Positions 1 to 64,000 of a stretch of DNA of 64,000 nt are shown here, in pieces. The stretch lies in assembly GCA_024680055.1 (NCBI GenBank), contig JAILCP010000058.1:62001-126000 (forward strand), given 5' to 3'. How positions within the stretch are numbered: position 1 is the first letter of the stretch; each line of letters starts with the position of its first letter. This DNA is from Lachnospiraceae bacterium. GTDB taxonomy: Bacteria > Bacillota > Clostridia > Lachnospirales > Lachnospiraceae. Below the pieces are notes generated by a model. The model saw only the letters and a program-made list of their open reading frames with translations. It was not told the origin of the DNA and ran no database searches. The position numbers were made by a program, and so were the translations under genes.

Positions 1-468
1 CAGAGAATGATAAAGGTCCAGGTTGGGATTTGGAAGGGCACTTTTACTTCCTTCAACAATGATTCCACGAAGGGGTTGCTTTAGAATCTCAGTAAGAATG
101 CGACGTTCATTTTCCACCTGATTATCGGTAATAAAAATCTTTAAATCATAACCTTGAACAAACAGAGTTTTACGAATATCTTCAATTAGAGTGGGATAAA
201 TGTAGAGAGTATCGCTGTATATCAAAAGTCCCACGGTATTATCCTTTTGTTCCGGCATAAGTCCGGTAAGATAGCAGCCGCTTCCCCTGCGGCGGGTAAT
301 CAGATGTTCTTCCTCCAGGATGTGAAGGGCATTGCGCACCGTTTGACGGCTGACCTTGTAACGTTTTGACAATTCCTCCTCTGTTGGAAATGTAGCATTA
401 CCAATTGCAAGGTCATGTATGATTTTTTCTCTCAATTTTTCCGCCAACCATTTGTATTTAATCGCCAT
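1..468 (-). CDS. GntR-family transcriptional regulator, AraR-like (N-terminal part; continues beyond window start)
   Basis: Reverse-strand reading from ATG (cat at 466-468): MAIKYKWLAEKLREKIIHDLAIGNATFPTEEELSKRYKVSRQTVRNALHILEEEHLITRRRGSGCYLTG..., a GntR wHTH followed by a LacI-type sugar-binding region; divergent from the arabinose operon. Not in ORF track because it runs off the edge. Confidence 0.85.
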   Translation of the reverse strand, partial: MAIKYKWLAEKLREKIIHDLAIGNATFPTEEELSKRYKVSRQTVRNALHILEEEHLITRRRGSGCYLTGLMPEQKDNTVGLLIYSDTLYIYPTLIEDIRKTLFVQGYDLKIFITDNQVENERRILTEILKQPLRGIIVEGSKSALPNPNLDLYHSL

Positions 469-725
469 GCTTTTTACCTCCACCGTATAAAAATGCAACA
501 TTCCATAAAAAATCAAACTTCATGTGGGATAATTATGAATATGCACAAAACAAAATATGTTCATTTGACGTCTAAAAACTCCAAAAATGAACTGAAAATT
601 GATAATTTTAAACTGAAAAATGAAAAAAATAAACAACAATTTCAATTTGTATTCTTTTTGAATTATAGCACCTTGAATTTGTATTGTAAATAACTTACGA
701 ACCTTAGAAATATAAGGGAATTTCA

Positions 726-754
726 TTGACGCAAAAATGTGAAAATGATATGTT
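726..754 (+). promoter_or_regulatory. Candidate sigma-A promoter for arabinose transport/catabolism operon
   Basis: TTGACG (726-731), 17-nt spacer, TATGTT (749-754), upstream of the substrate-binding protein gene. Confidence 0.4.
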
Positions 755-806
755 TGAATCGTAGGGAGAAGACATCCCATAATACATAGTTGAGGAGGAT
801 TTATCT

Positions 807-1808
807 ATGAAGAAAAAATTGTTGGCAGTGTTATTAGCATCTGCTATGGTATTTGGTCTTGCAGCATGCGGATCAAGTACAGAGAAGAAGGAGAGCAGTG
901 ACGATTCCAAGAAAACAGAAGAATCCAGTGACTTAATCAAAGTTGGTATTATTAACAACGACCCGAACGAGTCCGGATATCGTACCGCTAATGACAAAGA
1001 TTTGCAGGCAATGTTTACTAAGGAAAATGGCTATGATGCAACATTTGCATACAGCTTAAAGAACGATGAGCAGATTTCAGCAGCTCAGAAGATGATTACT
1101 GACGGTGTTGATTATTTACTTTTATCAGCAGCTGATACATCCGGTTGGGATTCTGTATTAAAAGATGCTCAGGATGCAGGAACAAGAGTCATCTTATTTG
1201 ACCGTACCATCGATGCAGATGAGAGCTTATATGAAGCTTCTATCGTTTCCGATATGGCTAAAGAAGGTGAAACAGCTTGTGACTGGTTAAAAGAACAGAA
1301 ACTTGATACTTACAACATTATCCACATTCAGGGTGTTATGGGATCTGCAGCTCAGAAGGGACGTTCTGAAGCACTTAACAAAACAGCTGAATCTGAAGGA
1401 TGGAACATTGTTACACAGCAGACAGCTGAGTGGAACGCAGAAAAGGCACAGCAGATTGTTCAGTCCGTTATCGATGCAGGAACAGAATTTAATGTAATCT
1501 ATGCAGAAAACGACGACATGGCAAAAGGTGCTGTAGCAGCTCTTGACAAAGCAAACATCTCCCACGGCGTAAAAGGTGACGTTTTAGTTATGGGATATGA
1601 CTGCAACAAGTGGGCATTACAGGAACTCTTAGATGGAAACTGGAACTATGACGGACAGTGTAACCCATTCCAGGCAAGCTACATTGATGAAATCATCAAG
1701 AAACTTGAAAATGGCGAAACATTAGAAGAAAAGACCATCGTTATGGATGAAAAAGGTTTCGATGCTAAGACAATCACAGAAGAGGATGTTGAAAAATACG
1801 GAATCTAA
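807..1808 (+). CDS. Sugar ABC transporter substrate-binding lipoprotein (periplasmic-binding protein family 4)
   Basis: Signal peptide with lipobox (VFGLAACGSS), PBP fold typical of ribose/arabinofuranose binders (YtfQ-like); RBS gaggagg. Confidence 0.9.
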   Translation: MKKKLLAVLLASAMVFGLAACGSSTEKKESSDDSKKTEESSDLIKVGIINNDPNESGYRTANDKDLQAMFTKENGYDATFAYSLKNDEQISAAQKMITDGVDYLLLSAADTSGWDSVLKDAQDAGTRVILFDRTIDADESLYEASIVSDMAKEGETACDWLKEQKLDTYNIIHIQGVMGSAAQKGRSEALNKTAESEGWNIVTQQTAEWNAEKAQQIVQSVIDAGTEFNVIYAENDDMAKGAVAALDKANISHGVKGDVLVMGYDCNKWALQELLDGNWNYDGQCNPFQASYIDEIIKKLENGETLEEKTIVMDEKGFDAKTITEEDVEKYGI

Positions 1809-1834
1809 TGTAATTTAAAAATTATTGAACTTAG

Positions 1835-1871
1835 GGGCGCGGTACAGCGTTACTTGTACCGTGCCCTTTTT
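1835..1871 (+). terminator. Intra-operon hairpin/terminator between SBP and ABC ATPase genes
   Basis: gggcgcggtaca-gcgttact-tgtaccgtgccc followed by TTTTT; 12-bp stem with one G-U. Confidence 0.75.
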
Positions 1872-1896
1872 AGAAAAATAAAGGAGTGACACGCTG

Positions 1897-3414
1897 GTGA
1901 AGGAAAATACCATTTTGGAAATGAAAAATATTCATAAAAGATTCCCTGGCGTCAAGGCGTTACAAGGTGTGGATTTCTCTTTGAACAAAGGTGAAATTCA
2001 TGCATTAATGGGAGAGAATGGAGCCGGAAAATCAACTTTAATTAAAGTTTTAACCGGTGTTTATGAAAAGAATGAGGGAGAGATTTACGTGAACGGTATA
2101 GAGAAGCCGGCTGTAATTCGTTCACCTCAGGAGGCACAAGCCCTGGGAATCAGTACCGTATATCAGGAGATTACGCTTTGTCAGAATCTTTCTGTAGCGG
2201 AAAATATGTTCATTGGTAGATTGAACCATAACAATGGACGTAGTTGGAAAAAAATGAATGAGGCGGCAGATAAGATTTTGAAAAATCTTGGAATTCCTGC
2301 CAGAGCGACACAACAGTTGTCTACATGTTCCATTGCGATTCAGCAGATGGTTGCCATTGCAAGAGCAGTGGACATGGATTGTAAAGTGTTAATATTGGAT
2401 GAGCCTACATCTTCTTTGGATGAAGGTGAAGTTGAAAAACTTTTTACCCTTATGAGGGACTTGAAAAAACGTGGCGTGGGAATTATCTTTGTAACACACT
2501 TTTTGGAACAGGTTTATGAAGTGTGTGACAAGATTACAGTACTTCGTGACGGCAAATTGGTTGGTGAATATGAAATCAAGGATTTGCCGAGAGTACAATT
2601 GGTGTCAAAGATGCTTGGAAAAGAACTGGATGATGTTTCTGAAATTAAGGATAGTTCTTTGGCATATAAAGGTACAGATACAGATGTCCCTGTTTACGAG
2701 GCAAAAGGTCTTACAGGAACAACAGGTATTAAACCGTTTGATTTTGAAATTAAAAAAGGTGAAGTCAATGGGTTCACCGGGCTTTTGGGTTCCGGACGTA
2801 GTGAGTGTGTAAGAGCCATTTTCGGAGCTGACAGAACCGTTGGTGGAACTGTAAAAATAGATGGAAAAGAAACCAAGATCAACCGTCCAATCGATGCCAT
2901 GAAGCATGGTATTGCCTACCTTCCGGAGGATCGAAAGGGAGACGGAATCGTTGGAGATTTATCGGTTCGTGACAACATTATACTTGCGCTTCAGGTAAAA
3001 AAAGGATTCTTCAAACCTTTTACCAAAGCGGAAGCCAACAAGTTTGCAGATGAATACATTAAGCTGTTAAATATTAAAACAGCATCTGCAGACACACCAA
3101 TCAAATCTTTATCCGGAGGAAATCAGCAGAAAGTAATACTGGGAAGATGGCTTTTAACCCATCCGGAATATTTGATATTGGATGAGCCTACAAGAGGTAT
3201 TGATGTAGGAACAAAGATTGAAATTCAAAAATTAGTATTAAAACTTGCATCCGAGGGAATGAGCATTACCTTTATCTCTTCTGAAACAGACGAGATGCTT
3301 CGTACCTGCTCAAGACTGATTGTTATGCGAGACGGAAAAGTGGTAGGAGAGTTGAAAGATGATGAACTTACCCAGAATATGATTATGAGTACCATTGCAG
3401 GAGGTGAAGCGTAA
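1897..3414 (+). CDS. Sugar ABC transporter ATP-binding protein (two ABC domains, YtfR/AraG-like)
   Basis: Walker A GENGAGKST, LSGGNQQK signature in second half; GTG start. Confidence 0.92.
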   Translation: MKENTILEMKNIHKRFPGVKALQGVDFSLNKGEIHALMGENGAGKSTLIKVLTGVYEKNEGEIYVNGIEKPAVIRSPQEAQALGISTVYQEITLCQNLSVAENMFIGRLNHNNGRSWKKMNEAADKILKNLGIPARATQQLSTCSIAIQQMVAIARAVDMDCKVLILDEPTSSLDEGEVEKLFTLMRDLKKRGVGIIFVTHFLEQVYEVCDKITVLRDGKLVGEYEIKDLPRVQLVSKMLGKELDDVSEIKDSSLAYKGTDTDVPVYEAKGLTGTTGIKPFDFEIKKGEVNGFTGLLGSGRSECVRAIFGADRTVGGTVKIDGKETKINRPIDAMKHGIAYLPEDRKGDGIVGDLSVRDNIILALQVKKGFFKPFTKAEANKFADEYIKLLNIKTASADTPIKSLSGGNQQKVILGRWLLTHPEYLILDEPTRGIDVGTKIEIQKLVLKLASEGMSITFISSETDEMLRTCSRLIVMRDGKVVGELKDDELTQNMIMSTIAGGEA

Positions 3415-3416
3415 AA

Positions 3417-4487
3417 ATGAAATTAAGGAAGATGACATTTAACAAACAGCTTTTAATACCTCTGATTGCACTTTTGGCGTTGGCCATTTTTAATCTTTTG
3501 GCTGACCCGTCATTCTATAAAATCACATTGGGTTATAACAGTGCGGGAAACCCGGTTTTATCCGGATATTTAATTACAATTCTGGATTATGGCTCTGAAT
3601 TGGCAATTCTTGCCATTGGTATGACCCTTGTAACAGCGGCAACCGGTGGACAGGATATTTCCGTTGGAGCAGCCATTGCCATTGCCGGTTCTGTTATTTT
3701 AAGAGTTCTTTGCGGAACCGAAACAAGCCCGGCCCATATGAAAGCGCCTGTGATTGTGGCATTTTTAATTGCAGTGGTTGTGGCCATGTTATTTGGAGCT
3801 TTTAACGGAACCCTGGTTTCTGTATTTAATATTCCGCCGATGGTGGCAACCTTGATTCTTTACACAGCAGGTCGTTCCATTGCAGCCTGGATCAACAATA
3901 ACCAGTTACCGATTGTAAATGAAAAATCCTTCCATGTTTACGGTGGATTTATTCCGGGAATTCCAATTCCGACGCCGTTTTTTATCGCTGTGATTTGCGC
4001 AGGTCTAACGGCATTGATGTTGAAATTTACAACCCTTGGATTGTATACACAGGCAGTTGGTATCAACGAGAAATCTTCCAGATTAAACGGTATCAATCCA
4101 ACATTTATTAAGTTTTTAACCTTTGTAATTTTGGGAGTTTGTGTGGCTGTGGCAGCGTTGATTAAAGTCAGCCGTCTTTCCACCATTAACTATTCCGTTA
4201 TTGCAAAAGATATTGAAATGGATGCCATTTTAGCAGTTGCCCTTGGCGGTAATGCTCTTAGCGGCGGTAAGTTTAATATGCCTGCATCCATTCTTGGAGC
4301 TTACGTTATTCAGTTCCTTACCACAACACTTTATAAGTGCAATGTTTCTTCCGCAGCCTTATCTGCATACAAAGCGGTGGTTGTAATTGTACTTGTGGTA
4401 TTAAGTGCGCCAACGGTTAAGGATAAGCTTTCAAAGTTTTGGAATAAGGTAAAACCGGCTACATCAAAAGAAAAGGAGGCAGCTTAA
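3417..4487 (+). CDS. Sugar ABC transporter permease (YtfT-like)
   Basis: Multi-TM BPD_transp_2-type permease; adjacent to ATPase. Confidence 0.9.
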   Translation: MKLRKMTFNKQLLIPLIALLALAIFNLLADPSFYKITLGYNSAGNPVLSGYLITILDYGSELAILAIGMTLVTAATGGQDISVGAAIAIAGSVILRVLCGTETSPAHMKAPVIVAFLIAVVVAMLFGAFNGTLVSVFNIPPMVATLILYTAGRSIAAWINNNQLPIVNEKSFHVYGGFIPGIPIPTPFFIAVICAGLTALMLKFTTLGLYTQAVGINEKSSRLNGINPTFIKFLTFVILGVCVAVAALIKVSRLSTINYSVIAKDIEMDAILAVALGGNALSGGKFNMPASILGAYVIQFLTTTLYKCNVSSAALSAYKAVVVIVLVVLSAPTVKDKLSKFWNKVKPATSKEKEAA

Positions 4488-4488
4488 G

Positions 4489-5511
4489 ATGACAAAAATT
4501 AAGACACGAATGAAAAGCATGTCAGATACCAACCTTCTTTTGATTATTACAATTTTGGTATTTATTATAATGTATGGAAGTGCCATGGGAATCCTTGGAG
4601 AGGGATTTTTAAAACCACAGACCTTCTTCAACATCCTTGATGCTCAGGCGGCACTTTTGATTGCCTCCATTGGTATGAGTGTGGTTATGATTACCGGAGG
4701 AATTGATATTTCCGTAGGTGGTGTTACCGGCCTTGTTACCATGTGCTGTGCGGTATATCTTGATTTTGGCGGCGGAAACATTTTGGTTTCCTTCTTAATC
4801 GCAGTCGGTATTGGCCTTTGTTTCGGATTGGTTCAGGGATACCTGGTTGCATACCTTGAGATTCAGCCGTTTATTGTTACATTGGCAGGTATGTTCTTTG
4901 CAAGAGGTTTAACCACCATTGTACATACCAATCCGTTTAACGTTGCCAATAAAGAGTTTATCGCATTAAAGGATACAAGAATTATTATTCCGGGACTTGG
5001 TACAGTGAACCGACTTGGAAACTACATCGATGCTTACGTGGAAATTGGAGCAGTGGTTGCAGTGATTCTGGTGATTGTGTTCTTTATTGCTCTTCGTTGG
5101 ACGAAGCTTGGTAGAGCTTTTTATGCAGTGGGCGGTAATCCATCCAGTGCGTTGATGCTTGGAATTAACGTGAAACGTACCAGATTTTTCTCACATTTGA
5201 TTTGTGGAGTTCTGGCAGGTGTTGCAGGTTATGTCTATTTCCTGCATGTTGGTTCCGGTTCTCCGTCCCATGCAACAGGACTTGAAATGAATGCCATTGC
5301 ATCTTCCATTATTGGTGGAACCATGTTAACCGGTGGTGTTGGTAACGTGGTAGGTACATTCTTTGGTGTAATGTCCCTTGCAACCATTCAGAACATTGTA
5401 AGTTCCATCGGACTTGACCAGGCATGGTGGACAGGAATTACAATTGCTGCTATGCTGTGTTTGTTCCTTGTTATTCAGAGTGTGGTAATGGCTTGGAAGA
5501 GAAAGAAATAA
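4489..5511 (+). CDS. Sugar ABC transporter permease (YjfF-like)
   Basis: Multi-TM permease with GGIDISVGG motif; same operon. Confidence 0.9.
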   Translation: MTKIKTRMKSMSDTNLLLIITILVFIIMYGSAMGILGEGFLKPQTFFNILDAQAALLIASIGMSVVMITGGIDISVGGVTGLVTMCCAVYLDFGGGNILVSFLIAVGIGLCFGLVQGYLVAYLEIQPFIVTLAGMFFARGLTTIVHTNPFNVANKEFIALKDTRIIIPGLGTVNRLGNYIDAYVEIGAVVAVILVIVFFIALRWTKLGRAFYAVGGNPSSALMLGINVKRTRFFSHLICGVLAGVAGYVYFLHVGSGSPSHATGLEMNAIASSIIGGTMLTGGVGNVVGTFFGVMSLATIQNIVSSIGLDQAWWTGITIAAMLCLFLVIQSVVMAWKRKK

Positions 5512-5519
5512 GAAAAGCA

Positions 5520-5562
5520 AAAAAAGCGCCCGAGCGGAACTGTTTGGGCGTTTTCTTTAAAA
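5520..5562 (+). terminator. Intra-operon hairpin between permease and araA
   Basis: aaaaaagcgcccgagcggaactgtttgggcgttttctt: GC-rich inverted repeat followed by T-rich run. Confidence 0.6.
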
Positions 5563-5591
5563 AATATAAATAAAACAGTGAGGTGCCTATT

Positions 5592-7085
5592 ATGGAAATG
5601 AAGAAATACAAATTTTGGTTCTGTACCGGATCACAGGACTTATACGGAGATGAATGTTTGGCAAAGGTTGCAGAGCATTCACAGAAAATTGTGGAGGCAT
5701 TGAATAATTCCAAAAAGCTTCCTTTTGAGGTGGTATGGAAACCAACCTTAATTACCAATGAATTGATTCGTAAAACATTCAACGAAGCAAATACAGATGA
5801 CACCTGTGCCGGTGTGATTACATGGATGCATACATTTTCTCCTGCAAAATCCTGGATTTTAGGACTTCAGGAATACAGAAAACCATTATTGCATTTTCAT
5901 ACCCAGTTCAACGAGGAAATACCTTATGACACCATCGATATGGATTTTATGAATGAAAACCAGTCCGCTCACGGTGACAGAGAATATGGTCACATTGTCA
6001 GCCGAATGAGAATGGAGCGCAAAGTGGTAGTTGGTCATTGGTCCGACCCTGTGGTTGTGGAGAAAATTGCAAACTGGATGAGAACTGCCGTTGGTGTATG
6101 TGAAAGCAGCCACATTCGTGTTATGAGAATTGCCGACAACATGCGAAACGTTGCCGTAACCGAAGGTGATAAGGTAGAGGCTCAGATTAAATTCGGATGG
6201 GAAGTGGATGCTTATCCGGTAAATGAAATTACAGAAGCGGTAAAAGCTGTTTCCGTATCCGATACCAATGCTTTGGTGGATGAATACTACAGCAAATACA
6301 ACATTTTACTGGAAGGAAGAGATCCGGAAGAGTTTAAGAGACATGTGGCAGTTCAGGCACAGATTGAACTTGGATTTGAACGTTTCTTAAAAGAGAAAAA
6401 CTATCATGCCATCGTAACTCATTTTGGCGATTTGGGACAGCTGCAGCAGCTTCCGGGACTTGCAATTCAGCGTCTTATGGAAAAAGGATACGGCTTTGGC
6501 GCAGAAGGTGACTGGAAGGTAGCGGCAATGGTTCGTTTAATGAAGGTTATGACTGCCAACATGAAGGACGCAAAAGGAACTTCCATGATGGAAGACTACA
6601 CCTATAACTTAATCAAAGGAAAAGAGGGCATTTTACAATCTCATATGCTGGAAGTATGTCCATCCATGGCAGATGGTGAAATCAGTATTAAATGTAATCC
6701 GCTTTCCATGGGCGACAGAGAAGATCCTGCAAGACTGGTATTTACCTCCAAAGAAGGATCCGGAATTGCAACTTCCTTAATCGACCTTGGAAACAGATTC
6801 CGTCTCATCATCAACGATGTGGATTGTAAAAAAGTGGAAAAACCAATGCCAAAATTACCGGTTGCTACCAATTTCTGGTGCCCAAGACCGGATTTCTATA
6901 CCGGTGCAGAGGCATGGATTTTAGCAGGCGGTGCGCATCATACAGCCTTTACCTATGATTTAACTGCAGAGCAGATGGAAGATTTTGCAGCTATGATGGG
7001 AATTGAAGCAGTTCGAATTGACAAAAATACAAATATCAACGATTTCAAGAAAGAATTAATGCTTGGAGAAGTATTCTATCGTTAA
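5592..7085 (+). CDS. araA: L-arabinose isomerase
   Basis: MEMKKYKFWFCTGSQDLYGDE..., long similarity to AraA; ORF track start at 5583, ATG at 5592 also possible. Confidence 0.95.
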   Translation: MEMKKYKFWFCTGSQDLYGDECLAKVAEHSQKIVEALNNSKKLPFEVVWKPTLITNELIRKTFNEANTDDTCAGVITWMHTFSPAKSWILGLQEYRKPLLHFHTQFNEEIPYDTIDMDFMNENQSAHGDREYGHIVSRMRMERKVVVGHWSDPVVVEKIANWMRTAVGVCESSHIRVMRIADNMRNVAVTEGDKVEAQIKFGWEVDAYPVNEITEAVKAVSVSDTNALVDEYYSKYNILLEGRDPEEFKRHVAVQAQIELGFERFLKEKNYHAIVTHFGDLGQLQQLPGLAIQRLMEKGYGFGAEGDWKVAAMVRLMKVMTANMKDAKGTSMMEDYTYNLIKGKEGILQSHMLEVCPSMADGEISIKCNPLSMGDREDPARLVFTSKEGSGIATSLIDLGNRFRLIINDVDCKKVEKPMPKLPVATNFWCPRPDFYTGAEAWILAGGAHHTAFTYDLTAEQMEDFAAMMGIEAVRIDKNTNINDFKKELMLGEVFYR

Positions 7086-7098
7086 TGGGAGGATTGAA

Positions 7099-8688
7099 AT
7101 GGAAGGAAGAGAGGTTATTGCGTCCGGAAACGCATACCTTGGAATAGAATTTGGATCCACAAGAATCAAAGGGGTTCTTATTGATTCAAGTGCAAAAGTT
7201 TTGGCAATGGGAAGCCATGAATGGGAAAATCAGCTGAAGGACGGTATTTGGACCTATTCCATGGAAGCCATTACCACAGGACTTCAGGATTGTTACAGCG
7301 ATCTTTTAAAAAATGTAAAAGAGCAATATGATATCGCCATTACCCGGTTAAGAGGTATGGGTGTCAGTGCCATGATGCATGGTTATCTTGCCTTTAATGA
7401 AAAAGATGAGCTTTTAACAGAATTTCGTACCTGGAGAAATACCATTACAGAAGAGGCAGCAAATGAACTTTCAAAAGAGTTTTCTTTTAACATTCCACAG
7501 CGCTGGAGTGTAGCCCATCTGTATCAGGCAATCTTGAATAAGGAAGAACATGTAAAGGATGTGGCATTTTTTACCACGCTGGCAGGCTACATCCACTGGA
7601 AATTAACAGGAAACAAGGTGCTTGGCATCGGAGATGCATCGGGAATGTTCCCAATTGACAGCACCCTTAAGGATTATCATGAAAACATGATGAAACAGTT
7701 TGATGTTTTGGCAAAACAGCATGGATTTGAAAAATCAATTGCAGATCTTTTACCAAAGGTTCTTGTGGCGGGAGAAAATGCCGGAACCTTAACAGAAGAG
7801 GGAGCCAAGCTTCTTGATGTAACAGGTCAGCTGCAGGCCGGATGTGCTGTGTGCCCACCGGAAGGAGACGCCGGAACCGGTATGACAGCCACCAACAGTG
7901 TAAGAGTAAAAACCGGTAACGTTTCTGCAGGAACATCGGTGTTTGCCATGGTGGTGTTGGAAAAGGCCCTAAAAACCTATCATCAGGAAATCGACATGGT
8001 TACCACTCCAAGTGGAGAGGCTGTTGCAATGGTACACTGCAACAACTGTACTTCTGACTTGAATGCATGGGTACAACTGTTTTGTCAGTTCTCTGAAGCC
8101 ATGGGAGTGGAAGTGGACAAAAATAAGGCCTATACCGTACTTTTTGAAAAGGCACTGCAGGCCGATGCAGACGGTGGCGGATTATTGTCCTACAACTATT
8201 TTTCCGGTGAGAGTATTACCGGTTTTGACGAAGGCCGGCCTATTTTTGCACGCGCTCAGAATGCCAATTTCAACCTGGCCAATTTTATGAGAGTGCATCT
8301 TTTTACCGCACTTGGGGCTTTGAAAATCGGTCTTGACATTCTTTTGAAAGATGAGGGCGTAAGCATTGATACCATGTACGGCCACGGCGGCTTCTTTAAG
8401 ACTCCGGTGGTAGGTCAAAGAATTATGGCAGCGGCCATGAATGCGCCGGTGGCAACCATGACCACCGCAGGTGAAGGCGGTCCATGGGGAATGGCGGTTT
8501 TGGCAGCTTATATGATGGAAGCAGAAGGGGAATCCCTGGCAGATTATTTAAGCAATCACATCTTTTGCGGTGAAGAAATTCATGTGGAAGAGCCAAAAGA
8601 GGATGATGTTAAAGGCTTTGATGAATTTTTAAAGACCTATAAAAATGGACTTGAAATTGAAAAAGCTGCAGTGAAAACCATGAAATAA
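7099..8688 (+). CDS. araB: FGGY-family ribulokinase
   Basis: [18 protein letters not shown]-terminal FGGY motif; GGAGG RBS before ATG at 7099 (ORF track begins at 7063, overlapping araA). Confidence 0.85.
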
Positions 8689-8701
8689 GGCGAGGATAAA
8701 C

Positions 8702-9397
8702 ATGTTAGAGGAATTAAAAAAGCAAGTATATGAAGCAAATATGGAACTTCCAAGAAGAGGATTGATTACCTACACCTGGGGAAATGTCAGCGGCATTGAC
8801 CGGGATAAAAACCTGTTTGTAATCAAGCCAAGCGGAGTTGCATACGACGAATTAAAGCCGGAAGATATGGTGGTGCTTGATCTTGAAGGCAATATTGTGG
8901 AAGGAAACTTAAGACCTTCTTCCGATACGCCGACACACCTGGAATTATACAAAAAGTTCCAGGATATTGGAGGCATTGTGCATACCCATTCTCCGGAAGC
9001 AACCAGTTTTGCCCAGGCAGGGATGGACATTGTATTATACGGCACAACCCATGCAGATTACTTTTACGGAAGTATTCCTTGTACCAGAAGCCTTACCAAA
9101 GAGGAAATCGAAGGGGAATACGAAGTAAATACCGGAAAGGTGATAATAGAAACCTTTGAAGAAAGAAACATCAATCCGGTATACACTCCGGGCGTGCTTT
9201 GCAAAAATCATGGCCCTTTTACCTGGGGAAAAGATGCAGGTGAAGCGGTTCACAACGCTGTGGTACTTGAAGAAGTAGCCAAAATGGCATTTAAAACAAG
9301 AATGATCAATCCACTGGTTGAGGAAGCGCCGGATTGTATCAGAGATAAGCATTTCTTCCGTAAACACGGAGAAAATGCCTATTATGGACAAAAATAA
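8702..9397 (+). CDS. araD: L-ribulose-5-phosphate 4-epimerase
   Basis: Class II aldolase/epimerase: [37 protein letters not shown]. Confidence 0.95.
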
Positions 9398-9454
9398 CAG
9401 AAAAATGCGGCTGGTCCCAGGATAAAAACCAAGGAAAGCACCAATTTTATAAGG

Positions 9455-9500
9455 AAAATGAGCTGAAACCTTATTGTGATATGGTCTCAGCTCATTTTTT
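9455..9500. terminator. Bidirectional terminator between convergent genes
   Basis: aaaatgagctga ... tcagctcatttttt; perfect 12-bp stem with A/T tails on both sides. Confidence 0.75.
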
Positions 9501-10401
9501 ACATTGTTAAGATTTCCTGATTCATATCGTAATAGTACGCATGATCGGATAAAACATCTTCCATAGGTACATGTTCTGAATTGACTGTTTGAATAATGGA
9601 AGACAAATCACAATCCGGATTCAAATCTTTGTCCGGAACCAATATGACTTCATGAATACTGCTTGGAATCACATAAAAAGAGCAGCGAAACCTTCGCCCC
9701 AGTTTTTTTAGCAAATCAGGGTATAAAATGGCAGAAGCGCCATAGAAATCCTTTTGGTTGGATAAAACATACATGGAGGCAGCTTCTTTTGTATTCCACT
9801 GATAAAAGGAATCACAGTCTGACTGCGGCCAAATGGATTGAAGTATGGTTTCCATGCTTTTTAGTGAATACGGAAACAATTCCGGTGTGTTTTGAAGCGC
9901 AGCTTCATATAAGTCCCTACAACTGATGTTCCAGGACTTTATGTGCTCATTGCGTATTAAAATACTTCCGGATTGCTCATTGAAATTTTCCAGGTAATAA
10001 CAAAAACAAATTGCCAAATCCAAATAAGGAACATGAGGGACCTGTGATAAAAGTTCCTGGTTGGACCGATAATGAATCAATTTAAAAACAATATTATTTT
10101 TAATTAAATGAAAGCTGGAATAAAAATTGGCATCCAAAGTCTGTGGTGGACAATGGGTGGTATGAATCTGAAGAATTTCAGAAGTAATTTGATGAAACGT
10201 AAGATTTCCTTCTTTGAAATCTTTATAATAATCATTTAAATAAATGCTGGGAGCAATGTGGTGTCCTTGTTCCATGATTGAGACGGCATCCAGTTCCAGC
10301 GTGTTGTTTTTCAAAACATGCTGAATGGATATCATGGCCTGCTCTCCAAAATAGTCTGAGAAATACTGTTTGATTTCTGCTAAAAATGTTTGATAATCCA
10401 T
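9499..10401 (-). CDS. DUF5688-like conserved hypothetical protein
   Basis: MDYQTFLAEIKQYFSDYFGEQAMISIQHVLKNNTLELDAVSIMEQGHHIAPSIYLNDYYKDF...; ATG at 10401 preceded by GGAGG; the longer ORF-track start at 10572 looks spurious. Confidence 0.7.
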   Translation of the reverse strand: MDYQTFLAEIKQYFSDYFGEQAMISIQHVLKNNTLELDAVSIMEQGHHIAPSIYLNDYYKDFKEGNLTFHQITSEILQIHTTHCPPQTLDANFYSSFHLIKNNIVFKLIHYRSNQELLSQVPHVPYLDLAICFCYYLENFNEQSGSILIRNEHIKSWNISCRDLYEAALQNTPELFPYSLKSMETILQSIWPQSDCDSFYQWNTKEAASMYVLSNQKDFYGASAILYPDLLKKLGRRFRCSFYVIPSSIHEVILVPDKDLNPDCDLSSIIQTVNSEHVPMEDVLSDHAYYYDMNQEILTM

Positions 10402-10693
10402 AAAACCTCCGTTTACTTTGTATGAAAAGGGGGCGGGACAATCATAGGCATCACCTTCTTTACTTAAAATTGTAATGTTCAATGAGAAATGATTTTGCAC
10501 GAATGTGCAGAAAAATAAATGAAACCACGAATGTGGTGTTTTGATAATAGCATGACTTATGGAGAAAAGCAAGGGAATTGTGACTGAAAAATAGGTGAAG
10601 GTACTTCCATTTTTGTGTCATTTGTGTTAAAAATATAAGTGGACTGCAAACGTGAGAAAACGTTTGAACTTATTAAAGATTGGAGAGGAAATA

Positions 10694-11914
10694 ATGTCTA
10701 ATTATCAAAAAAGAAGAGAGGCAGAAGCATCCGAAAAACGTGCTGCTGCTACGAAGACAGCCGTAATTGTTATTATTACCATTGCAATAATAGCTGCAAT
10801 TATCGGTGTGTTCTATTATTTAAAGAATAATTCCACAGGATCCGGTGCTGCAAATACTGCATCCGGAGATCCAAACTACAATGTGGATGACTATGTTACA
10901 CTTGGAGATTACGAAGGAATCAAGGCTTACTATGTGAAACCTACCGTTTCTGACGATGATTTGAAATCCAAGAAAGATTCTATTTTAAACGAGGCAAAAG
11001 AATACAAGAACATTAAGAATCGTGGCGCTAAGAAGGGCGATACAGTAACCATCGATTTTGACGGAACTATTGACGGTGAATCCTTTGATGGTGGTACAGC
11101 ATCCGATCAGGAGTTTGTTCTTGGTGAGGGAAGCTACATCGATGGCTTTGAAGAAGGAATTGAAGGAATGAAGGTGGATGAAACAAAGACCTTAAACCTT
11201 ACTTTCCCTAAGGATTATAGCAATAAGGATGTTGCAGGAAAAGACGTTGTGTTTGAAGTAACTCTTACAAAAGCAAAGGAACTTTCCTACGATCCGAAGT
11301 GGAACGATGAATTCATCAAGAAGTATACAGACGGTGAATATACCACAACAGCTTCTTACGAGAAGAAACTTAAGAAAGACTTATTAAAGACAGCAACAGA
11401 AGAGTCTGACAGCAAGTTACAGTCTGATGTTTGGGATAAGGTTGTAGACAATGCCAAGGTAGATGGATATCCGGAATATGTTTACAACACTGTAAAGAAC
11501 AGAGTATCCTCTTATGTACAGAATGTAAGCTCTTCTTACGGTATTGACGAGAACACATTCTTACAGTACTTTGCAGGTGGTGTGACCATGGATGAGTATA
11601 TTATGAAATATGTGAACTCACAGTTGGTTGCAGAGAGCTTAATCAAGAAGCTTGATATTAAGGTTAGCGATAAAGAGTACAAGAAACTGGCTACAAAGGA
11701 TTTGGATACTTACGGTGTGGACAGCATCAAAGAATTGGAAAAATCCTATGGTAAAGACGAGCTTATGAAGAATTATGAGACTCAGAAGCTTTACGATTAC
11801 CTTGTTGATAAGGCAAAGGTTTCAAAAGTGACTCAGAAACAGTACGATGCGTTAACTGCTGATAGTGGAAGTGCGGTAGACAAAGCAAACGAAGAAGCCG
11901 GAGAAGATAAATAG
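10694..11914 (+). CDS. Membrane-anchored trigger-factor/FKBP-type peptidyl-prolyl isomerase
   Basis: N-terminal TM helix, then FKBP domain (GAKKGDTVTIDFDGTIDGESFDGGTA...FVLGEGSYIDGFEEGIEGMKVDETKTLNLTFP) and trigger-factor C-like region; ATG at 10694 after GGAGAGG. Confidence 0.85.
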   Translation: MSNYQKRREAEASEKRAAATKTAVIVIITIAIIAAIIGVFYYLKNNSTGSGAANTASGDPNYNVDDYVTLGDYEGIKAYYVKPTVSDDDLKSKKDSILNEAKEYKNIKNRGAKKGDTVTIDFDGTIDGESFDGGTASDQEFVLGEGSYIDGFEEGIEGMKVDETKTLNLTFPKDYSNKDVAGKDVVFEVTLTKAKELSYDPKWNDEFIKKYTDGEYTTTASYEKKLKKDLLKTATEESDSKLQSDVWDKVVDNAKVDGYPEYVYNTVKNRVSSYVQNVSSSYGIDENTFLQYFAGGVTMDEYIMKYVNSQLVAESLIKKLDIKVSDKEYKKLATKDLDTYGVDSIKELEKSYGKDELMKNYETQKLYDYLVDKAKVSKVTQKQYDALTADSGSAVDKANEEAGEDK

Positions 11915-11929
11915 AATAAAGAAAAACAA

Positions 11930-11975
11930 ATCCCCCTGGAAATGGTATGAAACAGTTTCAGGGGGATATTTTTAT
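11930..11975 (+). terminator. Rho-independent terminator
   Basis: atccccctggaaa...tttcagggggatattttta. Confidence 0.7.
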
Positions 11976-12080
11976 GGATATAGGAAGAAAATCAGTGTGA
12001 AATTAAAAAGTAAAATTAATTTCCATAAACTATTGGCGAATAATCCATAATTTGATATAATGATGGAGAATTTGGTTTAT

Positions 12081-12153
<73 letters not shown>

Positions 12154-12196
12154 TTTGAAGTTTATTGTGTAATACTTTTTATTATGCATTCAGGAG

Positions 12197-12835
12197 ATGA
12201 GTCGTATTAATTCAAATTTACCTACCCAGAAGGCCATGGATCTTCTTTTGGAAGAAATAAGTGCAGGAAATAAAGTTCCAACACTTCTTCTGCATAGTTG
12301 CTGTGCACCTTGCAGTAGTTATGTGTTGGAATATTTATCATCTTATTTTGAAATCTATGATTTTTATTACAATCCAAACATCGGCTCCAAAGAAGAGTAT
12401 GAGCACAGGGAACAAGAACTTTCAGGATTGATTGAGCGCATGCCGCTGAAAAATCCGGTTCACTTTATTGAAGGAAGGTATGAGCCGGAAGTCTTTTACC
12501 AAAAGGTGAAGGGGTATGAGAAGTGTCCTGAAAGAGGCGCGCGTTGTGAAATTTGTTTTGATTTGAGATTAAGGGAAAGTGCAAAGAAATGTAAAGAACT
12601 TGGATGTGATTATTTCGCTACAACCCTTACAATCAGCCCGTTGAAAGATGCTATAACGCTGAATAGAATCGGTGAAGCAGTGGGAAATGAAATAGGAGTG
12701 ACCTATTTACCATCTGATTTTAAGAAAAAAGGTGGATACCAAAGGTCTATTCAGCTGTCCAAAGAGTATGAATTGTACAGACAATCCTTTTGTGGATGTG
12801 TCTTTTCGAAAGGAGAGCAACATGAAGAAAGTTAG
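12197..12835 (+). CDS. queH: Epoxyqueuosine reductase QueH (DUF208)
   Basis: LLHSCCAPCSSYVLEYL, CEICFDLRL, FATTLTISPLKD, GYQRSIQLSKEYELYRQSFCGCVFS. Confidence 0.9.
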   Translation: MSRINSNLPTQKAMDLLLEEISAGNKVPTLLLHSCCAPCSSYVLEYLSSYFEIYDFYYNPNIGSKEEYEHREQELSGLIERMPLKNPVHFIEGRYEPEVFYQKVKGYEKCPERGARCEICFDLRLRESAKKCKELGCDYFATTLTISPLKDAITLNRIGEAVGNEIGVTYLPSDFKKKGGYQRSIQLSKEYELYRQSFCGCVFSKGEQHEES

Positions 12836-13898
12836 GGTTGGAATTTTAGGCGCTACCGGAATGGTAGGACAGAGATTTGTAACTTTATTGGAGAATCATC
12901 CGTATTTTGACGTTACGGTTCTTGCAGCCAGCAAGAGAAATGAAGGTAAGACATATGAGGAAGCGGTTGAGGGACGCTGGAAATTAGAATTGCCGATTCC
13001 GGAATATGCAAAGAAAATGAAACTGCGTGTGGTTACGGAAGTGGAAAGTGTAGCCAAAGACGTTGACTTTGTATTCTCTGCGGTTGATATGAATAAAGAT
13101 GAAATTCGTGCATTTGAAGAGGCTTATGCCAAGGCAGAAGTGATTGTGGTATCCAACAACAGTGCCCATCGCTGGACCAAAGATGTACCAATGATTTTAC
13201 CGGAAGTGAATTCAGATCATTTGGAAGTGGTAGAAGCTCAGAAAAAGCGTCTTGGAACAAAAAGAGGGTTTATTGTGGTGAAACCTAATTGTTCCATTCA
13301 AAGCTATGCACCGGTGATTGCTGCATTGAAGGAATTTAAGCCGACAAGGGCAGTGGTTACCACTTATCAGGCAATTTCCGGAGCCGGAAAGAATTTTGAA
13401 AGCTGGCCTGAAATGGTTGGAAATGTGATTCCATACATCGGCGGCGAAGAGGAAAAGAGTGAGAAGGAACCTTTAAAGATTTTGGGACATGTGGAAGATG
13501 GTCAAATTGTCAATGCCACAGAGCCTATGATTACTTGCCAGTGTGTAAGAGTTCCTGTTCTTGACGGACATACGGCGGCAGTATTTATTGATTTTGAGAA
13601 GAAACCAACAAAGGAACAGATTCTTGAAGCAATGAAGAATTACCGCGGTGAGCCTCAGGAATTGAATCTTCCTCACGCTCCAAAGCAGTTTATCCACTAC
13701 TTTGAAGAGGATAATCGCCCACAGGTTGCATTGGATGTGGACCTGGAAGGTGGAATGGCAATCAGTATCGGAAGAATGAGAGAAGATACAATGTTTGATT
13801 ATAAATTTATAGGACTTTCACATAACACCCTGCGAGGAGCTGCAGGCGGTGGATTGTTAAGTGCCGAACTTTTGTATGCAAAAGGATATTTTAATTAA
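12822..13898 (+). CDS. asd: Aspartate-semialdehyde dehydrogenase
   Basis: MKKVRVGILGATGMVGQRFVTLLENHPYF..., VVKPNCSIQ; ATG at 12822 after aggagag, overlapping queH end by 14 nt. Confidence 0.93.
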   Translation: MKKVRVGILGATGMVGQRFVTLLENHPYFDVTVLAASKRNEGKTYEEAVEGRWKLELPIPEYAKKMKLRVVTEVESVAKDVDFVFSAVDMNKDEIRAFEEAYAKAEVIVVSNNSAHRWTKDVPMILPEVNSDHLEVVEAQKKRLGTKRGFIVVKPNCSIQSYAPVIAALKEFKPTRAVVTTYQAISGAGKNFESWPEMVGNVIPYIGGEEEKSEKEPLKILGHVEDGQIVNATEPMITCQCVRVPVLDGHTAAVFIDFEKKPTKEQILEAMKNYRGEPQELNLPHAPKQFIHYFEEDNRPQVALDVDLEGGMAISIGRMREDTMFDYKFIGLSHNTLRGAAGGGLLSAELLYAKGYFN

Positions 13899-13918
13899 TA
13901 GAGGATAGGAGATGCGTT

Positions 13919-15280
13919 ATGGCAGTCAGATCTACAGAACTAGAACAATTACAGAGCTTGTATGAAGAAAGAGATAATAACCTGGTTTTTGTTTACGGAA
14001 GAAGTAAAATGGAACAGGTGGAATTGATGAATCAATTCACTTTGAAGAAGAAGTCTGTTTTTTACTCCGCCAGTGAATGTTCTAACGATATGCAAAGAGA
14101 ATTCTTTGGAAAGTGTATATCAGATAGCTGTGATGTTTCAATTTTACAGAACGATTATGAGTCACTTTTTAACAGAATTAAAAGTGGAGATGAGACAAAA
14201 CTTGTATTGATTGTTCACCATGTGGAACGTATTATGAAGAAGAACTCGGATTTCTTTGAAGCTATTTTGAAATTAAAAGCAAAGAAATTGTACCCGGGCC
14301 CGGTTATGATTATTTTAATGTCAGAATCCCTGGTGTTTGCAGAGCAGGATTTAGAGGGATTACTGAAAAATCAAATGAAGAAATTTGATAAAATTATTAA
14401 GATATCAGAGTTGAAGTTTCTTGATGTGGTAAGAAAGTTCCCAAGTTTTACAACATCACAGTCTGTGGAAGTCTACGGTATTTTAGGTGGTGTTCCGGGA
14501 TATCTGAATCATTGGGATGCGAAAAAGACCATGAAAGAAAATGTATGCAAACTGGTTTTGGATAAAAACGGACCAATGCATAATGAGGCACATCAATATC
14601 TGGCTGCAGAACTTCGAGAATATGGTGTATATCAGACCATTCTTTCAAGTATTGCATCCGGAAAGGAAAAGTTAAATGATATTTTCCATTACACCGGATA
14701 TTCCAGACCAAAGATCAGTGTCTATATGAAAAATCTTGCTGCTTTTGAGGTAATCAGCAAGGTGTCATCCTTTGAAACCGGAGGTTGGGACAATACAAAG
14801 AAGGGTGTATATCGTATAAGCAATACCTTTTTGAATTTTTATTATCGTTTTGTATTTCCGTATCAGAGTCAGCTTGAGACCATGAAACCGGAAGCGTTTT
14901 ACGATAAATACATTGAGCCTGAAATCGATGGATTTTTAAATCTTACCTTCCAGAAGGTATGTATGGAATTCCTTCAGTTATCCAGCGCAGTGCATCAGTT
15001 GCCGATTGAAATTGTAAAAATCGGTACATGGATTGGAAAACAGGGAACCATTGATATTATTGCCCAGGATAAGATTCGAAATACCATTGTAGGTATGTGC
15101 AGTTGGGCAGAAGACAGCTTCACATACGATATGTATAAAGAACTTCTTGATAATATGGCAGCTGCCAAAGTAAAATCTGACTACAGATATTTGTTCTCAG
15201 CAAAGAAATTTGATGAGACTTTACTTCGTGCTGCAAATCTGGATCCTCGTATCATTATTGTAGACATGAACGAAATGTAA
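13919..15280 (+). CDS. Archaeal-ATPase/DUF234-family protein with degenerate nucleotide-binding motifs
   Basis: Overall layout matches AAA_14/DUF234 ATPases (VYGR..., YGILGGVPGYL, HTH, GVYRISNTFLNFYYRFV, IDIIAQD), but GKT, the Walker B acids and ECK are replaced. Confidence 0.75.
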   Translation: MAVRSTELEQLQSLYEERDNNLVFVYGRSKMEQVELMNQFTLKKKSVFYSASECSNDMQREFFGKCISDSCDVSILQNDYESLFNRIKSGDETKLVLIVHHVERIMKKNSDFFEAILKLKAKKLYPGPVMIILMSESLVFAEQDLEGLLKNQMKKFDKIIKISELKFLDVVRKFPSFTTSQSVEVYGILGGVPGYLNHWDAKKTMKENVCKLVLDKNGPMHNEAHQYLAAELREYGVYQTILSSIASGKEKLNDIFHYTGYSRPKISVYMKNLAAFEVISKVSSFETGGWDNTKKGVYRISNTFLNFYYRFVFPYQSQLETMKPEAFYDKYIEPEIDGFLNLTFQKVCMEFLQLSSAVHQLPIEIVKIGTWIGKQGTIDIIAQDKIRNTIVGMCSWAEDSFTYDMYKELLDNMAAAKVKSDYRYLFSAKKFDETLLRAANLDPRIIIVDMNEM

Positions 15281-15301
15281 GAAGGATAAGGAGTTTAAGA
15301 G

Positions 15302-18300
15302 TTGGGAAAGGCACTCATTATAACTGAGAAGCCATCGGTTGCCAGAGAATTTGCCAGAGTTTTGTCGGTAAAAGGTAACCGAGAGGGCTATATTGAAAAT
15401 GATAAATATGTCATCAGCTGGTGTGTAGGCCATCTTGTAGGGATGGTTTATCCGGAAAGCTACGATGAGAAGTATAAAAAGTGGAGATTGGAAGATCTCC
15501 CTTTTTTGCCTAATAAATATAAGTATGACGTAATTGATGGGGTAAAAGCTCAGTATGGGGTTGTACATGGACTTTTGCACAGAGAAGACATTGATGTTGT
15601 TTATTGGGCAGGCGACGCAGGAAAAGAAGGACAGACCATAGAAGAGAATATTCGTAATTTTGGCGGCGTGAGAGAGGGCATGAAGGAACTGCGTGTCTGG
15701 ATTGATTCTCAGACCGATGAGGAGTTGCTTCGTGGCATTAACGAGGCTAAAGACATGGAAGAATATGCAAATCTGGGGAAGTCCGGTATTATGAGAACCA
15801 TAGAAGACTATGCCATGGGAATTAATTTTTCAAGGGCCATGTCGGTAAAATATGGAAACCTGTTAAACAATGCGGCAGGCACTAAATCCTATACGGCCAT
15901 TGCCATTGGAAGGGTCATGACCTGTGTTCTTGGAATGGTTGTAATCAGAGAGAGAGAAATTCGGGATTTCGAAGGCACTCCATTTTACAAAGTAATAGGA
16001 TCGTTTACAGACCTTGGGATTTTGGGTGAGTTTCGAGCATGTGAAGGCTCGGCTTACTTTGAGTCCTTATTGTTGTACAAAGAAAATGGTTTCAAGAAAA
16101 AAGAAGACGCTCTGGAATTAATCAGTAAGCTGGAAAATAAAACTCCCAAGGTAAAAGAAATTGATATTTTTACAGGAAAGAAAAATCCACAGCTTCTTTT
16201 TAACCTGGCAGAGCTTCAGGCAGAGTGTTCCAAACGATTTAAAATCAGCCCGGAACAGACCCTTGCGGTGGCCCAGACCTTGTATGAAAGAAAGTTGACC
16301 ACCTATCCAAGAACGGATGCAAGAGTTTTAACTGCTGCTGTGGCAAAGGAAATCACCAGAAACATCTACGGAATCAAGGATTTTGAACCGACAAAACAAT
16401 TTGCGAAAACCATTATCGATAACAAATGGTTTCACAACTGTAATAAAAAACCGTACACCGATGATTCCAAGGTAACAGACCACTATGCCATTATTCCAAC
16501 CGGAAATTATAAGGCATATGATGGGCTAAGTTCCCTTGAAAAAGCGGTTTATGAAATGATTGTTCGAAGATTTTTGGCAATCTTTTATCCGCCGGCAGAA
16601 TACGATAACCTGAAAATGGTAACAGAAATGGGAGGGGAACACTTTTTTACCTCTGCAAAGGTGTTAAAAAGCTCCGGCTTTTTGGAAGTCATCGGTAAAA
16701 ATACTTCCGATGAGGAAAATGAAAACGGGGAAGAAGTCAACTCCAAAGAGATTATCGAATTGGCAAGAACACTAAAGGTGGGTGATGAAATTTCCTGCCT
16801 GGGCATGGAATTAAAAGAGGGCGCAACCAAGCCGCCAAAACGTTATACCACAGGAACCATGATTCTTGCCATGGAAAACGCGGGACAATTGATCGAAGAC
16901 GAAGAACTTCGTGCCCAAATAAAGGGTTCCGGAATCGGAACCTCAGCCACCAGGGCGGAAATTATTGCCAAGCTGGTAAGGGTAGGCTATTTGCAATTAA
17001 ATACCAAAACCCAGGTGCTTTCTCCAAGACCTCTTGGTGAAATGATTTATGAGGTTGTGAATTTAACGGTTCCGGCCCTTTTAAATCCTAAAATGACCGC
17101 ATCCTGGGAAAAGGGACTGGACGGTATTACCAATGGAAGTGTGGAATTTGAAAGCTATCGCGAAAAGCTGGAAGATTTTATTCGAAAAGAGACCATGAAC
17201 ATTGTGAACAGTGATCTGAAGGAAGTGATTTCCCAAAAGATTCTGGAATTCACCGATGTAAATAACGGAGGCAGCGTTCCAAGGGTAAAAATCGGTGTTT
17301 CCTGTCCAAAATGCGGCGGAAACATGGTAACCACGCCATTTGGCTACGGCTGTGAAAATTACAATAAAGACGGAAGCGGATGCAATTTTTCCATTGGTAC
17401 CATTGCTTCAAGAACCCTTGGGGTCAATGAGGTGAAGCAACTTTTATCCAATGGGCGTACCGAAGTGCTATCCGGATTTTCCAGTCGTGCAGGGAAAAAG
17501 TTTAAGGCGGCCTTAGTCCTTTCAAAGGACGAAAAGGGGCAGCCGCAGATCAACTTTGAATTTGAAAATGAAGATCCGGTGGAATTAGAGGGAATTACCT
17601 GTCCACACTGTGGTGGAACCCTGTTGAAAATGCCTTACGGATATCGTTGTAAAAATTCCATGGCGACAGAGGAGAATGAAACTGCCACCTGCCGGTTTTC
17701 TGTTGGCAGTATTTGCGGAAAAAAACTAAGTGAGGATCAGTTTTACGATCTGGTGCAAAAGGGAAGAACCGACACCATTCGCGGTTTTAAAAGTAAATCC
17801 GGAAAATCCTTTGATGCCAATCTTACCTTAAAGAAAACAGAAGAAGGCTATCAGATTGCCTTTGATTTTGAAAATGTAAAGGCAAAAGAGGTAAAAGACG
17901 TACAGTGCCCGGTTTGCGGAAAAGCCATGATTGAGGTTCCTTTTGGCTATATGTGCGAAGGACACAAAAAGGATGACGAAAACAGCTGTCCTTTTGTGGT
18001 AGGACAGATATCCGGAAAGAAATTAAGTACCAAACAGTTGAAAAGCCTTTTGACGGAAGGAAAGACGGAGCTGATTGACGGTTTTGAAAGCAAGACAAAA
18101 AAACGTTTTTCCGCAGTGGTAAAGCTGGAAAAGGATGAAAACGGAAGACTGCGACCAACCTTTGATTTTAACGACAGGGAAGCAAGAATGATCGACGATT
18201 TTTTTTGCCCTTTGTGTCATGGGAAAATGATGAAAACTTCCTTTGGTTATGGCTGCAGTAATTACGATCCGAATCAGGAAGACAGCTGCAGATTTTCCAT

Positions 18301-19633
18301 CGGACAGATCGCGGGAAAAAGTCTTTCCCTGGAGGAAGCAAAAGAACTGGTAACTAGGGGCATCACAGGAACCATTCGCGGCTTTAAAAGTAAAGAGGGC
18401 AAGCGCTTTGACGCCTGTTTGAAGCTGGAAAAGGAAGAAAACAACAATCTTCGCATTGTGTTTGATTTTGACCATGTGGAAGCTAAAGAAGTGAAAAACG
18501 TGAAATGTCCGCAGTGCGGAGGAAAAATCATTGAGACTTCTTTTGGTATCGGATGTGCCAACTATAAGAAAGAGGATGAAAACAGCTGTAACTTTAACAT
18601 TGGAAAAATTGCAGGGAAAAAGCTGTCCATGAAGCAGATCACAGATCTTTTAACCTACAAGAAAACCGAACTGATTGAGGGCTTTGAAGGAAAAAGCGGT
18701 AAAAAGTTTGCGGCTGTGGTAAAACTTGTGAAAAACGATCAGGGCATCTACGAGACCACCTTTGACTTTGATGACAAAGAAGCCTATTACATCAAGGACT
18801 TGCTTTGTCCAAAATGCGGCAGGCCAATGATGAAAACCCCGTTTGGGTTTGGTTGCAGCGGCTATGATGCCAATGATGAAGAAAGCTGTAAGTTCTCCAT
18901 AGGCCAGATTGCAGGAAAGACCCTCAGTCTTGATGAGGCAAAAAAACTGGTGAAAGACGGTGTAACAGATACCATTCGAGGCTTTAAGAACAAAGAGGGC
19001 AAACGTTTTGACGCCTGTCTGAAACTGGAAAAGAAAGAGGACGGAGAGGTTGGCATCGGTTTTGACTTTGAACATGTGACAGCCAAGACGGTAAAAGGGG
19101 TGAGCTGTCCACTTTGCGGCGGAGAGATTACCGTAACACCTTTTGGCTATGGATGCTCCAATTACAAAAAAGGAGAGAAGGATAGCTGTAACTTCACCAT
19201 CAATCAAAAAATTGCCGGGGTGAAGATAAAAGAGTCCATGGTAAAACAGCTGCTCACCGACGGAAAGACGGATTTGATTACCGGTTTTAAAGGAAAAAGC
19301 GGGAAAAGTTTTGATGCGGTTTTGGTTCTTGACGGGGATAATGTAAAATTTGAATTCCCGGACGAGGTACAACCGCTGGAAAGCAATATTTTATGCCCGG
19401 TATGTGAATATAAATTAATTCGTACCAAATACAACTACGAATGTGCCTGCGGATTTAAAATATCCCACATGGTGGCACAGTTGGATTTGGATGAATCAAT
19501 CATAAGTGAATTATTGGAAAACGGAAAAACAAAAGAGAAGGTATGCGGTTTCCACAGCAGATCCGGAAACCTTTTTGACGCAAAATTAAAATACGACAAA
19601 GAAGCAGGAATTTCCTTCGATTTTGATTCGTAA
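15302..19633 (+). CDS. topB: Type IA DNA topoisomerase III with eight C-terminal zinc-finger repeat modules
   Basis: TOPRIM N-terminus (KALIITEKPSVAREFARVL), catalytic YPRTDAR motif, followed by repeated CPxCGG...FGYGC.NY...SC.FSIG.IAGK...GFKSKSGK.FDA units; TTG start. Confidence 0.92.
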   Translation: MGKALIITEKPSVAREFARVLSVKGNREGYIENDKYVISWCVGHLVGMVYPESYDEKYKKWRLEDLPFLPNKYKYDVIDGVKAQYGVVHGLLHREDIDVVYWAGDAGKEGQTIEENIRNFGGVREGMKELRVWIDSQTDEELLRGINEAKDMEEYANLGKSGIMRTIEDYAMGINFSRAMSVKYGNLLNNAAGTKSYTAIAIGRVMTCVLGMVVIREREIRDFEGTPFYKVIGSFTDLGILGEFRACEGSAYFESLLLYKENGFKKKEDALELISKLENKTPKVKEIDIFTGKKNPQLLFNLAELQAECSKRFKISPEQTLAVAQTLYERKLTTYPRTDARVLTAAVAKEITRNIYGIKDFEPTKQFAKTIIDNKWFHNCNKKPYTDDSKVTDHYAIIPTGNYKAYDGLSSLEKAVYEMIVRRFLAIFYPPAEYDNLKMVTEMGGEHFFTSAKVLKSSGFLEVIGKNTSDEENENGEEVNSKEIIELARTLKVGDEISCLGMELKEGATKPPKRYTTGTMILAMENAGQLIEDEELRAQIKGSGIGTSATRAEIIAKLVRVGYLQLNTKTQVLSPRPLGEMIYEVVNLTVPALLNPKMTASWEKGLDGITNGSVEFESYREKLEDFIRKETMNIVNSDLKEVISQKILEFTDVNNGGSVPRVKIGVSCPKCGGNMVTTPFGYGCENYNKDGSGCNFSIGTIASRTLGVNEVKQLLSNGRTEVLSGFSSRAGKKFKAALVLSKDEKGQPQINFEFENEDPVELEGITCPHCGGTLLKMPYGYRCKNSMATEENETATCRFSVGSICGKKLSEDQFYDLVQKGRTDTIRGFKSKSGKSFDANLTLKKTEEGYQIAFDFENVKAKEVKDVQCPVCGKAMIEVPFGYMCEGHKKDDENSCPFVVGQISGKKLSTKQLKSLLTEGKTELIDGFESKTKKRFSAVVKLEKDENGRLRPTFDFNDREARMIDDFFCPLCHGKMMKTSFGYGCSNYDPNQEDSCRFSIGQIAGKSLSLEEAKELVTRGITGTIRGFKSKEGKRFDACLKLEKEENNNLRIVFDFDHVEAKEVKNVKCPQCGGKIIETSFGIGCANYKKEDENSCNFNIGKIAGKKLSMKQITDLLTYKKTELIEGFEGKSGKKFAAVVKLVKNDQGIYETTFDFDDKEAYYIKDLLCPKCGRPMMKTPFGFGCSGYDANDEESCKFSIGQIAGKTLSLDEAKKLVKDGVTDTIRGFKNKEGKRFDACLKLEKKEDGEVGIGFDFEHVTAKTVKGVSCPLCGGEITVTPFGYGCSNYKKGEKDSCNFTINQKIAGVKIKESMVKQLLTDGKTDLITGFKGKSGKSFDAVLVLDGDNVKFEFPDEVQPLESNILCPVCEYKLIRTKYNYECACGFKISHMVAQLDLDESIISELLENGKTKEKVCGFHSRSGNLFDAKLKYDKEAGISFDFDS
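17284..19630 (+). repeat. Eight tandem ~300-nt coding repeats (Topo C-terminal zinc-finger/Toprim_Crpt-like modules)
   Basis: First Cys codon of each module at 17303, 17600, 17906, 18206, 18506, 18806, 19106, 19394 (spacings 297, 306, 300, 300, 300, 300, 288). Confidence 0.95.
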
Positions 19634-19652
19634 CGCAGGAGGAACGTAAAAA

Positions 19653-20318
19653 ATGAAACAGTGTGAAATTTGTAATCTTTATGACTTAAATGAAACTTTG
19701 GCAAAACCTTTAATGGAGAAGTATCAATATCCATGGGAAGTGCTGCCAAATATCGGTAAGTTTATTGTAGAACTTGGAAACACTTTGGATTCTGAAATCT
19801 ATGAGAAAAAAGGGGAGGATATCTGGATTGCAAAAAGTGCAAAAATCTATCCAACCGCCAATATCTATGGACCGGCCATTATCGGAGAGGAGACCGAAGT
19901 GAGACCTGGAGCCTTTGTAAGAGGAAATGCCCTGGTGGGAAATCACTGTGTGGTGGGAAATTCCACTGAGTTAAAAAATGTAATACTTTTTAACTGTGTA
20001 CAGGTGCCTCATTACAATTATGTTGGTGACTCCATTTTGGGATACAAATCTCATATGGGAGCCGGAAGTATTACCTCCAACGTGAAATCCGATAAAACCC
20101 TTGTGGTAATCAAGGATGGAAACGAGGAAATAGAAACCGGTATAAAAAAAATCGGAGCCATGCTTGGCAATCATGTGGAAGTGGGATGTAACAGCGTATT
20201 AAATCCGGGTACCGTAATCGGTCAGGACACCAATGTCTATCCCCTTTCCAGTGTGCGCGGGGTGATTCCGGAGCATTCAATTTATAAAGCAAAGGACATG
20301 ATTTGTAAAAAGAGATAA
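19653..20318 (+). CDS. Left-handed beta-helix (hexapeptide repeat) transferase, GlmU-C-like
   Basis: Hexapeptide repeats: IAKSAKIYPTANIYGPAIIGEETEVRPGAFVRGNALVGNHCVVGNSTELKN... Confidence 0.8.
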   Translation: MKQCEICNLYDLNETLAKPLMEKYQYPWEVLPNIGKFIVELGNTLDSEIYEKKGEDIWIAKSAKIYPTANIYGPAIIGEETEVRPGAFVRGNALVGNHCVVGNSTELKNVILFNCVQVPHYNYVGDSILGYKSHMGAGSITSNVKSDKTLVVIKDGNEEIETGIKKIGAMLGNHVEVGCNSVLNPGTVIGQDTNVYPLSSVRGVIPEHSIYKAKDMICKKR

Positions 20319-20329
20319 AAGGGGAATTT

Positions 20330-21223
20330 ATGAGTAAAAAAATCACTACTGTTTTATTGATTCTTACGTTTCTCGTAGGGTTACTTGCACCTATGAAAAC
20401 CATAGATGCAGCAAAGACCACAGCCTACACCATTAAGGTGAATCGAAAGAAAAATGTGGTAACGGTGTATAAAAAAGACAAAAAGGGTGCCTATACCGTA
20501 CCGGTAAAGGCCATGACCTGTTCTGTGGGTAAAAACAACAACACCCCAAAGGGAACTTTCCGTATTTACGGAAAATATCGTTGGAGACCTTTGTTTTACG
20601 GTGTGTATGGACAGTATGCCGTACGTTTTAACGGTTCCATTTTGTTTCACTCGGTTACTTATACCAAAAAGAGTCCGTCTGCCCTTCAGTGGAAGGAATA
20701 CAATAAACTGGGAAGTGCAGCATCCCATGGGTGTGTGCGATTAACGGTGGAAGATGCAAAGTGGATTTATCAGCACTGCGCCATGAATACCAGGGTGATT
20801 GTGTATGATAGCAGTCATCCGGGACCTTTGGGAAAACCGGACATCTTCAAAATCAGTAAAAAAGTGTCCTCCAAATATAAGGGCTGGGATCCTACAGATC
20901 CGAATCAGAGAAATCCATGGCGAAGCATCAAGCCAACCCTTACGGTGAATCCACAGGTAAGCGTGGAGGTTAACAGTTCCCCGGAAGATGTGAAAAAGGA
21001 CATGAAAGCCACGGACTTCATGGGAAAAGAGTTGGATATTAAAATTGCAGGAACCTATGATTTGATGGTGGCAGGAACCTATGAAATTACAGCGATGGCC
21101 ACAGATGGTTACGGAAATACTGTCAAAAAGAAGGTGGTGCTGGAAGTGAAGGAGCCTGAAGTGCCTGAGAATACAGAGGAACCAGAGGAGCCAGAGGAGA
21201 CGGATATTGATTTATCAACCTAA
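20330..21223 (+). CDS. L,D-transpeptidase (YkuD) with C-terminal bacterial Ig-like region
   Basis: Signal sequence, catalytic SHGCVRL motif, GTYEITAMATDGYGNTVKKKVVLEV, acidic Pro/Glu tail. Confidence 0.88.
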   Translation: MSKKITTVLLILTFLVGLLAPMKTIDAAKTTAYTIKVNRKKNVVTVYKKDKKGAYTVPVKAMTCSVGKNNNTPKGTFRIYGKYRWRPLFYGVYGQYAVRFNGSILFHSVTYTKKSPSALQWKEYNKLGSAASHGCVRLTVEDAKWIYQHCAMNTRVIVYDSSHPGPLGKPDIFKISKKVSSKYKGWDPTDPNQRNPWRSIKPTLTVNPQVSVEVNSSPEDVKKDMKATDFMGKELDIKIAGTYDLMVAGTYEITAMATDGYGNTVKKKVVLEVKEPEVPENTEEPEEPEETDIDLST

Positions 21224-21268
21224 AAGAAGTAAAATATACTAGTTAATGAATTTAAAAGGAGTAGCTCA

Positions 21269-23257
21269 ATGATAAATAAAAGAATTCGTAATGATCAGCG
21301 ACCTGAATTTCCAAAACGTGCTGTCATTACCGGCGGTATGCCATATGGTAACAAAACACTCCATTTTGGACATGTGGGTGGTATGTTTGTACATGCAGAC
21401 ACCTTTGCTCGATTTTTAAGAGATCGTATCGGAAAAGAAAATGTAATTTTTGTTTCCGGAACCGACTGCTATGGTTCTCCTATTGTGGAAGCTTATCGTA
21501 AACTCTGTGATGAAGGTTACAAGGGTTCCCTGGAAGAATATGTAATGGGAAACCATGAAAAGCAGAAACAGACCCTTAAGGATTATGAAATCAGCCTGGA
21601 TCTTTTTGGCGCATCTGCCTTTGGTGAAACAGGAAAGATGCATCAGAAGGTGTCCGATGAGGTATTCCATAATTTATATAAGAATGGACACTTGACCAAG
21701 ATGTCCACACCGCAGTTTTTTGACCCGGTGAAAAAGGTATTTATTAACGGACGCCAGGTCGTTGGTAAATGTCCGATTGAAGGATGCTGTTCTGAAAAAG
21801 GTTATGCAGATGAGTGTGATTTAGGTCATCAGTATTCTCCGTCAGAATTGATCGATCCAATCAGTACCTTGTCCGGAGAGAAGCCGGAGCTTCGTGAGGT
21901 AACCAACTGGTATTTTGATCTGGATGAATGTATGGACATGTTAAGTGAACGTATGCAGTTTTTACAGAGAAACACCAATACAAGAAAATTTGAAATTAAA
22001 GCTATGGAGGAGTTTTTAAAGGATCCGTGTATTTATGTGCAGAAAAAGCAGATGGAAGATATGGAAGATTTGGAAGCCAAATTCCCGGAGCATGAAACCA
22101 TCAACGAGGAAAAGAAGCCTTCTGTTACTTTTATATTCAAAAATCTTGATGGAAGAGATAAAGCAAGAGAAGTTCTTGATGAAGAAGGAATTCACTATAG
22201 AACAGGAAAAACACTGGTACCGTTCCGTCTTTCCGGAAACATTGACTGGGGTGTAAAAGTACCGGATCAGGATGATGTAAAAGGACTTACCTTCTGGGTA
22301 TGGCCGGAATCCCTGTGGGCTCCGATTTCTTTTACCAGAACCTATTTAAAGGAAAAAGGGTTGCCGGATGATGAATGGAAGAAATGGTGGGAAGATGAAG
22401 ATGCTTGCGTTTACCAGTTCATCGGTCAGGACAACATTTATTTCTACGGATTGGCAGAAATGGGTATGTTTGTTGGATTGAACCATGAAAAAGGGGAAAA
22501 GGTGGATATGGAGAAGGTGGTACTTCCTCATATTGTAGCCAACAATCATATTTTATTCGGAGATAAAAAGGCTTCCAGCAGCGGTTCCATTAAGCCGCCA
22601 ATGGCAGATGAATTATTGGAGCATTATTCTGCAGAGCAGCTTCGTATGCACTTTTTAAGCCTTGGACTCCACAGCAAGTCTGTAGGATTTAAGCCACAGG
22701 TCTACATTCCTACTGAAGGTGTGGATCCGGTATTAAAGGAAGGAAACCTTTTAACCAACGTATTTAACCGTTTGATTCGTTCCTGCTTTTACTCTACACA
22801 GCAGTACTATGACGGTATTATGCCGGTGGGAGAAGTGGATGAAAAGATTCAGACCATTTGCCGTGATTCCATCCTGGAATATGAGAGATATATGTACAAT
22901 CATGAATTTCATCGTGTAACTTATGTGTTAGACAGTTTAATTCGTGATATTAACAAACATTGGGTGAACAACATTAAAGTTGCTGAAAAGAATCAGGACG
23001 AGGAGTTACGTAAACAAATCCTTGTGGATTGCTTCTACGGAGTGAAGGTGATTACCACTTTGCTTCATCCGATTGCACCATCCGGATGTGAAATGGTAAA
23101 AGATTACTTAATGGTAGATGATCGTATTTTTGATTGGAATTATATTTTTGAACCAATCACTGTTTTAACACAGCCACAGCATAAGTTGAAATTCTTGGAG
23201 CCAAGAGTGGACTTCTTTGAAAAACCTGCGTGCCAGTTTGAACAGAACGACAAATAA
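21269..23257 (+). CDS. Class I aminoacyl-tRNA synthetase, MetRS-like, without C-terminal tRNA-binding domain
   Basis: HFGHVGG (HIGH), zinc-ribbon-like CPIEGCC...DECDLGHQYSPSELIDP, NIDWGVKVP, WVWPESLWAPISF, FIGQDNIYFY, KKASSSGS in KMSKS position. Confidence 0.8.
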   Translation: MINKRIRNDQRPEFPKRAVITGGMPYGNKTLHFGHVGGMFVHADTFARFLRDRIGKENVIFVSGTDCYGSPIVEAYRKLCDEGYKGSLEEYVMGNHEKQKQTLKDYEISLDLFGASAFGETGKMHQKVSDEVFHNLYKNGHLTKMSTPQFFDPVKKVFINGRQVVGKCPIEGCCSEKGYADECDLGHQYSPSELIDPISTLSGEKPELREVTNWYFDLDECMDMLSERMQFLQRNTNTRKFEIKAMEEFLKDPCIYVQKKQMEDMEDLEAKFPEHETINEEKKPSVTFIFKNLDGRDKAREVLDEEGIHYRTGKTLVPFRLSGNIDWGVKVPDQDDVKGLTFWVWPESLWAPISFTRTYLKEKGLPDDEWKKWWEDEDACVYQFIGQDNIYFYGLAEMGMFVGLNHEKGEKVDMEKVVLPHIVANNHILFGDKKASSSGSIKPPMADELLEHYSAEQLRMHFLSLGLHSKSVGFKPQVYIPTEGVDPVLKEGNLLTNVFNRLIRSCFYSTQQYYDGIMPVGEVDEKIQTICRDSILEYERYMYNHEFHRVTYVLDSLIRDINKHWVNNIKVAEKNQDEELRKQILVDCFYGVKVITTLLHPIAPSGCEMVKDYLMVDDRIFDWNYIFEPITVLTQPQHKLKFLEPRVDFFEKPACQFEQNDK

Positions 23258-23271
23258 GACGCATAATTTTA

Positions 23272-23304
23272 GGGGTATGACGTTTCTGTCATACCCCATT
23301 TTTA
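23272..23304. terminator. Bidirectional terminator
   Basis: ggggtatgac-gtttct-gtcatacccc-atttttat; perfect 10-bp stem between convergent genes. Confidence 0.8.
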
Positions 23305-24092
23305 TATGGTAAAAGTGCATGTAAGTACTTGGTTGGCAAGGTAATGGAAGAGTAGATGATGGCATATTCCCGGTTGGTACATTCATCAATGAAATTGATG
23401 GGGAAATTTTTGTCAAAACCGGCATCCTTTGCAGCATCCACCGCCTTGTTGTAGGCAATGGCCGCTTTTATCTCATCCTGGTAGTATCCAATGATGTAAT
23501 CGCCGTTTAAATGAATTTTTACCTGATAGGCATTCTTTTTACGGTGAATGCATTTGGCCACTCCAAAAAAACGATTGATCACCTCCACATTTTCGTAACG
23601 ATAGTCCGTATCGTCTCCGTTGACAAAAATGTAATCTCGTCCTTTTACACCGTGAGGTTTAATTCCATAACGAGAGGTTATGGTAACCTGCATTCCATAG
23701 TCTGCCACAAAATAGTGTCCGCCCCGGGCAGAAATGGTTCTGGAACTGTAGTAGAAAAGGTCGTCCAAATCAAATTTTAAATCCAGAGTGGGAGATAAGA
23801 AGTACTGAAAATAGTTTTGCCTTACATAAATAGGTGTTTTAATGTAAATCTTGTTATCCCGAAAATTCAGTAGGGTCACAATTTTAGAAAACAAAAGAGT
23901 GGACTTTGAAAAGTCGCTGTCTATGGTAATGTCCTTGTTTTTTAAAAGTTCCATAGCATCCAAATAAGCCTTAAAAGCTACTTCTTCATCAGAGTAACTT
24001 CCAAGGCTAATGTGCTTGTTGTTGTATGTAATACCGGCGCGATAGTAGGTTTCGCCGCTTTTTTTGGTGGCCTTAGCAACTCCCGGTAACAT
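23289..24092 (-). CDS. Double AP2-like-domain protein with HNH-like core lacking catalytic residues
   Basis: GVAKATKKSGETYYRAGITYNNKHISLGSYSDEEVAFKAYLDAME at N-terminus and FFGVAKCIHRKKNAYQVKIHLNGDYIIGYYQDEIKAAIAYNKAVDAA at C-terminus; central DYIFVNGDDTDYRYENVEVINR resembles DHINGDxxDNRxxNLRxxT. Confidence 0.65.
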   Translation of the reverse strand: MLPGVAKATKKSGETYYRAGITYNNKHISLGSYSDEEVAFKAYLDAMELLKNKDITIDSDFSKSTLLFSKIVTLLNFRDNKIYIKTPIYVRQNYFQYFLSPTLDLKFDLDDLFYYSSRTISARGGHYFVADYGMQVTITSRYGIKPHGVKGRDYIFVNGDDTDYRYENVEVINRFFGVAKCIHRKKNAYQVKIHLNGDYIIGYYQDEIKAAIAYNKAVDAAKDAGFDKNFPINFIDECTNREYAIIYSSITLPTKYLHALLPYKNGV

Positions 24093-24104
24093 AAATCTCT
24101 CCTT

Positions 24105-24131
24105 TAAAATGGAGCTGCCAAAGCAGCTCCA
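24105..24131 (-). terminator. Terminator downstream of CheX-like gene
   Basis: ggagctgc-caaa-gcagctcc with T-rich tail in minus-strand orientation. Confidence 0.6.
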
Positions 24132-24140
24132 AAAATATCT

Positions 24141-25028
24141 TTATTTTGCAAATGTGATTAAAAAGTTTACCGTACCAAAGGTAAATGCCAATGGTAATAA
24201 ATAGGTGTAACCATCCGGTGCATATAACATATTATCAATTTCTTCCGGTGCATCAATTTCCAGTTCCACAGCATCGGAATTGGACATATTCACAACAAAC
24301 AAACCATTGTGAAGATTGAGGAAATCCTGAAGAGATGCAGAAACAAATTCATCGTATTCCTCAAAATTCTCACCGGCATATCTTGATGCAAAAGCAATGG
24401 CGGCCTGTTCGTTGGTTTCAATGGCAGATTGTAACTGGAAGGAACCCTCAATGCTTTGCTTTGCACCGTAATGGGTGATGTATTCCTGGAAAGGAACCAA
24501 ATCCATCGGTGTAAAATCATCGCCGATAAAACGAATCAGGTTGTTAAAGAGCAACTGTAAATAACAAACTCCAACTTCGCCGTTTCTCAAATCGCTGAAA
24601 TTACAGAAGTGGGTTACCATCTTCTTAAAACGATCCTTGTGATCCTCCATCATTTCCAAATCATACAATTCGGTTTCCATTTGATAATCCGCAAGCAAAC
24701 GTTCCACTTCGTCATGATTTAAAATACCCTTTTCTGTTAAGCACTGAGCCAACAAAATATAACTTGGTGGCTGCTGTTCCATAAGATTATCAAGCTGTTC
24801 CTGGGTCAGATAGCCTTCTTCAATGGCAATTTCGCCAAAGCGTTCATCACGATGAGTTTGAAGAATATATACTTTCTCTACTTCCGCAGAACTCATAAGA
24901 CCTGCATGAATACAAAGAGTTCCAAGCTTGGCATGGGACTTTCCGGCTTCTGTCATACATTCTAAAAGCTCTTCTGGAGTAATAATTGCTTTACGTAATA
25001 GATAGTTACCAAATAACTGAGTAAACAT
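24141..25028 (-). CDS. CheX-like protein with N-terminal MshEN-like repeats
   Basis: Four xLGxxLxxxGxLxxxxLxxxLxxQ-type repeats then an alpha/beta region resembling CheC/CheX phosphatases (ASLQDFLNLHNGLFVVNMS). Confidence 0.55.
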   Translation of the reverse strand: MFTQLFGNYLLRKAIITPEELLECMTEAGKSHAKLGTLCIHAGLMSSAEVEKVYILQTHRDERFGEIAIEEGYLTQEQLDNLMEQQPPSYILLAQCLTEKGILNHDEVERLLADYQMETELYDLEMMEDHKDRFKKMVTHFCNFSDLRNGEVGVCYLQLLFNNLIRFIGDDFTPMDLVPFQEYITHYGAKQSIEGSFQLQSAIETNEQAAIAFASRYAGENFEEYDEFVSASLQDFLNLHNGLFVVNMSNSDAVELEIDAPEEIDNMLYAPDGYTYLLPLAFTFGTVNFLITFAK

Positions 25029-25031
25029 TAG

Positions 25032-25406
25032 TTAACCCTCCACTCTATTCTTAAGTATTGTTGAAATTTGCTTGGCAACGAACGGCTTTTGAATAAAGTC
25101 GTTGGCACCTTCTTCGATGGAAGCTTTAATCAGGTTTTGCGTACCTACAGAGGATACCATAATAATGCAGGCATCATTGTCGTAGGCCTTAATGGCTTTC
25201 ACGGCTTCAATTCCGTCAACTTTAGGCATCACAATATCTAAGAATACAATATCGGGATTCTCTTTCTTATATAAATCGATGGCCATTTGTCCATTGGTGG
25301 CTTCGAAGAAAAGACCGCACCCTTCTTCAATCAATACATCCTTTAGTTGTTTTCGGGCTAAAATTGAATCATCGCAGATTAAAACTTTACAGTCTTTCAA
25401 TTCCAT
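25032..25406 (-). CDS. CheY-like stand-alone response regulator
   Basis: ICDDSILARKQLK, phosphoacceptor IVFLDIVMPKVDG, VSS, QKPF. Confidence 0.92.
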   Translation of the reverse strand: MELKDCKVLICDDSILARKQLKDVLIEEGCGLFFEATNGQMAIDLYKKENPDIVFLDIVMPKVDGIEAVKAIKAYDNDACIIMVSSVGTQNLIKASIEEGANDFIQKPFVAKQISTILKNRVEG

Positions 25407-25629
25407 ATATGCACCTCACATAATCTACTATATAATACGTAAATTTTACAACAAATGAAACGATGTTTCAATATTATTCAACAAATAAAATGTTTCGAAA
25501 TTGTGTTTTGACTTTAGGTTGAAAAGAAAAAGTGACAAAAGTATAATGAAACTGTCAGTTAAACTTCACTTATCGTTCACGGGAGAAAGATACACTACTT
25601 TGGTAGAATGGAATATAGAGGAGGTATCT

Positions 25630-26316
25630 ATGTCAAATAGAATATTGGTTGTTGATGACGAAGAAAGAATCAGAGAGATTATAAAAAAATATGCAACCTT
25701 TGAGGGTTATGAAATTACGGAAGCGGAGAACGGAATGGACGCAATTAAAATCTGTGAGGAACAGGATTTTGATTTGATCATCATGGATGTAATGATGCCG
25801 GAACTGGACGGTTTTTCCGCAGTTCGCGCCATTCGTGAAAAGAAAGATATTCCTGTTTTAATGCTGTCGGCGCGAGGTGAAGAATATGACAAGATTCACG
25901 GCTTTGAAATCGGAATTGACGATTATGTGGTGAAACCTTTTTCACCGAAGGAATTGATGATGCGTGCAAAGGTCATTATGCAGCGCAATGAAAAGAGTAA
26001 TTATATTACAAATGAAGTGGAACATAAGGTATTTACCGTAGAAGGATTGGTGATTGATTTTACCGCAAGAACGGTTACCATCGACGGAGAGCGGGTGGAA
26101 ATGTCACCGAAGGAATATGCACTGCTTTTTTATCTGGTGGAGAACCGCAACATCGCACTTTCCAGGGAGCGTTTGATTACGGAAGTGTGGGGGTATGATT
26201 ATTACGGCGATGACAGAACCCTGGATACCCACATCAAATTACTTCGAAATTCCCTTGGACCATATCGTAATTATTTAGTAACATTAAGAGGAGTGGGTTA
26301 TAAATTTGAAGCGTAG
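25630..26316 (+). CDS. OmpR/PhoB-family response regulator
   Basis: MSNRILVVDDEERIREII...LIIMDVMMPELDG...Trans_Reg_C; ATG at 25630 after gaggtat. Confidence 0.93.
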   Translation: MSNRILVVDDEERIREIIKKYATFEGYEITEAENGMDAIKICEEQDFDLIIMDVMMPELDGFSAVRAIREKKDIPVLMLSARGEEYDKIHGFEIGIDDYVVKPFSPKELMMRAKVIMQRNEKSNYITNEVEHKVFTVEGLVIDFTARTVTIDGERVEMSPKEYALLFYLVENRNIALSRERLITEVWGYDYYGDDRTLDTHIKLLRNSLGPYRNYLVTLRGVGYKFEA

Positions 26317-27817
26317 TAAGATTAGTGTAAAATGGAAAATCTATCTGTACATGATGTTGTTTTGCCTGATACTCATTGGCTTTTTATGGCTTTTTCAGAT
26401 TGTTCTTCTGGAAAAATTTTACAAATCCATAAAGACAGCCGAATCCAAAGGTATATACAAACAGCTGACGGAAATGGTGAAAAATGAAGACGATAATCTG
26501 GAATCCAAAATTGATAGTATTGCAGGAAAGCACAATATATCTGTTTTGTTGACCACAACGGATTTGAGTTATTATTATTGTGCCAACTACAATTCTACCT
26601 CATCCCTTTTAAACATGCCAACGGATATTTTTAATAAGCTGGTGGAGGAGGCCAGGGAGAACGATGGGACTTTTGATGTTACCTATATCGGAAACAATAA
26701 CATCACCATGAAAGACGGAATACCGGATCTTTCCGGAGAAACGGTAACGCCACGTGATCCGGGTCATTCATTTCGCCAGAATCTTGGAATGAAAAGCGGC
26801 GAAAGTGTAATTCATGTTGCCATTATCGATGCAGACAAAACGGAGCAGGTGCTTCTTGTCAATACGGTTTTATCACCGGTCAACTCCACCGTGGACACCT
26901 TGAAGGTACAGCTCATTGTGGTTTCTGTTATCCTGGCAATTTTAGCACTGTTGTTTGCCTTTGCAGTCACCAATTTTGTTTCAAGGCCGATAATTATGAC
27001 CAATACTTCTGCCAAAAAACTGGCGGAGGGAGATTTTTCCGTGGAATTTACCGGACAGGGATACAGGGAAATCGAAGAATTATCGGATACTTTGAATTAT
27101 GCTGCAAAAGAACTTGGAAAAACCGAAGAATTTCAGCATGAAATCATTGCAAATGTTTCCCATGATTTGAGAACGCCGTTGACCATGATTACCGGCTATG
27201 GTGAGGTAATGAGGGATTTGCCGGGAGAAAACACCCCGGAAAATGTGCAGGTCATCATTGATGAAGCCAACCGGTTAACCAACCTTGTAAACGATATGCT
27301 GGACATGTCCAAATTGCAGGCAGGTGTGCAGGTGTTGGAGCCTAGCACCTATAACTTAACTGCCAGTATTGAAGATGTACTGAAAAGGTACAATAAGTTA
27401 CGAGAGCAGGAAGGCTACACCATTGATTTTCGTTGGGACAAAGAAGCGTATGTGCAGGCAGATGAGTACAAAATCTACCAGGTAATTTACAATTTGATTA
27501 ACAATGCGGTTAACTACACCGGCGAAGATAAAAGGGTGGTGGTATCGCAGATCATAAAAGAAGATGCGGTACGTATTGAAATAACCGATTCCGGCGAGGG
27601 CATTCCGAAAGAAGAATTAAAGAATGTCTGGGAGCGCTATTACAAAATTGATAAGAACCACAAACGTTCCATTTCCGGAAGCGGACTGGGTCTATCCATT
27701 GTCAAAAATATCCTGAAACTTCACGACGCCAACTATGGTGTGGAAAGTGAAATCGGGCGGGGAAGTACCTTCTGGTTTGAACTGAAAACCACGGAAAAAG
27801 CCCAAAATAAACATTGA
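26306..27817 (+). CDS. HAMP-domain sensor histidine kinase
   Basis: Two TM segments, HAMP, HisKA (ANVSHDLRTPLTMITGYGE), HATPase (GSGLGLSIVKNIL). Confidence 0.93.
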   Translation: MKRSKISVKWKIYLYMMLFCLILIGFLWLFQIVLLEKFYKSIKTAESKGIYKQLTEMVKNEDDNLESKIDSIAGKHNISVLLTTTDLSYYYCANYNSTSSLLNMPTDIFNKLVEEARENDGTFDVTYIGNNNITMKDGIPDLSGETVTPRDPGHSFRQNLGMKSGESVIHVAIIDADKTEQVLLVNTVLSPVNSTVDTLKVQLIVVSVILAILALLFAFAVTNFVSRPIIMTNTSAKKLAEGDFSVEFTGQGYREIEELSDTLNYAAKELGKTEEFQHEIIANVSHDLRTPLTMITGYGEVMRDLPGENTPENVQVIIDEANRLTNLVNDMLDMSKLQAGVQVLEPSTYNLTASIEDVLKRYNKLREQEGYTIDFRWDKEAYVQADEYKIYQVIYNLINNAVNYTGEDKRVVVSQIIKEDAVRIEITDSGEGIPKEELKNVWERYYKIDKNHKRSISGSGLGLSIVKNILKLHDANYGVESEIGRGSTFWFELKTTEKAQNKH

Positions 27818-27889
27818 CCACTTTGTTAATAAAAAATGTAAATTTGGGGTAAAACTTGAATAATGAGAGCTTATATTATATAATACAAT

Positions 27890-28076
27890 CAACACCTGAG
27901 ATGTACGACACCCCTATAATTTTTGAACCTACATCTACTTAATGGGACTCTTACATTACTGATTGGATGTCAAGCCGTAGTAACTGGCGGAAGGCAGAAG
28001 ATTATGTTGCGGACACCCACCTAGCTTTCGCTAGGCGTCAAAAATATAGGAACGGCACCTTGGGCTAACTATTAAA
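27890..28076 (+). ncRNA. ssrS: Probable 6S RNA (SsrS)
   Basis: Strong -10 (tatattatataat) just upstream; 14/13-nt complementary arms (27913-27926 with 28038-28050) enclosing a mostly unpaired region; ends match what I recall of clostridial 6S (ttgcggacaccc...ggaacggcaccttggg). Confidence 0.65.
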
Positions 28077-28082
28077 ACATTA

Positions 28083-28114
28083 GAAGCTGCATAGATATCT
28101 ATGCAGCTTCTTTA
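28083..28114 (+). terminator. Terminator with perfect 28-bp palindrome
   Basis: gaagctgcatagat|atctatgcagcttc followed by ttt. Confidence 0.7.
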
Positions 28115-28126
28115 AGGTAATTTTAG

Positions 28127-29602
28127 ATGAAGAGAAGAGTTCGTGGGAAAGGTAAAATGAAAAACAGAAAATTAAAGAGACTTGGAATTATAGGAAGTGT
28201 ATCACTTCTTTTTTTCGTGATGCTGGTTTCTTATCATGCATACGAAAAAGAACAGCAAAAACAGGCTTTTTTACAGTCGGATGGAGCAACGGCCCAGGCA
28301 GCCAATCTGAAATATAATGATGACAGTCAAATCACCGTATTATTGAAAAACGGTACGGATAATTTCAGAGCAGGATTTCGGGTGGTTATATCCGGAAAAT
28401 ACAAAAAGATTACATCTGAAAAGACCACAACCTTAAAAAGCGGTAAGGTGGTAAATTTTACCCTGGGGGCAGGAAGTAAAAAACCAAAGAAGTCAGATTG
28501 TGTCACTTTAAAACCTTTAAAAGAGGGGGGCAGAATCTATTTTTGTGACTCAAGCGGGAAAAAAATGTCAAAAGGCTATCGGGGCAGCCTCATGGTATAC
28601 CGTTTTCCAAAAGGGTACGTGGTATTAAATAAACTGCCTATAAAACAATATTTGTACGGTGTGGTGCCAAGTGAGATGCCCTCGGGCTATCATGAGCAGG
28701 CCTTAAAAGCCCAGGCAATCTGTGCCAGAAGCTATGCTTACAAACAGCTGATGGGAGAGCACGCTCTGAAGTATTATTATGCGGATCTGGACGATTCCAC
28801 CGCATATCAGGTATACAATAAATCAAATGATGCAAAATCCACAAGAGAGGCGGTAAACACTACCAAAAATAAGGTGCTGTGGTATAAAAATGAAATTGTC
28901 ACCACCTATTATTATTCCACCTCTGCAGGGGTAAGTCAGAAATATGATTTGTGGGGATTGCAGCCATCTTCCTTTGGATATTTGAAAAACAAGATTTTAA
29001 AAAAGGGATCTCTGAAAAAATCAGATCTTTCAAAGGAAGAGACGTTTCAAAAATTCATGAAGCAAAATAAGGCTTCCTTCTACGAAAAATCCTGTCGTTA
29101 TTTTCGTTGGAAGGCGTCGTTGAACCTGAAAAAGTATGACGATCAACTTTCATGGGCCATTGTGCAGCGTAAAAATCAGGCTCCAAAAACAGTTGCAATC
29201 TACAACAAGAAAGGAAAGAAGATTTCCGGCTTAAAACATCTAGGTAAGCCAAAATCCTTAGAGGTTACAAAGCGAAGCGACGGCGGAGGCATTTTGGAAC
29301 TGGTTATTCATTACAAAAAGGGAAAGGTCCGTCTGAAAAATGAATATACCATAAGATACTGTCTGGCGGCCTGCGGAGCAAAGGTTACCTTACAGGATCA
29401 CAGTATAAGCAGCGGATCCCTTCTTTTGCCAAGTGCCGTATTTTATGTGAAAAGTGTTGAAAAAGGAAAAGTACAGTTACGAGGCGGCGGATTTGGCCAT
29501 GGCCTTGGTATGAGTCAAAACTGTGCCAATGAAATGGCAAAAGAAGGAATGGGTTATAAAAAGATTTTGAAAACCTTTTATCCGGGAACAACCTTGAAAT
29601 AG
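28127..29602 (+). CDS. SpoIID/LytB-domain protein
   Basis: VVPSEMPSGYHEQALKAQAICARSYA...GGGFGHGLGMSQ; start may be 28157. Confidence 0.9.
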   Translation: MKRRVRGKGKMKNRKLKRLGIIGSVSLLFFVMLVSYHAYEKEQQKQAFLQSDGATAQAANLKYNDDSQITVLLKNGTDNFRAGFRVVISGKYKKITSEKTTTLKSGKVVNFTLGAGSKKPKKSDCVTLKPLKEGGRIYFCDSSGKKMSKGYRGSLMVYRFPKGYVVLNKLPIKQYLYGVVPSEMPSGYHEQALKAQAICARSYAYKQLMGEHALKYYYADLDDSTAYQVYNKSNDAKSTREAVNTTKNKVLWYKNEIVTTYYYSTSAGVSQKYDLWGLQPSSFGYLKNKILKKGSLKKSDLSKEETFQKFMKQNKASFYEKSCRYFRWKASLNLKKYDDQLSWAIVQRKNQAPKTVAIYNKKGKKISGLKHLGKPKSLEVTKRSDGGGILELVIHYKKGKVRLKNEYTIRYCLAACGAKVTLQDHSISSGSLLLPSAVFYVKSVEKGKVQLRGGGFGHGLGMSQNCANEMAKEGMGYKKILKTFYPGTTLK

Positions 29603-29616
29603 TAAGGGGAGCAATT

Positions 29617-30474
29617 ATGTGGAAATTGTTTGCTGTAACAAAGGAACTGGTGACAGAAATAAAAAAAGACAACGTGGGTGCATATGCGGCGCAGGCAGCA
29701 TATTTTCTTATTGTGTCTGCCATTCCCTTTATGATTTTACTGCTTACGGTAGTGCAGCATACCGCTATTTCCAGACAGCATTTAATGGAGTTGATGCGAA
29801 CCTATCTTCCGGGAGAGGTGTCGCCCTTTTTAATCCGGATTACCGGAGAGATGTATTATAAATCCGGAAGTATTGTGTGGATGGCCATTATCACCGCTTT
29901 GTGGTCCTCGGCAAAAGGTGCCCAGTATCTTTCCAGTGGTTTGAACGCCATCTATAACATCAAGGAAAACAGAAACTGGCTGATTCTCAGAATTCGAGCC
30001 ATTGCCTATACCATTTTGTTTTTGGCGGGAATTATTTTCAGCATTTTATTTGTGATGCTTGGAAAATTTATACAGTCCAAAATATCCGGCTATATTCCTT
30101 GGCTTGATAGGGCGATTGAGACCATTATGAGTTGGCGCCATTTTATTATATTTTTTGTGCTAACCCTTTTGTTCTTGTTTATTTTTAAATTTTTACCAAA
30201 CAGGTATGCCACCTTTAAAAGCCAGTTGCCGGCGGCAATCATCACTTCCTTTGCCTGGATGGCCATGTCCGGATGCATTGCCTTATATGTAAATAAATTC
30301 AACGGATTTTCCATTTACGGAAGTATGACCACCATTGTATTGATATTGATGTATGTGTACTTTGGTATGTATTTGCTGCTTGTGTGTGCAGAAGTGGATT
30401 CAATGTACGAATACATCATCCGTGGAAAGCTTCGAAAACTAAAAAAGGTCATGAGCGAGAAAAGAATTTCTTGA
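29617..30474 (+). CDS. YihY/BrkB-family inner membrane protein
   Basis: AAYFLIVSAIPFMILLLT, multi-TM YihY pattern. Confidence 0.88.
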   Translation: MWKLFAVTKELVTEIKKDNVGAYAAQAAYFLIVSAIPFMILLLTVVQHTAISRQHLMELMRTYLPGEVSPFLIRITGEMYYKSGSIVWMAIITALWSSAKGAQYLSSGLNAIYNIKENRNWLILRIRAIAYTILFLAGIIFSILFVMLGKFIQSKISGYIPWLDRAIETIMSWRHFIIFFVLTLLFLFIFKFLPNRYATFKSQLPAAIITSFAWMAMSGCIALYVNKFNGFSIYGSMTTIVLILMYVYFGMYLLLVCAEVDSMYEYIIRGKLRKLKKVMSEKRIS

Positions 30475-30499
30475 GGTTTCAAGTGAAATGTGATATCAT

Positions 30500-30752
30500 T
30501 TCGTCATATGGAAAAAGCGTAGATGGTGCATAGTAGTACTTTATTCATCATTCGAGAGAGACGAAATCGTTGGCTGGAAGTTTTGTCATGCTCTGTTAAA
30601 GATACGAAATTCACACCGGAGCTTCTGTGTTGAAATCAGTAGGCACAGACGGGTGATACACGTTAAGTATATTCATGAGAGCCTGCAATGCAGGAATCAG
30701 GGTGGTAACGCGGAGTACAGCTTCGTCCCTTATTAGGGACGAAGCTTTTTTT
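30500..30752 (+). promoter_or_regulatory. T-box riboswitch upstream of pheS
   Basis: Conserved T-box agggtggtaacgcgg (30699-30713), terminator agcttcgtccct/agggacgaagct + T run; a TTC (Phe) is available in the candidate specifier region acgaaattcacaccgg. Confidence 0.9.
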
Positions 30753-30798
30753 AGGTTATAAGCCACTTGGTTTTGTCCCGATATGGAAAGGAGAAACT

Positions 30799-31818
30799 AT
30801 GAAAGAAAGATTACAGCAGATCAGAGAAGAAGCCATGAAGCAGATTCAGGAATCTGACGGACTTAATAAGTTAAACGAGGTCAGAGTCAATGTGCTTGGT
30901 AAAAAGGGCGAATTAACAACCATTATGAAATCCATGAAGGATTTAAGCGCAGAAGAAAGACCGAAATTTGGTCAGATGGTCAATGAAACCAGACAGGCCA
31001 TTGAAACCTTAATCGAAGAAACCAAGACCAAGTTGGAAGCTGCAGAATTAGAGCTTGCCTTGGAAAAAGAAGTGATTGACGTAACACTTCCTTCAAAGAA
31101 ACAGAAGGTGGGCCACGTTCATCCAAATCAATTGGCTCAAAAGGAAGTGGAAGATATTTTCATCGGTATGGGTTATGAAGTGGAAGAAGGACCGGAAATT
31201 GAGTACGATTACTACAATTTCGAAGCTTTAAATATTCCACCAAATCACCCGGCAAAGGACGAGCAGGATACCTTTTACATCACTCCGGATATTGTGCTTC
31301 GTACCCAGACCTCTTCGGTACAGATTCATGCAATGGAAAAAGGAAAACTTCCTCTTCGAATGATTGCACCGGGTAGAGTATTCCGTTCCGATGAAGTGGA
31401 TGCAACCCATTCACCATCTTTCCACCAGATTGAAGGCCTTGTGGTGGACAAAGGAATTACCTTTGCAGATTTAAAGGGAACCCTGGAAGTATTTGCAAAG
31501 AAAATGTTTGGTGAAGATACCAAGGTAAAATTCAGACCGCATCATTTTCCGTTTACCGAGCCAAGTGCAGAAATGGATATGTCATGCTTTAAATGCGGCG
31601 GTAAGGGATGCCGATTCTGTAAAGGATCCGGCTGGATTGAGATTCTTGGATGCGGTATGGTGCACCCGGACGTGTTAAAGAGATGCAATATTGATACCAA
31701 TGAGTATTCCGGATTTGCCTTCGGAGTTGGTCTTGAGCGTATTGCTTTATTGAAATATGAAATTGATGATATGCGTCTTTTATACGAAAATGACGATAGA
31801 TTTTTAGATCAGTTCTAG
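30799..31818 (+). CDS. pheS: Phenylalanine-tRNA ligase alpha subunit
   Basis: PheS motifs incl. [29 protein letters not shown]. Confidence 0.97.
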
Positions 31819-31833
31819 GAGGGAAGGTAGAAT

Positions 31834-34254
31834 ATGAATACATCATTAGCTTGGATTAAAGAATATGTGCCGGACCTTGATGTTACTGCACAGGAATATA
31901 CAGATGCCATGACACTTAGCGGAAATAAAGTAGAAGGTTATGAGTGTATTGGCCAGGATTTGAAAAATATTAAAATCGGACAGATTAAAACCATAGAAAA
32001 ACATCCGGACGCAGATAAATTAATTATCTGTCAGGTGGATATGGGAGAAAAGGACCTTGTTCAAATTGTTACAGGTGCTCCAAATGTTAAAGAAGGAGAT
32101 AAGGTTCCGGTTGTATTAGACGGCGGAAGTGTTGCCTGCGATCACAGCGGCCAGAGAGTACAGGGCGGCGTGAAAATCAAAAAGGGAAAACTTCGTGGCG
32201 TGGAAAGCAACGGTATGATGTGCTCCATTGAAGAACTTGGTTCTTCAAGAGATATGTATCCGGAGGCACCGGAATACGGAATTTATATTTTTGATGAGGA
32301 TGCCAAGGTAGGAGATGATGTGGCTCATGCTCTTGCCCTTGACGATGTGAACTTTGAGTATGAAATCACCTCCAACCGTGTGGATTGTTTTGCGGTAATC
32401 GGAATTGCCCGTGAAGCGGCAGCCACTTTTGGAAAGGAATTTCATTATCCGGAGATTAAAGAGACCGGAAACAGCGAAAATGCAGCGGATTATATCGATG
32501 TGGAAATCAAAGATACCGATCTTTGCTCCAGATATTGTGCAAGAGTGGTAAAGAACGTTAAAATCGGACCATCTCCAATCTGGATGCAGAGAAGATTGGC
32601 AAGTGTTGGTATTCGACCGATTAACAACATTGTAGATATTACCAACTACATTATGGAAGAGTTTGGACAGCCAATGCACGCTTATGATCTTTCCACCATT
32701 GAAGACCATAAAATTGTGGTAAAAAGAGCCAATGACGGAGATAAATTCACTACTCTGGACGGGCAGGAACATGTGCTTGATCATGATAATTTAATGATCT
32801 GCGACGGAAAGAAAATGGTTGGTATTGCAGGAATCATGGGTGGAGAAAACTCCATGATTACAGATGAGGTAAAAGATGTATTGTTTGAGGCTGCATGTTT
32901 TGACGGAACCAACATTCGTCTTTCCGGAAAACGTCTTGGTATGAGAACGGATGCATCCGGAAAATTTGAAAAGGGACTGGATCCAAATCAGGCGCTTTTG
33001 GCCATTAACCGTGCATGTCAGTTTATGGAAGAGTTTTCTGCCGGAGAAGTGGTTGGAGGAATTGTGGATGTATATCCAACCGTCCGCACCGGAAATACGG
33101 TAAAATTTGAACCGGATAAAATCAATGAGCTTCTTGGAATTGATATTTCTCCGGAACAGATGATTTCTTATCTTGAGAAAATTGACTTAAAATACAATAA
33201 AGAAACACAGGAAATTATGGTTCCGTCCTGGAGACAGGATATTCATATTATGGCCGATGTGGCAGAGGAAGTTGCAAGATTCTACGGATACGATAAGATT
33301 CCGACCACATTGCCATACGGTGGGGCAACCAGCGGTGGAAGAAACAGAAAACAGACCCTTGAAATGAAGGCAAGAACGGTGGCTCATTACAACGGATTTT
33401 CACAGGCAATGACCTATTCCTTTGAAAGCCCAAAGGTATTTGATGCATTGCTTTTACCACAGGATAGCGAGCTTCGTAAGGCGGTGACCATTACCAATCC
33501 TCTGGGTGAAGATTTTAGCGTTATGAGAACCACTTCCTTAAACGGAATGTTAACTTCACTTTCCACCAACTATAATCACAGAAATAAGAATGTAAAATTA
33601 TTTGAAATGGGTAATGTTTATATTCCAAAGCAGTTACCATTGACAGAATTGCCAAGTGAACGTATGATAATGACCTTGGGTATGTATGGTGATGGCGACT
33701 TCTATGATTTAAAAGGCGTTGTGGAAGAGATTATTTCCGAATGCGGCGTAAGAGATGCTTTGAAATTTGTACCAAACAGAGAAATTTCTTATATGCATCC
33801 GGGGCGTTGCGCAGACGTTTATGTAAATGATGAGAAGATTGCAATGCTTGGAGAAGTACATCCTACCGTTTGCGGTAATTACAGTATTAAGGATAAGGTT
33901 TACGTTGCAGTCATTGAAATTCCGGTACTTGTGAAGTACTCCAACTATGACTTTAAGTATGAAGGAATTGCAAAATTCCCTGCAGTGAACAGAGACTTAT
34001 CCATGCTGGTTTCCAAGAACGTTTTGGCGGGAGAGATTGAACAGTGTATCCGTGAAAACGCAGGACAATACCTTGAAAAGGTGGAACTGTTTGATGTTTA
34101 TGAAGGAAACCAGATTGCGGCAGGATTTAAATCACTGGCATATTCTTTAAGCTTTAGAGCAAAGGATAAAACATTGGAAGAGGCTGAAATTACAGCGATT
34201 ATGAACAAAGTAATCAAAGGCCTTTCAAAAATGAATGTAGAATTGAGGCAGTAA
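31834..34254 (+). CDS. pheT: Phenylalanine-tRNA ligase beta subunit
   Basis: 806 aa PheT with EMAP-like N-term, B3/B4, B5 and FDX-ACB regions; directly follows pheS. Confidence 0.97.
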   Translation: MNTSLAWIKEYVPDLDVTAQEYTDAMTLSGNKVEGYECIGQDLKNIKIGQIKTIEKHPDADKLIICQVDMGEKDLVQIVTGAPNVKEGDKVPVVLDGGSVACDHSGQRVQGGVKIKKGKLRGVESNGMMCSIEELGSSRDMYPEAPEYGIYIFDEDAKVGDDVAHALALDDVNFEYEITSNRVDCFAVIGIAREAAATFGKEFHYPEIKETGNSENAADYIDVEIKDTDLCSRYCARVVKNVKIGPSPIWMQRRLASVGIRPINNIVDITNYIMEEFGQPMHAYDLSTIEDHKIVVKRANDGDKFTTLDGQEHVLDHDNLMICDGKKMVGIAGIMGGENSMITDEVKDVLFEAACFDGTNIRLSGKRLGMRTDASGKFEKGLDPNQALLAINRACQFMEEFSAGEVVGGIVDVYPTVRTGNTVKFEPDKINELLGIDISPEQMISYLEKIDLKYNKETQEIMVPSWRQDIHIMADVAEEVARFYGYDKIPTTLPYGGATSGGRNRKQTLEMKARTVAHYNGFSQAMTYSFESPKVFDALLLPQDSELRKAVTITNPLGEDFSVMRTTSLNGMLTSLSTNYNHRNKNVKLFEMGNVYIPKQLPLTELPSERMIMTLGMYGDGDFYDLKGVVEEIISECGVRDALKFVPNREISYMHPGRCADVYVNDEKIAMLGEVHPTVCGNYSIKDKVYVAVIEIPVLVKYSNYDFKYEGIAKFPAVNRDLSMLVSKNVLAGEIEQCIRENAGQYLEKVELFDVYEGNQIAAGFKSLAYSLSFRAKDKTLEEAEITAIMNKVIKGLSKMNVELRQ

Positions 34255-34257
34255 TTC

Positions 34258-35292
34258 ATGGAAACAATGAGTGTCAAAGATTACTGGTTTGATTTGCCGA
34301 AGGAGCAAATCGCCCAGGATCCTCTGGAAGATCGATCATCCTCCAGATTAATGGTGTTGGATCGAAATTCCGACGTTGTAGAACATAAGATTTTTAAAGA
34401 TGTAATTGATTATTTAGAGCCGGGTGATTGCCTGGTTCTAAATAATACAAAGGTAATACCGGCCCGCCTTTACGGGGTAAAAGTAGGAACGGATGCCAAG
34501 ATTGAAATTTTACTTTTAAAACGAAAGGAAAATGATATCTGGGAGACCTTGGTGAAGCCGGGAAAGAAAGCAAAAGTAGGTGCCAAAATCAGTTTTGGCG
34601 ACGGACTTTTGGTAGGTGAAGTGGTGGATATTGTGGAGGAAGGAAATCGTTTGATTCAATTTCACTACGAAGGCATTTTTGAGGAAATATTGGACCAATT
34701 GGGACAGATGCCTTTGCCGCCGTACATCACACATAAATTAAAGGATAAAAACCGCTATCAGACCGTATATGCAAAATACGACGGTTCTGCGGCTGCCCCT
34801 ACGGCAGGGCTTCATATGACTCCGGAACTTCTTGAGAAAATCAAGGCCAAAGGCGTAGATATTGCAGAGGTAACATTGCATGTGGGACTTGGAACTTTCC
34901 GTCCGGTAAAGGAAGAAAATGTGCTGGAACACCATATGCATTCGGAGTATTATATGGTTACAAAGGAAGCGGCAGAGAAAATGAACAGGGCAAAAGCCAA
35001 CCATAAAAGAGTTATCTGTGTGGGAACCACCAGCTGCAGAACGGTGGAATCTGCGGCAAAAGAAGATGGAACCATTGAAGAATGCAGCGGTTGGACCGAT
35101 ATTTTTATCTATCCGGGATACCGTTTTAAGATTCTGGATGCCTTAATCACCAATTTCCATTTGCCGGAGTCCACATTGATTATGCTGGTATCTGCACTGG
35201 CGGGAAGAGAAAAAGTTTTGGCTGCTTATGATGAAGCGGTAAGAGAAGGATATCGATTCTTTTCCTTTGGAGATGCGATGTTAATTAAATAG
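34258..35292 (+). CDS. queA: S-adenosylmethionine:tRNA ribosyltransferase-isomerase
   Basis: [49 protein letters not shown]. Confidence 0.95.
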
Positions 35293-35356
35293 TGAAACTT
35301 TATAGCATACTTAATTCATCTAAACATACAGAAAAATGTAGAAATGGGGATGAAGC

Positions 35357-36775
35357 ATGGAATCATTTAATTTGCAAAGAGGCATAGCCATCACTTTGGT
35401 AATGACACTTTTAGCAGGAGGAGTTCGAACCGGAGGGACATATTTGCCAAAAGCGGTGGTGAATCATACCACCACAGAAGTTACGGAGGATAATACCACC
35501 GAAGAAACTCCTGCAGATCAAAGTAATACCGGGGAAACCACAGAGGAAACAACGGAGGATCCGGAAAACGACAACGGAGAAGAACAACCGGAGCAACCGG
35601 TGGAAAAGGTTTCCTTAGAGCAACCAAAGACTTTTACCGCAGTACGAGATAACAGATCCATCACGTTAAAGTGGAGCAAGGTCAACGGTGCTGTGGGCTA
35701 TGAAATTTACTATCATATCATTGGAAAAGAAGGATATACAAAGCTGAAAAAGCTTTCTGCAGATAAGAGAACCTATACCCATAAATATTTAACCAGGGGA
35801 AAGAAGTACCGTTATGCCATTGTGGCCCTTGATACGGAGGAGGAATATAACAGCAAACGTTTGAAAACAGAAGCGTCTATTGCAATCCCGATTCTTCATC
35901 CAACCAAGGTTACGTGCGAAAATGAAGGGTTTTATGTAAAAATTTCCTGGAAAGGACACGATGGTGACGTTCAATACGAGGTGTACCGTGCACTGAAAAA
36001 GCAGGGAACCTATAAACGTATGATAAAAACAACCAAGAGCCATTATTACGATAAGACGGTAAAACCGTCTACCACTTATTACTACAAGGTGAAGGCCCGT
36101 AACTCCAAAAAGACCATTACCTTCCGAAGTGATGACTCTGCCATTGTGAAACATAAATCCGGTTATTTGGATCCGAAAAAACCGTTGATTGCATTGACCT
36201 TTGATGACGGTCCAAGTGATTATACCAAAACAGTGTTAAGCTCTTTGAAAAAGCATAATGCAAAAGCCACCTTTTTTGTTGTGGGTAACAGAGTAAATGC
36301 CAATAAAGCTGTTTTGAAACAGGTATATTCTTACGGATGCGAAATAGGAAACCATTCTTACAGCCACGCAAATCTTGGAACTGCAGGAAAAAGTGAGATT
36401 CAATCACAGCTTGCAAAAACAGACCGGGCAGTGCAAAATGTGATTGGAGTGAAGCCTACCCTGATTCGACCGCCATACGGAAGTACCAGTAGCTTGCTTC
36501 GCAGCACCGTGGACCGGCCATTGATTTTGTGGAGTATTGATACGGAGGACTGGCGAAGCAGAAATGCGGATATGGTCTATGCAAAGGTGATTGGAAAGGT
36601 GAAGGACGGAGATATTGTGCTAATGCATGATATATATCCATCCACGGCCAATGCGGCAACCAGAATTATTACCAAGTTGTCCAAACAGGGATATCAGATG
36701 GTAACCGTGTCGGAACTTGCACTGTGCAAGAAACAAAAATTACAAAGCGGAAAGAGTTATTTCAACATAAAATAG
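35357..36775 (+). CDS. Secreted polysaccharide deacetylase with N-terminal fibronectin type III-like domains
   Basis: Two Fn3-like segments, then NodB domain ALTFDDGPSDYTKTVL, GNHSYSHANL, RPPYGS, LMHD. Confidence 0.9.
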   Translation: MESFNLQRGIAITLVMTLLAGGVRTGGTYLPKAVVNHTTTEVTEDNTTEETPADQSNTGETTEETTEDPENDNGEEQPEQPVEKVSLEQPKTFTAVRDNRSITLKWSKVNGAVGYEIYYHIIGKEGYTKLKKLSADKRTYTHKYLTRGKKYRYAIVALDTEEEYNSKRLKTEASIAIPILHPTKVTCENEGFYVKISWKGHDGDVQYEVYRALKKQGTYKRMIKTTKSHYYDKTVKPSTTYYYKVKARNSKKTITFRSDDSAIVKHKSGYLDPKKPLIALTFDDGPSDYTKTVLSSLKKHNAKATFFVVGNRVNANKAVLKQVYSYGCEIGNHSYSHANLGTAGKSEIQSQLAKTDRAVQNVIGVKPTLIRPPYGSTSSLLRSTVDRPLILWSIDTEDWRSRNADMVYAKVIGKVKDGDIVLMHDIYPSTANAATRIITKLSKQGYQMVTVSELALCKKQKLQSGKSYFNIK

Positions 36776-36848
36776 TGCTTGCAACACTTTTTTCCTTGTA
36801 ATAGAATAAATTTATGAATATTAAATTAGTGCAAAAGGAGACTGTACT

Positions 36849-37190
36849 ATGGAGGAAAGAAGAAAAAGCAAACGACTTGAGTTGGAAGTGACCATTCAAA
36901 TCGAGCGTTTGGATAAGGAAGATACCACCACTTTGAAATATGTGAAAGTTGGGGTAACGGATATTTCCAAGACAGGAATTGGTTTTATTGCAAAAGAACC
37001 ATTGGAAGTGGAAAGTTTTTACGATTGTAAACTTCAAATCTGGACCAAAGAGGTGATTGATTCTGTAATCGAAATCGTTCGTGTAAACAGAAATGCAGAC
37101 GGATCCTATAATTACGGAGCCAGATTTATCGGCATGACAGAAACAGATGCCTTGAAAATTGAAATATACCAATTATTCAATGAGTTATAA
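36849..37190 (+). CDS. PilZ-domain protein
   Basis: MEERRKSKRLELEVTIQIERL...VTDISKTGIGF: RxxxR and (D/N)xSxxG PilZ motifs. Confidence 0.85.
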   Translation: MEERRKSKRLELEVTIQIERLDKEDTTTLKYVKVGVTDISKTGIGFIAKEPLEVESFYDCKLQIWTKEVIDSVIEIVRVNRNADGSYNYGARFIGMTETDALKIEIYQLFNEL

Positions 37191-37195
37191 TAGGA

Positions 37196-37226
37196 AATAC
37201 CACCTGGTGTCAGGTGGTATTTTTTA
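37196..37226 (+). terminator. Rho-independent terminator
   Basis: aataccacct-ggtgtc-aggtggtattttttac. Confidence 0.8.
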
Positions 37227-37445
37227 CGCATGTGACGAGCCGGAAGATGTAGCGTGGAATTTGAATAAAAAATCAGAAATGTTCACAAAAAAGAAACAAA
37301 ATAACCGACACTACATAAAATGTTAACAAATAAACAGTTTTAAACTGTCGAAATTATACAAAATACCAACAGTATATTGTAAAGTGGTGGAATATTAAGT
37401 AAAATAAAAGCATATTAACAAAAACCAGACAAGGGGGACTAGAAT

Positions 37446-39530
37446 ATGAATGTTTTTACCACTGATAAGATTAGAAATGTTGTGATTCTTGGCCACGGGG
37501 GTTGTGGCAAGACTTCCTTAGTGGAAGCAATGGCTTACCTTGCAGGGGATATTTCCCGTATGGGTAAAGTTCAGGACGGAAATACCATTAGTGATTACGA
37601 TAAAGAGGAAAATAAGAGATTGTTCTCCATTCAAACATCGGTTGTACCGATTGTGTGGAACGACACCAAGATTAACTTTTTAGATACACCGGGCTATTTC
37701 GATTTTGTTGGAGAAGTTGAAGAGGCTGTTTCGGTTGCGGATGCAGCCATTATTGTTGTCTCAGGAAAGAACGGAATTGAAGTCGGTACTAAGAAGGCCT
37801 GGGATTTATGCGAGAAATATCACCTTCCAAGAATGGTTTTTGTTACACAGATGGATGATGATAATGCATCCTTCAGAGAAGTGGTAACTTCTCTTCAGGA
37901 GTTGTACGGAAAGAGAATCGCGCCTTTCCATATGCCAATCAGAGAGAATGAGCAGTTTGTTGGCTATGTAAATATTATTCAGCAAAAAGCGAAACGTTGG
38001 AACGAAAAAGGAACTGTTGATAAATTCGATGTTCCGGAGTATTCGGTAGAGAATTTAAATCTGTTTCGGGAAGCATTACTTGAAGCTGTGGCAGAGACCA
38101 GTGAAGAGTTTATGGATAGATATTTTAACGGAGATGAGTTTTCGGAAGACGAAATCCGACAGGCGCTTCGTGTCAATGTGCTGGACGGATCCACGGTGCC
38201 GGTACTTATGGGATCCAATCTTTTGGCAAGAGGTATGTATACCTTAATGGTGGATGTGGTGAAATATCTCCCGTCACCGGCAGAAAGAGAATGTGTAGGT
38301 GTGAACGTTAAGACCAATGAGCGCTTTGAAGGCAACTACGATTTTTCAAAGTCAAAGAGTGCCTATGTATTTAAGACCATTGTGGATCCTTTTATCGGAA
38401 AGTATTCCCTTATTAAGGTTTGCTCCGGTACAATCAAGACCGATGATTTGTTGTATAACAAAGACCAGGACGAGGAAATGAAAATCGGTAAATTATACGT
38501 GTTAAAGGGCAACAAACCTACGGAAGTACCGGAATTACATGCCGGTGACATTGGCGCTTTGGCGAAATTAAACAAAGTATATACCACGGATACCCTTTCC
38601 ACAAAGAACGTTCCGGTTGTTTACGGAAAGACAGAAATTTCCACACCTTATACCGTAATGTCCTACAAGGCTATGAACAAGGGAGATGACGATAAGATTG
38701 CCCAGGCTCTGGCCAAATTGCTGGCAGAGGATTTAACCTTAAAGACTGTAAACGATGCAAAGAATCACCAAACCCTTCTGAAAGGTGTAGGTGAGCAACA
38801 GTTGGAAGTGGTTGCAAGTAAGCTGAAAGAACGCTACAAGGTGGAAATCAGCCTTGGCAAGCCAAAGGTATCCTTTAAAGAAACCATTAAGAAGAAAGCG
38901 GATGTGGAATATAAATATAAAAAGCAGTCCGGAGGTCATGGTCAGTACGGACATGTAAAGATGACCTTCGAACCACTTGGAAATACGGAAGAAGCCTATG
39001 AATTTGACCAGATTGTAGTCGGTGGTGCGGTTCCAAAGAACTACTTCCCGGCAGTGGAAAAGGGTATTGCGGAAAGCACTTTGGCAGGACCTTTGGCAGG
39101 TTATCCGGTGGTTGGTGTGAAGGCGGTATTGTATGACGGCTCTTATCACCCGGTAGATTCTTCTGAAATGGCATTTAAGACTGCTGCCACTCAGGCATTT
39201 AAGAAAGGTTTTATGGATGCCACACCAATCTTATTGGAGCCGATTATGTCGTTGAATGTTTTGGTGGATGATAAATACACCGGCGATATTATGGGCGACT
39301 TAAATAAGAAACGCGGACGAGTTCTTGGAATGAATCCGGTGAACGGAGGCAAGCAGGAAATTTTGGCAGAGATTCCTGAGGCAGAACTTTACGGATATTC
39401 CACAACCCTTCGTTCCATGACCGGCGGAAGCGGTGAGTTCTCATACGAATTTGTAAGATATGAGCAGGCTCCTTCGGACGTACAGGAAAAGGAAGTGGAG
39501 TTGAGAACCAAAGAAGCATCGGCAGAATAA
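37446..39530 (+). CDS. EF-G-like translational GTPase (EF-G2 type)
   Basis: P-loop GHGGCGKTSL, G3 DTPGYFDFVGE, EF-G domains II-V; G4 reads TQMD rather than NKxD. Confidence 0.88.
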   Translation: MNVFTTDKIRNVVILGHGGCGKTSLVEAMAYLAGDISRMGKVQDGNTISDYDKEENKRLFSIQTSVVPIVWNDTKINFLDTPGYFDFVGEVEEAVSVADAAIIVVSGKNGIEVGTKKAWDLCEKYHLPRMVFVTQMDDDNASFREVVTSLQELYGKRIAPFHMPIRENEQFVGYVNIIQQKAKRWNEKGTVDKFDVPEYSVENLNLFREALLEAVAETSEEFMDRYFNGDEFSEDEIRQALRVNVLDGSTVPVLMGSNLLARGMYTLMVDVVKYLPSPAERECVGVNVKTNERFEGNYDFSKSKSAYVFKTIVDPFIGKYSLIKVCSGTIKTDDLLYNKDQDEEMKIGKLYVLKGNKPTEVPELHAGDIGALAKLNKVYTTDTLSTKNVPVVYGKTEISTPYTVMSYKAMNKGDDDKIAQALAKLLAEDLTLKTVNDAKNHQTLLKGVGEQQLEVVASKLKERYKVEISLGKPKVSFKETIKKKADVEYKYKKQSGGHGQYGHVKMTFEPLGNTEEAYEFDQIVVGGAVPKNYFPAVEKGIAESTLAGPLAGYPVVGVKAVLYDGSYHPVDSSEMAFKTAATQAFKKGFMDATPILLEPIMSLNVLVDDKYTGDIMGDLNKKRGRVLGMNPVNGGKQEILAEIPEAELYGYSTTLRSMTGGSGEFSYEFVRYEQAPSDVQEKEVELRTKEASAE

Positions 39531-39635
39531 TCTAATTATGTAAAAAGGAATGGGGGAATTGGCATATGCTGATTCCCTCTTTTATGTTATAATAACATCA
39601 AAGCTGTAAATATTATATTAATCGGAGGAACCTTT

Positions 39636-40676
39636 ATGGCAGATATTCTGATTCTGGATTATGAACTGGATGTTTATAAAAGAAATTTAACTTCATTGGA
39701 AGGCAAGTACAACTTCCTATATACAAATAAAGCGGAACAGGCTATGGAATGGCTTGAAGAAAAGGAAATTGCCGTTATTATTGCGGAAAAGGATATGGAA
39801 ATTATCACAATTAACGAAATATCTGACATGGTTTCTTTTTCTCATCCGGAGACGGTGCTTCTTTTGGCAACGGATGTATATGTAGTGGAAGATGTGCTTG
39901 ATATCTTAAATGAATGCAGTATATTTGAAATCGTTTTAAAACCGTTCCGTTTTGCGGAAGATATTATGGATCCTATTATCCGCGCGGTTCATGAGCATGA
40001 ACTTCGGGTAAAACGCTATGCGGTGAAACGTCAAAGTAAGAAAGATGCCAAGGGCATCATTGAAGAATCGGATAAATTAAAAAAAGAGCTTTACAAAAGA
40101 GCCAATGATTATTCCAACCTGTTTATTTCATTTCGCGGGATTGTCGAAGGAAATGCATTATCCTGGGGAAAAGAAGATGAGGTGGAGTTGGATGACTGCA
40201 ATAAATACAGAGATTTTGTGGATGAACTTTGCAAAGAATATGTAAACAGCTATATTTTTAGCCAGAATACCTTAAAGGATTGGGAAGAAAAGTTAAAGAA
40301 ACAGTTTACAAATGAGAATAATCAGTGCGGTATTGAAATTAATTTTTCTGCCATTCAAGGAATTTCCAGGAAAAAGGCAAAGGATGTGTACTTTTTTATT
40401 TACATGATGGCACATCTATGTAAGGCGACCTTAACCAAGTATGACATTAAGGTTACGGTTGAGGAAGATCAGCAGGTACTTTTGGTGAAGGTTTATAACG
40501 ATCCGAAATTATCCATGCTTGGAGGCAGCATGCTTTATGCAACAGAGGACGAGAGAGTTCGAAAGGCAATGCACAGAGTCATTTTTGATTGCATGAAGCG
40601 AATTTATGTAAAGTCAATGAAAGGGTATGAGAATAATCCATACATTGCTTCGGCAACCATTGTTATGGATAACTAG
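39636..40676 (+). CDS. Receiver-like protein with C-terminal GHKL-ATPase-like region (divergent)
   Basis: ADILILDYELDVYKRNL...AVIIAEKDMEI...LLLATD...FEIVLKPFRF: receiver topology with Glu in the expected phospho-Asp position. Confidence 0.6.
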   Translation: MADILILDYELDVYKRNLTSLEGKYNFLYTNKAEQAMEWLEEKEIAVIIAEKDMEIITINEISDMVSFSHPETVLLLATDVYVVEDVLDILNECSIFEIVLKPFRFAEDIMDPIIRAVHEHELRVKRYAVKRQSKKDAKGIIEESDKLKKELYKRANDYSNLFISFRGIVEGNALSWGKEDEVELDDCNKYRDFVDELCKEYVNSYIFSQNTLKDWEEKLKKQFTNENNQCGIEINFSAIQGISRKKAKDVYFFIYMMAHLCKATLTKYDIKVTVEEDQQVLLVKVYNDPKLSMLGGSMLYATEDERVRKAMHRVIFDCMKRIYVKSMKGYENNPYIASATIVMDN

Positions 40677-40685
40677 GAAGAAAGA

Positions 40686-42605
40686 ATGATTTTATCTTGT
40701 AATCATATAGCGAAAAGTTATGGTGTGGAAACCATATTGGAAGATGTTTCTTTTTTTGTAAATGAAGGGGAAAAGGTAGCTGTTGTAGGCATGAACGGTG
40801 CCGGAAAATCAACAGTTTTAAAGATTATTAACGGAGAACTTACACCGGATGGCGGAGAAGTCTATGTGTCTAAAGACACCACCATGGGCTACCTTGCTCA
40901 GTACGATGCGGTATCCTGTGGCAGTACCATCTACAAAGAGGTGGAATCAGCCAAACAGGACTTAATCGATATGGAAAATAACCTGCGGGCCATGGAAGGG
41001 AAAATGTCTTCCTTAAAACCGGAAGAGATGGACCGTTTTATGCAGCAATATCACCAGTTAAACGATGATTTTGACGCTGCGGGAGGATATACCTTCCGAG
41101 GTGAAATTGTGGGAGTAATCCGTGGACTGGGTTTTACCGATGAGGAATTTGACAAGCCCATTGAAGAACTTTCCGGTGGACAAAAAACAAGGGTAGGACT
41201 TGCAAAGCTTCTTGTAAGTAACCCTGATATATTAATGCTGGATGAGCCCACCAACCATTTGGATATTCGATCCATTGAATGGTTGGAAGGTTTTTTGCGC
41301 TCTTATAAAAAGACGGTTATGATCGTTTCTCATGACCGTTATTTCCTCGATAAAATTGTTTCCAAAGTGGTGGAAATTGAATATAAGAAAGCGGTTACCT
41401 ATAAGGGAACTTACTCTGATTTCTCCAGGAAAAAGGAAGAGCAGCGTAAGATATACATGAAGCATTACTTGGAACAGCAGGCGGAAATCAAGCATGAAAA
41501 ACAGGTGATTGATACCTACCGCTCTTTTAAAACAGAAGCAGCCTTAATCAAGGCAAAAAGTCGTGAAAAACGACTGGATATGATAGAAGTTTTAGATAAA
41601 CCTATAGAAATTCGTGATGATATGCACCTGAAACTGGAAGCCAGCGTGGAAAGCGGAAAGGATGTTTTGTATGCAGAACATCTTTCCAAGGCATACGATG
41701 ATAAGGTGCTGTTTTCCGATATTGGTCTGGATATTAAAAAGGGTGAGCGTGTTGCCATTATCGGTGATAACGGAACAGGCAAAACCACTCTTTTAAAGAT
41801 TATAAACGGCCTGATTCAAGCAGATCAGGGCGAATTTAAGCTGGGATCAAAGGTTTCCATTGGATATTATGATCAGGAACAGCAGTTTTTATCTGAGGAT
41901 AAAACATTGTTTGATGAAATCGGTGACAATCACTATGAAATGACCAATACAAGGATTCGAACAGTGCTTGGAGCATTTCTTTTTACCGATGATGATGTGT
42001 TCAAAAAAATCGGCGATTTAAGCGGAGGAGAGCGAGGCAGAGTCTCCCTTGCCAAGCTTATGCTATCTAAGGCCAATCTTTTGATTTTGGATGAGCCCAC
42101 CAACCATCTTGATATTACATCCAAGGAGATTCTGGAAAGCGCACTTTGCAGTTATACCGGAACGGTGCTTTTTGTCTCCCATGACCGTTATTTTATCAAT
42201 CGTGTGGCAAGCCGTATTCTGGAATTAAAAGATCATAAGCTTCATAATTACCTTGGCAATTATGATTATTACCTTGAGAAAGTTGCTGAAAAACAAGAGG
42301 AAGTGCAACAGGAACAGATTCGCAGTGAAGGGGACGCTAAGGCACAGTCCACAGGACAGCTGGATTGGCAGGAGCAAAAGGCCAAGGCGGCAGCCAAACG
42401 AAAACTGGAAAATGCCATTGCAAAGGTGGAAGAGGAAATCGGTGATCTGGAAGACAAATTGTCTGCGGTGGATGAGAAGTTAATGGACCCGGCCAACGCC
42501 ACCAATTCTGCAAAATTAAATAAATTAACGGCAAAACGCAATGAAATCGAAGAAAAACTGGAACCGCTTTATGAAAAATGGGAGGAATTGACAAGCGAGG
42601 AATAA
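40686..42605 (+). CDS. ABC-F family ATP-binding protein
   Basis: Two ABC domains (GMNGAGKST, GDNGTGKTT; LSGGQKTR, LSGGERGR), no TM, ABC-F linker and coiled-coil C-terminus. Confidence 0.93.
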   Translation: MILSCNHIAKSYGVETILEDVSFFVNEGEKVAVVGMNGAGKSTVLKIINGELTPDGGEVYVSKDTTMGYLAQYDAVSCGSTIYKEVESAKQDLIDMENNLRAMEGKMSSLKPEEMDRFMQQYHQLNDDFDAAGGYTFRGEIVGVIRGLGFTDEEFDKPIEELSGGQKTRVGLAKLLVSNPDILMLDEPTNHLDIRSIEWLEGFLRSYKKTVMIVSHDRYFLDKIVSKVVEIEYKKAVTYKGTYSDFSRKKEEQRKIYMKHYLEQQAEIKHEKQVIDTYRSFKTEAALIKAKSREKRLDMIEVLDKPIEIRDDMHLKLEASVESGKDVLYAEHLSKAYDDKVLFSDIGLDIKKGERVAIIGDNGTGKTTLLKIINGLIQADQGEFKLGSKVSIGYYDQEQQFLSEDKTLFDEIGDNHYEMTNTRIRTVLGAFLFTDDDVFKKIGDLSGGERGRVSLAKLMLSKANLLILDEPTNHLDITSKEILESALCSYTGTVLFVSHDRYFINRVASRILELKDHKLHNYLGNYDYYLEKVAEKQEEVQQEQIRSEGDAKAQSTGQLDWQEQKAKAAAKRKLENAIAKVEEEIGDLEDKLSAVDEKLMDPANATNSAKLNKLTAKRNEIEEKLEPLYEKWEELTSEE

Positions 42606-42623
42606 TTGTTTTATAATTAACGA
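42606..42623. promoter_or_regulatory. Candidate Rex operator upstream of rex
   Basis: TTGTTTTATAATTAACGA matches 11 of 14 fixed positions of TTGTTAAnnnnTTAACAA. Confidence 0.35.
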
Positions 42624-42645
42624 CGAGTAAGGAGGTTCCGAGTAT

Positions 42646-43293
42646 ATGAAGAAAGAAATCTCTCAGGTAGTTATAAAACGTATGCCCAGATATTACCGTT
42701 ATCTTGGCGAGTTGATCGACCAGGGAACTGAGCGAATTTCTTCCGGAGAATTAAGTAAGATCATGAAGGTAACTGCTTCACAGATCAGACAGGACTTAAA
42801 CAATTTCGGAGGTTTTGGTCAACAGGGTTATGGGTATAACGTACAATACTTGTATGATGAAATCGGAAAGATTTTAGGACTTGATAAGACACACAATATG
42901 ATTATTGTAGGTGGAGGAAACTTAGGACTGGCACTGGCAACAAATTCCAGATTTGACAGACAGGGATTTGTGGTTACCGGTATCTTTGATATTAATCCTA
43001 ACCTGAAAGGAAAACAGGTTAACAATAATAGCATTATGATGATGTCAGAACTTGATGAATTTATTCAGCACAATCATGTTGACATTGCTGCACTTACCGT
43101 ACCTAAGGACAATGTCCAGGAAATCGTAGATCATCTGCAGGAATTGGGAATTAAAGCGTTTTGGAATTTTGCGCACTTGGATTTGGAAGTGGCAGAGGAT
43201 GTGGTGGTACAGAATGTGCACCTGTCCGATAGTTTGATGAGATTATCACTAAATATGATTCAGAGAAAAGAAAGATATCAAGACGATGAGTAA
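42646..43293 (+). CDS. rex: Redox-sensing transcriptional repressor Rex
   Basis: Rex wHTH (KVTASQIRQDLNNFGGFGQQGYGYNVQYL) and Rossmann GGGNLGLAL. Confidence 0.96.
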   Translation: MKKEISQVVIKRMPRYYRYLGELIDQGTERISSGELSKIMKVTASQIRQDLNNFGGFGQQGYGYNVQYLYDEIGKILGLDKTHNMIIVGGGNLGLALATNSRFDRQGFVVTGIFDINPNLKGKQVNNNSIMMMSELDEFIQHNHVDIAALTVPKDNVQEIVDHLQELGIKAFWNFAHLDLEVAEDVVVQNVHLSDSLMRLSLNMIQRKERYQDDE

Positions 43294-43945
43294 TGATATA
43301 TCTGTTAACACAAAATTAGAAAACGGAGAGTTTGTAGAGGCACTTAAAGATGTTAAAGTGCCTTTACTTGTTTTGGATGAAAAGTGGCATCACCTTTTTA
43401 AGGGCATGAAGAAAACGGCCCAGGTTAAAGAATACGAGGAAAAGGTCAATGAGCTTTTAAAACTTCAGGGAAAACTCAACAGTGATTTAAAGGACCTGAA
43501 GAAAACAAAACAGAATTTACTTGGCGGAATCGTTAACAATATGGATGATTCCGATGCGGATAAAGAAGAACTTCGATTGAAAAAACTGGACGAACAAAAG
43601 CGTCTTGTGGATGAAATCAATGAGCGTATGGAAGAGGTGGAAGACAGGTTACTGGATTTACCAAGAGAACTGGATGAAGCCAATAAAATGCTCATGGTTT
43701 ACAGCATGGACGTTTGCTATCGCAAGCTACGCTCCAATGCAGAAGAAATCGAAGAAATCGGAACCTGGATTAAACGTATTCGAATTGAATTGAAGAAGAA
43801 TATTGTTATTAAACAGGTGGATGAACAAAAGAATGAAGAAATCTATTCTTATATGCACGATGTGTTAGGACCAAGAGCCATTGATGTATTTGACTTAAAG
43901 TATGAGGAAGATGGCGAAGTGATTGATAAAGACGGCAAGAAATAG
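43286..43945 (+). CDS. Conserved coiled-coil hypothetical protein
   Basis: ORF overlapping rex by 8 nt, Lys/Glu-rich coiled coil; no recognised motif. Confidence 0.7.
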   Translation: MSNDISVNTKLENGEFVEALKDVKVPLLVLDEKWHHLFKGMKKTAQVKEYEEKVNELLKLQGKLNSDLKDLKKTKQNLLGGIVNNMDDSDADKEELRLKKLDEQKRLVDEINERMEEVEDRLLDLPRELDEANKMLMVYSMDVCYRKLRSNAEEIEEIGTWIKRIRIELKKNIVIKQVDEQKNEEIYSYMHDVLGPRAIDVFDLKYEEDGEVIDKDGKK

Positions 43946-44037
43946 GGCTGTATCACACGCGTTGCAAGAAATTTTTAAATATGATATATTTCATAGAGCA
44001 TGACTTTGAATAGAAGAAAAGGAGTAAACTAACAGAA

Positions 44038-45390
44038 ATGGATAATGATGGGAGTTCCATTATAATAATTGTTTCTATTGTATATTTTATTATACTTATC
44101 ATAAACGGGTTGCTGAATGCTTATTGTTCTGCACTTGACAATTTAAATGAGTCTTTGATGGAGGAAAAGGCCAAAGACGGAGACGGTAAAGCAATGATAG
44201 TCAATGAACATTTGGATAGTTCATCCATGCTCATTGATTCCCTGCATTTAATTGATGGATTGTGCTTTTTTATCACCGGTACCTTTTGTATTCCATCCAC
44301 GGTGCTATATATTCTCAATAAGAATGAGAACATTTTTGGAGATTATAGCTTTGTGGCAGTGACCTTCATTGTTTCTGTCATTGCCTTTATTTTGATGTTA
44401 AGCGCAGGATATGCCTCTTTAAAAATCGGAGGGGTGAAGAAAGAACGTGCAGCTATGGCACTTTGCAAAATATGCAACGGTTTATTTGTCTTTTTTACTC
44501 CGTTACGAGTTATAATCAAAAAGTTCTCCGGCATTTTTGTTCGCGTGTTTGGGGTGGATCCCAACTTGAATCTGGATGAGGTTTCCGAAGATGAAATCAT
44601 ATCCATGGTGGATGAAGGTCATGAACAAGGGGTCATTGAAAGCAGTGAAGCGGAGATGATTCACAACATTTTTGAGTTCACCAATAAGGATGCGGGAGAT
44701 ATTATGACCCACCGAAAGAATATGATTCTTTTATCCGGGGAAATCACATTTTCAGAGGCGTTGAACTTTCTTTTGGAAAACAGTTTGAGCCGTTATCCCG
44801 TATATCTTGAAGATGCAGACAATATTATCGGTGTGGTACACATCCGAGATTTTATGGAGAGACAAAGAGATAACTCTTTGTACAATAAAAAGCTGATGGA
44901 AGTCAAAGGGCTGATTCGTGAAATCAGTTTCATTCCACAGACCAGAAATATCAGCGATCTTTTCCACAGTATGCAGGAGGAAAAGAGCCACATGGTCATT
45001 GTGGTGGATGAATATGGTCAGACCTGTGGTCTTGTTACCATGGAAGATATTTTGGAAGAAATCGTGGGAAATATTTTTGACGAATATGATGAAGAAATTG
45101 CATTGATTACTCCTCATGCAGACGGAAGTTATGATATTCTTGGCATGACACCCCTTGATGAGGTGGAGGAGCTGCTTGATGCAAACCTTCCGGTGGAAGA
45201 TTACGATACCCTGAACGGATATTTGATTTCCCTTTTGGATCGAATTCCAAGTCCGGAAGAAAAGAAAATCCAGATTACAACAGAAGGATTCCTTTTTGAG
45301 GTGTTATCTGTTGAAAATAAAACTATAAAAAATGTTCATGTCACTAGGATTATGGAGCCTACAGAGACAGAGAATAATATGAATGAATAG
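44038..45390 (+). CDS. CNNM/CorC-type transporter with CBS domains (hemolysin family)
   Basis: N-terminal TM, EGVIESSEAEMIHNIFEF-like segment, DIMTHRKNM, VVDEYGQTCGLVTMEDILEEIVGNI, CorC_HlyC C-term. Confidence 0.9.
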   Translation: MDNDGSSIIIIVSIVYFIILIINGLLNAYCSALDNLNESLMEEKAKDGDGKAMIVNEHLDSSSMLIDSLHLIDGLCFFITGTFCIPSTVLYILNKNENIFGDYSFVAVTFIVSVIAFILMLSAGYASLKIGGVKKERAAMALCKICNGLFVFFTPLRVIIKKFSGIFVRVFGVDPNLNLDEVSEDEIISMVDEGHEQGVIESSEAEMIHNIFEFTNKDAGDIMTHRKNMILLSGEITFSEALNFLLENSLSRYPVYLEDADNIIGVVHIRDFMERQRDNSLYNKKLMEVKGLIREISFIPQTRNISDLFHSMQEEKSHMVIVVDEYGQTCGLVTMEDILEEIVGNIFDEYDEEIALITPHADGSYDILGMTPLDEVEELLDANLPVEDYDTLNGYLISLLDRIPSPEEKKIQITTEGFLFEVLSVENKTIKNVHVTRIMEPTETENNMNE

Positions 45391-45405
45391 GAAAGAGGTA
45401 TAAAT

Positions 45406-46134
45406 ATGTCAGGACATTCCAAATTTGCCAACATCAAACACAAAAAAGAAAAAAATGATGCTGCAAAGGGAAAAATCTTTACTGTAATCGGAAGAGAAAT
45501 TGCAGTTGCTGTAAAAGAGGGTGGAGCTGACCCTGCAAATAACAGCAGATTAAGAGATGTTATAGCAAAAGCAAAAGCAAATAACATGCCAAACGATACC
45601 ATCGATCGTGGTATTAAAAAGGCTGCAGGTGATGCAGGAAGCGTTACTTATGAATCTGTAACATATGAAGGATATGGACCTGGAGGAACAGCAATTATTG
45701 TTGATGCCTTAACCGATAACAAAAACCGTACTGCAGCCAATGTTCGTAGTGCCTTTACCAAAGGTCACGGAAGCATTGGAACACAGGGTTGTGTATCTTA
45801 CATGTTTGATAAGAGAGGACAGATTATTGTTGCCAAGGAAGAGTGCGACATGGAAGCTGACGATCTTATGATGATGGCACTTGATGCAGGAGCAGAAGAT
45901 TTTAGCGAAGAAGAGGACAGCTTTGAAATTCTTACTGCACCGGAAGATTTCAGCACCGTGAGAGAAGCACTGGAAAAAGAAAATATTGTGATGGCAGACG
46001 CAGAGGTAACAATGATTCCACAAACTTATGTTACAGTTACCGATGAAGAAGATGTAAAATGTATCCAGAGAATCCTTGATTTACTGGATGAAGATGATGA
46101 TGTACAGATGGTGTACCATAATTGGGATGAATAA
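45406..46134 (+). CDS. YebC/PmpR family DNA-binding regulatory protein
   Basis: [26 protein letters not shown]. Confidence 0.96.
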
Positions 46135-46139
46135 TTAGT

Positions 46140-47588
46140 ATGAAAAAAATTTTGTTTGCGGCTTCGGAGTGTGTTCCTTTTGTTAAAACAGGAGGACTTG
46201 CCGATGTAGTAGGGGCGTTGCCGAAAGAATTTGATAAAAAGGATTGGGATGTAAGGGTGATATTGCCCTTATACAGTAAAATACCGGAGAAATACCGCAA
46301 TGATTTTCAGTATATAGACAATTTCGAAATTGGCTGTGGACCTTTAAATCAAAATAAGTATGTTGGATTATTTCAATATGAGTATGAGGGTATTACCTAT
46401 TATTTTATTGATAACCAGGAGTATTTTTATCAGGACTATATCTACAGTGACTTTCACTTTGACATTAAACGTTTTGCGTTTTTTGATAAAGCCGTATTAT
46501 CTGTTTTACAATTGATTGATTTTAGACCTGATTTGATTCATTGTCACGACTGGCAGACAGGGTTGATTCCGGTTTATCTGAAAACGGAGTTTGCCGCATC
46601 CCCTTTTTACCGGGGTATCAAGTCTATTATGACCATTCATAACCTGAAGTTCCAGGGCGTGTGGTCAAAGGATTACCTGATGGATGTCAGTGGATTGACC
46701 GGGGATTTATTTTCCGACGATAAACTTGGATTTTATAAAGATGGAAATATGCTAAAAGGCGGATTGACCTATGCAGATCATATTACAACCGTCAGCAAAA
46801 ATTATTCCTATGAAATTCAAAGTAAGTATTACGGAGAGAACCTGGAAGGTTTGCTTTTTGCAAGAAATCATGAAATGACAGGTATTGTGAACGGAATTGA
46901 CTACGATTCCTTTGATCCGAAAACCGATGAAAACTTATACAAGAATTATAGTGTAGAAGATTTTCGTAAAAAGAAATATGTTAACAAACAGAAACTGCAA
47001 AAGGAACTGGGACTGGAAGAAGATAAGCATAAGTTTATGATTGCCATTGTTTCAAGACTTACAGACCAGAAGGGATTGAATCTGATTGAATACGATTTTG
47101 AGCGTTTAATTGATGACAATACCCAGCTTGTGGTTCTTGGAACCGGAGACTATAAATATGAGTCTATGTTCCGGTATTTTGCGGATAAGTATCCGGATAA
47201 GGTTTCTGCAAATATTTTATACAGTGAAGGGTTAAGCCGAAAGATTTATGCTGCGGCAGATGCTTTCTTAATGCCGTCTGCCTTTGAACCTTGCGGATTG
47301 TCCCAGTTAATTGCTCTTCGTTACGGCGCGGTTCCAATTGTAAGAGAAACCGGTGGATTAAAAGAAACGGTGGAGCCTTTTAACGAATACGAGCATTGCG
47401 GTGTTGGTTTTTCTTTTACCAATTACAACGCAGATGACATGCTATACACTGTAAATTATGCCAAGAAGATCTTCTTTGAGAAGAAGGCGGCCTGGAATAA
47501 AATTGTGGAAAGGGGCATGATTAGCGATCACTCCTGGAAACAATCAAGATTGGCATATGAGGAATTATATAATTATTTGATTGGATAA
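46140..47588 (+). CDS. glgA: Glycogen synthase
   Basis: KILFAASECVPFVKTGGLADVVGALPKE, HCHDWQTGL, PSAFEPCGLSQL. Confidence 0.96.
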   Translation: MKKILFAASECVPFVKTGGLADVVGALPKEFDKKDWDVRVILPLYSKIPEKYRNDFQYIDNFEIGCGPLNQNKYVGLFQYEYEGITYYFIDNQEYFYQDYIYSDFHFDIKRFAFFDKAVLSVLQLIDFRPDLIHCHDWQTGLIPVYLKTEFAASPFYRGIKSIMTIHNLKFQGVWSKDYLMDVSGLTGDLFSDDKLGFYKDGNMLKGGLTYADHITTVSKNYSYEIQSKYYGENLEGLLFARNHEMTGIVNGIDYDSFDPKTDENLYKNYSVEDFRKKKYVNKQKLQKELGLEEDKHKFMIAIVSRLTDQKGLNLIEYDFERLIDDNTQLVVLGTGDYKYESMFRYFADKYPDKVSANILYSEGLSRKIYAAADAFLMPSAFEPCGLSQLIALRYGAVPIVRETGGLKETVEPFNEYEHCGVGFSFTNYNADDMLYTVNYAKKIFFEKKAAWNKIVERGMISDHSWKQSRLAYEELYNYLIG

Positions 47589-47598
47589 AAGATACGAG

Positions 47599-47630
47599 AT
47601 CTTGCATACTGCGGTATGCAAGATTTTTTA
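47599..47630 (+). terminator. Rho-independent terminator
   Basis: atcttgcatac-tgcg-gtatgcaagat-ttttta; perfect 11-bp stem. Confidence 0.85.
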
Positions 47631-47710
47631 TCTCGGGAAACAATTTAAGTGAAATGACATTAATACTAAAATATGTTAAACTATAAAAAGTAAATTTTGC
47701 AGGAGGAACT

Positions 47711-50149
47711 ATGGCAAAGCAAAAGGGACATAGGGGAAAACGAAAGACAAAGAAAGCCGCTGCCAGAAAGAATTCTTTGACAACGGAGATTGTGGTAATT
47801 CTTGCGTTTGCGTTTTCTGTATTTTTGGAAATCAGTAATTTTGGTTTTGGCGGAACAATGGGCCGTGCTTTAAGCAGCGTAATGTTCGGTGTTTTTGGCT
47901 GGCTTGAATATATATTTCCGGTTTTAATAATTTTGGCGTGTATTTTCATTGTAGCCAATAAGGATGATTTTTATGCCTTATTAAAGGTTTTGTATGGATT
48001 TATAGGCTTTATTTTGTTGTGTGGTTTTGTGGCTCTTGTTTATAACCATGATGGTATGGGAAGTTTAAAGAGCGGATATTCCACAGGCTATCTGATGCAC
48101 TGCGGAGGCGGATTTATGGGAAATGCCGTCACCGGCCTTTTAGTGCCAAATGTGGGCCTGGTGGGAGCGTATTTGGTTGATGTTGTGGGTATTATTATTT
48201 GCGCCATTTTAATGACAGAACGTTCGCTTTATGGATTTTTAAAAACCAGAAGTAAAATGGGAATGGAGCAGAGTAAAAATCTCAGAGAAAAACGAAAAAA
48301 AGAGCGCGCCCTGGTGCGGGAAGAAAAACGGGCTAAAAGAGCACAGCGTGAATATGAAGAAGAAGTGGATACAAGGGGGCGCAGAGTTGCCCATGGCGTA
48401 TCTTTTGATACAAAAATTGTAGAAGAAAACGGCCATTCCGACGAAATGGCAGAGGTACATGCAAAAGAACCATATGAGGAACCGGTGATTCACGGACTTA
48501 CAAAGGCTGAGGAATTGCGAAGTGAGCCGGTTGCAGTGGAAGAACCCAAAATGGAAACACCAAAAGTGGAAAAACCAAAAGTGGAAGCACCGGCGGTAAA
48601 GAAAGAACCTTTGGTGGAAGAAAAGGTGGAGATGCCTATTTCTTCCGGTGAAACAGGGTCCGATGCGGATTATAAATTCCCGCCAATCGAACTTTTGAAA
48701 AAAGGTGATAAAAATGCCACCGGAGAATCGGAAACTTCATTAAAAGCAACGGCCATGCAATTGGAACAGACCCTGCGTGATTTTGGTGTTAATGTGAAAA
48801 TGACGGATGTCAGCTGTGGACCAAGTGTTACCAGATTTGAAATGCAGCCGGAGCACGGTGTAAAGGTCAGCAAAATTGTCGGACTGGCAGACGATATTAA
48901 ATTGAACCTGGCTGCTGCGGATATTCGTATTGAAGCACCGATTCCGGGAAAAGCGGCGGTTGGTATTGAGGTTCCAAACAAGGAAAATGTAACGGTAATG
49001 CTTCGTGAATTGCTGGAAGCAAAAGAATATAAAACCATTAAAACAAAGATTCCGTTCCCTGCAGGAAAGGATATTGGAGGAAAGGTGATTGTTTCCGACA
49101 TTGGAAAGATGCCTCACGTATTGATTGCCGGATCCACCGGTTCCGGTAAGTCCGTATGTATCAATACCATTGTTATGAGTATTTTGTATAAAGCAAAACC
49201 ATCAGAGGTAAAGTTGATTATGATTGATCCTAAGGTGGTGGAATTAAGTATTTACAACGGCATCCCACATTTGCTTATGCCGGTGGTAACCGATCCCAAA
49301 AAGGCGGCAGGCGCACTAAACTGGGCAGTTGCTGAAATGACCGATCGTTACAACAAGTTTGCAGAGGCCAATGTGCGTGATTTAAAGGGATACAATAAAC
49401 ACGTGGAAATCTTTAATAAAGAGCATCCGGATACCAAGCTGGAAAAAATGTATCAGCTGGTGATTATTGTGGACGAGATGGCAGACTTAATGATGGTGGC
49501 ACCGGGTGAAGTGGAAGATGCCATCTGTCGTCTTGCACAGCTTGCAAGAGCTGCAGGTATTCATTTGATTTTGGCAACCCAAAGACCGTCGGTAAATGTT
49601 ATTACCGGTTTGATTAAAGCCAATATGCCATCCAGAGTTGCCTTTGCAGTTTCCAGTGGTGTGGACTCCAGAACCATTTTGGATATGTACGGAGCAGAAA
49701 AGCTTTTGGGAAAGGGAGATATGCTGTTTTATCCTCAGGGATATCAGAAACCTCTTCGTGTACAGGGTGCCTTTGTTTCTGACCAGGAAGTGTCGGATGT
49801 GGTGGAATTCTTAAAAGCCAACAAGCCTGAGGTGGTGGAAGATACCAGCGAAATCGAAGAGAAAGTAAACCAGTTATCTCTTTCCAATAAAACCATGGCA
49901 CCGGGAACAGGAGCCGCCACAGAGGATGGACGGGATGTGTATTTTGCCGATGCAGGTCGTTTATTAATTGATAAAGAACGTGGTTCTATCGGAATGCTTC
50001 AGAGAATGTTTAAAATCGGCTTTAACAGAGCTGCAAGAATTATGGATCAATTGGAAGAAGCTGGGGTTGTGGGACCGGAAGAAGGTACCAAGCCAAGAAA
50101 GGTGCTTTTAACGAAAGAGGAATTTGAAAATATGATAAATGACCAATAA
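47711..50149 (+). CDS. ftsK: FtsK/SpoIIIE DNA translocase
   Basis: N-terminal TM domain, Walker A AGSTGSGKSV, motor domain, gamma wHTH (IGMLQRMFKIGFNRAARIMDQLEEAGVVG). Confidence 0.95.
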   Translation: MAKQKGHRGKRKTKKAAARKNSLTTEIVVILAFAFSVFLEISNFGFGGTMGRALSSVMFGVFGWLEYIFPVLIILACIFIVANKDDFYALLKVLYGFIGFILLCGFVALVYNHDGMGSLKSGYSTGYLMHCGGGFMGNAVTGLLVPNVGLVGAYLVDVVGIIICAILMTERSLYGFLKTRSKMGMEQSKNLREKRKKERALVREEKRAKRAQREYEEEVDTRGRRVAHGVSFDTKIVEENGHSDEMAEVHAKEPYEEPVIHGLTKAEELRSEPVAVEEPKMETPKVEKPKVEAPAVKKEPLVEEKVEMPISSGETGSDADYKFPPIELLKKGDKNATGESETSLKATAMQLEQTLRDFGVNVKMTDVSCGPSVTRFEMQPEHGVKVSKIVGLADDIKLNLAAADIRIEAPIPGKAAVGIEVPNKENVTVMLRELLEAKEYKTIKTKIPFPAGKDIGGKVIVSDIGKMPHVLIAGSTGSGKSVCINTIVMSILYKAKPSEVKLIMIDPKVVELSIYNGIPHLLMPVVTDPKKAAGALNWAVAEMTDRYNKFAEANVRDLKGYNKHVEIFNKEHPDTKLEKMYQLVIIVDEMADLMMVAPGEVEDAICRLAQLARAAGIHLILATQRPSVNVITGLIKANMPSRVAFAVSSGVDSRTILDMYGAEKLLGKGDMLFYPQGYQKPLRVQGAFVSDQEVSDVVEFLKANKPEVVEDTSEIEEKVNQLSLSNKTMAPGTGAATEDGRDVYFADAGRLLIDKERGSIGMLQRMFKIGFNRAARIMDQLEEAGVVGPEEGTKPRKVLLTKEEFENMINDQ

Positions 50150-50229
50150 TGGGTATTTTTCATACACAAAAAGGAAAATGTGTAGTAAAATAGAGATGTT
50201 GAAATAAAAACGGGAGAGTAAGAAGTAGC

Positions 50230-51402
50230 ATGAAGTGTAAGAAATGTGGAAACGAAATAGCTAAGGGAAAAGTATATTGCGATTCTTGCGGAGCAGAGGT
50301 TCAGATTGTTCCGGATTACAATGCCTTTGATGAAGCTATATCAAATGGCGTGAAACCGGAGGAATTAAAGGAATCAGAGGAGCTTTCAGAAGAAGTAAAC
50401 AACAACCCTGAAGTAGAGGATGAGGTAGAGAAAACACCTGTGGATAAGAAGAAAAAAGCACTGTTTATCGTGGGTGGAATCATTCTGGTTGTTGCATTGA
50501 TATTTATTGTTTCCCTTTTTGTAACAAGTTATCAAAATAACCGTTCCTTCTCATATCAGTATGACAGAGCACAACAGTATTTGAAAAATCATCGTACGGA
50601 TAAGGCCCTTGAGTCTGTGAATAAGGCGTTGAAGATTGATAAAGATAACGAAGAAGCACTTTTATTGCTTGCTGACATTCAGAAGGAAATGGGCGAAGAT
50701 GAAGATGCCATTGATACACTTCTTTCTGTGGTGGATTTATATCCTGATCATAAAGATGCATACAGCAAATTGATTACCATTTATTCCGGTAAAGGAGATT
50801 TTGACGCAATTGCAAAATTGTCCAAGGGAGTAAAGGATGAACAGGTGAAATCACTGTTTATCGGTTATGTGCCAACAACACCAACCTTCAGTGAGAAAGC
50901 CGGAAAGTATGACGATGAAATTTCTCTGGAAATCACAGGAGATTCCAGTAGTTTGATTTATTATACTGTGGATGGCAGTGACCCTCGGGAAAAAGGAATT
51001 GCATATACAGAGGAACTTTGTGTTGAAGAAGGTACCACCCTTGTAAAAGCAGTAAGTACCAACGAATTTGGCCTCTACAGTGATGTGGTGGAAGCAAAGT
51101 ACGAAGTGGAACTGGCTGTTCCTGATAAACCGGAGGTATCTCTGCAAAGCGGTACCTATGATATTGCAAAGACCGTATCCGTGAAAGTTCCAAAAGGATG
51201 CAGTGCCTATTATACCTGGGATGGTTCCAATCCTACCAAGGCGTCAAAGAAATACAACGGTCCTTTTGTAATTCCGGAAGGTAATAATGTATTCAGTGTA
51301 ATTGTGGTGAATGGCAATGGCCGCTCCAGTGATGTGGCAAGATTTAATTACATTTATTACAGTGACGAGGAAAGTAGCCAGGAGAGCGAAGGTGCTCAAT
51401 AA
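50230..51402 (+). CDS. Zinc-ribbon membrane protein with TPR and two chitobiase-C/Fn3_assoc-like domains
   Basis: MKCKKCGNEIAKGKVYCDSCGAEV zinc ribbon, TM, TPR, then YYTVDGSDPR and YYTWDGSNPT repeat units. Confidence 0.85.
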   Translation: MKCKKCGNEIAKGKVYCDSCGAEVQIVPDYNAFDEAISNGVKPEELKESEELSEEVNNNPEVEDEVEKTPVDKKKKALFIVGGIILVVALIFIVSLFVTSYQNNRSFSYQYDRAQQYLKNHRTDKALESVNKALKIDKDNEEALLLLADIQKEMGEDEDAIDTLLSVVDLYPDHKDAYSKLITIYSGKGDFDAIAKLSKGVKDEQVKSLFIGYVPTTPTFSEKAGKYDDEISLEITGDSSSLIYYTVDGSDPREKGIAYTEELCVEEGTTLVKAVSTNEFGLYSDVVEAKYEVELAVPDKPEVSLQSGTYDIAKTVSVKVPKGCSAYYTWDGSNPTKASKKYNGPFVIPEGNNVFSVIVVNGNGRSSDVARFNYIYYSDEESSQESEGAQ

Positions 51403-51415
51403 AAGCTGAGTTATC

Positions 51416-51447
51416 AACCAGCAGGTAAACATCCTGCTGGTTCTTTC
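51416..51447 (+). terminator. Rho-independent terminator
   Basis: aaccagcagg-taaacat-cctgctggtt-cttt. Confidence 0.75.
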
Positions 51448-51472
51448 TGTTATTTATGGAGTGAAGAAATTT

Positions 51473-51952
51473 ATGAAAATTTCCATTGTTTGTGTAGGGA
51501 AAATCAAAGAAAAATTCTTTTCCCTGGGCATAGAGGAGTATAGTAAACGATTACAGCGTTATTGCAACTTAAGCATCATTGAAGTTGCAGATGAAAAAAC
51601 AAAAGAAAAAGCATCAGATAAAGAGATAGAGCTGGTAAAAGAAAAGGAAGGGGCAAGAATTTTAGACAAGATCAAAGAAGATGCCTACGTGATTGCCCTG
51701 GCCATAGAGGGAAAACAGTACGATTCGTTGCAACTGGCTCAGAAAATGGCGGAATTAATGACCTATGGGAACAGCAACATTGTTTTTGTAATCGGAGGCT
51801 CTTTAGGTCTTTCTGAGGATGTTTTAAACCGGGCCAACGAAAAACTGAGCTTTTCCAAATTAACCTTTCCACATCAATTGATGAGAGTGGTTTTACTGGA
51901 ACAGATTTATCGATGCTTTCGTATCAATGAGGGAGAACCGTATCATAAATAA
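51473..51952 (+). CDS. rlmH: 23S rRNA (pseudouridine1915-N3)-methyltransferase RlmH
   Basis: [15 protein letters not shown]...[14 protein letters not shown]...[22 protein letters not shown]. Confidence 0.95.
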
Positions 51953-52023
51953 TTGCAATTGAAAAATATTGTATTATAGCTGATAATAAAAGGGATTATA
52001 AATTTGGGATGGAAAGGAAATAC

Positions 52024-53022
52024 ATGAGTTTAACAGAGCTGGAATGGAATGTTGATAATGAACATTTATCCAACGTATTTGGAATGTTGGATGAATATCT
52101 GAAGAAGATTGAACGTACGTTACACGTGACCATCATTGTAAGGGATGGTTTTGTTAAAATTATCGGAACCGCCAAAGACTGTGAATTGGCAAGAAAAACC
52201 ATTGATCAGTTGGTGAAGCTTTCCTGTAAGCACAAGGAAATCACAGAACATGATGTGGATTATTGTTTGTCCCTGGTTTTCGAAGACAAACAGGACGAAA
52301 TGGTGTTGATGGATAAGGAATTGATCTGCCATACCATCAACGGAAAACCTGTAAAACCAAAGACCCTTGGACAAAAGGATTATGTAAATGCTATTCGTAA
52401 AAATATGATTGTATTTGGAATGGGTCCGGCAGGAACAGGTAAGACCTATCTGGCCATGGCTATGGCAATTACAGCATTCAAAAACGAAGAAGTAAATAAG
52501 ATTATTTTAACCAGACCTGCCATTGAAGCAGGGGAAAAGCTTGGCTTTTTACCGGGAGATTTGCAAAGTAAGGTAGATCCCTATTTAAGGCCTCTTTATG
52601 ATGCACTGTATCAGATTATGGGTGCAGAAAGCTTTTTGAAAAATATGGAAAAAGGGTTGATTGAGGTGGCGCCCCTTGCTTATATGCGAGGAAGAACTTT
52701 GGATAATGCGTTTATTATTCTGGATGAGGCGCAAAACACCACACCGGCCCAGATGAAAATGTTTTTAACCCGTATCGGTTTTGGGTCAAAGGCTGTGATT
52801 ACAGGTGATGCCACTCAAAAGGATTTGTCGCCGGGAACCGTATCCGGACTTGACGTTGCTTTAAAAGTTTTAAAAAGTGTGGAAGGAATCGGAATTTGTA
52901 CCTTAACAAGTGATGATGTGGTACGTCACCCGCTGGTACAAAAGATTGTAAATGCTTACGAAAAATACGAGGCGAAGCAACAAAAGAAAGTCAATAAAAA
53001 CGGACAGTACAATAAAAGATAG
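52024..53022 (+). CDS. PhoH family ATPase
   Basis: GPAGTGKTYLAMAMA, ILTRPAIEAGEKLGFLPGD, IILDEAQNTTPAQMKMFLTRIGF; ORF track starts at 52009, ATG at 52024 has better-placed RBS. Confidence 0.95.
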   Translation: MSLTELEWNVDNEHLSNVFGMLDEYLKKIERTLHVTIIVRDGFVKIIGTAKDCELARKTIDQLVKLSCKHKEITEHDVDYCLSLVFEDKQDEMVLMDKELICHTINGKPVKPKTLGQKDYVNAIRKNMIVFGMGPAGTGKTYLAMAMAITAFKNEEVNKIILTRPAIEAGEKLGFLPGDLQSKVDPYLRPLYDALYQIMGAESFLKNMEKGLIEVAPLAYMRGRTLDNAFIILDEAQNTTPAQMKMFLTRIGFGSKAVITGDATQKDLSPGTVSGLDVALKVLKSVEGIGICTLTSDDVVRHPLVQKIVNAYEKYEAKQQKKVNKNGQYNKR

Positions 53023-53036
53023 ACGGAGACAAAGGA

Positions 53037-54224
53037 ATGAGGTTACACGAGGTTCTTTCCGGAACTGATAAGTTTAAGCTTTTTTTTGTGGAGCTTTTTA
53101 CCATTATTAGTGCGGGGGTTTTATATATTAAGTATGAAAACGGAATTGATCGCTTGATTCTTGGATTCTTCTTAACAATTCTGTTTTTTCTGGTATTATT
53201 ATTTCGAATTAATTATGAGTATACAATTGAAGAATCACAACATCATATTCACGAAGACGTGGATAAAATGTTAAAGACCTATGGACTGGCCATTGTAATT
53301 ACCACAGCCGGTTATTTTCTGCCGGTGCCGGTACATTTTCTGCTGTCCATGACGGCGTTGGTTTGTGCCTTTTTGCCGTTGCAATACGGACTTTCTTTAA
53401 CATTGATGATGGCAATCTCCATTGGCATCAATGTACAGTCCACCAACTTTGAATTGGTATTTTTGGTATTTTCCTGTTTGGTAGGAGCTATGTTTTCCAA
53501 AATGGCCATTCAGCGCAGATATTTCTTTTATGTGGCAATGATGCTTATGGCAGTTTCCAGCTGTTCTGCAATGATTTTATCCTATGCAGTAAACGGACAG
53601 TTGGAGACGAGGGGACTTGCTTATGGATTTGTGGAAGGAATTGCCAATGCAGTGATGATTTTGGCGGTTATTCCGTTTTGCGTTGAAAAGGAGCAGGAAC
53701 AAACCATTATTTTTTCCAGTTATGCAGAAGCAATGGAAGAGGATTTTCCACTGTCACTGTTTATGCAGTCCATCTCAGAGGAGCGTTATGAACGCAACCT
53801 GATTGTGGCAAAAAGTTGCAGAAAGTGCGCCCAGATACTTCAATTGAACAGTGATTTATGCTGCTGTGCAGGCTTTTATTACGATTTATGCAATAACGAT
53901 GAAGAAGATCCTGTGGAATACGCATCCATTTTGGCAAGACAAAATTTCCTGCCTATGGATGTGGTCCATATTTTATCTCAATATAATGGTTTGAATCGAG
54001 ACATTGACACCAAAGAAGGGGCGTTGGTGGATTTGATTCATGAATCCATGTATGAATTATGGAACAAACATGCAGATGAGAAGAACTCATTTGAAAAAGA
54101 AGTGGTGATTCATACCATGTTCAATGATCTTTCCAGATCCGGTAGATACGATCACAGTGGGTTGAGTATGAATGAGTTTTTGATCTTAAGAGAAAATTTA
54201 ATTCGTGAGGTTACAAGTGAATGA
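53037..54224 (+). CDS. Divergent PgpH/7TMR-HD-like membrane protein with degenerate HD domain
   Basis: Position between phoH and ybeY, multi-TM region followed by HD-like helical domain; expected HHDIGK region reads FYYDLCN. Confidence 0.65.
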   Translation: MRLHEVLSGTDKFKLFFVELFTIISAGVLYIKYENGIDRLILGFFLTILFFLVLLFRINYEYTIEESQHHIHEDVDKMLKTYGLAIVITTAGYFLPVPVHFLLSMTALVCAFLPLQYGLSLTLMMAISIGINVQSTNFELVFLVFSCLVGAMFSKMAIQRRYFFYVAMMLMAVSSCSAMILSYAVNGQLETRGLAYGFVEGIANAVMILAVIPFCVEKEQEQTIIFSSYAEAMEEDFPLSLFMQSISEERYERNLIVAKSCRKCAQILQLNSDLCCCAGFYYDLCNNDEEDPVEYASILARQNFLPMDVVHILSQYNGLNRDIDTKEGALVDLIHESMYELWNKHADEKNSFEKEVVIHTMFNDLSRSGRYDHSGLSMNEFLILRENLIREVTSE

Positions 54225-54736
54225 CACTGGAATTAGTGAATGAAACAGAAAAACAATTTGATTTTGATTTCCAAGAAATTGCAAGTAAAGTTATAAACGA
54301 AACACTTGAGGAAGAAAAATTTCCTTGGGAGGCCATGGTTGAAGTAACTCTTGTTTCGGCTCAATACATACATCAATTAAATCTTGAGCAGCGGGGAGTG
54401 GACCGTGCCACGGATGTGTTGTCTTTCCCTATGCTGGATTATGAAGCGCCGGGGGATTTTTCTTTGGTGGAAGAAGACAGTACCAATTTTGATCCGGAAA
54501 CAGGGGAAGTTTTGCTCGGGGATATTGTAATCTGTCTTGATAAAGTGGAAGAGCAGGCAAAAGAATACGGGCATTCACTTTTACGGGAATATGCCTTTTT
54601 AATCTGCCACAGTATGCTTCATCTTTTGGGCTATGATCACATGGTGCCGGAGGAAGAAAAGGTGATGTTTGAAAAGCAGGAAGAAATTTTAAATCATTTG
54701 GGTATCAAAAGGGAAACTGAAGGGAGAACACAGTGA
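54221..54736 (+). CDS. ybeY: rRNA maturation endonuclease YbeY
   Basis: RGVDRATDVLSFPM and ICHSMLHLLGYDHMVPEEEKVMF. Confidence 0.93.
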   Translation: MTLELVNETEKQFDFDFQEIASKVINETLEEEKFPWEAMVEVTLVSAQYIHQLNLEQRGVDRATDVLSFPMLDYEAPGDFSLVEEDSTNFDPETGEVLLGDIVICLDKVEEQAKEYGHSLLREYAFLICHSMLHLLGYDHMVPEEEKVMFEKQEEILNHLGIKRETEGRTQ

Positions 54737-55791
54737 ATCTTAAAAGAACGTTAGTGACCATTACCTTGTTTTATTTTTGTGTAATGGCTATGGGATGTGG
54801 AAAGAAACAGGAAAAAGTAACAAAGAAAGAAAGCCCGGCTCCAAAGGTGGTGACCACAGATGAACATGTGGGAGAAGAAAAAAGCATGTTAACCGGACTT
54901 TGGATTGATGAAGAGGTGGCAAAGCAAAGACCTCTTGCCATTATGATGGGTAACACCAGTGATGCTGCGCCACAAAGCGGCATTGAAAAAGCCGGCGTCG
55001 TCTATGAAATTCCGGTGGAAGGTGGAATTACCCGATTGATGTCGGTGATTGAAGACTACAGTGACCTTAAACGTATTGGAAGTGTGCGCAGTTGCCGTTA
55101 TTATTTTGTGCATTATGCCATGGAATACAATGGGTTTTACGCCCATTTCGGACAGTCAAAATATGCCCTTCCAACCTTAAACAATCCTATGGTGCCAAAT
55201 GTAAACGGTTTGGAGGGAGAGGCAGGAAAGTGCTATTATCGTGTGACTGACAGAAGGGCACCTCATAATGCTTTTGCTGATGGCAGCAAAATCAAGGATT
55301 ACCTTGTGAAAAAAGGAAACGATTTAAATTATGACGATTCCTATCAGGGACATTTTACCTTTGCAGAGGAGGACGAGGAGAATCAGCTTGTAGATGGCAG
55401 CGACGCCACCTATGTAAGTCCGGGCTACAGCGTGGACCAGCCTTGGTTTGAATACAATCAGGGAGATAAGCTTTATTACAGATTTCAATACAATAAAGAA
55501 CATGTAGACAATGAAAGCGGTCGACAGCTTTCCTGTAAAAATATTGTAATTCAATATGTTAATATCGGTCTTTTTGACGATGGAAAGAGTCTAACCATTG
55601 GCACCGTAGGTAGCGGAAAGGGTGAATTTATTACCAACGGTAAATCGGTACCTATGGTCTGGAAAAAGCAATCCGAATTTGCAAAAACCACCTATTGCTA
55701 TGAAGATGGTACAGAAATTGAATTTAATCCTGGAAAAACATGGATTTTACTGGTAGATGCTCAAAAAACATCAAAGGTAACCGTGAAATGA
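54733..55791 (+). CDS. DUF3048-domain lipoprotein (YerB-like)
   Basis: Lipobox AMGCGKK; RPLAIMMGNTSDAAPQSGIEKAGVVYEIPVEGGITRLMSVIEDY...IGSVRSCRYYFVHYAMEYNGFYAHFGQS. Confidence 0.9.
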   Translation: MNLKRTLVTITLFYFCVMAMGCGKKQEKVTKKESPAPKVVTTDEHVGEEKSMLTGLWIDEEVAKQRPLAIMMGNTSDAAPQSGIEKAGVVYEIPVEGGITRLMSVIEDYSDLKRIGSVRSCRYYFVHYAMEYNGFYAHFGQSKYALPTLNNPMVPNVNGLEGEAGKCYYRVTDRRAPHNAFADGSKIKDYLVKKGNDLNYDDSYQGHFTFAEEDEENQLVDGSDATYVSPGYSVDQPWFEYNQGDKLYYRFQYNKEHVDNESGRQLSCKNIVIQYVNIGLFDDGKSLTIGTVGSGKGEFITNGKSVPMVWKKQSEFAKTTYCYEDGTEIEFNPGKTWILLVDAQKTSKVTVK

Positions 55792-55816
55792 TATAGAACA
55801 GACGAGGACAATTCCT

Positions 55817-57472
55817 ATGAGTAAAGAAAAAAAGGGCTCGAACTTTTTGGTACAGGGATCTATTTTGGCGATTGCTTCCATTGTATCAAGAATTATAGGC
55901 CTGATTTATCGTGTCCCAATGCAGCATATCATTGGTGACATTGGAAATGATTATTACAGTACAGCTTTTGAAGTATATAACATAATGCTTTTAATTTCAT
56001 CCTACAGCCTGCCTACCGCTGTTTCAAAATACGTGTCGGAATGCAGGGCAAGGGGAGATTACAAGTTAATTCATAAGGTTTTTCGCACCGCCATGGTGTT
56101 ATCTCTTGGTAGCGGAACTCTGGCAGCTTGCATCATTTTCTTTGGTGCACCTTACATAACCACAGCGTTAAAAACCCCATTGGCAATTTATGCCCTGTTG
56201 GTTTTGGCGCCGGCGTTGATTATTTTATCAGCCATGGGTGTGTTGCGAGGACTTTTCCAGGGTATTGGAACCATGATGCCAACGGCGTTTTCACAGATAT
56301 TAGAGCAGGTGGTCAATGCAGTTGTCAGTGTAGGCGCTGCATATTTTCTGTTTCAACGTGGGGTGAAAGTAGGCGGAGTACTTGGAAATGTGGAAGAATA
56401 CAGTTCAGCATTCGGTGCCGCCGGAGGAACCATGGGAACCACCTCAGGAGCCTTTGTGGGCTTTGTTTTTATGCTGTTTATTTTCCTGATTTATCGACCG
56501 AAATTAAACAAATTAAAACGAAAACAACGATATTCTCAGGATGAATCCTACTTATCCATGGCAAAAATCCTGATTATGACCATAGTTCCGGTACTTCTTA
56601 GTACCACCATTTACAATATCAGTGGTATTTTGGACCAGTTTTTATTTAAAAATGTGGCAACCATGCAGCACTATGACTCTTCACAAATCGGCGTATGGTG
56701 GGGCGTGTTTACCGGTAAATATAAAATTTTAATCAATGTGCCTTTGGCCATTGCATCTGCCATGGCTGCATCCACCGTTCCAACTTTAACGGGAGCTTTT
56801 GCAGCAAAGGACTATAAGCTGGCCAGAAAAAAAACCTACCAGGTTACCAAGTTTGTAATGGTAATTTCCATTCCTTGTGTGGTGGGTATCGGAGTTTTGG
56901 CATCACCGATTATGCAGCTGTTATTTGGAGACGGAAGTAAGCTTACAGAACACATGTTGATTGCAGGCTGTATTTCTGTGGCGTTTTATTCCTTATCCAC
57001 ATTATCCAACGGAATTTTACAGGGAATTAATCGGCTGGGTGAACCGGTAAAAAATGCAGTAATTGCCTTGGTATTGCATGTGATTTTCCTTTTGGCATTG
57101 ATGTTTGGATTAAAACTTCATATTTACGCCGTGGTATACGCAAATGCCTTTTATGCCTTTGTGATGTGTGTTTTAAATGCCAGATCCATTCGACGTTATT
57201 TAAAATATCGACAGGAAGTATTACGAACCTTTATCATACCATCCATTGCCTCTGTGATTATGGGTGGTGCAGTATTCCTTGTTTATTACGGAATGATGAA
57301 GGTACTGCCGATCAATGCGGTATGGACCCTTGTTTCCATTGTGGTAGGTGTATTGGTATACGGTATTTCATTGTTACTGCTGAAAGGCTTGACAAAGGAA
57401 GAAATACTGGCATTTCCAAAAGGCGCGTTATTACTTAGAATTGCTGTAAAAATGCATTTAATTAGGGATTAA
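55817..57472 (+). CDS. Polysaccharide biosynthesis/SpoVB-MurJ-like MOP-superfamily flippase
   Basis: ~14 TM; GSILAIASIVSRIIGLIYRVPM. Confidence 0.9.
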   Translation: MSKEKKGSNFLVQGSILAIASIVSRIIGLIYRVPMQHIIGDIGNDYYSTAFEVYNIMLLISSYSLPTAVSKYVSECRARGDYKLIHKVFRTAMVLSLGSGTLAACIIFFGAPYITTALKTPLAIYALLVLAPALIILSAMGVLRGLFQGIGTMMPTAFSQILEQVVNAVVSVGAAYFLFQRGVKVGGVLGNVEEYSSAFGAAGGTMGTTSGAFVGFVFMLFIFLIYRPKLNKLKRKQRYSQDESYLSMAKILIMTIVPVLLSTTIYNISGILDQFLFKNVATMQHYDSSQIGVWWGVFTGKYKILINVPLAIASAMAASTVPTLTGAFAAKDYKLARKKTYQVTKFVMVISIPCVVGIGVLASPIMQLLFGDGSKLTEHMLIAGCISVAFYSLSTLSNGILQGINRLGEPVKNAVIALVLHVIFLLALMFGLKLHIYAVVYANAFYAFVMCVLNARSIRRYLKYRQEVLRTFIIPSIASVIMGGAVFLVYYGMMKVLPINAVWTLVSIVVGVLVYGISLLLLKGLTKEEILAFPKGALLLRIAVKMHLIRD

Positions 57473-57476
57473 AATC

Positions 57477-58709
57477 ATGAAAGACTATGACGTTATTATT
57501 ATAGGCGCAGGAGCGGCAGGCCTTATGGCTGCAGTTTCTGCGGCAAAAGAAAATGCATCCGTTTTGGTGATTGAACATCTAAACAAACTTGGAAAAAAGA
57601 TTTTAAGCACAGGAAACGGAAAATGTAATTATACCAACAGAAATCAGGGGGTTGAATTCTACCGGGGATCAGACCCTGATTTTGTGCTGTCATCCTTTGA
57701 ACAAATGAGTCAGTGGGATACCATTTCCTTTTTTAAGGAACTGGGAATTTATCCAAAGGAGAAAAACGGATACTTTTACCCTTATAATGAACAGGCAACC
57801 TCTGTGGTGGAAGTATTTGAAATGGCAGTGAAAAATTACGGGGTCAACGTACTTTTAGAGTGCGATTTAATCTCGGTAAAAAAGGAAAAAACCTTTAAAA
57901 TTACCACAACCAAGGGCAATTTTACCGGTAAGAATCTGATTTTTGCCTGCGGTTTAAGGGCAGGAAGGAAGACCGGAAATGACGGAAGTGCCTTTCAATA
58001 TATAGAAAACTTCGGTCATCACTTCATAGATATTGTGCCGGCACTGGTGCAAATGAAGTCTAACGAGTCTTTTCTAAAAAACCTTGCAGGAATTCGTGCA
58101 GAAACTGAACTGAAAATCCTGATAAATGACAGGGAAGTATTCAAAGACCATGGAGAGCTTTTACACATTGATGGAGGCATCTCCGGAATCGTGGCTTTTC
58201 AGGGAAGCAGATACGCGGCTTACGGAGTTTTATATAACAAAAAGGTGAAGGCGGTAATCGATTATTTTCCAAAGGAGTCTTTCCGGACGTTATACGAAGA
58301 ATTGGAGCTTCGTTTTCATACTCTTGGGAAAAACAAAACGGCCTTAGAGGCAATGATTGGATTTTTCCCTCACAAATTGGTGCTTTCCTGGTATCAACGT
58401 TTGAATATTGACTTTAAAAAGCCCGCAAGTTCCTTATCCGGGAAGCAGTTAAAAGAGCTGGCCAATATAATCAAAGCCACTGAGTTGAAGATTACCGGTA
58501 CCAAAGAGTTTGAAAGCGCTCAGGTTTGCGCCGGAGGAGTATCCACCAAGGAAGTGAATGAAACCACCATGGAATCAAAAATCGTGCCGGGTCTTTATTT
58601 TGCAGGCGAGGTGCTGGACATTGACGGCATGTGTGGCGGATTTAATCTGCAGTGGGCCTGGTCCAGCGGATATGTTGCAGGTCACAGTGCAGCAACAAAG
58701 GAGAAATAA
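57477..58709 (+). CDS. HI0933-family NAD(P)/FAD-dependent oxidoreductase
   Basis: DVIIIGAGAAGLMAA, KKILSTGNGKCNYTN, GEVLDIDGMCGGFNLQWAWSSGY. Confidence 0.93.
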   Translation: MKDYDVIIIGAGAAGLMAAVSAAKENASVLVIEHLNKLGKKILSTGNGKCNYTNRNQGVEFYRGSDPDFVLSSFEQMSQWDTISFFKELGIYPKEKNGYFYPYNEQATSVVEVFEMAVKNYGVNVLLECDLISVKKEKTFKITTTKGNFTGKNLIFACGLRAGRKTGNDGSAFQYIENFGHHFIDIVPALVQMKSNESFLKNLAGIRAETELKILINDREVFKDHGELLHIDGGISGIVAFQGSRYAAYGVLYNKKVKAVIDYFPKESFRTLYEELELRFHTLGKNKTALEAMIGFFPHKLVLSWYQRLNIDFKKPASSLSGKQLKELANIIKATELKITGTKEFESAQVCAGGVSTKEVNETTMESKIVPGLYFAGEVLDIDGMCGGFNLQWAWSSGYVAGHSAATKEK

Positions 58710-58711
58710 GT

Positions 58712-60310
58712 TTGATTAAAATTCATCAGTTAAAGGTTCCGGTGTTATCCGAGGAACCGGTGATTATAAAAAAAGCAGCAAAAATACTTGGAATCAAAGA
58801 ACAGGAGATTCTTCATACAGAGATTTTAAGGCATTCCATTGATGCAAGAAAGGAAGCTGTTTACGACATCTACCAGTTGGCCTGTGAGGTAAAACGACAG
58901 GACCTGGTGTTAAAGCGTAAAAGCAAGGATTACAGCCTTTATCAGCCGGTGGAATATGATTTTTTTGCAAGAAGAAATAAGATTTCACGGGAGAGGAAGA
59001 AGCTGAAAACTTCCCCTGTGATCATCGGTGCAGGTCCTGCAGGGTATTTTTGCGCATGGATGCTGGCAAAACACGGTTATTCTCCGGTTTTATTAGAGCG
59101 GGGAAAGGCTGTGGAAGAAAGAGAAAAGGATGTAACAGAGTTCTTTGAAGGGGGAAGACTTTTTAAAAACTCCAATGTACAGTTTGGAGAAGGTGGTGCA
59201 GGTGCATTTTCCGACGGGAAGTTAAATACTCTTGTGAAGGATAAGGAAGGTCGCAGCAAAGAAGTGTTGAAAACCTTTGTAAAATGCGGGGCGCCGGAGG
59301 ATATACTCTATGAAAGCAAGCCTCACATCGGTACGGATGTGCTGCATCAGGTATTGATAAAAATGCGCCAACAACTGCTGGAATTTGGCTGTGAAATTCA
59401 TTTTAACAGTACGGTTACACAGTTTCGAATAGAAAATGAGAAAATTACCGGAGTCATTACAGAAGATGGCACCGTGTATGATACAGATGTGGTGGTTCTT
59501 GCCATTGGACACAGTGCAAGAGATACCTTCCAAACCCTTTTTGACCAAAAGGTGGACATGGAAGCCAAATCCTTTGCGGTGGGTTTTCGAGTGGAACATC
59601 CGCAGAAACAGATCAATGAGGTGCAATACGGCAAAGAACTTGGAGAGCGTATGGCGGCAGCGCCATATAAGGTGACAGCCAAGGCAGGCAACGGACGAGG
59701 AGTTTATTCCTTTTGCATGTGCCCGGGAGGTTTTGTGGTAAATGCCAGCAGTGAACAGATGCGTACTGCTGTAAACGGTATGAGCTATCGGGCAAGAGAC
59801 TCCAAAAACGCCAACTCTGCCGTGATTGTGTCAGTGGGACCGAAGGATTATCCTTCCGCCAGCCCCCTTTCCGGCGTGGAGTTTCAGGAAAACCTTGAGA
59901 AAAAGGCTTATGAACTTGGAAAAGGAAGGATTCCGCAACAGTTATTTATTGATTTTGAAAACAATGTGGCCTCCACTGACTATGGTGATTTTACCAGTGA
60001 GACAAAAGGTGACAGAGTGCTGACCAATTTACGCGGTGTTTTCCCTTTGGAAGTGGAGGATGCCTTTGTGGAAGGAATGCATAGCATTGGTAAAAAGTTT
60101 ACCGGCTTTGACCGTAAGGATGCCATTTTATCCGCAGTGGAATCAAGAACATCCTCACCGGTAAGAATTCCTCGAAATGAAGTGATGGAAAGTAATATCA
60201 AAGGGTTATATCCGTGCGGCGAAGGGGCAGGATATGCCGGTGGAATTATGTCTGCGGCTATGGACGGCCTGAAGGTGGCCGAAATGATTGCAGCAGAATA
60301 TGACAGGTAA
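58712..60310 (+). CDS. FAD-dependent dehydrogenase (uncharacterised family)
   Basis: VIIGAGPAGYFCAWMLAKHG, FGEGGAGAFSDGKLNT, CGEGAGYAGGIMSAAMDGLKVA; TTG start at 58712 inferred. Confidence 0.88.
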   Translation: MIKIHQLKVPVLSEEPVIIKKAAKILGIKEQEILHTEILRHSIDARKEAVYDIYQLACEVKRQDLVLKRKSKDYSLYQPVEYDFFARRNKISRERKKLKTSPVIIGAGPAGYFCAWMLAKHGYSPVLLERGKAVEEREKDVTEFFEGGRLFKNSNVQFGEGGAGAFSDGKLNTLVKDKEGRSKEVLKTFVKCGAPEDILYESKPHIGTDVLHQVLIKMRQQLLEFGCEIHFNSTVTQFRIENEKITGVITEDGTVYDTDVVVLAIGHSARDTFQTLFDQKVDMEAKSFAVGFRVEHPQKQINEVQYGKELGERMAAAPYKVTAKAGNGRGVYSFCMCPGGFVVNASSEQMRTAVNGMSYRARDSKNANSAVIVSVGPKDYPSASPLSGVEFQENLEKKAYELGKGRIPQQLFIDFENNVASTDYGDFTSETKGDRVLTNLRGVFPLEVEDAFVEGMHSIGKKFTGFDRKDAILSAVESRTSSPVRIPRNEVMESNIKGLYPCGEGAGYAGGIMSAAMDGLKVAEMIAAEYDR

Positions 60311-60330
60311 GAGAGTAGAAAAGGATAGGT

Positions 60331-62979
60331 ATGCAACATATGGAACAAGTAACACCAATGATGCAAAAATATTTAGAAACCAAAGAAGAATACAAAGATT
60401 GTATTTTGTTTTATCGCCTGGGTGATTTTTATGAAATGTTTTTTGACGATGCCATTACCGCATCAAAGGAACTGGAAATTACACTGACAGGTAAAGCCTG
60501 CGGCTTAAAGGAACGGGCACCCATGTGTGGAATCCCCTTTCATTCCGCAGAAGGATATTTAAATAAACTGGTATCAAAGGGCTACAAAGTAGCTATTTGC
60601 GAACAGGTGGAAGATCCAAAGCAGGCAAAAGGACTGGTGAAAAGGGAAGTCATCCGCGTGGTGACACCGGGAACCAACACCTGCTTACAGGCATTGGATG
60701 AGGGGAAAAACAACTATCTTATGAGTATTGTGTATCTCTCTGACAGTTTTGGAATCGCAGCCTGTGATGTTACCACAGGAGATTTTTTTGTAACCGAGCT
60801 GGAACGGGATAAAAATTTAATGGACGAAATCGTCAAGTTTGAGCCGGCAGAAATTGTATGTAACGAGGCCTTTCACGTAAGTGGGGTGGAATTAAAAGAA
60901 TATGTAACCAAAAACAGAGTATCCTTATCCGATTTGGATTCCTGGTATTTTGATGACGATACGGTGGAACATGTTTTGACGGAACATTTTCATGTAAAAA
61001 AACTGGAGGCCCTTGGGCTTACCGATTATCCGGTGGGATGTGTGGCTGCAGGAGCGTTGCTTTCCTATCTTAGAGAGACTCAGAAAAATTCCCTGAGTCA
61101 TATTACCGCCATTCATCCATATGCCAACAACAAGTTTTTGATTGTGGACGGTTCCTCAAGAAGAAATTTAGAGCTGGTGGAAACCATGAGAGATAAAAGC
61201 AAGATGGGCTCTCTTTTATGGGTACTTGATAAGACCAAAACCGCCATGGGTGCAAGAATGCTTCGAACCTTTGTGGAGCAGCCTTTGGTGGAAAAAGATA
61301 AAATCAATGAAAGATTAAATTGTATTGCAGAATTGAATCAGCATCTGATTTTAAGAGATGAACTTCGGGAGTACTTAAATCCCATTTACGATTTGGAACG
61401 ATTGATCTGTAAGGTGACTTACCAGTCCGCCAATCCAAGGGATTTAATTGCATTTAAAAATTCCATAGGAATGATCCCGCCCATTAAAATTCTGCTTCAG
61501 GAATTAAAGTCTGTGTTGATTCAGGAGATGGATGGGGAAATGGACGATTTAGGTGATTTGTATCAGTTGATTGATGAGGCCATTTTAGACGAACCACCCA
61601 TTGCAACCAGAGACGGAGGAATTATTAAATCCGGTTATCTCCCGGAAATCGACCGACTTCGTGAGGCAAAAACCAAAGGAAAAGACTGGCTTGCAAAACT
61701 GGAAGCACAGGAAAGAGAAAAAACCGGTATTAAGAACTTAAAAGTAAAGTTTAACAAGGTGTTTGGTTATTACCTGGAGGTTACCAACTCCTACCTTGAC
61801 ATGGTGCCGGATTACTATACAAGAAAACAGACCTTAACCAATGCGGAGCGATTTATCACTCCGGAGTTAAAGGAATTGGAAGATACCATTCTTGGTTCGG
61901 AAGAACGTTTGATTAACATTGAATACAATTTGTTCTCTGAAATCAGGGAAAAAATTGCCCTGGAGGTAAAACGAATCCATTCCACAGCCAAGGCGATTGC
62001 TAGTCTGGATGCATTTTGTTCCCTGGCCTTTGTGGCAGAGCAAAATGACTATGTGAGACCAAAAATCAATACCCACGGTGTGATTGACATAAAAGAAGGT
62101 CGTCACCCGGTGGTGGAAAAAATGATGTCCAATCATCTGTTTGTGGCCAACGATACCTATTTGGATAATAAGAAAAAACGAATTTCCATTATTACAGGCC
62201 CTAACATGGCGGGAAAATCCACCTATATGAGACAGACAGCGTTGATTGTATTAATGGCTCAAATGGGAAGTTTTGTACCGGCGGGGTCTGCAGATATCGG
62301 AATTGTGGATCGTATTTTTACCCGTGTAGGTGCCTCGGATGATTTGGCATCAGGGCAAAGTACGTTTATGCTGGAAATGACGGAAGTGGCCAACATTTTA
62401 AGAAATGCCACAGCAGACAGTCTTTTGATTTTGGACGAAATCGGACGAGGAACCAGTACCTTTGACGGCTTAAGCATTGCCTGGGCCGTGGTGGAACATA
62501 TTTCCGACCCAAAGATTCTTGGTGCCAAGGCTTTATTTGCAACCCATTATCATGAGTTGACCGAGCTGGAAGGTCGTCTTGAAAACGTCAATAACTATTG
62601 TATTGCGGTAAAAGAAAACGGAGACGATATTGTGTTTCTTCGTAAAATTGTTCCGGGAGGAGCAGATAAAAGTTACGGTATTCAGGTGGCAAAATTAGCC
62701 GGAGTACCTCAAAGCGTCATTGACCGTGCAAAAGAAATCGTGGAACAGCTGGTGGACAACGATGTGGCGGTTCATTCCGCCAATATTTCCAAAAAGGAAA
62801 CATCAAAAAACGTAAAGAAAAAAGATGATTTGGAATTATTGCAAATCAGCCTTTTTGACACGGTAAAGGATGATGACATTGTGGAAAGCATTGCACAGTT
62901 GGATATTTCCAACATGACCCCAATGGATGCATTAAACAAATTAAACGAGTTACAGAGTAAGATTAAAAATCGGTGGTAA
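60331..62979 (+). CDS. mutS: DNA mismatch repair protein MutS
   Basis: MMQKYLETKEEYKDCILFYRLGDFYEMFFDDA, TGPNMAGKSTYMRQ, LILDEIGRGTSTFDG. Confidence 0.98.
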   Translation: MQHMEQVTPMMQKYLETKEEYKDCILFYRLGDFYEMFFDDAITASKELEITLTGKACGLKERAPMCGIPFHSAEGYLNKLVSKGYKVAICEQVEDPKQAKGLVKREVIRVVTPGTNTCLQALDEGKNNYLMSIVYLSDSFGIAACDVTTGDFFVTELERDKNLMDEIVKFEPAEIVCNEAFHVSGVELKEYVTKNRVSLSDLDSWYFDDDTVEHVLTEHFHVKKLEALGLTDYPVGCVAAGALLSYLRETQKNSLSHITAIHPYANNKFLIVDGSSRRNLELVETMRDKSKMGSLLWVLDKTKTAMGARMLRTFVEQPLVEKDKINERLNCIAELNQHLILRDELREYLNPIYDLERLICKVTYQSANPRDLIAFKNSIGMIPPIKILLQELKSVLIQEMDGEMDDLGDLYQLIDEAILDEPPIATRDGGIIKSGYLPEIDRLREAKTKGKDWLAKLEAQEREKTGIKNLKVKFNKVFGYYLEVTNSYLDMVPDYYTRKQTLTNAERFITPELKELEDTILGSEERLINIEYNLFSEIREKIALEVKRIHSTAKAIASLDAFCSLAFVAEQNDYVRPKINTHGVIDIKEGRHPVVEKMMSNHLFVANDTYLDNKKKRISIITGPNMAGKSTYMRQTALIVLMAQMGSFVPAGSADIGIVDRIFTRVGASDDLASGQSTFMLEMTEVANILRNATADSLLILDEIGRGTSTFDGLSIAWAVVEHISDPKILGAKALFATHYHELTELEGRLENVNNYCIAVKENGDDIVFLRKIVPGGADKSYGIQVAKLAGVPQSVIDRAKEIVEQLVDNDVAVHSANISKKETSKNVKKKDDLELLQISLFDTVKDDDIVESIAQLDISNMTPMDALNKLNELQSKIKNRW

Positions 62980-62981
62980 TT

Positions 62982-64000
62982 ATGGGTAAAATACAGGTTC
63001 TTGATAAACTTACAATAGATAAAATCGCTGCCGGAGAAGTGGTGGAACGTCCCTTAAGTGTGGTAAAAGAGTTGGTGGAAAATGCCATTGATGCCGGGGC
63101 CAAAACCATTACGGTGGAAATTAAAGAAGGCGGAATCAGTATGATTCGAATCAGTGATAACGGAAGCGGTATTGCGGGTGACGACCTAAAAAACGCCTTT
63201 TTACGTCATTCCACCAGCAAAATTAAAGAGGCAGATGATTTAAATTACATTGCTTCCCTTGGCTTTCGCGGGGAGGCCCTTTCCAGTATCAGTGCAGTTT
63301 CCATGATGGAAGTGATTACAAAGACACAGGATGAAATGATGGGAAAAAAGATTCTTGTGGAAGGCGGAGTAATTGGTGAAATCACCGAAGTGGGGGCGCC
63401 GGACGGAACCACCATGATTGTGAGAAATTTGTTTTACAATACCCCTGCAAGAAAGAAGTTTTTAAAAACACCTCAGACTGAGGCAGGATATATTTCTTCC
63501 ATGATGGAGCATTTAAGTCTGTCACGACCGGACATTGCCATGCGTTTTATTGTAAATGGACAAACCAGATTACAGACAGCGGGAAACGGCAACTTAAAAG
63601 ACAATATTTATCGTATTTTCGGCCGTGATGTAATGAATGATTTAATGCCTTTTACCCTGGAAGAAGATGGCATTGCCATAGAGGGATTTATGGCCAAACC
63701 GGCCCTTTCAAGGGGAAACAGAAGCTATGAAAACTTTTTTGTGAACGGAAGATACATTAAAAGTACCATGTTGAGCAAGGCCTGTGAAGAGGGCTATAAA
63801 AGCTTTATTATGCAGCATAAATTTCCTTTTGTGATTTTGAACATAAAGGTGGATGCAGCCAAGGTGGATGTGAATGTGCATCCTACCAAAATGGAGGTTC
63901 GTTTTAGCGAAGAACCAAAATTATATGACATGCTGGTGAAACATATTCGTTATATGCTTTCCCATCAGGATTTGATTGCAGGCGCACCGATGGTGGAAGA
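62982..64000 (+). CDS. mutL: DNA mismatch repair protein MutL (5' part; continues beyond window)
   Basis: MGKIQVLDKLTIDKIAAGEVVERPLSVVKELVENAIDAGAKTITVEIKEGG...; GHKL ATPase motifs; not in ORF track as it runs off the edge. Confidence 0.97.
   Translation, partial: MGKIQVLDKLTIDKIAAGEVVERPLSVVKELVENAIDAGAKTITVEIKEGGISMIRISDNGSGIAGDDLKNAFLRHSTSKIKEADDLNYIASLGFRGEALSSISAVSMMEVITKTQDEMMGKKILVEGGVIGEITEVGAPDGTTMIVRNLFYNTPARKKFLKTPQTEAGYISSMMEHLSLSRPDIAMRFIVNGQTRLQTAGNGNLKDNIYRIFGRDVMNDLMPFTLEEDGIAIEGFMAKPALSRGNRSYENFFVNGRYIKSTMLSKACEEGYKSFIMQHKFPFVILNIKVDAAKVDVNVHPTKMEVRFSEEPKLYDMLVKHIRYMLSHQDLIAGAPMVE

Follow-up and report, generated by a model that had tools for sequence, protein, structure and literature searches.

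The C-terminal region of the type IA topoisomerases has been described as less covered than their catalytic core (PMC9369019). In the Topo_C_ZnRpt ribbons of topoisomerase I, the aromatic residue located two positions before the third Cys takes part in DNA binding (PMC9369019); for one domain of this type, binding of two consecutive nucleotides has been described (PMC10969213). The Toprim_Crpt repeat (PF13342) occurs widely in bacteria and plasmids, and forms the tail of bacterial topoisomerase III (TopIII) and of plasmid TopB, with two modules in a Paraburkholderia plasmid TopB and four in a Brevibacillus plasmid topoisomerase. The DNA analysed here (64,000 nucleotides of a Lachnospiraceae bacterium, hereafter the window) encodes a TopIII in which the same Pfam repeat occupies the same place after the catalytic core, in eight copies. 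The catalytic core of E. coli topoisomerase III is homologous to that of the window protein, whereas the E. coli control genome gave no PF13342 module. The window tail is real, constrained and extreme in its number of modules, yet it is a known architecture in extended form.

The topB gene and its catalytic core

The topB gene (15302..19633, + strand, TTG start) encodes a type IA DNA topoisomerase III of 1443 aa. Its catalytic core (aa 1-660, 15302..17281, + strand) comprises a TOPRIM domain with the GDAGKEG motif and a Topoisom_bac domain with the active-site motif TTYPRTD. Both domains scored above their curated cut-offs, with 319.7 bits for PF01131 (E 4e-95, cut-off 35.1) and 26.9 bits for PF01751 (cut-off 23.1), which assigns the protein to the type IA enzymes, and its closest solved structures are those of E. 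coli topoisomerase III (E about 3e-66), in agreement with the identity proposed by a previous sequence-only reading of this DNA. The catalytic motifs are intact, the active-site tyrosine motif TYPRTD is shared with the full-length tailed relatives, and the TTG start and the N-terminus are also found in the genus mates. The scores obtained with the NCBIfam models TIGR01056 (topB; 485.9, cut-off 515.75) and NF005829 (521.6, cut-off 597) were below threshold, suggesting a TopIII relative that falls outside these two curated subfamilies. The window genome also encodes TopA and two GyrA/ParC-family proteins. A search of the genome for RecQ-family helicases gave none above the cut-off, which probably leaves the enzyme without its usual RecQ partner. 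The best explanation of the gene is a chromosomal, housekeeping topoisomerase III with a lengthened C-terminal tail.

Eight Toprim_Crpt modules in the tail

Residues 668-1443 consist of exactly eight PF13342 modules, each of them carrying a four-Cys ribbon. The whole protein matches PF13342 with an E-value of 1e-162, and the match resolves into eight separate stretches of 65.7-88.7 bits each, for a Pfam cut-off of 32 bits, which establishes the count that the sequence-only reading had drawn from the letters. The positions that it gave for the first Cys codons (17303, 17600, 17906, 18206, 18506, 18806, 19106 and 19394) were all correct, in frame and part of a CPxC motif. The intervals between modules are 297, 306, 300, 300, 300, 300 and 288 nt, the five modules described as exactly 300 nt apart corresponding to the four equal intervals. 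The near-perfect 300-nt periodicity held for the protein and not for a DNA-level array: nucleotide identity among the eight modules is 42-69% and TRF reported no array of about 300 nt, so the periodicity lies at the protein level only. The ribbon reads C-x2-C-x12-C-x(9-13)-C in modules 1-7; the four Cys of each module had been recognised in the previous reading, whereas the central gap, given there as about 11 residues, is 12, and the last gap of module 8 is a single residue. The Cys-free Topo_C_Rpt family (PF13368) gave no match on the window TopIII at E up to 1; the modules contain Cys. The net charge of the tail is only about +6, with single modules between -2 and +3.

An aromatic residue precedes the third Cys by two positions in seven of the eight modules, module 5 having an Ile there. 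The same holds for the 28 tailed proteins considered below, in which 134 of the 137 scored module matches have the four-Cys pattern and 126 of these 134 have Tyr or Phe at this position. In this, the modules resemble the domains D5-D7 of E. coli TopA (Topo_C_ZnRpt, PF01396), with their CPxC...C...C ribbon and a conserved aromatic residue at the same position relative to the third Cys. They differ from them in that PF01396 is not reached and that every ribbon is fused to an alpha/beta domain of about 60 aa. Of the two families to which the modules had been likened, Toprim_Crpt and zf-C4_Topoisom, the first was matched, whereas the second (Zn_ribbon_Top1, PF01396) fell short of its 32-bit cut-off on every module: the best score was 13.3 bits (E 0.072) for module 1, and modules 2-8 were not listed at E up to 0.1. 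The Brevibacillus plasmid topoisomerase bridges the gap between the window modules and the PF01396 ribbons: starting at the first Cys, its four repeats match the profile of the window modules (E 1e-10 to 1e-13), and Pfam gives three PF01396 and four PF13342 stretches on the same protein.

A module is confidently predicted (pLDDT 86-88) to fold into a ribbon hairpin, a helix and a three-stranded sheet; in the two-module model the relative placement of the modules is uncertain (pTM 0.53). Each module joins a four-Cys ribbon, which would presumably bind zinc, to a small alpha/beta domain of the Toprim_Crpt type. The module is widespread in bacteria and plasmids, yet searches of the solved structures by sequence and by fold, with one- and two-module models, gave no significant E-value for it.

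Module relationships and history of the tail

The eight modules, all on the + strand, are not equally related to each other. Modules 4 and 6 share 69% aa identity and modules 3 and 5 share 56%, against about 36-46% for adjacent modules. In the module tree, modules 3 and 5 group with module 2 of the five-module genus mates G001 and G002 (support 96/92), and modules 4 and 6 with module 3 of the same proteins (91/95). Trees forcing modules 3 and 4 as sisters were rejected (p-AU 0.005), as were those forcing modules 5 and 6 (p-AU 0.0006). Together, these groupings and rejections indicate the duplication of a two-module cassette of 600 nt, named A-B, with a first copy in modules 3 and 4 (17903..18502) and a second in modules 5 and 6 (18503..19102).

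Module 1 (17300..17596) is A-like and falls in one cluster with the first modules of G001/G002 and G062/G796. Module 7 (19103..19390; 95 aa with a shortened end, 88.7 bits) groups with the penultimate modules of the genus mates and of G062/G012 (94/98, weaker in a second module tree), and module 8 (19391..19630; 65.7 bits, ribbon C-x2-C-x12-C-x1-C) with their terminal modules (100/100). Since modules 1, 7 and 8 match the modules at the corresponding positions of the relatives (first, penultimate and last), the tail grew inside fixed caps. Module 2 (17597..17902) is B-like, sharing 52-54% identity with modules 4 and 6, but its ancestry is not firmly placed (p-AU 0.495 when held with modules 4 and 6). 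A perfect A-B alternation over modules 1-6 was considered and dropped for this reason, and only the duplication that links modules 3-4 to modules 5-6 is claimed. The modules fall into types, with a two-module higher-order repeat in the middle of the tail, a feature absent from the sequence-only reading.

In every comparison of modules, paralogous or orthologous, synonymous sites were at or near saturation while nonsynonymous divergence was about 0.2-0.5, indicating that the copies are old and have been kept by selection at the protein level.

Distribution of the core and of the tails

The TopIII core was found in 147 of 150 sampled Lachnospiraceae genomes, mostly in proteins of 650-750 aa, and most of the TopIII of this family are without modules; strong PF13342 matches (E up to 1e-12) were obtained in 21 of 397 genomes. 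The long-tailed proteins form one clade (100/99) in the sampled TopIII tree, in which some distant rows stand on long branches, and this clade adjoins the tailless sister G085. Outside the window genus, long-tailed TopIII are found in G055, G062, G187, G221, G796, G962 and others, with a core about 60-70% identical to that of the window protein, the same modules and, in most, the same neighbours, but with 2-6 modules instead of eight. The genus mates themselves have five modules (two genomes) or three (four genomes).

Among the 28 tailed proteins counted, three of which are partial, one has two modules, five have three, three have four, nine have five, eight have six and one, the window protein, has eight. 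The remaining one, G837, was scored as a seven-module protein by the scan; an insertion splits one of its modules, however, and Pfam gives six. An even sample of the phylum gave strong PF13342 matches in 51 of 398 genomes, with one to three matches in all except the window genome, and three plasmid records from outside the phylum, together with the Brevibacillus record, which is a Bacillota plasmid, all have two to four. None of the roughly 1,060 distinct genomes sampled exceeded eight. The window tail is thus the longest found, within a group whose tails have two to eight copies and most often five or six, and it differs from the usual PF13342 tails, of one to three modules in the phylum sample, both in number and in the duplicated two-type cassette enclosed by conserved caps. 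These data are in agreement with the large expansion announced by the sequence-only reading, and the comparison across genomes shows that eight copies are not the clostridial norm. They also provide a natural length series (0, 2, 3, 4, 5, 6 and 8 modules on closely related cores) for the study of the function of C-terminal repeats.

Possible function of the tail

We propose that the tail is probably a multivalent, zinc-stabilised grip for single-stranded nucleic acid (ssDNA, possibly RNA) carried by a decatenase. The tail has been lengthened through duplication of whole modules of about 100 aa, including one two-module cassette, inside conserved end caps. In each ribbon, one or two bases could stack on the aromatic residue located two positions before the third Cys. 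At about two nucleotides per ribbon (PMC10969213), eight modules in a row would hold in the order of 16 nt beside the catalytic gate. By analogy, the modules may bind nucleic acid, their aromatic residues being at the base-stacking place of the related topoisomerase ribbons (PMC9369019); given that the module has no significant match among solved structures, this analogy concerns the ribbon half only. Strand binding could in turn affect catalysis, by raising the local concentration of the strand at the gate, the affinity or the processivity, or by helping to hold the strand for passage, and the targets might be gaps, forks, precatenanes or RNA. With its low net charge, the tail has no markedly basic surface with which to tether DNA, and this speaks against a simple basic nucleoid tether. 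The specialised decatenase or nucleoid tether suggested by the sequence-only reading is unsupported, in view of this charge, of the presence of TopA and two GyrA/ParC proteins and of relatives having three modules. Against the strand grip itself, it must be considered that genus mates manage with three modules, and the majority of the family with no module at all.

The tail could instead be mainly a protein-protein scaffold, its modules binding protein partners (for instance RNA polymerase, SSB or the ATPase encoded next to topB) and not nucleic acid. There is a precedent in E. coli topoisomerase I, whose C-terminal zinc-ribbon tail makes a contact with RNA polymerase, and both the low charge of the tail and the conservation of the adjacent ATPase gene with topB would fit. 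However, the ATPase is also paired with TopIII that have no tail and so does not track the tail, and the stacking aromatic residue is conserved in the modules, and we regard a scaffold as unlikely.

The strand grip may also be extended to a lineage-wide reading, in which the TopIII of this group of Lachnospiraceae, with no recognisable RecQ, would be a single-strand gripper of adjustable length, the A-B cassette being its unit and the number of modules tuning processivity or targets. In this case the A and B modules would follow a set order in their contacts with the strand and with each other. We consider this extension speculative and rather improbable.

The number of modules could also be nearly neutral, repeat recombination adding and removing copies of which one or two suffice. 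The range of two to eight modules in one clade, and of three to eight in one genus, would be expected in this case, as would the fairly recent duplicate pair formed by modules 3 and 4 of G796 (90% identical, Ks 0.59). The window modules, on the other hand, are ancient, with Ks at or near saturation, and have nevertheless kept the Cys pattern and a constrained protein sequence, while the caps are conserved in place; near-neutrality therefore has a low probability in our opinion.

RNA can serve as a substrate of type IA enzymes, and some of them need C-terminal motifs for this activity (PMC10969213). Together with the lack of a RecQ-family helicase above the cut-off in the window genome, this would be compatible with a tail that confers topoisomerase activity on RNA, or on both DNA and RNA, or that serves to bind R-loops. 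RGG boxes or other RNA-specific features were not noticed, and the evidence does not distinguish RNA from DNA; we consider this specialisation very doubtful. Finally, although repeats are a known source of misassembly, a collapsed or inflated array has a negligible probability, the DNA identity between modules not exceeding 69%, a divergence too large for an error of this kind, and multi-module tails recurring in many independent assemblies, including large contigs.

Neighbouring genes

The topB gene lies in the order asd, DUF234 ATPase, topB, hexapeptide acyltransferase and L,D-transpeptidase, on one strand and with short gaps. The ATPase_2/DUF234-type ATPase gene (13919..15280, + strand; PF03008 E 7e-15, PF01637 below its cut-off) ends 21 nt upstream of topB, with which it probably shares an operon. 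Downstream, a hexapeptide-repeat sugar acyltransferase-like protein (19653..20318, + strand; Hexapep PF00132) is encoded next to topB in most of the loci examined, tailed or tailless. A phage origin of the tail was considered and rejected: no PHROG family matches it, and the best 'phage' match, MT835504.1 (four modules), is on a contig with the asd-ATPase-topB-acyltransferase order and appears to be a fragment of bacterial chromosome filed as phage. A link between the tail and the ATPase, suggested by a first look in which the ATPase stood beside most tailed topB and beside none of eight tailless ones, was dropped when many tailless topB of a wider sample proved to have the ATPase beside them. 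In 31 of the 50 family genomes with an ATPase match, this gene is no more than about 100 nt away from topB, tailed or tailless, and the two form a conserved gene pair.

The TOPRIM motif in the core of the window's topoisomerase III (TopIII) reads GDAGKEG (15599-15652, residues 100-117 of the topB product). Full-length tailed relatives carry GD[AS]GKEG at this motif, whereas TDSGREG or GDSGREG is found in the sampled tailless TopIII of the family, and therefore the lysine looks characteristic of the clade whose TopIII carry tails of two to eight modules. Within the six-module tail of the topB of G796, another tailed Lachnospiraceae genome (locus L059), modules 3 and 4 share 90% protein identity with a synonymous divergence (Ks) of about 0.59; this pair derives from a comparatively recent duplication of a single module.

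In the window, a gene for a DUF234/ATPase_2-type ATPase (13919-15280) lies 21 nt upstream of topB (15302-19633). Among the sampled family genomes with an ATPase match, the two genes are about 5-102 nt apart in 31 of 50, and this adjacency was seen for tailed and tailless topB alike. The DUF234 ATPase may be an undescribed partner of TopIII. No RecQ-family match above the cut-off was found in the window's own genome, which is 99% complete, the best score being 40.9 bits against a cut-off of 219.8.

The unverified GenBank record MT835504.1 (L058, 31872-49643), entitled 'Bacteriophage sp.', contains asd, the ATPase gene, a topB with four modules, an acyltransferase and ABC-transporter-like ORFs, and appears at this end to be a bacterial chromosome fragment. 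Natural tail-only proteins also exist: plasmid genes of Bacteroides (L081:3296-4132) and Mucilaginibacter (L080:3522-4334) each encode a stand-alone protein that consists of three Toprim_Crpt modules and lacks a topoisomerase core.
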